A stretch of 37,095 bases of DNA from contig JAJRQN010000205.1 of the NCBI GenBank assembly GCA_024280235.1, positions 1 through 37,095 on the forward strand, written 5' to 3'. The notes below the pieces were generated by a model. It was not told the origin of the DNA, did no database searches, and worked only from the letters and a program-made list of their open reading frames with translations. Position 1 is the stretch's first letter. Each line of letters opens with the position of its first letter. Of the stretch, positions 1-37,095 are shown piece after piece. This stretch comes from Bacteroidota bacterium. Lineage in GTDB: Bacteria > Bacteroidota > Bacteroidia > Bacteroidales > F082. The position numbers were made by a program, and so were the translations under genes.

Positions 1-78
1 CGATACTTTTGGAACTTCAATAACAATTTACCCGCTAAAATGGTAGTAAAGCCATCCGATTTTATATCTTTGCTGATT

Positions 79-741
79 ATGGTGGTGGCAGAAAATATTC
101 ACAAGTCGTTTGGAAAAGTAGAGGTGCTGAAAGGTATCGACTTGCAGGTAAATGAGCGGGAGATTGTCTCTATTGCCGGTGCTTCCGGTGCAGGCAAGTC
201 CACGTTGCTGCAAATTTTAGGGACGATTGAAAAACAGGATAAGGGCAGGATTATTATTGATAGTGTGGAAGTGAGCCTTTTGAAAGATAAGGCGCTGTCG
301 GCTTTCAGGAACAAAAAGATCGGTTTTGTTTTTCAGTTTCATCACCTGCTGCCCGAGTTTACTGCTTTGGAAAATATTTGCATTCCGGCTTTCATTGCCG
401 GGAAAAGCCGGAAAGAAGCTGAAATACGTGCTTATGAACTGCTGGATTTTATCCATTTGAAAGGGCGTGCCGTGCATAAACCTGCCGAGCTTTCCGGTGG
501 CGAGCAACAACGCATAGCTGTGGCCCGTGCGCTTATGAATAACCCTTCGGTGGTGTTTGCCGATGAGCCTTCGGGAAACCTCGATTCGGCCGCTTCGGAC
601 GACCTGCACCGGCTTTTCCTTGAACTGAGAAAAGATTTCGGACAGACATTCGTCATTGTTACCCACAACAAAGATCTCGCAGCTATGGCCGACCGCCGGT
701 ATTTTATCAAAGACGGAATGATATCCGCAGAAAATATCTGA
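79..741 (+). CDS. lolD: Lipoprotein-releasing system ATP-binding protein LolD (ABC transporter ATPase)
   Basis: Walker [10 protein letters not shown], signature [15 protein letters not shown], Walker [16 protein letters not shown] at 79 is preferred over the ORF-track ATG at 40, because [12 protein letters not shown] matches the usual family N-terminus. Confidence 0.93.
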
Positions 742-773
742 CACAAAACCACGTTACAGGAATACCATAATAC

Positions 774-3467
774 ATGAGCAACACCATGAGCCGAACGGGA
801 AAGTTTATTTTTTCACTCTTTTTTATCATAATGCTTGGGCTGCTTTTGCCTCCCATCACTACGGCTCAGCAGGCAAAGACTTATCGGGAAGCCATTGCAA
901 AAGGTAACGAACTTTTAAAACAGAAAAAATATATCGATTCCAAAGCTTATTTTCAGATGGCTTTGCGCTACAAAGTGGGGGATACGTATGCTACACAGAA
1001 GATAAAAGAGATCGTTCGGCAACTCAAAGCGGGCGAAAGCCGCGAGGAAACTTATTACAATGTCATTGACAATGCTGATAACTATTACGATAAAGATATG
1101 CTGGAAATGGCCTTGAAAAGTTATAGAAAGGCTCTTACAATCATTCCCAATGATAGTTATGCTTTGGGAAGAATAAAGGAGATACATCGTCAGCAAACCG
1201 TTGAAAGAGACCGCCTTATCGCTTATAACCAGTACTTGAAAACCGGTGATTCTCTGCTGAGCCAAAATCTTTTTAATGCTGCCATTGGCACTTTTGGGAA
1301 AGCGCAAAACCTGTTTCCTAACAAACCGATGGCTTCTGATAAGCTGGTGCTGGCACGGCAAATGCAGCATGACTTTATGAACCGTAAAAAGCAGTCGCAG
1401 AAAGAGATAGAGACTGCCGGGCGATACCTGTTGATAAAAAATTATGCCGATGCTCTGCGGCATTATGAGCTGGCCGACTCACTGGTGCCCGGAAATCCAA
1501 TGGTCGTCAAAAGAATCAACCGGCTGAAACCAGAAGCGAAAACACAGATGGCTTACAATAAAATTGCCAACGAAGCTGACCGCCTTTACATCGCCAAAAG
1601 CTATATGGCTGCTCGTGAGAAATATCAGGAAGCACAGAAACTCCGGCCTGAAAGCAATTATCCTGCCGAAATGATAAGCAAAGTGGATCAGCAGCTTGCA
1701 GGGCAACGTAAGAATCTCGAACAAAATTACCACTCCGCCGTTGCCCTTGCAGACAGCCTTTTCAGGATTAGGGAAATGGAAAATGCCCGCGCCGAATACA
1801 ACCTTGCTCTTAACCTTAAGCCAAACGAAAGCTACCCGAAACAACAATTATCTGCCATTAAAGCCTATTTTGTCCGGCAGCAGCAATTGCTTCAGTCTGA
1901 CTACAAAGCTGTAATCCATAGCGCCGACAGTCTTCTCAACAAGAACGCTTTTCCTGCTGCCCGCGAAAAATATGAGTTGGCGTTGAAGACACGTCCCAAA
2001 GACCCGTATCCAAAACAAAAGCTGACAGAAATTGCTAAAAAACTATCGGCTATTGCCAAACAAAAAGAGCTGGATGCCCAATACCAAACACTCATTGCGG
2101 ATGCAAAGAAGTTACAGGCTGCTGGACAATTCAATCTGGCTATCAATAAATTTCGTCAGGCACAGGAACTCAAAGGTGCGGATGCTTTCAGTGCAAGTCA
2201 GATTGTCAAAATAAATCACTTGCTGGCGCAGATGCAAAAGCAAAAAGAGCGGGATGCTAACTTTGCGAAACAAATTGTTCTCGGGCAACGGCTGTTGCAG
2301 CAAAAACAACTCGAAGAAGCCAAAAAAGCTTTTGCCAACGCTCTTGCCATTAAGCCGGATGAAACACTTCCAATGCAACGTATCCGTGTTATTGACAGTC
2401 TGATACAACAAAAAATCCGACAAGCACAAGTCGAAAAAGAGTATCAGGCTGCAGTCAGGCAAGGCAAACAACTTTATGATCAAAAACAATATGAGAATGC
2501 TCTGGTTAGTTTCAAAAAAGCCCACGGGTTGAAGTCCGAAGATGCCTACTCGGGAAAAATGATTCAAAGTATCGAAACTACGTTGGCAACCATTGCCCGT
2601 GCCAAAGCTTTGCAACAGGCTTATACCGAAAGCAATGCCGAAGCCGACCGTCTATTGAAAGAGCAAAAATATGAGTTGTCGAGAGCACAATATAAAAACA
2701 GCCTGACCATTAAGCCTGACGAAAGCTATCCGAAAAAGCAGATTGCAGATATCAATACGATATTAGTACGGTTAGCCAAAGAAAAAGACCAGCGTTATGC
2801 GGCTTCCCTTTCAAAGGCCGACAATCTTTATAACAGCCGGAAATATCAGGAAGCTGTGAAGTTGTATGTAGAGGCTGCCAGCATTAAACCCGGCGAGCCT
2901 TATCCGGGCGAACAAATTGCAGCCTGTAAAACGTTTATAGCGCAGATAGTGGCCGAACAAACGCAAAAATATAAACAGGCCGTTAAGGAGGCCGACAAAT
3001 TATATGCGGCCAAAGTTTTTGACAAAGCCATAAAGGCATACAAAAAAGCGGAAAAAGCCAAACCTGATGAAACTTATCCGGCGGAAATGATTAAAAAGAT
3101 TACCGATTACATTCAAAAAAATGCCATTGTCGATTTATTAAAACAAAAGACGTTGATAAAAGCCGCCGAAACAAAAATATTGCCTTTCAAAGTGTTACCG
3201 ATAGATGTCCGCAAAAGCAATTATGTCTATGTTAAAGCTCGCAATGTGGATGGAAAATCATTCCGTATCATCTTCACTTATGGCAGAGACAAAACCAAAA
3301 ACGGCGGCTTTGTGGTACAGGTTCCTCCGGGGAAAACGAATCAGGATTTTATTATCCGTGTTGGTGTTCAGTATAAGTGGTTCTCGGACGACAACAACTG
3401 GCTCGGTATTTATCCGGAAAACAATCCCGTTGAGATCAGCCTGGTACGTATTTCAAAAAGCGATTGA
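774..3467 (+). CDS. Exported tetratricopeptide-like repeat protein with unknown C-terminal domain
   Basis: Long ORF with an N-terminal signal peptide-like stretch (FIFSLFFIIMLGLLLPPITTAQQ), about 10-11 degenerate ~70-75 aa helical repeats carrying a KP-x-E-x-YP-xx-QI motif, and a distinct C-terminal ~110 aa region. Confidence 0.85.
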   Translation: MSNTMSRTGKFIFSLFFIIMLGLLLPPITTAQQAKTYREAIAKGNELLKQKKYIDSKAYFQMALRYKVGDTYATQKIKEIVRQLKAGESREETYYNVIDNADNYYDKDMLEMALKSYRKALTIIPNDSYALGRIKEIHRQQTVERDRLIAYNQYLKTGDSLLSQNLFNAAIGTFGKAQNLFPNKPMASDKLVLARQMQHDFMNRKKQSQKEIETAGRYLLIKNYADALRHYELADSLVPGNPMVVKRINRLKPEAKTQMAYNKIANEADRLYIAKSYMAAREKYQEAQKLRPESNYPAEMISKVDQQLAGQRKNLEQNYHSAVALADSLFRIREMENARAEYNLALNLKPNESYPKQQLSAIKAYFVRQQQLLQSDYKAVIHSADSLLNKNAFPAAREKYELALKTRPKDPYPKQKLTEIAKKLSAIAKQKELDAQYQTLIADAKKLQAAGQFNLAINKFRQAQELKGADAFSASQIVKINHLLAQMQKQKERDANFAKQIVLGQRLLQQKQLEEAKKAFANALAIKPDETLPMQRIRVIDSLIQQKIRQAQVEKEYQAAVRQGKQLYDQKQYENALVSFKKAHGLKSEDAYSGKMIQSIETTLATIARAKALQQAYTESNAEADRLLKEQKYELSRAQYKNSLTIKPDESYPKKQIADINTILVRLAKEKDQRYAASLSKADNLYNSRKYQEAVKLYVEAASIKPGEPYPGEQIAACKTFIAQIVAEQTQKYKQAVKEADKLYAAKVFDKAIKAYKKAEKAKPDETYPAEMIKKITDYIQKNAIVDLLKQKTLIKAAETKILPFKVLPIDVRKSNYVYVKARNVDGKSFRIIFTYGRDKTKNGGFVVQVPPGKTNQDFIIRVGVQYKWFSDDNNWLGIYPENNPVEISLVRISKSD

Positions 3468-3525
3468 TAAGGGCGATATCCTCCATTTTTTCGTTTTATA
3501 CAATCACGTTTTGCTGTGTTTACGC

Positions 3526-4215
3526 TTACAAACCTGTTCCCGGAAACAGCCATATCAGAACGACGATAACGATTAATGCAGGAAGCATATTGACGACTTT
3601 GATTTTCTTTATATCGAGAATATCTATTCCCAGTCCTAACAGTAAAATGCCTCCCACAGCCGAAAGTTCTGTAATCATTATTGCTGGAAAAAAGTTTCCA
3701 AGCCACATGGCGAGTAGTGTTATGCCTCCCTGAAAAATGAGCAATGGTATGGCCGAAAAGAGAACGCCAATACCTAACCCTGAGGCCAGAGCGATGGACG
3801 AAACGCCATCCATAAGCGACTTAATATAAAGCAAATGCGCATCACCTGTCATCCCTTCCTGAATGGCTCCGAGAATGGTGAGTGAACCCATACAATAAAG
3901 CAGGAAGGCAGTAAGCAGCCCATCCGAAAATCGTTCGTTCGTACTTTTAAAACGTTTCTTCAACTTTTCAGCCATCTTTTCCAGCCCACGGTCCAAATGA
4001 AGACTTTCGCCAATAATTGCACCGATAATCAGGCTGAAGACCATCTGTAATACGTGCGTGGACTTTATGGCCATGGAAAACCCCAGATAAAGGGTGAAAA
4101 GGCCGATAACCTGAAAAAATATCTTTATAAAACGTTCGGGGAGACGGCTTTTGAATAAGATACCTATCAGACTTCCGGTTATAACCGTTGCTACATTAAC
4201 CAATGTTCCTATCAT
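3526..4215 (-). CDS. DUF554 family membrane protein (YdfK-like)
   Basis: Hydrophobic protein starting MIGTLVNVATVITGSLIGILFKSRLPER, with GLFTLYLGFSMAIKS and ...IIGAIIGESLHLDRGLE, typical of DUF554. Confidence 0.88.
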   Translation of the reverse strand: MIGTLVNVATVITGSLIGILFKSRLPERFIKIFFQVIGLFTLYLGFSMAIKSTHVLQMVFSLIIGAIIGESLHLDRGLEKMAEKLKKRFKSTNERFSDGLLTAFLLYCMGSLTILGAIQEGMTGDAHLLYIKSLMDGVSSIALASGLGIGVLFSAIPLLIFQGGITLLAMWLGNFFPAIMITELSAVGGILLLGLGIDILDIKKIKVVNMLPALIVIVVLIWLFPGTGL

Positions 4216-4221
4216 AGCTTT

Positions 4222-5508
4222 TTAACTATTTTGGTTTTTTCCAGTTAGTCTGGCAAAGTCTCCGCTTTTCGGAAACTGGTAAACACGCAACCCGAATTCG
4301 GGCAAGACCGCCAGCACCAAATCAAAAATGTCCGCCTGAATGTCTTCGTAAACAGCCCATGCTGTCGTATTGGTAAAAACATAAATCTCAATGGGAATTC
4401 CTTTCTCGGAAGGAGGCAGATGCCGTACCAGAAAAGTCATGTCGTTGCGAATATCTTCACGATTGCTGAGATAGGCTTTCAGATAAGCTCTGAAAATGCC
4501 GAGGTTGGTTTGGCGGCGACCATTAACCACAACTTCCGGATCGACCTTGTATTTTTTATTGAAAGCTTCAATTTCTTTTTCCTTTTTTTCCAGATAGGGC
4601 ACAAGCACTTTGATCTTTCGAAATTTTGTTAGTTCCTCCTCACTTGCAAAATGGACGCTGTCCATATCAATATAAATTGCACGTTTGATACGTCTTCCTC
4701 CTGATTCCTCCATGCCGCGCCAGTTTTGAAACGAATTACTCACTAAGCTGTAAGTGGGAACAGTAACAATCGTTTTGTCCCAGTTTTGCACTTTAACGGT
4801 CGTCAGGTTAATTTCGAGCACGGTTCCATCAGCATGATATTGCGGCATGCTAATCCAGTCGCCAATGCGTATCATCTTATTGAAAGTCAACTGTAACCCG
4901 CCAACAAATCCGAGAATGGGATCACGAAAAATCAACATTAAAACCGCAGATAATGTTCCCAGACTTATGAAAAGGGAACTTAGATCGCGGTGGAAAAGTG
5001 TGGCAATGGCAAAAAGGGCGCCAAAAAGATAAACAATAATTTTTATGATTTGCATCAGACCTTTGATGGGATGGTCTTTGGAAAATTCAAATCGGTCGTA
5101 ATAGTCGTTTAGCGTGGACAAAATGCTGTCAACTATCAACACTATAATCAACACAAAGGCTACCTCCAAAACTCTGCGTATAACGCTTATTATTAACGGA
5201 ATGGCAAAAATGCTGTCCTGTATGAAATAATACAGGATTAGGGTGGGTACAAGGTAAGATATGCGGCGGAAGAGGCGATGTTTGATCAGCAGGTCATCAA
5301 ACTGGTTCTTTGATCGACGAAAAACGGGGATCAGAATTCTTTTCATTACACTCCATGTCAACCTGAAAATCAGATAAGAGATGAAAAACAGCAGCAAAAG
5401 AGAAATGATCTCTCCGGTGATACTCGCCCAATCTTTGATCAGGCCTGTTTTTTCAAAAATATTAATGAGATAGTCTGTAAAATGCTTTAGGTATTGGTCC
5501 ATAAACAA
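4222..5508 (-). CDS. MscS-family mechanosensitive ion channel (YbdG-like)
   Basis: Several TM segments followed by an MscS beta-domain-like stretch: LQLTFNKMIRIGDWISMPQYHADGTVLEINLTTVKVQNWDKTIVTVPTYSLVSNSFQNW. Confidence 0.92.
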   Translation of the reverse strand: MFMDQYLKHFTDYLINIFEKTGLIKDWASITGEIISLLLLFFISYLIFRLTWSVMKRILIPVFRRSKNQFDDLLIKHRLFRRISYLVPTLILYYFIQDSIFAIPLIISVIRRVLEVAFVLIIVLIVDSILSTLNDYYDRFEFSKDHPIKGLMQIIKIIVYLFGALFAIATLFHRDLSSLFISLGTLSAVLMLIFRDPILGFVGGLQLTFNKMIRIGDWISMPQYHADGTVLEINLTTVKVQNWDKTIVTVPTYSLVSNSFQNWRGMEESGGRRIKRAIYIDMDSVHFASEEELTKFRKIKVLVPYLEKKEKEIEAFNKKYKVDPEVVVNGRRQTNLGIFRAYLKAYLSNREDIRNDMTFLVRHLPPSEKGIPIEIYVFTNTTAWAVYEDIQADIFDLVLAVLPEFGLRVYQFPKSGDFARLTGKNQNS

Positions 5509-5516
5509 TTGATTAT

Positions 5517-6221
5517 CTATAATTTGGAAATGTGTTCAAGATATTTTTCACGGATATAAGTCAATTTGCCGAGACGGAAATTTTTGTCAAAAATACGCAA
5601 AAAGTCATATATTCCTTCTTCTTCATAAACATGGCCAATGGCGGCATCAAATTGATTGTCTTCGGTGTTGTATTTTATTTCCATGGTTATTTTCTCAAAG
5701 GTATTCCACTGCAAAGAGCATGGGATATGCAGATAAGAAAACCGTTTTTCGTTCATATCCTGAAAGACGCCTTCCACTGCCTCTTTCATGGCAAAAAACT
5801 TCCTGACTTTGATGAGGGAGTTAAACTCCGGCAGCTTTCTACGTTTCATAAATTCAATGTCATACGAACGAAACGACTCCACAAGTTCGGGAAGATGCAG
5901 AGGACTTAATTTCTTCAGTCGAATGACTTGTACCACCTTGTTACTCAATGTAATAGTTCCGGGAGCGCCGTCAAAATCATACGGGAACTTTTTTCTGATT
6001 TCCATGATTCCCCGGATGATCTTATCGTCGTTGTAGGTCTGTTTTAAAACGAGATAAACGGCATCGGGGCCGCTTGATGCCGGAATGACAGTGCCATGAT
6101 AACCCGGAAACGGATCAGCCGATTCTAGTAATGTAATTTTACAGTCAGAAAGACGCTCAATGGGGATAAGGTTTTCCTTTTTGGAAATAATTCCGATGGA
6201 ACGGATGACTTGTTTTCGCAT
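5517..6221 (-). CDS. Hypothetical protein
   Basis: Intact 234-aa ORF tightly spaced with and co-oriented with the MscS gene; no family recognised. Confidence 0.7.
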   Translation of the reverse strand: MRKQVIRSIGIISKKENLIPIERLSDCKITLLESADPFPGYHGTVIPASSGPDAVYLVLKQTYNDDKIIRGIMEIRKKFPYDFDGAPGTITLSNKVVQVIRLKKLSPLHLPELVESFRSYDIEFMKRRKLPEFNSLIKVRKFFAMKEAVEGVFQDMNEKRFSYLHIPCSLQWNTFEKITMEIKYNTEDNQFDAAIGHVYEEEGIYDFLRIFDKNFRLGKLTYIREKYLEHISKL

Positions 6222-6269
6222 AGTTTCTGATTTTTAGAAAGTGGGTGGCTAATATAGGAATTTATCCTG

Positions 6270-6869
6270 TTAGCTTGTTGGTTTTTTAAGAATAAAGAAA
6301 AATTCACGCTTTTCCCGCGGCTTGATGGAATTAAAGGCTACTTCAAAGGTTTTAATTTGGAATAGATTGAAAAACAATGTGTTGTACTCGTTGTGGGAAC
6401 CACCAAAAGGAGGGTAGTTGTGATGAAATTCGTGGTTGAAAAGTAGTCCTGCAAACTTTCCACCAGGGTTCAGCAGATGATAGACCTGCCTTGCGTAATC
6501 TTTCCGTCGGTTTCTCGGGATAGAACTAAAAAATGTTTGTTCTACAATCATGTCGAAGCCTCCTTCGAGTGTAAAGAAGTATCCCAGTAACATTTGCTCC
6601 TGCTGAAATTTTGGATTCCGTTTCAGGAAAGCTTTGTGCGCCAGTGGAGAGAAATCGTGGTAAAATACATTCCTGAATCCCTGCGAAAACAGATATTCGG
6701 CCTCCCAGCCACTGCCCGATCCGGGTATCAGAATTTTAATTGATCTGTCCTCCAACTGGTCAAAATATTTCTTCAATGGCGTGGAGACATAACCCACATC
6801 CCAACCAAGCTGATTCTCTTTGAAAAACCGGTTCCAGTATTCCGGAGGATATTTGTAATTTGTTGTCAT
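6270..6869 (-). CDS. SAM-dependent methyltransferase, TPMT (thiopurine S-methyltransferase)-like
   Basis: PPEYWNRFFKENQLGWDVGYVSTPLKKYF...ILIPGSGSGWEAEYLFSQGF is the TPMT-type SAM-binding signature. Confidence 0.85.
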   Translation of the reverse strand: MTTNYKYPPEYWNRFFKENQLGWDVGYVSTPLKKYFDQLEDRSIKILIPGSGSGWEAEYLFSQGFRNVFYHDFSPLAHKAFLKRNPKFQQEQMLLGYFFTLEGGFDMIVEQTFFSSIPRNRRKDYARQVYHLLNPGGKFAGLLFNHEFHHNYPPFGGSHNEYNTLFFNLFQIKTFEVAFNSIKPREKREFFFILKKPTS

Positions 6870-7049
6870 AATCCAAATTCTTGAATATGCTTTTGTGTTT
6901 TGACTTTTTATATTATGACGAAAACTTTATGAATAGATTAGGCTAAAATACAGCATTAATCAAAAAAGTTGATAATTACAGGCTGTTTTTTGGAACACAG
7001 TTATTTTTGTATTGCCGAATAAAAAGCAGTTGTACCAAGGCCGGATTTA

Positions 7050-8444
7050 TTACTCTTCCGGAGCAAAAACAGGATCCCACGGTGGGAGCAACACAGCTTT
7101 GCTTTTGAGAATTTTCAACACATTCGGGGAGATATATTTTTTGTTAATTACCAACCGGAACATGTAGTTATCGAACCAGTCGTCTGTGGCAGTCAGGAAT
7201 CCGTGATTCCCTTTATCAGCGCCCCAGCTGTTTTCGATGAGCCATTTATCCGGTTTACCATCCGGAAGTAAATTAACTCCTGTCAAAGCCATGCCGTGGG
7301 TAGATCCGCTATCGAAAGTTTTGATACGTTGCGCTTTATCCATTCCGAAATGTACTCCAAAAAGGTCATTGTAATCGTAAAGTTTAGTATCGAGAAAGCC
7401 ATCTTTAAGGTCAAACTGTTTGCCCACATCACAAGAAAGATACATGGCTTCATTACCAAGAATGGATTTTATGGCGAATTTCTTAATGGTATCGTTGGGC
7501 AAATTGATATATTCCCAGTTACCGCCTTCCACGAGGTTGCGGTCGTATTCCACGTTATAAAGTTTGTAATAAGGCCGCGTGGGGTCGTTCATAAACATCA
7601 CGTAATTATCCACATTTACGCCTACTACTTCTTTGAAAAATGATTGTGGCGTGTATTTCTTCGGCTGGCTGATGTTTCCATCTTTGTCTTTGTACTGCCA
7701 TGTAAATTCCTGTGGCGGTTCACCAAGATTTAATACCAGTATGCGGTAAACTTTTGAGAGCATGGCTATTTTCCGGCTTGTAATTTCTTTTTTTGAAGCT
7801 TTGTCAGCAATCATTTTACGCAGCACGAGACCATCTTCACGCAGCTTGCGGCGCAAGAGCCGCGACATCATGGCGGTATGGTTACTTTGATAGGTTTCCG
7901 GCATGGCCGAAGCAGGAACAAGTCCATATTTTTTTACCAGGTCGTTAAATGTTGCCCATTGTCCTCCATCGCCTATGGGATTGTGAAACAGCCAGTTTAC
8001 CATCCTGCTGTCCATAGGTTCTTTGGCTGTGGAAAGGGCAATCTCCATGAAGAGATTGGCTTTTTCAAACTGGTCCCAGAAGAAATTGTAATTTTCTGAG
8101 AACTCGAAATTTGGCAAATGATATTTTTCTGTAACTATCGGACGTAATGTGTTTAGCGAAGTGAAAAGCCAGCATCGTCCCGATGATTTTTGGTTAGTGG
8201 TGGCTTTTGTTTTTACACGGTAGTTGAAATAATGGTTCACCTTTCCCTCGTTGCTTCGGTCTTTGGCCAGCTTTTTAATGTCGTTGTGGGTAATGGCATT
8301 TTGCAACGCTCTATCAGTGGAACTGTTTTTAAAAGTGGACATGATCTTATGAATTGTTTTCATGTCCAGTTTTCCGGTTTCGTTTTGGGCGTGCAGGCTC
8401 ATCATGCTTGCCACAGCAAGTGTCAGGAGTAAGATTTTTTTCAT
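7050..8444 (-). CDS. pepC: Exported C1 family peptidase, aminopeptidase C / bleomycin hydrolase type
   Basis: Catalytic Cys motif NQKSSGRCWLFTSLN, His motif GSTHGMALTG, Asn motif WLIENSWG; signal peptide MKKILLLTLAVASMMSLHAQ. Confidence 0.93.
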   Translation of the reverse strand: MKKILLLTLAVASMMSLHAQNETGKLDMKTIHKIMSTFKNSSTDRALQNAITHNDIKKLAKDRSNEGKVNHYFNYRVKTKATTNQKSSGRCWLFTSLNTLRPIVTEKYHLPNFEFSENYNFFWDQFEKANLFMEIALSTAKEPMDSRMVNWLFHNPIGDGGQWATFNDLVKKYGLVPASAMPETYQSNHTAMMSRLLRRKLREDGLVLRKMIADKASKKEITSRKIAMLSKVYRILVLNLGEPPQEFTWQYKDKDGNISQPKKYTPQSFFKEVVGVNVDNYVMFMNDPTRPYYKLYNVEYDRNLVEGGNWEYINLPNDTIKKFAIKSILGNEAMYLSCDVGKQFDLKDGFLDTKLYDYNDLFGVHFGMDKAQRIKTFDSGSTHGMALTGVNLLPDGKPDKWLIENSWGADKGNHGFLTATDDWFDNYMFRLVINKKYISPNVLKILKSKAVLLPPWDPVFAPEE

Positions 8445-8491
8445 GGTTTTTATTTTTTATTTAGGTTCAACTTCAGATATTTCGGAGCGCT

Positions 8492-8836
8492 TCATCCTCC
8501 GCGCAACTTTACATTATAGCCTTCTTTCTCAAGAATATTTTTGACTTTTTCACGAAAGTCACCTTGGATTAACACTTCGCCATCTTTCACAGAACCACCT
8601 GAACCACAGGCGCTTTTAAGCCTTTTCCCAAGACTTTTCAGGTCATCATCATTTCCTGCAAAACCTGTTATCAGGGTTACTCTTTTCCCTTTGCGTTGCT
8701 TCTTGTCCAGCGAAAGGTATAGCTTTTGTTGCGATGGCGGTAACGTTACGGTTTCTTCATATTCATCCTCGTATCGATAATCTGGATTTGTAGAATAAAT
8801 AATCTGTGAATTTTTCTTGTTTTTATTTGATGGCAT
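8492..8836 (-). CDS. SUI1/eIF1-like translation initiation factor (YciH family)
   Basis: LITGFAGNDDDLKSLGKRLKSACGSGGSVKDGEVLIQGDFREKVKNILEKEGY is the SUI1 domain signature. Confidence 0.93.
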   Translation of the reverse strand: MPSNKNKKNSQIIYSTNPDYRYEDEYEETVTLPPSQQKLYLSLDKKQRKGKRVTLITGFAGNDDDLKSLGKRLKSACGSGGSVKDGEVLIQGDFREKVKNILEKEGYNVKLRGG

Positions 8837-9740
8837 GTTTTGGAATAATTACTTTTAATGATAATGGGAGTACCTTAACTTCTAATTTCTTGCTGATTTT
8901 CCTTGCTTCGCCATCGATGTTGACTATTCGGTTTTTCTTTTGGGAAATCCAAAAATGATCTGAGCGGAAACTTTGAACATAACGCGATTTGTCTATAGCC
9001 CTCAATAGCAGCAGATTCGCAATCATGGGAAGATCAAAGATACCTGGTTTCTGCACTATAATCACATCCAGCTTACCATCGCGCAGGAGCGCATTGGGAG
9101 CAATGGTTGTGTTATAACCAAACTGGTTGGAGTTGGCGAAGCTGATAAAAAGAGCACGGGTACTCACGGGCGGGTTGTCATCAAATTCGATTTTGTATTT
9201 TTTAGGCTTGTAATACAGAAAATTTGTAGAAATCAGATGTGCATAAGAGAAAAAACCCCTTCGCTCACCTTTGGCGAACAACTTTGCCACCAGTGCATCG
9301 AAGCCCACGCCGGCGATACTTACAAAAGGTATGCCGTTCACGGAAGCCGTATCTATCTCCGTTACATGCTGTCGGTTTATGAGTCTCATAGCTCCCAAAA
9401 TCGTCCGCGGTATCCCCAAATGACGTGCCAGCCCGTTGCCTGAACCTTGCGGGATAATCCCCAAAACCGTTTCGCTGCCAATAATCTGCGAGGCTATCTC
9501 GTTGATAGTGCCATCACCGCCTACGGCTACCACCACATCAGTTTTTTGTGCCACCGCTTCGCGACTCAACTCCACAGCATGACCGGCATAAGCTGTCTCT
9601 TTGATTTCCGGGATAAATTTTTTAATGTTGACATGCCTTTGGATGGCATCGGAAAGTTTGTCTCGCCGGTGCATTCCCGAAACGGGATTCACAATAAACA
9701 GAATTTTCTTTTTCTTTTGCAGAACTTGCTGCATACGCAT
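8823..9740 (-). CDS. Diacylglycerol kinase family lipid kinase (YegS/BmrU-like)
   Basis: FIVNPVSGMHRRD...VVVAVGGDGTINEIASQI...LGIIPQGSGNGLARHLGIP. The 3' end overlaps the SUI1 gene by 14 bp. Confidence 0.93.
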   Translation of the reverse strand: MRMQQVLQKKKKILFIVNPVSGMHRRDKLSDAIQRHVNIKKFIPEIKETAYAGHAVELSREAVAQKTDVVVAVGGDGTINEIASQIIGSETVLGIIPQGSGNGLARHLGIPRTILGAMRLINRQHVTEIDTASVNGIPFVSIAGVGFDALVAKLFAKGERRGFFSYAHLISTNFLYYKPKKYKIEFDDNPPVSTRALFISFANSNQFGYNTTIAPNALLRDGKLDVIIVQKPGIFDLPMIANLLLLRAIDKSRYVQSFRSDHFWISQKKNRIVNIDGEARKISKKLEVKVLPLSLKVIIPKHAIK

Positions 9741-9744
9741 TCTC

Positions 9745-10083
9745 TTAAAAAATTTCCACTATCACCGTACGGAATTTCTCGTCGGCTTTGTTGCCGGCTG
9801 CATCGCTTACGTTGTAGTATACTTTATAAATATCTCTTTTATGAATGTTCACATTGTCGGTTACCTGTAAACGGTCGCTAATATCTAATGTGTCACCGTT
9901 TTCCTGAATATCATAAGCTTTGGCTCCTGCGTCTGTATAAGTCGAATCCAGCTCCGTGTAAACAGGGTTACTTCCTAACACCACGATAAAAGGTTTGGTC
10001 TTATCGGTGCTCTCATTTTTATGGCAACTTCCAAGAAGTACGACCAAAAACAAAGCGAAAAGAAAACCAATCCAATATTTCAT
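9745..10083 (-). CDS. Small lipoprotein with one DUF5011/Ig-like domain
   Basis: Lipobox LLGSC; DTKPFIVVLGSNPVYTELDSTYTDAGAKAYD...YKVYYNVSDAAGNKADEKFRTVIV is a DUF5011-type domain. Confidence 0.8.
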   Translation of the reverse strand: MKYWIGFLFALFLVVLLGSCHKNESTDKTKPFIVVLGSNPVYTELDSTYTDAGAKAYDIQENGDTLDISDRLQVTDNVNIHKRDIYKVYYNVSDAAGNKADEKFRTVIVEIF

Positions 10084-10255
10084 TTTGTTTTTTTATGAGT
10101 GCAAAGCTAAAAAATTCAGGAGATTTTTCATATGTTATGTTCTTGTATAGTTTGTTTCTCACTTATAGAGGTTTATATCCAATGAAAATTAAGGCGAAAG
10201 CCATAACAGAAGGATTTTCTCCTTTTCTTTTCGCATATTTGCCAAAAATTAGAAT

Positions 10256-11332
10256 ATGTATTCTTATTCATATCTTTTTGATTTTACCCAATCCGTTTTT
10301 GAGAAAATGGGTCTTTCCACAGGGGAGGCAAGGCAGGCAGCCGACATCCTCATGCGGGCTGAATTGCGTAATATTTCAACACATGGGCTGGTGCGTCTTC
10401 CGGAGTATGTCCGTCTTTGGCAAGACAAGCGCATCACGGTAACGCCCGAATTTGTTGTAGTGCACGAAACGCCTTCCACGGCATTGGTGGATGGCGGCAA
10501 AGGGTTGGGACTAATAACGGCTCCCAAGGCCATGAATCTTGCCATCGAGAAGGCTAAAACAGCCGGCACAGGCTGGGTGGCGGTACGGAATTCTTATCAT
10601 TTTGGTATTGCCGGTTATTATGCCATGAAAGCGTTGGAACACGACATGATCGGTATCACCATGACCAATACCAACCCGTTGGTGGCTCCCACTTATTCTA
10701 AATATGGAATGTTGGGAACCAATCCCATTGCAGTGGCTATTCCGGCAGGGGAAGAGCCGCCTTTTGTAGCTGATTTTGCCACATCGCCTGTTTCGCGGGG
10801 TAAAGTGGATGTGTTTGAAAGCGAGGGAAAAGATACGCCTGATGGACTTTTGCAGGATAACCAGGGAAGTCCTACGATAGATTCCTCCATTCTCAGAAAC
10901 GGTGGCGCTTTACGAACCCTCGGTGGCGATATGGCGCATGGAGGACACAAGGGGTTTTGCCTGACTTCTATTGTGGATATTTTTTCGGCGGTTTTCTCCG
11001 GCGCTAACTTCGGGCCGACTGTGGTGCCGACACTGGGATATGTGAAAGATAAGGCTGGCGCCGAAGACAATGGCATCGGCCATTTTTTCGGAGCCATGCG
11101 TATTGATGCATTTCAAACAGCTGCTGAATTTAAAGCGGGAATGGACAAATGGATTCGAACGTTTAGGGAAGCTGAGCCGGTGGACGGAAAAGAACGTGTC
11201 ATCATCCCCGGCGACCCGGAAAGGAAATCTGAAGCAAAAAAAATGAAAGAGGGTATTGCACTAAGCAAAAAATCGTTGGACGGTCTGAAAAATGTTGCCG
11301 GGATATTTGAAATACCATTTGAAGTGCTGTAG
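10256..11332 (+). CDS. Malate/L-lactate dehydrogenase family oxidoreductase (Ldh_2)
   Basis: HGLVRLPEYV, AVRNSYHFGIAGYYAMKALEHDMIGITMTNTNPLVAPT, GTNPIAVAIPAGEEPPFVADFATSPVSRGK. Confidence 0.93.
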   Translation: MYSYSYLFDFTQSVFEKMGLSTGEARQAADILMRAELRNISTHGLVRLPEYVRLWQDKRITVTPEFVVVHETPSTALVDGGKGLGLITAPKAMNLAIEKAKTAGTGWVAVRNSYHFGIAGYYAMKALEHDMIGITMTNTNPLVAPTYSKYGMLGTNPIAVAIPAGEEPPFVADFATSPVSRGKVDVFESEGKDTPDGLLQDNQGSPTIDSSILRNGGALRTLGGDMAHGGHKGFCLTSIVDIFSAVFSGANFGPTVVPTLGYVKDKAGAEDNGIGHFFGAMRIDAFQTAAEFKAGMDKWIRTFREAEPVDGKERVIIPGDPERKSEAKKMKEGIALSKKSLDGLKNVAGIFEIPFEVL

Positions 11333-11375
11333 ATATATTTGTGAATCATTCAGGCTGATTGTTAGTTTTACTCTG

Positions 11376-11553
11376 TAGAACCTGTTTTTTTGATGTATAG
11401 TGAGCTATTGCCCATAATCGAAGAGCTTTATGCTTTAAATCCTGGAGAAAAATTTGTTTGGCTTCCCGATTAGATTTTTAGTTGGACATGGATAGAAGTT
11501 ACCGGTATTGAAAATATTATGCTAACTTTATGCTCTTGAAGAAACAGGTTCTA
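11376..11553. mobile_element. MITE-like element with 12-bp perfect terminal inverted repeats
   Basis: TAGAACCTGTTT at 11376-11387 is the exact reverse complement of AAACAGGTTCTA at 11542-11553. The outermost dinucleotide at both ends is TA, which could be a TA target duplication. No transposase inside. Confidence 0.45.
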
Positions 11554-11554
11554 A

Positions 11555-12157
11555 ATGACGATCATGGTACACCACTTTTATGAAAGTCAAAAAATTGAAA
11601 CAGGTTATTTTAGCGCTGCCGACAACTTTTACCGGCAACAGTTGGGGGCGGTAAAAACAGAGCGCTGTGATTATCACACGGAGAAAGGAAGAATTTTTCA
11701 GCGAGACGACATCGACCTGTGGCTGACGTTGGGAAGTGAAAAGATTTCGGTCAGCGAAAAAAAACGTACCCGTGATTTTAATGATCTCTACCTTGAAGTT
11801 TACAGTAAATTTCCGGACACATCCGGCTGGACTGTTCATTCCAAGGCAGACTTTTTGGCTTACTTTTTTCCGGACAGAGTATTCTGGGCCGGATTTCCAC
11901 AAATCGTTCGTTTTTGCAGGGAGAGCCTTTTTCCACAAATCTCTTCCCATTGGTTTGAGAACTTAAAATCAAACCATCTCAAAAAAAGCGCACAGAAAAA
12001 GCATACGATAAAAATCGCCGGACAGGTTTATGATGTTGTGCTCATTCAGGCTTACAACGAAAGTGATGGAAACAGTTGGTACACCATGGGTATCAGTATT
12101 CCCTTTGACATGCTAAAAGACAACCATATCAAATTCCGGATTTATCCCTTGAAATAA
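11555..12157 (+). CDS. Hypothetical protein, possibly with a nuclease-like fold
   Basis: Intact 200-aa ORF. FQRDDIDLWLTLGSEKISVSEKKRTRDFNDLYLEVYS resembles the D...(E)xK layout of PD-(D/E)XK-type proteins. An alternative ATG at 11564 is possible. Confidence 0.65.
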   Translation: MTIMVHHFYESQKIETGYFSAADNFYRQQLGAVKTERCDYHTEKGRIFQRDDIDLWLTLGSEKISVSEKKRTRDFNDLYLEVYSKFPDTSGWTVHSKADFLAYFFPDRVFWAGFPQIVRFCRESLFPQISSHWFENLKSNHLKKSAQKKHTIKIAGQVYDVVLIQAYNESDGNSWYTMGISIPFDMLKDNHIKFRIYPLK

Positions 12158-12291
12158 AATAATGTTCTTTTGGCTGTATTCTCAGCGAGTGTTGAAATCA
12201 GTGGTCATTCTGTTGTTATTCAATCGTCAACGGTTATCAGATCATGGTTTGTTCAGAATGATTGCATTTAATATTTATCTTTTCATTGCGG

Positions 12292-12492
12292 AAGGGATGG
12301 AAGCGGATAGCCCGCAGCGACACAGCGGAATGGAGGCTGGCAGAGGCATGGCGACTGCAAGAAGCCCATGGAAATGACATAGCCGACACCGCTGTGATGT
12401 GAGGACTATAAGCGAACAGCCCGGTGAGGTTTGCGTTGGCCTCCACTTCAGGCGGGTAGGCCTGAAGTGGCGTGGGGGAACCGAAGCCGCCC
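12292..12492. ncRNA. Candidate structured noncoding RNA or interspersed element (strand unresolved)
   Basis: Locally GC-rich between AT-rich flanks. Nested pairings CACAGCGG (12321-12328)/CCGCTGTG (12389-12396), GGCT (12335-12338)/AGCC (12363-12366), GCAG (12340-12343)/CTGC (12355-12358), plus a perfect 11-bp hairpin CCACTTCAGGC-gggtag-GCCTGAAGTGG (12443-12470). No convincing coding frame. Confidence 0.4.
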
Positions 12493-12566
12493 AAAATAAA
12501 CAGCCACTCCAATTCCCAATTTTATTATTTTTGTGGAATTAAATTACTAACAAAAAGCATACTGAC

Positions 12567-12929
12567 ATGGGTGTAGAACTGAAAGGCAGAATGATTAAGA
12601 AATTGCCTGTGGTAAACGGTGAGAGCCGTGCCGGAAACAAGTGGGAGAAACAGGAATTTGTGATTGAGACGGAGGAACAATATCCGAAAAAGGTGTGCAT
12701 CAGTGTGTGGGGCGACCGTGTGCGTGAGCTGGAGAAATTCCAGGAAGGCGACGTGGTGATTGCTTCGGTAAACATCGAGTCGCGCGAGTATAACGAACGC
12801 TGGTACACCGACATACGCGCCTGGCGACTGCAACGTGATGAGAGTAGCAGCCTTCCACCTCTGCCGCCGGAAGCACAAAGTGACGATTCGGCTTTGATGG
12901 ATGACGGAGCCGGCGATCTTCCGTTTTAA
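12567..12929 (+). CDS. DUF3127 domain-containing protein (OB-fold/SSB-like)
   Basis: MGVELKGRMIKKLPVVNGESRAGNKWEKQEFVIETEEQYPKKVCISVWGDRV...NIESREYNERWYTDIRAWRLQ matches DUF3127 features. Confidence 0.9.
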   Translation: MGVELKGRMIKKLPVVNGESRAGNKWEKQEFVIETEEQYPKKVCISVWGDRVRELEKFQEGDVVIASVNIESREYNERWYTDIRAWRLQRDESSSLPPLPPEAQSDDSALMDDGAGDLPF

Positions 12930-12938
12930 TCTCCCGAC

Positions 12939-13838
12939 ATGAAGAAAGAGAACCTGACAGCGCATCTCGCCGTGTTGGGTGCCAACATCATCTTCGGTCT
13001 GAATTATGTGATTGCCAAAGGTATTATGCCTCATTGGATGGAGCCGCGTGCGATTATCTTTTTCCGCGTTACAGGTGCTACAGCTGCTTTCTGGCTTGTT
13101 GAGATGCTCACGCAGCGGGAAAAAGTCGCCCGCAAAGACCTGAAGCGGATGTTTCTGCTTGCTTTTTTCGGCGTGGCGCTGAATCAGATTCTGTTTTTTG
13201 AAGGGCTGAACCTGACCACACCTATTAATGCTTCTATCATTATGGTGGGAACGCCGATTCTGGTACTTGTAATGTCGCATTTTGTAATTGGGGATAAAAT
13301 TTCGGGACGCAAACTTTTAGGAATTATCCTGGGATTTAGCGGTGCTGCCTTTCTGATTTTACGTAATGGCCATTTCACCCTCAGCTCAAATACTGCTCTG
13401 GGAAACCTGCTTGTCCTGATTAATGCTTCTTCTTACGGCCTGTTCCTCGTGATGGTGAAGCCGCTCATGTCGAAATACAGGCCACTGACGGTTATGAAGT
13501 GGGTCTTTACTTTCGGACTTATTTTTGTCATTCCCGTTTCTGTTGGGGAAGTTGTCCGTACAAATTTCAGCATCATTCCACTGAACATTTGGTTTTCTAT
13601 CATGTATGTGGTCATTTTTACCACCATTTTCGCCTATTTTCTGAACAACTATTCACTGCGACGAATCTCGCCATCTGCTAACAGTTCATACATTTACCTG
13701 CAACCGATTCTGGCCTCACTTGTAGCTATTTTTGCCGGCAAGGACAGGCTTACGCTGACAGAAATTGTGGCTTCGTTGCTGATTTTTTCGGGGGTGTATT
13801 TTGTGAATAAAAAGCGTATTCGGAAAGTAGCCGCTTAA
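12939..13838 (+). CDS. EamA/DMT-family transporter
   Basis: About ten hydrophobic segments; LGANIIFGLNYVIAKGIMP and NYSLRRISPSANSSYIYLQPILASLVAIFAGKDRLTLTEIVASLLIFSGVYFVNK. Confidence 0.92.
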   Translation: MKKENLTAHLAVLGANIIFGLNYVIAKGIMPHWMEPRAIIFFRVTGATAAFWLVEMLTQREKVARKDLKRMFLLAFFGVALNQILFFEGLNLTTPINASIIMVGTPILVLVMSHFVIGDKISGRKLLGIILGFSGAAFLILRNGHFTLSSNTALGNLLVLINASSYGLFLVMVKPLMSKYRPLTVMKWVFTFGLIFVIPVSVGEVVRTNFSIIPLNIWFSIMYVVIFTTIFAYFLNNYSLRRISPSANSSYIYLQPILASLVAIFAGKDRLTLTEIVASLLIFSGVYFVNKKRIRKVAA

Positions 13839-13895
13839 TACATATCATTTTGTATTTTAGCCTGAGCATAAAATTTTCTTTTAAAATTCTGTAAA

Positions 13896-14723
13896 ATGAG
13901 ATTCAATTTTGACTACCTGCCCAAAATAAAACATACCGGCAGCAATAATTTCTTCCTGCTGGCCGGCCCTTGTGTGATAGAAAACGAGAAGATGGCTTAT
14001 CCGATAGCCGAGCATATTCTGAAGATAACCGACCGGCTTAAAATACCATTTATTTTCAAGGCTTCCTACAAAAAAGCTAACCGTTCTCGTCTGGACTCCT
14101 TTTCGGGGATTGGAGATGAAAAAGCGCTGAAAATTCTCAGAGATATTTCTGAAAAATTTGATATTCCCGTTGTTACCGATATTCATTCGGCAAAGGAAGC
14201 ACAGCTGGCAGCAGATTATGTGGATGTGTTGCAAATTCCGGCTTTTTTGTGCCGGCAAACCGAGCTGCTACTCGCAGCCGGTAAAACAGGAAAAGTCATC
14301 AACATTAAAAAAGGGCAATTTGTTTCGGGCGAAGCCATGCGTTTTGCAGTGGAGAAAGTACAATCCACAGGCAACGAAAACATCTGGCTCACCGAGCGGG
14401 GAAACATGTTTGGCTACGGCGACCTTGTGGTGGATTACCGCAACATCCCGGCGATGCAAAGTATTGGTTTTCCGGTGATTCTCGACATTACCCACTCGCT
14501 GCAGCAACCTAACCAGAGTAGTGGTATTACGGGAGGAAACCCGCAACTTATTGAAACCATGGGACGTGCAGGCATTGCTGCCGGCGTAGATGGTATTTTT
14601 CTGGAAACACATCCGCAACCATCCATGGCCAAATCGGATGGCGCCAACATGCTTCCGTCAGACCAATTGGAAAAACTACTGGAGCATCTCGTGGAAATCA
14701 GAAAAGTGGTGAACGGGTTTTGA
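13896..14723 (+). CDS. kdsA: 3-deoxy-8-phosphooctulonate (KDO-8-P) synthase
   Basis: FLLAGPCVIENEKMAYPIAE, FKASYKKANRSRLDSFSGIGDEKALKIL, VTDIHSAKEA, ERGNMFGYGDLVVDYRNIP, LDITHSLQQPN. Confidence 0.97.
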   Translation: MRFNFDYLPKIKHTGSNNFFLLAGPCVIENEKMAYPIAEHILKITDRLKIPFIFKASYKKANRSRLDSFSGIGDEKALKILRDISEKFDIPVVTDIHSAKEAQLAADYVDVLQIPAFLCRQTELLLAAGKTGKVINIKKGQFVSGEAMRFAVEKVQSTGNENIWLTERGNMFGYGDLVVDYRNIPAMQSIGFPVILDITHSLQQPNQSSGITGGNPQLIETMGRAGIAAGVDGIFLETHPQPSMAKSDGANMLPSDQLEKLLEHLVEIRKVVNGF

Positions 14724-14867
14724 TGGTAAAGTTGTTTTAAGAAAGAGCCATGTTCCGCTATTTCCTCTCTATTGCTCGATTTATTACGCATAATACCGGA
14801 TATATTTTGGAAATCATTAGCCTTTCCCATTTACCATCCTGGAAATTATCTCAAGGTACATATCCAT

Positions 14868-16043
14868 TTACTTTTTATCAATTCCCATCAAGGCGCCGGT
14901 TTTAGGACTAATGCTAAGACGAGTGTTTTTCCTGACCGGAGCAGTGGTAACCACGCCGAGCTGTGGTACCTCAAAAGTATCGGAATAAAACGGGATGCTC
15001 CCATTGCCTACCGAAATCACGGCTTTTACAGGAATTCGGTAAAAAAGATTATCGGGGCCGGTTGTCTTTTTCCCTGCGACCTGCGTCATCGGGTTGACTA
15101 TCTGAGCTTTAACGTTCAGTAAATGTGTATTTCCATCTTTGTCAGTAAACTGCAATAACTTCCCGGATAATGTCTGTTTTTCAGGATCAAAGACAAAAGA
15201 ACGCACTACCATCTGTCGGTATTCACGACCCAGAAACAGCACCATATACTCATGTTCCAGTTTCTGTAATTCCACATCCATATAGCGGATGCCTTCGCCG
15301 TAATTCACTTCCTGATAGCCGGTAAGCAGGTTAAAGCGGCTGGTACGGATATTCTTTATCTGTTTGGCGGCATCGTTGGCACGCTCTTCTTCCGTAAGAT
15401 TCACCCAGCCGGTTTTATACAGAAATCGTTTAATGGTTACTGTGTCAATAGTTATCTTCCGGACAATGGTGTCCACTTTCTGAGCTTGCGTGTATCCGGC
15501 CTGCATGTCAAAGCCTTTCCGGTGATCTGAAAAAAGATACATCTGGCTGGAATTTTGTGAAGCAGCGGAAAGTGCGGGCTGTTTGTTTTTCAGGTCAGGT
15601 TGCTCTGTCGGGCCAAAATTCGTTAGTATGCCTGCATCGTTCAACCGGAGGCCAAAAGAACTGATCTCTTTGGAAGAACGATTTTCAGGAAAACGAACGT
15701 AAAATAGTGCAGTCGGGTCGGCAACAGTTACCGGAACTACTTTAACAGACAACAGCCGGTAATACACTTTTTTGGTTTTCATATAGTTGGTAGTACCAAG
15801 ATATTTTGTGGCGTAAGCAGCAAATGGTCCTGGGATTTCATTCACCTGCTCCATAACTACCCTAATCTTAAAAATGGTTTTTGGTAAAGCATAGTATATA
15901 CCTCCGCCCGGGGTGGCGGCCATCTGTTTTCCATTGGCTTTTGTAACCTGAAACTGATATTGGGTTTGTGCTCCAACCTGTACAAAAAGTAGAAGAAGAG
16001 GAAATAGCAGCAACATCCGCAATGTATGGACTTGTGTGTTCAT
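14868..16043 (-). CDS. DUF4831-like exported protein
   Basis: Signal peptide-like N-terminus (LLLFPLLLLFVQVGAQ), GGIYYALPKTIFKIRVVMEQVNEIPGPFAAYATKYLGTTNY, and FYRIPVKAVISVGNGSIPFYSDTFEVPQLGVVTTAP, consistent with the Bacteroidetes DUF4831 family. Confidence 0.82.
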   Translation of the reverse strand: MNTQVHTLRMLLLFPLLLLFVQVGAQTQYQFQVTKANGKQMAATPGGGIYYALPKTIFKIRVVMEQVNEIPGPFAAYATKYLGTTNYMKTKKVYYRLLSVKVVPVTVADPTALFYVRFPENRSSKEISSFGLRLNDAGILTNFGPTEQPDLKNKQPALSAASQNSSQMYLFSDHRKGFDMQAGYTQAQKVDTIVRKITIDTVTIKRFLYKTGWVNLTEEERANDAAKQIKNIRTSRFNLLTGYQEVNYGEGIRYMDVELQKLEHEYMVLFLGREYRQMVVRSFVFDPEKQTLSGKLLQFTDKDGNTHLLNVKAQIVNPMTQVAGKKTTGPDNLFYRIPVKAVISVGNGSIPFYSDTFEVPQLGVVTTAPVRKNTRLSISPKTGALMGIDKK

Positions 16044-16071
16044 AACCGTATTTGTTCTTTGTTAACGGACA

Positions 16072-16117
16072 AATTTACAAAAAATAATCCCCGAAATGCG
16101 TTATCCGGGGATTATTT
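16072..16117 (-). terminator. Rho-independent terminator downstream of the glnN transcript
   Basis: 12-bp perfect stem AAATAATCCCCG (16082-16093)/CGGGGATTATTT (16106-16117); read on the minus strand it is followed by a T-run (TTTTTTGT). Confidence 0.75.
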
Positions 16118-16174
16118 GACGGTACTGTTTTAGACGTGGGCGTTTTTTTTCAAGAGTGGATACCTAAAACGGGG

Positions 16175-18364
16175 CTATTTAATGAATAACAGTTCACGGT
16201 ATTTGGGTAAAGGCCACAGGTTGTCATCCACCAGTAGTTCCAGTTTATCCACATGGCTACGGATTTCGGCAAAGCGGGGAAGTACAGTATCGCGGTATGC
16301 CACGGCTTTTTCAGTATAGTCCTGAACCACGTTGGCTTTCTTGCGTGCTTCTATCATATCCTCCACTCCCTCTTTGATACTGGCCACATGATTGGAAATT
16401 TCCTTGATGGTATTAATTTGGTTTCGTGATAATTGTATATAAGTTTTTGAATCAAGTACATCTTGTAGTCCTTTTGTATTTTCAATCAGACGGTTTTGAT
16501 ACTGGATGGCTGTTGGTAAGATGTGATTGATGGCAAGATCGCCAAGTACACGGGCTTCAATTTGAATTTTTTTGATATATTTTTCCAGCTTGATTTCGTA
16601 GCGGGCCAAAAGCTCGGTACGGTTCATAACACGATGCTTTTCAAACAAAGCTATATTTTCTTTCGATATAAAAGCCGGCAAGGCATCCGGAGTGTTACTG
16701 TTGTTGGATAAGCCTCTTTTTGCCGCTTCTTCCAGCCACAAGGCACTGTATGAGTTACCTTCAAAGCGAATATCTTTTGAGGCTTTGATGTATTTTTTTA
16801 CCACGTTAAAAATAGCGGCATCTTTTGGTAACCCGTTTTTTATCTGTCCGGCTACTTCCGATTCGAACTTATTCATTTGGTCTGCCACAATAGTGTTCAG
16901 AACAAACATTGGCTTAGCCGTATTGGCAGTGGATCCCACAGCTCTAAATTCAAATTTGTTTCCTGTAAAAGCAAATGGTGAAGTCCGGTTTCGGTCGGTA
17001 TTGTCCAGTAAGATTTCCGGAATTTTGGGGATATTTTTAATCACATGGCGTCCATTGTGGCCGTTAAGTTCTTTGAGAATTGGCATTTCTTCAATTTCAT
17101 CCAGTATTTCAGTAATCTGTTTTCCAAGAAAGACAGAAATAACAGCAGGCGGAGCTTCGTTTGCCCCGAGGCGAAGGTCGTTTCCTTCGGAAGCCACACT
17201 TGCTCTGAGCAATTCTTCGTATTTTCGAATGGCCATTAAGATGTTGACAAGAATAGTAACAAACCGAAAGTTATCTTTTGACGTTTTGCCGGGAGAAAGC
17301 AGGTTTACCCCCGTGTTCGTAGCCAGGGACCAATTGTTATGTTTCCCCGAACCGTTAATGCCTGCATAAGGCTTTTCATGCAAAAGTACTTTAAAGTGAT
17401 GTTTGCGAGCCACTTTTTCCAGCATGTGCATGAGGAGCTGATTGTGGTCCACCGCAACATTTACCTCTTCAAACATAGGGGCGCATTCAAATTGACTTGG
17501 CGCTACTTCATTGTGTCTTGTTTTTAAAGGAATACCTAATTTATGTACCTCTATTTCAAGGTCTTGCATAAATGCCAGCGCACGGTCGTTAATCGTCCCA
17601 AAATAATGGTCTGAAAGCTGTTGGTCTTTGGCTGAGGCATGTCCGAATACAGTTTTCCCTGTCAGCACCAAGTCCGGACGTGCAGCATACAAAGCCTCAT
17701 CCACAAGAAAATATTCTTGTTCCCAACCCAGAGTAGGATATACTTTAGTAACATTTTTATCAAAATAACGACAAATCTTTGAAGCAATATTGTCAAGTGC
17801 AGCTACGGATTTCAGTAATGGTGTTTTGTAATCCAGCGATTCACCTGTATAGGAGATAAAGATAGTAGGAATACACAATGTATTGTCGAGTATAAATGCC
17901 GGAGAAGTTGGATCCCAGGCAGTATAGCCACGTGCTTCAAATGTGGAACGAATTCCGCCACTTGGAAAACTGGAAGCATCCGGCTCTTGCTGAATGAGTT
18001 CATTTCCCTGAAAATGTTCCAGTGCCAATCCATTGGAAAGCGGATTGATAAAGGCATCGTGTTTTTCAGCAGTAGAACCCGTTAGTGGATGAAACCAATG
18101 AGTATAATGGGTGGCACCTTTACTAATAGCCCAGGCTTTTATAGCTGATGCAACCTGGTCAACGGCCTTACGGTCAATACTTTGCCCCATTTCAACAGCT
18201 TCCATAACAGCATGGTAAGCTTCCTCGGTGAGGTATTCATGCATAACGGACTGATTGAAGGTCATTGAGCCAAAATAGTCAGATGCCTTGTTAGAAGGAT
18301 ACTTAACTTTTTTAACTTTACGGTTAAGTGTTTTCTCCAGCGCAATAAATCTAAATGTTGCCAT
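16175..18364 (-). CDS. glnN: Type III glutamine synthetase
   Basis: 729 aa; NQSVMHEYLTEEAY, THYTHWFHPLTGSTAEKHDAF, LGWEQEYFLVDEALY, KTRHNEVAPSQFECAP, GINGSGKHNNWSLAT, RLGANEAPPAVISVFLG, NRTSPFAFTGNKFEFRAVGS. Confidence 0.97.
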   Translation of the reverse strand: MATFRFIALEKTLNRKVKKVKYPSNKASDYFGSMTFNQSVMHEYLTEEAYHAVMEAVEMGQSIDRKAVDQVASAIKAWAISKGATHYTHWFHPLTGSTAEKHDAFINPLSNGLALEHFQGNELIQQEPDASSFPSGGIRSTFEARGYTAWDPTSPAFILDNTLCIPTIFISYTGESLDYKTPLLKSVAALDNIASKICRYFDKNVTKVYPTLGWEQEYFLVDEALYAARPDLVLTGKTVFGHASAKDQQLSDHYFGTINDRALAFMQDLEIEVHKLGIPLKTRHNEVAPSQFECAPMFEEVNVAVDHNQLLMHMLEKVARKHHFKVLLHEKPYAGINGSGKHNNWSLATNTGVNLLSPGKTSKDNFRFVTILVNILMAIRKYEELLRASVASEGNDLRLGANEAPPAVISVFLGKQITEILDEIEEMPILKELNGHNGRHVIKNIPKIPEILLDNTDRNRTSPFAFTGNKFEFRAVGSTANTAKPMFVLNTIVADQMNKFESEVAGQIKNGLPKDAAIFNVVKKYIKASKDIRFEGNSYSALWLEEAAKRGLSNNSNTPDALPAFISKENIALFEKHRVMNRTELLARYEIKLEKYIKKIQIEARVLGDLAINHILPTAIQYQNRLIENTKGLQDVLDSKTYIQLSRNQINTIKEISNHVASIKEGVEDMIEARKKANVVQDYTEKAVAYRDTVLPRFAEIRSHVDKLELLVDDNLWPLPKYRELLFIK

Positions 18365-19823
18365 AGTTTTTTGTTTTTAATGGTGTTTTAATGAATAACA
18401 GTCCTATAAATGTAATCAATCCATTAATTAACAATATCTCAAATCCGGTTTGGTATCCTGTAAAGACAAACTCCAGCAACTTACTAAGTGCATAACCGAT
18501 AAAGGGAGAAAGAACAGCCACCATCGGGACCCATTTGTCTTTGATTGCAAAACGGGTAAAAAGACCAAAACCAAACAAACCCAACAGAGGGCCATAAGTG
18601 TATCCGGCAAAAGTAAACAACTGAGCAATAATTGCCTCGTTGTTTATCATCTTAAATAAGATGATGACAAAGATAATGATTAACATCATTATGAAATGCA
18701 GTTTCTCCCGCTTTTTCTTCAAAATTTTTCCCTTGCCGGCATACCGCTTGTCCAATTCCAGTATATCAATCGTTAGCGACGTGGTCAGTGCGGTGAGTGC
18801 ACTGTCTGCACTTGAGTAGGCAGCAGCAATTAATCCGATAGTAAAAATAAGTCCACCGGCAACACCAAGATAGTTAAATGCAATTTCAGGAAAAAGATGA
18901 TCGGTCAGTCCGGATGTGTTAAGGTGCAGGTGGGCAGCATAAAAATAGAGTACGGCACCGAGAAAAAGAAAAACCAGATTTACCGGAACAAGAATAAGAC
19001 TTAACACGGTCATGTTCTTGCGGGAATCTTTCAGGTTCCTGCAACTCAGGTTTTTCTGCATCATGTCCTGGTCCAAACCCGTCATGGCAATAGTGATAAA
19101 CATCCCGCTAAGAAAAAGTTTAACGAAATTTTGAGAACTTTTTATATTGGTTACAAGAATTTGTGAATAATCACTAGCCCATACCGTTGACCACATATCT
19201 TGCAGATTTGTGTGCATTTCATGTATTACTATCCCAACCGTTATTATGACGGCAAGTAACATAAAAGTGGTCTGTAGAGTGTCTGTCCATACAATGGTTT
19301 TGATTCCTCCTTTTAAGGTGTAAAGCTGGATGAGGAACATTAAGAATATGACAGTTACCCAAAAAGGAATGCCATAATGATCAAAAACAAAAAGTTGCAA
19401 GACGCTTATTACCAAATACATGCGAAAAGATGCGCCGATAACTCGTGAAAGCAGAAAAAACAGGGAGCCGGTTTTGTAAGAGGCCCGTCCAAAACGATTG
19501 CCAAGATAAGTGTAGATGGAAGTTAGGTTTAGCCTGTAATATACCGGCAACAGGACAAGGCTTACAACGGCATAACCTGCCACATAACCTAACACAATGA
19601 TAAAGTAGGTAAAATGTGAAGTGCCTACCCATCCGGGAACAGAGATAAAAGTAACCCCTGACAGAGAAGCTCCAATCATTCCGTAAGCAACAATAAACCA
19701 AGGCGATTTACGGTTGCCAATAAAGAAACTTTCATTGTCGGCTTTGCGGGAGGTCCACCACGAAATGACAAAAATAAAAAATGTGTATATCGAAAATGTT
19801 GCAAGAATTAATCCAGGAGTCAT
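18351..19823 (-). CDS. Sodium:solute symporter family protein
   Basis: MIGASLSGVTFISVPGWVG, GLDQDMMQKNLSCRNLKDSRKNM, FTIGLIAAAYSSADSALTALTTSLTIDIL are SSS-family signatures. Confidence 0.93.
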   Translation of the reverse strand: MTPGLILATFSIYTFFIFVISWWTSRKADNESFFIGNRKSPWFIVAYGMIGASLSGVTFISVPGWVGTSHFTYFIIVLGYVAGYAVVSLVLLPVYYRLNLTSIYTYLGNRFGRASYKTGSLFFLLSRVIGASFRMYLVISVLQLFVFDHYGIPFWVTVIFLMFLIQLYTLKGGIKTIVWTDTLQTTFMLLAVIITVGIVIHEMHTNLQDMWSTVWASDYSQILVTNIKSSQNFVKLFLSGMFITIAMTGLDQDMMQKNLSCRNLKDSRKNMTVLSLILVPVNLVFLFLGAVLYFYAAHLHLNTSGLTDHLFPEIAFNYLGVAGGLIFTIGLIAAAYSSADSALTALTTSLTIDILELDKRYAGKGKILKKKREKLHFIMMLIIIFVIILFKMINNEAIIAQLFTFAGYTYGPLLGLFGFGLFTRFAIKDKWVPMVAVLSPFIGYALSKLLEFVFTGYQTGFEILLINGLITFIGLLFIKTPLKTKNYGNI

Positions 19824-20377
19824 AATGTTTTACTTTTAAATTGGCTGGCTAAGAAAGATAAATCGGGGATTTTAAAATCAACCGTTTCGGGCGGCACGGA
19901 ATCGTTGCCCACCAGCAGAGTAAACATCCCCGCATTCTTCCCGAAAATCATATCGGTTTCCGTATCCCCCACCATCATACTTTTATTAAAATCTATTTCC
20001 GGAAACTGCTTTCGTGCCTCCAGTGCAAGTTCGGGAGAAGGCTTTCTGCAATTTTCGCGTTTTGAAACAATGTCAGGACAATAAAAAACAGCATCTATCT
20101 TGCCGCCGGCTTTTTCCACTTCATCAGTCATTTTGCGATGGATGGCGTACAATTGTGTTTCGCTCATAATTCTCTTTCCAATACCTTGTTGGTTGGTAAC
20201 CACAATGATTCGTCCAAAAATTTGGCTAAAAAGAGCGAGGCTTTCCGGTACATGTGGTAAGAATTCAAACTCTTCCGGATGCTGCACATAACCACCGAAA
20301 ATACGTTTGTTGATAACTCCGTCGCGGTCGAGAAACAACGTCCAGCTTTTGTCAATATTTTTTAGGAAATCGGCCAT
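19820..20377 (-). CDS. gmhB: D-glycero-D-manno-heptose 1,7-bisphosphate phosphatase (HAD-IIIA)
   Basis: WTLFLDRDGVINKRI...VVTNQQGIGKRIMSE...YCPDIVSKRENCRKPSPELALEARKQFPEIDFNKSMMVGDTETDM. Confidence 0.92.
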   Translation of the reverse strand: MADFLKNIDKSWTLFLDRDGVINKRIFGGYVQHPEEFEFLPHVPESLALFSQIFGRIIVVTNQQGIGKRIMSETQLYAIHRKMTDEVEKAGGKIDAVFYCPDIVSKRENCRKPSPELALEARKQFPEIDFNKSMMVGDTETDMIFGKNAGMFTLLVGNDSVPPETVDFKIPDLSFLASQFKSKTL

Positions 20378-20380
20378 AAA

Positions 20381-20956
20381 CTACTGTGGGAAGATTGTTT
20401 CTTCAATTTTCTCACAAATGGCATGACCAATGAGAATGTGGGCTTCCTGAATACGGGCAGTATTTTCAGAAGGTACTTTAATGCAAATTTCACATAGCCC
20501 GGCCAGCCTTCCTCCTTGTGCACCCGTCAGGCCAATTGTAATCATCTTTTGCTTGTTGGCTTGCTCAACGGCTTTTAACACATTGACTGAATTGCCGGAA
20601 GTACTCAGTGCAATTAAAACATCGCCACTGCGTCCGGCAGCTTCCACCATGCGGCTGTAAACATCGTCAAAAGAATAATCGTTAGCCACAGCAGTCAGAA
20701 AAGAGGTGTTTACATGTAAAGCTTCAGCATACAAAGGTTTGCGGTCGTATTGGAAGCGACCTGAAAGTTCTGCCGCTAAATGCTGGGCATCAGCTGCACT
20801 GCCACCGTTACCACAAAATAGAACTTTTCCGCCCTGCTCCAAAGCTTCGATGCAGTACTCTGCAGTACTTTTTACTAGCATGAGCCGGCTAATGTCGCTT
20901 AAAAATTCTTGCTTAACGCTAATACTCTCTGTTATAGCTCTTTTTATCGTTTCCAT
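20381..20956 (-). CDS. gmhA: D-sedoheptulose 7-phosphate isomerase
   Basis: KVLFCGNGGSAADAQHLAAELSGRFQYDRKPLYAEALHVNTSFLTAVANDYSFDDVYSRMVEA...LIALSTSGNSVNVLKA. ATG at 20956 is preferred over the ORF-track start at 21013. Confidence 0.95.
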   Translation of the reverse strand: METIKRAITESISVKQEFLSDISRLMLVKSTAEYCIEALEQGGKVLFCGNGGSAADAQHLAAELSGRFQYDRKPLYAEALHVNTSFLTAVANDYSFDDVYSRMVEAAGRSGDVLIALSTSGNSVNVLKAVEQANKQKMITIGLTGAQGGRLAGLCEICIKVPSENTARIQEAHILIGHAICEKIEETIFPQ

Positions 20957-21162
20957 AACCTCATATTTTAATCTTGCAAGTATAGGAAAAGAAGGCAGAC
21001 TAAGGCATAACAAAAAAATCTATTTTGTAAGCATGTTTATCTCTTTGTGAAAATATATCTGGTACTCTTTTATTAAGGTCAACGATTGTGGTTGTCTGCT
21101 TCCCCGAATCCTATGAGATGGTTTCGTCTGTTTACAAAATGTTTCTGTTTCATTCGAGATCG

Positions 21163-21192
21163 CAAAAATAAATTTACGCCACAATCGCAAAA
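21163..21192 (-). promoter_or_regulatory. Bacteroidetes-type promoter candidate upstream of gmhA
   Basis: On the minus strand: TTTTG - 17 nt - TATTTTTG, matching the published Bacteroides -33 TTTG / -7 TAnnTTTG pattern with slightly short spacing. Confidence 0.45.
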
Positions 21193-21419
21193 GCGTTTTA
21201 TTATTTTTCCCCTGTTTGAAACCTGAAAAGTTGTGTGCCGGATCTATTTGCCTCAGTCTGTCCCTGTTTTTTTTGGAAAATGGCTTGTGTTTTACTTTTT
21301 GATTTGAATTTATAATTATATTTGCACAAATAAACAAGAATAGTCAATTTGGCAGAAAAAAAAGCGGGTACGAACATATTTAGGACAATATAGCAGGGAA
21401 TAATCGGAAGGCATGGCAG

Positions 21420-21454
21420 TTGGGGACCTGAAAATTCAAGCGGCATTATTTTTG
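21420..21454 (+). promoter_or_regulatory. Bacteroidetes-type promoter candidate upstream of the OMP gene
   Basis: TTGG at 21420-21423, then TATTTTTG at 21447-21454 (-7 TAnnTTTG); spacing 23 nt. Confidence 0.35.
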
Positions 21455-21568
21455 AAAGCCCCCTCTTTGAACAATTAATTTTTTTATTTATTATATGACT
21501 AATAAACATTTAAAGTCATTAATTAAAAACAAGTAATAATATATTTCAAATCACAAAAAATTTAAAAG

Positions 21569-22177
21569 ATGAAAAAATTACAGGTAAGTTTGGCAGCATT
21601 GGCAATATTTATGTTATTTGCCATGCCGGCATCAGCACAAAAATTTCATTATGGCATTAAGGTCGGCCTCAATGGAGCAGTTCAATCGGGAATTGCCGAG
21701 TATTATTCCAATACCAATATTCGGTATGGTCTGACGGCAGGGCTGGTTGGAAATTATCATTTTAACGACAACATAATGCTTCAGGCAGAGTTAGATTACG
21801 ACCAAAAAGGGAGTCATTCGACTAATATTGATACGAAATACGATTATGTGAGTATTCCCGTGTTGTTTGATTATTCTTTTGGTCATACTTATCATACCAA
21901 ATTGAGTGTTCATCTCAATGCCGGCCCTTATGTTGCCTTTCTTGTAAATGCAAAAAAAACAGAAAAAACTGATGGTGCTAATCAAACCACTGATATGATG
22001 AGCGACTCGCACAAAGCCGAGGTTGGCGCATTACTTGGTGTCGGGTTCAGACAACCCGTTGGCAAGCACTTTCTGTTTTGGGATGTCAGGCTTAGCATCG
22101 GGCTTTCTCATTTTGACAAAGCTGATTCTCAATCTCGAAACAAAATGATTGGTGTAACAATGGGTTACGAGTTATAA
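21569..22177 (+). CDS. Porin family / outer membrane beta-barrel protein
   Basis: Signal peptide MKKLQVSLAALAIFMLFAMPASAQ; alternating hydrophobic strands (FHYGIKVGLNGAVQSG, YGLTAGLVGNYHFNDNIMLQAELDYDQKGS...), with no recognised enzymatic motif. Confidence 0.88.
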   Translation: MKKLQVSLAALAIFMLFAMPASAQKFHYGIKVGLNGAVQSGIAEYYSNTNIRYGLTAGLVGNYHFNDNIMLQAELDYDQKGSHSTNIDTKYDYVSIPVLFDYSFGHTYHTKLSVHLNAGPYVAFLVNAKKTEKTDGANQTTDMMSDSHKAEVGALLGVGFRQPVGKHFLFWDVRLSIGLSHFDKADSQSRNKMIGVTMGYEL

Positions 22178-22201
22178 AAGAAAAAATAATATCAGAGAAA
22201 G

Positions 22202-22227
22202 GCCCCGGGAAACCGGGGCTTTTTTTT
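22202..22227 (+). terminator. Rho-independent terminator after the OMP gene
   Basis: GCCCCGG-GAAA-CCGGGGC stem-loop followed by TTTTTTTT. Confidence 0.92.
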
Positions 22228-22372
22228 CAGGTTAATTAGTGCTTACCAGAAAATGTCAAGTTCGCCCCGGCAGCTATAGGAAAACAATCTGAAAATCAGG
22301 ATTTTACTTTTGTAAATGACTGATTTGAAGATAAGTTCAACGATGAGATTGGTATTTTATAATAGTCTTAAA

Positions 22373-23392
22373 TTAATACAAACCGCTTTTGGCATACGGC
22401 GCAATATCCTGAGCAGCAAATTCTCTGTTGAGGTATTTGAAATATCCCGTGATGGCAATCATGGCAGCATTATCGGTAGTGAACTGCAAATCGGGAAGAT
22501 AGACTTTCCATCTCTCTTTTTCAGCCATTATCATAAGTTGCTTTCGCAAGGCGGAGTTAGCCGATACGCCACCGGCAATGGCGACCTCTATAATTCCGGT
22601 TTCGCGAACGGCTCGCCTGAGTTTACTCAAAAGAACCCGAATGATTGTATCCTGAATAGACGCCGCAAGATCGGCTTTGTTCTTTTCTATAAATGCACCA
22701 TCCAGTCTGAGCTGGTCGCGCAGGAAGTAAAGAAATGCTGTCTTTAGTCCGCTGAAACTGAAATTTAGTCCCTGAATTTTCGGTTCAGGGAACGGATAAG
22801 CTTTTGGGTTACCCGATTTTGCCATCTTGTCTATTTCCGGTCCGCCGGGATAAGGCAGGCCCATAATTTTTGCAGCTTTATCAAAGGCTTCTCCGGCAGC
22901 ATCATCTATGGTTTTTCCTAATATTTCCATTTCTGAAGGGCTTTTTACCTTTACTATCTGTGTGTGTCCTCCGGATACAGTCAGGCACAAGAATGGAAAA
23001 TCAGGATGCGCACTTCCGGGAGTAGTTTCCACAAAATGAGCCAGGATATGCGCTTTCAGATGATTCACTTCGATAATAGGGATGTTCAATCCCAGTGCAA
23101 AAGCTTTGGCAAAAGAGGTTCCTACAAGCAACGATCCCAGTAATCCGGGACCTCTTGTAAAAGCAATGGCATCCAACTGATTTTTCTGTATTTTTGCTTT
23201 TCGCAGAGCCACCTCCACGACGGGGATAATGTTTTGCTGGTGTGCCCGCGAGGCAAGTTCAGGAACAACACCCCCAAAACTTTTGTGAATGTCTTGGTTA
23301 GCAATGACGTTCGACAAAATTTGACGGTCTTTTATTACCGCCGCAGAGGTGTCGTCGCAGGAAGATTCAATACCTAAAATATATATACTCAT
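22373..23392 (-). CDS. tsaD: tRNA N6-adenosine threonylcarbamoyltransferase
   Basis: ILGIESSCDDTSAAVI, LASRAHQQNIIPVVE, RGPGLLGSLLVGTSFAKAFA, NHLKAHILAHF, LTVSGGHTQIV, DDAAGEAFDKAAKIMGLPYPGGP, AGGVSANSALR. Confidence 0.98.
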   Translation of the reverse strand: MSIYILGIESSCDDTSAAVIKDRQILSNVIANQDIHKSFGGVVPELASRAHQQNIIPVVEVALRKAKIQKNQLDAIAFTRGPGLLGSLLVGTSFAKAFALGLNIPIIEVNHLKAHILAHFVETTPGSAHPDFPFLCLTVSGGHTQIVKVKSPSEMEILGKTIDDAAGEAFDKAAKIMGLPYPGGPEIDKMAKSGNPKAYPFPEPKIQGLNFSFSGLKTAFLYFLRDQLRLDGAFIEKNKADLAASIQDTIIRVLLSKLRRAVRETGIIEVAIAGGVSANSALRKQLMIMAEKERWKVYLPDLQFTTDNAAMIAITGYFKYLNREFAAQDIAPYAKSGLY

Positions 23393-25363
23393 TTGAAAGA
23401 AAAAAATCAGGGCAAAAGTATTAAAAAAAGGGTTCTCAGGGCATTGCTTTACGGGATACTTACTATTTTGTCGCTTCCTTTGGTATTGTCTTTTCTACTC
23501 AAACAACCTTTGGTACAATCTCTGGCTGTTAGAAAAGTGGCAAGTTGGGTTTCTGAAAAGACCGGCGACAGCCTGACCATTGGATTGCTGGATATTGACT
23601 TCTTCAAGGGAATAGAAGTACGCCAACTTGGCTTACGCGATTCCCTCGGTACTCCCATGTTGCGTATTAACAGGATGAATGTCTCTCCTGCCTTTTTCGA
23701 GCTTTTGTCAGGGAAGTTTTTTATCCATTCTCTTCTTATTGATAGTGTTGAGTTCAGACTTGTTGAACACAAAGATAAAAACAACTATTCCTTTATCAAT
23801 TTTATCAAAAAACTCTTTTCCGGTAGCAACACTTCTTCTTCTTCTTCTTCTGCTTTTAAGCTTAACATCAAAATACTAAAGATGAACCACGTTCACTTCC
23901 AGCTCAGAAGTGAAAAGGATACAAATCTCAATGCTCCGCAAAATACTATGAATTACAGCGATATTGATGTTACTCAGGCTACCATCGATGCCCGCAATTT
24001 TTTTATCGTCAACGATTCACTCGGTTTTCATTTGATCAATCTCTCGGCGCACGAGAAATCAGGGCTTTTTCTCCAAAAGTTGAGAAGTGATGTGATTATC
24101 AGCGGCAAAATGTTCTCTTTCAGGAATACTCTTCTGGTAACCAACCACTCCCGTATCAACCTCGACTATTCCATGCGGGCAAAAGGCTGGGATGCCTATT
24201 CTGATTTTGTGGATTCTGTAAGAATGCAGGGTAATTTCAGGCCTTCGGAGTTAAGTTTAAGCGACATCGGCTATTTTACTCCTGTCATGTTTAAAATGAA
24301 AGACAGAGTGAAAATTCTCGGCGGAAGAGTGGACGGGCCGTTGAGTCGGCTTGTGGGAAAAAAGCTGGATATAAAATATGGAAAAGAGACCCATTTTGAA
24401 GGAGATGTCAGTATGGCCGGACTTCCTGACTTTTACTCCACTTATATTGTTGCCGGAATAAATAAATTTGAAACTTCGGTAGCTGACCTGAAAACTTTTG
24501 TTCTCCCGCAGGACGACCCCAATATTCCTGTCCCCGGGTCTATTGCACCTACTGAGAAATTCAAACTTAACGGACAGTTTGACGGTTCGTATTACAACTT
24601 CTTTTTCAGGGCAAACATTATGACAGGCAGTCGTGGAAAGATGAATCTGGATATGAACTTAAAAGCTGATACAGGAAAATTCCGGCGCTTGGCGGCAAAT
24701 TTTGATGCTGTTAATTTCCCTCTTAGCCATTTTATCACTATGGACAGTATGGTGGGAAATGCTGATTTCACTGCTCATCTGGCCATTCTTGACACGTTGG
24801 GGAAACAGAATACAAAGTTTTCTGTCAAAATAAAACACATTCTTGCCAACAAGTATCATTTTCGAAATATTGACTATCAGGGAGACTACCGTGGCGATAC
24901 ATTGTTCAGCAAGCTTAAAGTAGATGACCCGCATTTGATTTTAAACACTTCCGGCTATTCTGTTTTAAAAAAGATACCCCATTTTCATTTTCAGTTGAAA
25001 TTAAGCCGATCTGATTTTAAACCGCTAAATTTGTGGGAACAAAAAGACTTTCATCTCAGCGGAATAGCGACAATTAATTTTACCGGACTAAATGTTGACT
25101 CGCTTTTTGGCCATATTCATATGAAAAATGCAATTGTTGGTTTTGGTGAAGACCGTTATCCTGTGGCACAAATTGATCTCAAAAAGAGCGGAGAAAGTTC
25201 CGGTTTGCAAAGTGTTGATTTACAGTCTGATTTGTTGGATTTTAGGATGAAAGGTCAATATCATTTGGCAACGCTTGGTTTGGCAATGGGGCAGTTTTTT
25301 AATCACTATTTTCCTGTACTGCCGAAAAAAATAAGATCGGTTCCGGTTTCACGGATAAGGTAG
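23393..25363 (+). CDS. tamB: TamB/AsmA-like translocation and assembly module protein, N-terminal part (apparently frameshifted)
   Basis: 656 aa with an N-terminal TM anchor and repetitive beta-rich AsmA-like sequence. The ORF ends at TAG 25361-25363, shortly after an A7 run; the -1 frame continues into the next ORF. The start appears to be TTG at 23393. Confidence 0.82.
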   Translation: MKEKNQGKSIKKRVLRALLYGILTILSLPLVLSFLLKQPLVQSLAVRKVASWVSEKTGDSLTIGLLDIDFFKGIEVRQLGLRDSLGTPMLRINRMNVSPAFFELLSGKFFIHSLLIDSVEFRLVEHKDKNNYSFINFIKKLFSGSNTSSSSSSAFKLNIKILKMNHVHFQLRSEKDTNLNAPQNTMNYSDIDVTQATIDARNFFIVNDSLGFHLINLSAHEKSGLFLQKLRSDVIISGKMFSFRNTLLVTNHSRINLDYSMRAKGWDAYSDFVDSVRMQGNFRPSELSLSDIGYFTPVMFKMKDRVKILGGRVDGPLSRLVGKKLDIKYGKETHFEGDVSMAGLPDFYSTYIVAGINKFETSVADLKTFVLPQDDPNIPVPGSIAPTEKFKLNGQFDGSYYNFFFRANIMTGSRGKMNLDMNLKADTGKFRRLAANFDAVNFPLSHFITMDSMVGNADFTAHLAILDTLGKQNTKFSVKIKHILANKYHFRNIDYQGDYRGDTLFSKLKVDDPHLILNTSGYSVLKKIPHFHFQLKLSRSDFKPLNLWEQKDFHLSGIATINFTGLNVDSLFGHIHMKNAIVGFGEDRYPVAQIDLKKSGESSGLQSVDLQSDLLDFRMKGQYHLATLGLAMGQFFNHYFPVLPKKIRSVPVSRIR

Positions 25364-25377
25364 AAATCAATCTGCTG

Positions 25378-27915
25378 TTGAAAAAACCTGAATTCATAGG
25401 AGAGCATTTTGTTTACGGGCTAAACATTAGTCCTGACACGCCGTTGACTGCTGTTTTTGACATGAAAAATCATACACTTACAGCCGATGGTATGGTAAAA
25501 AAGATCATTTTCAATAATACGGAAGCTTTGAACAGCAACCTGAAGATAAGGACAAGCGGCCACCGGCTTCAGTTAGTTTACGATATTCGTCATCTCATCC
25601 TAAAAGACAGTACTGCAACCGACAAAACTGTTTTTGGATTAGACAGCCTGCAGCTCCGGCTTGGAGCAAGTAATGACAGCCTTACCTCCCAAATATATTG
25701 GCATAATGCTGACAGCGTATGGATAAACAAAGGGTTACTGGAAGGGTTATTCATTAACAATCGCCATCTTCAGCAGCTGACCATCAGCAAGTCTAAAGTT
25801 TATATAAACGACACCCTTTGGCAGGTGGATCCGAAAAATGAGATTGTTTATTCCAACGGCGCATGGCATTTTCATCATTTGATTATTCGTGGTGGACTAT
25901 CACAATTTGCTCTGTTGGGAGAATTTCCGAAAAATAACGGCGATTCGTTAAGTGCATCCTTTCATTCCTGGAATCTCTCCAATTTGGATCTGCTGTGGCA
26001 TTTTCTTGGTTTCGACATTGACGGTATGGTAAACGGAACAATAAAAATAACACATGAAAACGGCCGGAATGCGCGTGTGGCAGACCTCAATATTGACCAT
26101 CTTGCACTAAACCATACTCTATTAGGCGATGCCAGAGTCTTAAGTACATGGGACAATGTGAATAGTTCGGCTTTTATAAAAACGCAAGTGATTAGGAGGG
26201 GTGATGCCGGGCGTGCCAAGACCATCGATCTGACAGGGTTCTACTATCCTTATCGCGACTCTGCAAATCTTGACCTTACACTACAGTTTAACCGGTTGAA
26301 ATTAACTGCTATCAATCCTTTTTTCAATGAATATATCTCCCACTTGCAAGGTGTTGCAAAGGGTAAAATAAGTCTGAAAGGAGCCACTGACAACCCACTT
26401 ATTTTGGGCTACGTGGATATTAAGCGAGCCAGTTTGGTGGTGAATTACCTGAATACAAAATACTCTTTTCATCAGCGAATACTTTTTGATAAGGATAAAA
26501 TTGATTTTGGCAAAATGACGTTGTACGATACGCTGGGAAATAGTGCTGTTTTGAAAGGAGATATTCTCCATCACTATTTCAGAGATATGCGTATGAATCT
26601 CACAATCAATACAAATAAGCTACTGTTTTTCAATACTACTCGTCATATGAACAATGTTTATTATGGTAAGGCAATAGCATCGGGAGAGGTGAGAATTACA
26701 GGCCCTGTCAATGATATTAAAATGGTAATCGATGCAACATCTGCTTCCGGAACTTCTGTTGTGTTGCCTCTGGATTATTCTACGGAGATTGCCGACAAAG
26801 ATTACATTATTTTCAAGCCGCCTCCCACCGACAGCAGTACACTCGTTCCGGAAGAAACCGTGTTGAAACTCAGGAAAGAGAAAAAAAGCAGGTATGCCAT
26901 CACCCTGAATATGAACATACGTCCCAGCGCCGATTTAAAGATATATTTACCTTCAAATATGGGGGACATCCAGTCAAAAGGAAGCGGAATTCTGAACTTA
27001 AAAGTTAACTCGGAAGGAAATATGTCGCTATCAGGTGATTATGTTGTGGACAGAGGAGAGTTTAATTTCTCCCTTGGTAATTTTGTTAAAAAACATTTTG
27101 AACTTGTAAAAGGAGGGCGTATCTCCTGGGCAGGTAACCCTTATCAGGCTACTGTTAACATTAAAGGACTTTACAAACTTAAAGCAAACCTGAGTAGTCT
27201 GGGAATTGTTGTCGATTCCAGTGCAAGTTACAAAAGCCGGACACAGGTGAATTGTTACATCATTATGTCACATGACTTGTTTAATCCGGACATCAAATTT
27301 CAGATTCATTTTCCTGATCTGGATCCCGATATGCAGCGTATGGTTTATGCACAGCTTGACACTACAAACACGGCCGTTATGAATCAACAGATGATTTCGT
27401 TGCTCGTACTGGGTTCTTTTAGTTTTAGCAATGCTTCAAATATTTCATGGAATACTTCATACTACACCATACTTTCCAACCAGCTGAGCAGCATGCTGTC
27501 AAAAATTAGTAAAGATTTTGACATTGGTGTCAATTACAAGCCCGGCGATGCTCTCACAAAACAGGAATTTGACGTCGCTCTCTCAACACAATTATTCGAC
27601 GACAGGCTTATGATAAACGGAAACTTTGGTATGACCTACGACAAACAAAACAAGTCGGCCAACAACCTTGTTGGGGACGTGGATATTCGTTACAAGATTA
27701 CCAAAGATGGGCGTTGGCTGCTGAAAGCTTATAATCATTCAAACGACAGCTCGTGGTATAATTACAATAACTACGATAAAGTTTCACCATACACACAGGG
27801 GGTCGGTATTGTATATCGAAAAGAATTTACAAGCCTTTCGGATCTTTTCCGCAGAAGTAATGATAAAAGAAAGAAAAAGGCAAAAAAGAAGACTTCTAAA
27901 AACCGGAAATTATGA
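25378..27915 (+). CDS. tamB: TamB-like protein, C-terminal part (continuation of the preceding ORF after the frameshift)
   Basis: Contains the TamB C-terminal pattern (SGDYVVDRGEFNFSLGNFVKKHFELVKGGRISWAGNPYQATVNIKGLYKLKANL...LLVLGSF). Open upstream in this frame as NKIGSGFTDKVEINLLLKKPEF from about 25330. Confidence 0.82.
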   Translation: MKKPEFIGEHFVYGLNISPDTPLTAVFDMKNHTLTADGMVKKIIFNNTEALNSNLKIRTSGHRLQLVYDIRHLILKDSTATDKTVFGLDSLQLRLGASNDSLTSQIYWHNADSVWINKGLLEGLFINNRHLQQLTISKSKVYINDTLWQVDPKNEIVYSNGAWHFHHLIIRGGLSQFALLGEFPKNNGDSLSASFHSWNLSNLDLLWHFLGFDIDGMVNGTIKITHENGRNARVADLNIDHLALNHTLLGDARVLSTWDNVNSSAFIKTQVIRRGDAGRAKTIDLTGFYYPYRDSANLDLTLQFNRLKLTAINPFFNEYISHLQGVAKGKISLKGATDNPLILGYVDIKRASLVVNYLNTKYSFHQRILFDKDKIDFGKMTLYDTLGNSAVLKGDILHHYFRDMRMNLTINTNKLLFFNTTRHMNNVYYGKAIASGEVRITGPVNDIKMVIDATSASGTSVVLPLDYSTEIADKDYIIFKPPPTDSSTLVPEETVLKLRKEKKSRYAITLNMNIRPSADLKIYLPSNMGDIQSKGSGILNLKVNSEGNMSLSGDYVVDRGEFNFSLGNFVKKHFELVKGGRISWAGNPYQATVNIKGLYKLKANLSSLGIVVDSSASYKSRTQVNCYIIMSHDLFNPDIKFQIHFPDLDPDMQRMVYAQLDTTNTAVMNQQMISLLVLGSFSFSNASNISWNTSYYTILSNQLSSMLSKISKDFDIGVNYKPGDALTKQEFDVALSTQLFDDRLMINGNFGMTYDKQNKSANNLVGDVDIRYKITKDGRWLLKAYNHSNDSSWYNYNNYDKVSPYTQGVGIVYRKEFTSLSDLFRRSNDKRKKKAKKKTSKNRKL

Positions 27916-29120
27916 ACGAGCATTTCGTAGTCTATAAATCTTCTGCAGGGTCGGGAAAAACTACTACGCTGGTAAAAGAGTACCTGAAACTCACCCTGAA
28001 AAACCCGGGAAGTTTCAGGCATATTCTTGCTATAACGTTTACCAATAAGGCTGCTAATGAGATGAAATCCAGGATATTGGAAAGTCTGAAGGATATCTCT
28101 TCCGGAAATTTGAGTAAGAGCAACTATCCTGAAATAATGGAAGAGGCCGGACTTTCGATGGAGCAAATGACCTTCCGTGCCGGCCAATTACTGTCGCTTA
28201 TTATCCACAATTATGATGAGTTTGCCGTGAGTACCATCGACTCGTTTGTGCATCGTATTGTGCGAACTTTTGCTGCTGACCTGAAACTTCCACACGGTTT
28301 TGAGGTGATTATTGACACAGCCGACCTGATTCCGTTTATCGTTGAAGATATTTATGATAAGTTGGGACATGACAACGCTTTTACAGAGATATTACTCCGC
28401 TTTGTTATGTCGCAGGTTGAGCAGGAGAAAAGTTACGATTTAACCAAAGACTTGTCGGCTTTTATAAAAAAGCAGTTGGGAGAAGAGCAAGCCAGTGTGC
28501 CTGACAGCCTTTCGCCTGCCGATTTTCTTCAGAACATACAAAGGCTTCGTAAGTCCGTTTTTTCGGCACGGGCGGCTATCCAAAAACAAGCCCGACAAAG
28601 TTTGGAGGTCATTAAGGAAGCCGGTCTTTTGGTCAACGACTTTTTTTATGGGAAAAATGGCGTTGGAGGTTATTTCAAAAGGCTATCCGAATGGCCTTTA
28701 GCATTGAAAAGCCTTTTGCCCAACAGTTATGTGGTAAAAGCTATAGAGCAGGATGTGTGGTATTCCGCAACCACGAAGAGCGACATCAAAATCCGTATTG
28801 ATGGTATCTCTCCAAAACTGAAAAGCAGTCTGGAGGCCATCCGAAAAAATATTTCGTTTTATGCTATTCGACAGTTGGTGTACAACAACATTTACGAGAT
28901 GGCCCTTATAGGCGAAATAAGACAGCTTTTTGGCAGCTTTACGGAGAGAACACGCAAGGTGCACATCTCTGAATTTAACAAACGTATCCATCGGGAGATT
29001 GCAGGACAACCCGTTCCGTTTATTTATGAACGGCTGGGAAGACGATATCGTTATTTTCTTATCGACGAATTTCAGGACACCTCTCTATTGCAGTGGAACA
29101 ATCTGTTGCCATTGTTGTAG
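27912..29120 (+). CDS. UvrD/RecB-family helicase-nuclease (AddA-like), N-terminal part, ended by an in-frame TAG
   Basis: Walker A [52 protein letters not shown]. ATGA overlap with the tamB stop. Confidence 0.88.
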   Translation: [402 protein letters not shown]

Positions 29121-29147
29121 GAGTCGCTTGCCAACGGATATTTCAAC

Positions 29148-31070
29148 ATGGTAGTAGGTGATGCCAAGCAGGCCATTTACCGTTTTCGTAGTGGTGAAGT
29201 GGAACTTTTTACCCACCTTCCCAGGCTTTACGGGCTAGAGATGAATCAGGTAAATATCCAGCGCGAGCAGACTTTGATGCGAAACTTTAGTGAAAAAGAT
29301 CTGAAAATAAATTACCGTTCCCGGGAAGAGATTATCCGGTTTAATAATGATTTTTTCAGTTTTGCAGGAAAGAACCTCACGGGAGGTTTTAACGAAGTTT
29401 ATACCCATGTTGCACAGCAGGTTCCTCCTGTAAAGAAAAAGACGGGCGGGTACGTATCAATGGAGTTCATTCCTTCCGAAAATACAGCCGATTTTAAAGA
29501 AAAGAGATTAAGCAAGATTGGGGAATTTGTTAGAGAAGCTGTCGGGAAAAATTATCCGCTGAAAGAGATTTGTATCCTGACACTGGATAACAATTCGGTA
29601 GCGGAGATTACGACTTATTTGTTGCAACATCGTATTCCGGTGGTTTCTTCCGAATCGATGTTGCTGACCACTTCGCCGAAAGTGCGGCTTACGGTGGCTT
29701 TAATGAAGCTGCTTACTGAAAGTAACAACAGGCTTTTCTTTGCTGAATTTCTCATCAACTTACTTTTGGTTTTTCGGTCAGACAAAAAGTTTCATACCCT
29801 TTACAATGAAGCTATCGGGCAGGTGCATCCGCTGACATTTGTTTTAGATAAATTCGGAATAACGCTCTCTCCGGTCGAAATTTTAAGGACACGCAGCGTT
29901 TATGAGATAGCCGGAGAGGTTATCAGAAGTATGACAGACACGAGTATTCCGGATATTTTTCTACAATTTTTTATGGATTTTATTTTTGATAAAGAGTTGA
30001 TTTACAACAATTCACTGCCTGCATTTATTCAGCTTTGGGAAGAGAAGAAGGCTAAAGAGAGCATCGTTTTGCCGGAAGGAATGGAAGCCGTTCAGGTGAT
30101 GACTGCCCACAAAGCCAAAGGGCTGAAATTCGGAGTCGTGATTGCTGACCTGCATGCCATGCGAAACCCGCTTACACACGAGCAGTATTGGGAAGACCTT
30201 CAACTTCCGGAGTTGGGAAATGTTGCCTCTGTCCTGCTCAACATCAGTAAAGATGATTTGGAAATAGTCAGCAGAAAAGCAGTCTATGAGCACGAAAGAG
30301 CAAAAACAGATTTAGATTTCCTTAATAAGATTTATGTGTCCTTTACCCGTTCTGTGGACACTCTATTCCTGATAGGTAGTGTTTTACAAAGCAGAAGCAA
30401 AGATTATTTCTCCAGTTATCTTGTTGGTTTTCTCAAGAGTAAAGCCTTGTGGAAAGAGGAAAAACTGCATTATGAATGGGGTAAGTTTCCAAAATCAGTA
30501 GATGCCGGTGAAGAGGCCAAAGAAGAGAAAACTGTTGCTTTGTCCCGCAATTTCTCCACATCGTGGCACAAATACCTCGACATCGCACCGGTGGATGAAA
30601 TCTATTGGGAAGCGTTGGGACAAGGAGTGCAGCGTACATTCGGCAAGTTGCTACACGCCATTTTGTCAAAAATAAAATATGCTGAAGAAGCAGAGCAACA
30701 GGTGGAAGCCTATCGCTATTCAGGGATATTGGATGAAGCAGAGGCTCACCATTTCAACCTGCTTCTAAAAAAAGTTTTTGCTCATCCCGATTTAAAACGT
30801 TATTATAATAAAGGAGTGGTAATAAAAACCGAAACAGAGCTTTATGATGCAGATAAAGGCCGGCTTTTGCGTCCTGACAGGGTGGTGCTTGCCGGAAACA
30901 CGCTGACTATCCTCGACTACAAAACTGGTGTAAGAGAAGATAAGATAGAAAAGAAATACCGAAAGCAGGTAAACGGATACGGCGAAGTATATGCCCGCCT
31001 CGGGTTCAAAAATATTGAGAAAAAACTGATCTACATTCACGAAGACGCTGTGGAAGTCGTGGATTTATAG
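29148..31070 (+). CDS. UvrD/RecB-family helicase-nuclease (AddA-like), C-terminal part
   Basis: Same frame as the previous ORF: after TAG it reads [47 protein letters not shown] is a helicase motif; [22 protein letters not shown]...[10 protein letters not shown] is the C-terminal PD-(D/E)XK nuclease motif. Confidence 0.88.
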   Translation: [640 protein letters not shown]

Positions 31071-31186
31071 GCCGGCAAGGTGTACTTTGTGTCATTTTTT
31101 TACGATGGAGAGATACAGCCGACTGTGTTTTATAAAACCCTTTACAGGAAAGTTTCATGTCCAGATATTATTTTGTGAAATTACAC

Positions 31187-31194
31187 TAACTTTG
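31187..31194 (+). promoter_or_regulatory. -7 box candidate (TAACTTTG) upstream of ppk1
   Basis: Matches TAnnTTTG about 50 nt upstream of the ppk1 start; no well-spaced -33 box is obvious. Confidence 0.3.
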
Positions 31195-31245
31195 TAACGA
31201 TATTTTTCACGATTTATCTTTAAACAACTTCAATAATAACAGATT

Positions 31246-33306
31246 ATGGTAAAAGCGAAAAAAACCATCAATCGTGAAATTTCCTGGCTTCACTTCAACG
31301 GCAGAGTTTTACAAGAAGCCATGGATACTCACAATCCATTGATTGAACGGTTGCGTTTTCTCGGGATTTTCTCCAACAACCGCGATGAGTTTTTCAGGGT
31401 TCGCATTGCCACACTTCGGCGGCTGATAGAGATGGAAAAAACCCGTGATCAGAATCTTGGGTTTGCTCCTAAAAGAATCCTGAAAGAAGCCACGGATCTT
31501 GTGGCTGTTCAGGAAAAGAAGTACAACGAAACTTTTCTTGCCATCAAAAATCAGCTGAGAGAAAACCAGATTTATTTTGTGGATGAAACAGAACTGATTG
31601 CTGAACAAGGACATTTTGTACGGCAGTTTTTTACAGAACATCTTCGTCCGTTTTTGTTTCCCATTATGCTTAAGAACCTGAAGAGTCCCGGTTTGCTCCG
31701 CGACAAATTTATCTACCTTGCTGTTGTTCTGCACGATTCAAAGGGGAGAGAAGAGGATGATTATGCACTTATTATGGTTCCCACTCACCATTTTTCAAGA
31801 TTTCTGCTTCTTCCTGATTATCAGGGAAAAAAGTATATTATGATGCTGGACGATGTGATTCGTTTTGGGCTGAAGGAGGTTTTTAAAGCTTTCGACTTTG
31901 ACACCTTTGCCGCCTACACCATTAAGTGTACCCGTGATGCCGAACTTGACATCGACAACGACTTTTCAAAAAGTTTCTATGAACTAATGAGCGAAAGCCT
32001 GGAACAGCGAAAAAGAGGGCTGCCCGTTCGTTTTGTTTACGACAATGAAATACCTCCGGTTCTTTTAAAGCGGCTGCTGAAAAGGTTAAAAATTTCGGAG
32101 GATGACAGTCTTCGCGGCGGCGGTCGTTATCACAACTTTCGCGATTTTATCGGATTTCCCAATCTCGGCGACCGCAGCCTGGTTTATCCTAAAATGAAGC
32201 CTTTGCCACACCCGTTGCTGAAAGAAAATACTAACATTCTGAAAGTAATAAGGCATCAGGACATAATGTTACATTATCCATATCAGTCATTTCAGTATCT
32301 TGTGGACCTGCTTCGTGAGGCCTCCATCGATCCAAAGGTAAGAGCCATAAAGATGACTTTTTACCGTGCTGCCCGTGATTCCAATGTTATCAACGCACTG
32401 ATAAATGCAGCCCGAAATGGAAAAAAAGTTACTGTATTTCTTGAAATTCAGGCACGTTTTGATGAAAAAGCCAACATCTATTGGGCTGGCAGGCTGAAAG
32501 AGGAAGGCGTGAAAATTATTAAAAATCTACCAGGCTATAAAGTCCATGCCAAGCTGATGCTGATAAGACGAAAAGAAGATGGTGAGAACATATATTATGC
32601 CCACATCAGTACGGGTAATTTCAACGAATCTACTGCACGAATTTATGCCGATGACGGGCTTTTCACCGCCAACAAGGAGATTGGTAAAGAAGTCAACATG
32701 CTGTTTCATTTGCTGGAATCACCTTATACGCCACCACTGTTCAAACATCTCCTTGTTGCCCCATACTATATGCGACGGAATATCCTCCGGCTGTTAAATA
32801 GTGAAATGAAGAATGCAAAAGCCGGTCGCGAAGCTTGGATAATCATTAAGATGAACAGCCTTGTGGACAGAAAACTGGTGCGAAAGTTAAGTCAGGCTTC
32901 CAACGCCGGCGTAAAGATTAAAATTATTTGTCGCGGAATATGTGTGTTGGTTCCGGGAATACCGGGATTTAGCGAGAATATTGATGTGGTGGGTGTTGTG
33001 GACAAATTTCTGGAGCATTCGCGTCTTATGGTTTTTGGTAACGGCGGTCATCCGCTTTACTATATCTCGTCTGCAGACTGGATGATTCGTAATTTTGACC
33101 ATCGCTTTGAAGTGGCCTGCCCAATATACGATAACAAAATTCAGGAAGAGTTGATGCATATGTTGAAAACGCAGCTTTCTGATAATGTCAAGGCAAGATA
33201 CATCAACAGCGAGCCTATCAATCAATATAAGCTACCTGCATCTGCTGAAAAAGCCATACGTTCACAGTTTGTCCTCTATGATTATTTTGAGAAGTTGGCG
33301 AAATAA
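31246..33306 (+). CDS. ppk1: Polyphosphate kinase 1
   Basis: REISWLHFNGRVLQEA, IERLRFLGIFSNNRDEFFRVRIATLRR, MLHYPYQSFQYLVDLLREASIDPKVRAIKMTFYRAARDSNVINALI, KVHAKLMLIRRK...HISTGNFNESTARIYADDGLFT. Confidence 0.98.
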   Translation: MVKAKKTINREISWLHFNGRVLQEAMDTHNPLIERLRFLGIFSNNRDEFFRVRIATLRRLIEMEKTRDQNLGFAPKRILKEATDLVAVQEKKYNETFLAIKNQLRENQIYFVDETELIAEQGHFVRQFFTEHLRPFLFPIMLKNLKSPGLLRDKFIYLAVVLHDSKGREEDDYALIMVPTHHFSRFLLLPDYQGKKYIMMLDDVIRFGLKEVFKAFDFDTFAAYTIKCTRDAELDIDNDFSKSFYELMSESLEQRKRGLPVRFVYDNEIPPVLLKRLLKRLKISEDDSLRGGGRYHNFRDFIGFPNLGDRSLVYPKMKPLPHPLLKENTNILKVIRHQDIMLHYPYQSFQYLVDLLREASIDPKVRAIKMTFYRAARDSNVINALINAARNGKKVTVFLEIQARFDEKANIYWAGRLKEEGVKIIKNLPGYKVHAKLMLIRRKEDGENIYYAHISTGNFNESTARIYADDGLFTANKEIGKEVNMLFHLLESPYTPPLFKHLLVAPYYMRRNILRLLNSEMKNAKAGREAWIIIKMNSLVDRKLVRKLSQASNAGVKIKIICRGICVLVPGIPGFSENIDVVGVVDKFLEHSRLMVFGNGGHPLYYISSADWMIRNFDHRFEVACPIYDNKIQEELMHMLKTQLSDNVKARYINSEPINQYKLPASAEKAIRSQFVLYDYFEKLAK

Positions 33307-33367
33307 GGAAGACACAAGCGGATACTTGCGCCATTTATTAGCACAAAAAAATAAAAATAAAAAAATA

Positions 33368-33398
33368 TTGGTCAGTTCAAAGAATGTTACTATTTTTG
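33368..33398 (+). promoter_or_regulatory. Bacteroidetes primary-sigma promoter upstream of rpsO
   Basis: TTGG (33368-33371) - 19 nt - TATTTTTG (33391-33398), about 29 nt upstream of the rpsO ATG; consistent with TTTG-N19-TAnnTTTG. Confidence 0.6.
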
Positions 33399-33426
33399 CA
33401 CCCCAAATTCAAGAAATAAATTTACT

Positions 33427-33696
33427 ATGTATTTATCCGTAGAAGAGAAGAAAGAAATTTTTGCAAAGTACGGTAAGGATGATCAGGATACCGGATCGGC
33501 AGAAGGCCAGATCGCACTGTTTACCTACCGTATTAAACATCTTACAGAGCATCTGAAGCGAAACAAAAAAGACGTGTTTACGCAACGGTCGCTCGTTCGC
33601 ATGGTTGGAAAGCGCAGGAAACTGCTGGAATATCTCAAAGAAAAGGATATCGAAAGATACCGTGCCATTATCAAACAACTAGGGCTAAGAAAGTAG
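33427..33696 (+). CDS. rpsO: 30S ribosomal protein S15
   Basis: DTGSAEGQIALFTYRIKHLTEHLKRNKKDVFTQRSLVRMVGKRRKLLEYLKEKDIERYRAIIKQLGLRK. Confidence 0.98.
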   Translation: MYLSVEEKKEIFAKYGKDDQDTGSAEGQIALFTYRIKHLTEHLKRNKKDVFTQRSLVRMVGKRRKLLEYLKEKDIERYRAIIKQLGLRK

Positions 33697-33709
33697 ATAT
33701 GCCCTATTT

Positions 33710-33747
33710 CACAAAAAAAGGCAATTATTCGATTGCCTTTTTTTGTG
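33710..33747 (+). terminator. Rho-independent terminator after rpsO (near-symmetric)
   Basis: 15-bp perfect stem CACAAAAAAAGGCAA / TTGCCTTTTTTTGTG with an 8-nt loop and T7 in the 3' arm. Confidence 0.9.
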
Positions 33748-33893
33748 TTTATGCAGGCTACAACTACCCTCCGACTTTCCTAAAATAGTTTTTCCGGTAC
33801 AAGTTACGGGGTATTCAGTATAACAATCTTAGAAACAGTAGCTTATACGGCCTGCAATAATTAAAACGAAATAAAAACATTAAAAAAATATTT

Positions 33894-36029
33894 ATGTCAG
33901 CACAAGCTATCACAAAAACATTTCAAATGGCAGATGGCACAACCATCTCCATCGAAACCGGCAGACTTGCCAAACAAGCTGACGGATCAGCAGTAGTAAA
34001 GATGGGAAATACCATGCTTCTCGCTACCGTAGTTGCCGCTCAGGAAGCAAAGGAAAATGTGGATTTTATGCCACTTTCTGTAGATTATAAAGAACAATAT
34101 TCGGCTACCGGAAAATTCCCCGGCGGCTTTTTCAAACGCGAAGGTCGTCCTTCGGAATATGAAATTCTTATCTCCCGGCTGGTGGACCGCGCCTTACGAC
34201 CTCTGTTTCCGGCAAATTTCCATGCCGAAACTCAGGTTATCATTCAACTTATTTCGGGTGGTGATGATGTAGCCCCTGATGCGCTTGCCGCACTCGCTGC
34301 TTCTTCCGCACTCGCCGTTTCTGACATCCCTTTTCACGGACCTATCTCTGAGGTCAGAGTTGCTTTTATCGATGATAAATTTGTTATCAATCCGAGCATC
34401 AGTCAAATGGAAGAAGCTAATCTTGAACTTATGGTTGCTGCCAGCGAAGACAACATAATGATGGTGGAAGGCGAGATGAAAGAAGTCTCCGAATCCCTCA
34501 TGTTGGAGGCAATTAAAGCAGCACATGAAGCTATCAAAATTCAATGCCGTGCACAGAATGAGCTGGCTGCCATGGTTGAAAAATCACAACCCAAACGTGA
34601 GTATTGCCATGAGACTAATGATGAAACGTTGCAAAAACAGGTCAAAGAGGCCACTTTCCAAAAATGCTACGACATAGCCTTGCAGGGAAACCCTGACAAA
34701 AACGCCCGTTCGGAAGCTTTTAAAGCTGTTCGTAATGAATTTATCGAGAGCCTCACGGAAGAAGAAAAAACCGCGAAGACAGACATGGTGAAACGCTATT
34801 TTCACGATGTGGAAAAAGAAGCTCTCCGTCAGGCTCTTCTGAACAGTAGAACCCGCATGGATGGCCGGAAGTTAAATGAAATCCGCCCCATTTGGAGCGA
34901 AGTGAACTATCTGCCTTCTGCACATGGATCATCTATCTTTACACGTGGCGAAACACAGGCATTGGTAACTTGTACTTTAGGTAACAAAATGAACGAACAG
35001 ATGATCGATGGCGCAGTTTTTGATGGTACATCCAAGTTCATCTTGCATTATAACTTTCCGGGATTTTCCACCGGCGAAGTTCGGCGTTTCGGCAGTCCGG
35101 GACGGCGCGAAATAGGCCATGGTAACCTCGCTATGCGTGCACTGAAATTTGTCCTCCCCGAAGGTGATGACAATCCCTACACCATCCGTATCGTCTCTAA
35201 CATTCTAGAATCCAATGGCTCCTCTTCCATGGCAACGGTTTGTGGCGGGACATTAGCGCTTATGGATGCAGGCGTAAAAATTCAAAAACCCGTTGCAGGT
35301 ATCGCCATGGGGCTGATTACCGATACGGAAACAAAAAAATATGCCATCCTTTCCGATATCCTCGGCGATGAAGACCACTTCGGCGACATGGATTTCAAAG
35401 TAACCGGAACGAAAGACGGTATTACCGCCTGCCAGATGGACATCAAAGTAGATGGCTTACCTTACGAAGTATTAGAAGAAGCGCTGGAACAAGCCCGTCA
35501 GGGTCGTCTGCACATCTTGGGCGAAATGGCCAAGACCATCACAGAACCGCGTTCGGACTACAAAGAAAATGTCCCGCGCATAGAACGCATGTTAATTGCC
35601 AAAGAATTTATCGGTGCTGTGATTGGCCCCGGCGGAAAAGTCATTCAGGAAATGCAACGTGAGACAGGCGCTACTATTGTCATCGAAGAAGTTGGAAATA
35701 ATGGCGTTATCGACATTGTCTCTCCTGACAAAGCCTCCATTGAAGCAGCCAAAGCACGAATCAAAGGCATTGTGGCCATTCCGGAAGTAGGCGAAGTTTA
35801 CGAAGGAACCATCAAAAGCATTGTTCCTTTTGGCGCCTTTGTAGAAATTCTTCCCGGCAAGGAAGGGTTGCTCCACATTTCCGAAATCGACTGGCATCGC
35901 ATTGAAAAAGTTGAAAGCGTTCTGCACGAAGGTGAAAAGGTAAAAGTGAAACTTATCGGTGTAGATGAGCGTAACGGCAAAATGAAACTTTCGCGTAAAG
36001 CACTGATTAAAAGACCCGAAAGAAATTAA
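33894..36029 (+). CDS. pnp: Polyribonucleotide nucleotidyltransferase (PNPase)
   Basis: [62 protein letters not shown] domain [20 protein letters not shown]1 domain [33 protein letters not shown]. Confidence 0.99.
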
Positions 36030-36097
36030 TTTTCGGGAACGAAACTTTTCATTACAATAAACGTAGTCAATAAACCAAAAACAGAAGGAAGATAAGC

Positions 36098-36958
36098 ATG
36101 AGGCAGCTTAAAATCACCAAGCAGGTAACCAACCGTGAAACCGCATCGTTAGACAAATACTTGCAGGAAATCGGGAAAGTTGATTTGATTACAGCAGAAC
36201 AAGAAGTTGAACTGGCCAGAAGGATAAAACAGGGTGATAAAAAGGCCTTGGAAGAGTTGACAAAAGCCAACCTGAGATTTGTGGTTTCTGTTTCAAAACA
36301 GTACCAAAATCAGGGTTTAAGCCTTCCCGACCTCATTAATGAAGGGAATCTCGGACTTATCAAAGCGGCACAACGTTTTGATGAAACCCGTGGTTTCAAA
36401 TTCATTTCGTACGCCGTGTGGTGGATTCGTCAGTCTATTCTTCAGGCATTGGCCGAGCAATCGCGTATTGTCCGCCTGCCATTGAATAAGATCGGCTCCA
36501 TCAACAAGATTAACAAAGCTACGGCAAAGCTGGAGCAGAAATACGAACGCGAACCCGACTACAAAGAGATTGCCGGAATACTGGATATGACGGTTAATGA
36601 GGTGAAAGAATCCAAGAGAAATGCCGGAAGACACGTCTCAATGGATGCTCCTCTGATTCAGGACGAAGACAACAACATGTACGACATCCTGAAAAGTGAG
36701 GAGTCAATAACGCCGGAGACAGGCTTATTGTACGAATCGTTGCGCAAGGAAATTGACCGTGCTATTTCGACACTTACCCAGCGTGAAGCCGATGTGGTCC
36801 GTTTGTATTTTGGTCTGAACGGCGGTCATCCTATGACACTTGAAGAAATCGGTGAAAAATTTGATCTGACGCGCGAGCGTGTTCGTCAAATCAAAGAAAA
36901 AGCTATTCGCCGTCTGAAACAGACTTCTCGGAGTAAAATATTGAAATCTTATTTGTAA
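36098..36958 (+). CDS. rpoD: RNA polymerase primary sigma factor (short Bacteroidetes RpoD, sigma-70)
   Basis: [83 protein letters not shown]-terminal [32 protein letters not shown]. Confidence 0.98.
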
Positions 36959-37095
36959 TGCGAATCAAGGGTTAAAATATTAGGCTAATAAAAGCAGCAG
37001 CAATTTTACCAAATACGTGAACCATGAGGCCTTTAGTTGACCTGACCTTACTTGCTCTTTGAAAATCAGTCTTTTCTATTAACCAATTGAAGAAC

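Follow-up and report, generated by a model that had tools for sequence, protein, structure and literature searches.

The GC-rich segment between positions 12287 and 12496 (+ strand) of the window, by which the whole analysed stretch of 37,095 nucleotides is meant, is one copy of a dispersed, intergenic and sharp-ended element, whose structure is maintained by compensatory changes and which, at one and the same locus, is found in some related species and missing from others. It is probably a REP-like repeat with a new and larger architecture, namely an interspersed DNA element that is neither coding nor autonomous and that folds as a single strand. As an interspersed element it occurs at least 34 times in this genome, and one of the two possibilities raised by the first-pass annotation, an interspersed element rather than an undescribed RNA, was thereby borne out.

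Location and coding capacity

This genome's copy is matched end to end by the covariance model R1 with 149.8 bits. The first-pass annotation had set the segment at 12292-12492, which is real, but its true ends lie slightly outside, at 12287 and 12496. It is located between an upstream gene encoding a 200-amino-acid protein without a Pfam match (11555..12157, +) and a downstream gene encoding a DUF3127 protein (12567..12929, +), both of which also adjoin the site without an element in genome G011. The contrast in composition noticed earlier is confirmed by a GC content of 0.595 in 12300-12499 against 0.35-0.40 in the left flank, and so is the strong folding, with z = -4.76 (+ strand) and z = -3.32 (- strand) for 12285-12500 folded as RNA. 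The segment had also been regarded as noncoding, in agreement with the absence of any Pfam match for the overlapping reverse-strand open reading frame (12237-12512) and with insertions and deletions among the copies that do not keep any reading frame. Searches with Rfam 15 gave no match in the window at the gathering score and none for 12250-12560 even at E values up to 10 (4227 families).

Structure maintained by compensatory changes

Covariation in the proposed stems was evaluated using a structure of 43 base pairs drawn by eye on 32 copies. Both partners vary in 37 of these pairs, and 91.8% of cells pair, a percentage somewhat inflated by the hand-drawing, which does not explain the two-sided changes. 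The covariation value was 0.418, as compared to 0.139 +/- 0.008 in shuffled alignments and at most 0.106 with slid partners, and the observed value was reached by none of 500 shuffles.

The element ends pair with each other in the closing stem P1, formed by GCGG at 12288..12291 and CCGC at 12487..12490 (+), with three of four pairs changing on both sides and 98% paired in the 32 copies. Helices P2, P3 and P4, all with covariation, constitute the antiparallel pairing of two 22-nt direct-repeat units, GAGGGATNGNAGCGGAWAGCCCG-like and GAGGACTWNNAGCGGAWAGCCCG-like, represented here by unit 1, AGGGATGGAAGCGGATAGCCCG (12293..12314, +), which is near-invariant in relatives, and unit 2, GAGGACTATAAGCGAACAGCCCG (12401..12423, +). 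Between these helices lie near-invariant mismatches, namely G.A at 12300.12416 in 30 of 32 copies, A.G at 12302.12414 in 29 of 32 and G.A at 12305.12411 in all 32, with A.G at 12297.12419 swapped to G.A in three copies. The long variable stem P5 pairs 12317..12328 with 12389..12400 (+), with all 11 of its 11 pairs changing on both sides, and the stem CACAGCGG/CCGCTGTG recognized in the first reading is present exactly within it, at 12321-12328/12389-12396. Above it, the apical module (12335..12384, +) comprises P6 (12335-12342/12375-12384), P7 (12346-12352/12364-12371) and a conserved GCGAC...GAAGC loop, and is restricted to long forms, with a simple loop in the short forms of other genomes. 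The GGCT/AGCC stem proposed there turned out to be real and conserved (12335-12338/12381-12384), while the GCAG...CTGC stem did not hold, as it is not conserved and homologues instead pair CATGGC with GCCcATG (12347-12352/12364-12370). The 3' hairpin P8 (12428..12482, +), in which GGTT at 12428-12431 pairs with AACC at 12479-12482, varies in length from almost nothing to that of this copy. Its loop contains, in this copy only, an inserted 28-bp palindrome (12443..12470, +), hence the reported 11-bp hairpin CCACTTCAGGC/GCCTGAAGTGG is exact at 12443-12453/12460-12470 but peculiar to this copy, the loop being short in relatives. The 3' end carries an unpaired foot tag, CCAAAA (12491..12496, +), and in the flank profile information drops towards background just outside it.

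Copies and distribution

Using BLASTN, 18 matches were found in this genome and matches in 10 of 11 other congeneric genomes (11 of 12 counting its own), with hardly any beyond the genus. The covariance model R1, built from the 32 copies, revealed at least 34 places in this genome (150 of 266 candidates scored) and matches in 17 of 198 genomes of the order and 41 of 396 genomes of the phylum. With the broader model R2, at least 65 of 396 sampled phylum genomes contain the element at E <= 0.001 (strict filters, ten candidates scored per genome), and each of eight complete genomes contains 13-45 copies. Matches to the 22-base pattern were obtained in Mucilaginibacter, Pedobacter, Chitinophagaceae, Cytophagaceae, Flavobacteriales and Tannerellaceae, as well as in Spirochaetales and Treponema MAGs. 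Thus, the motif that the first-pass annotation had likened to intergenic sequence of Bacteroidetes genomes does recur across Bacteroidota, by pattern as well as covariance-model searches. Related shorter forms occur across Bacteroidota and in some termite-gut Spirochaetes; elsewhere in the phylum they measure 80-100 nt with a simple loop replacing the apical module, and in some Spirochaetes a single repeat unit is found.

Several additional observations concern these forms. Half elements consisting of a single unit (L221, L186, L228, L263) occur in MAGs of Spirochaetes and in one of Bacteroidetes, and may be an ancestral or a reduced form. Sister families that share the two-unit core and differ in their ends (TAGCCC...GAT; GCTGG...TAGCT) were noticed at L156-L169 and L386-L398 and coexist within the same Flavobacteriia-type genomes. 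The Spirochaetales MAG Gx481_bin132 (L195, L269, L261) exhibits very dense amplification, with several copies per 4-8 kb contig piece and element pairs that are 90-97% identical. A Chloroflexi match (L260) consisted of the 22-mer alone, lacking all other parts of the element, and was treated as chance, and carriage by phages was rejected, given two matches in 2.9 million viral contigs.

Gain and turnover of copies

In genome G011 the same gene pair (70.6% and 91.7% protein identity) is present about 100 bp apart without the element. Similarly, no element precedes the DUF3127 gene in G003 and G005, and in G004 this gene is preceded by its own diverged element; G011, G003 and G005 are all closer to G000 than G004 is. 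The flanking DNA is about 18% diverged between species, so the exact insertion junction at the empty site of G011 is unreadable, and the element may have been lost in G011 instead of gained here. Within this genome, the closest copy shares 91% identity over 138 nt and has a left flank that cannot be aligned, and in a Spirochaete MAG copies 90-97% identical lie mostly in different flanks. The ends are sharp, with the CCCAAA foot on one side only in the flank profile. No excess of target duplications was observed for lengths of 4-8, with 48, 19, 3, 1 and 0 cases against 45.8, 14.5, 3.7, 0.6 and 0.2 expected. Some copies occupy corresponding sites in two species (L022/L032, L023/L041 and L011/L020, judged by eye), and hence turnover is slow. 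Gain of copies is therefore likely and slow, with insertion not proven to the base. An autonomous version with a gene between two halves was also considered and rejected, as lone halves were found with a partner within reach almost never, and there was no consistent gene between element halves.

Genomic context

Neighbourhoods were sampled, using a simple ORF call, in eighty stretches of 20 kb that come from four complete genomes and contain 97 copies. Among these, 90 copies are intergenic, the upstream gene has the same orientation in 44 cases and the opposite in 46, the downstream gene in 42 and 48, respectively, and the surrounding gene pairs are convergent in 14 cases and divergent in 12. 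No gene family is recurrent beside the copies beyond common housekeeping or ABC-type families. An impression of replication-strand bias from positions in G570 and G453 failed the local GC skew test (p = 0.64). The lack of orientation preference, of a relation to GC skew and of a recurrent neighbour argues against terminators, leaders and co-transcribed regulators. A transcription terminator or stabiliser of mRNA 3' ends, for which a long GC-rich hairpin within intergenic DNA might speak, is highly improbable, since the hairpin is not followed by a U-run on either strand (on +, the sequence is T-rich ahead of it and A-rich behind it) and no preference is seen among convergent, divergent and tandem gene pairs. 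As a separate observation, elements adjoin ribosomal protein S1-like and pyrR-like genes in several groups (L378, L263, L243, L231), perhaps a recurrent insertion place.

Folded DNA or structured RNA

The types of base change in the helices bear on the nature of the folded strand. G.U accounts for 1.7% (A1), 1.4% (A2) and 2.1% (A3) of G.U plus Watson-Crick helix cells, with G.U:A.C ratios of 0.7, 2.5 and 0.9, respectively, as compared to 6.0% (bootstrap 4.3-7.8) and a ratio of 7.7 for RNase P RNA, a single control RNA family with a predicted rather than curated structure. This control was taken from 26 genomes of the same order with the same counting, leaving out G.U-dominant columns. In an RNA, G.U should be much better tolerated than A.C, which need not hold for a DNA fold, and hence the pattern is of the folded-DNA type. 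The conserved mismatches bring purine against purine on the + strand alone, from which we infer that it is this strand which folds as single-stranded DNA.

Two observations run against the reading as a DNA element: the RNA fold on + (z = -4.76) is stronger than the DNA fold (z = -2.39), and the replication-strand bias often seen in single-strand transposons is absent (p = 0.64). An alternative is a structured RNA, a small RNA or the RNA component of a ribonucleoprotein, transcribed from the + strand of many dispersed copies, with which the strong RNA fold, better on + than on -, the conserved purine-rich internal loops on +, the A.G/G.A swap typical of ordered non-canonical pairs and the conserved apical module are all consistent. 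Such an RNA is nevertheless unlikely, given the scarcity of G.U, roughly equal to A.C and in contrast to the RNase P RNA control, the dozens of copies per genome without orientation preference to genes or a conserved neighbour, and the lack of an Rfam family. The earlier suggestion of an undescribed RNA agrees with the absence of an Rfam match, but is not supported as to RNA, as base-pair changes are of the DNA type and orientation to genes shows no preference.

RAYT genes and Y1 transposases

This genome and genus possess RAYT genes that carry the motifs NHVH and YIHNNP and resemble subclass 2.6 as described in PMC6006769, where Bacteroidetes RAYTs (TnpA-REP, subclass 2.6 / group 5) are portrayed as flanked by 'atypical secondary structures'. 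The presence of these genes, together with a REP-like habit (intergenic, many copies, a tag at one foot), would fit an element that is the REP repeat of such a RAYT. This is improbable, however, as the local RAYT-type genes are flanked by a different 22-nt repeat of their own, GGTTCAAGCGTCCGCTTGGACC (19 RAYT-type loci inspected), and a clear element is found within 1.5 kb of only 1 of 51 Y1_Tnp loci. Furthermore, the draft genomes G152 and G221 contain elements and gave no Y1_Tnp match, and G585, with 38 element matches, has one Y1_Tnp match, IS200-like by score. Because of the repeats proper to the RAYT genes, the Y1_Tnp loci and G152/G221, the element is considered REP-like in its working and is not filed as a REP/RAYT member. 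No mobilising enzyme was found, whether among the RAYT-type and Y1_Tnp loci or among neighbouring genes.

The palindrome GGTTCAAGCGTCCGCTTGGACC occurs in many copies around RAYT-type Y1 transposase genes at L077 (G000:C122), L068, L078 and L080, and together with these genes is a separate REP system of the genus. In the flank of L002 (G000:C168), tandem copies of ACTAATGGTTCAGGCGTCCGTCTGGAT, probably a REP array, lie directly beside an element.

Proposed mode of action and significance

For a folded DNA repeat the following course can be proposed. The purine-rich + strand would fold as single-stranded DNA, for example during replication, into a closed hairpin, in which the two 22-nt units would pair around tandem G.A mismatches beside the unpaired CCCAAA foot. 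This fold may be recognised by a putative enzyme acting in trans, which would copy or move the element into intergenic DNA without target duplication. A far-reaching extension is conceivable and still doubtful. Under it, the phylum would harbour a class of mobile elements whose activity depends entirely on folding as single-stranded DNA, into a pseudo-dimer held by tandem G.A mismatches; an enzyme distinct from the known Y1 HUH transposases would spread them, and transfer into Spirochaetes would have taken place. The simplest view is that of a tolerated selfish repeat, any host benefit being hypothetical.

The element is present in many genomes of a major phylum (at least 65 of 396 at the strict filter), with dozens of copies in some, yet it has no Rfam entry. 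Core 12-mers of both strands, searched in full text, matched unrelated papers only, and keyword searches likewise revealed no account of the element. As the literature covered did not extend to bioRxiv or to most subscription papers, the element may have been described before. The covariation-backed structure is ready for single-strand DNA binding tests, and the element poses the question of which enzyme spreads it where no Y1 transposase is found. Knowledge of the element is useful for annotating intergenic DNA of Bacteroidota, and the count of G.U to A.C provides a simple discriminator between folded-DNA repeats and structured RNAs.

Comparison with known systems

MITEs, such as BrickBuilt of Porphyromonas gingivalis (PMC4596501), are likewise small, non-autonomous and interspersed in Bacteroidota. 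The present element differs from them by the lack of target-site duplication above chance and probably also of transposase-type inverted ends beyond 4-5 bp, its termini being complementary over 4-5 bp with a variable sequence that covaries and is not fixed. Integron attC sites are imperfect hairpins that are conserved in structure more than in sequence and act as a folded single strand. The element shares the imperfect hairpin and the conservation of structure over sequence; in contrast to attC, it is not in cassette arrays, and the paired R boxes RYYYAAC and GTTRRRY occur together in 0 of 255 copies. Multi-copy structured RNAs of Rfam, HEARO and others, are comparable in being about 200 nt long, highly structured and mobile-looking, from which the element is set apart by the lack of a match to any of 4227 families at E 10 and by pair changes of the DNA type.

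With REP/BIME sequences and their RAYTs (PMC6006769, PMC3733652, PMC8266576), the element has in common many intergenic hairpin-forming copies, an asymmetric tag at one foot, the lack of coding capacity and, as we infer for this element, working via a folded single strand. However, it measures 80-210 nt as compared to 20-40 nt for REP, and its tag is CCCAAA instead of GTAG or CGTC, which are found at a foot in only 7 and 5 of 255 copies, respectively. Unlike REP, it does not lie beside RAYT genes, and its two units pair as a pseudo-dimer with tandem G.A mismatches, in a structure found across the phylum.
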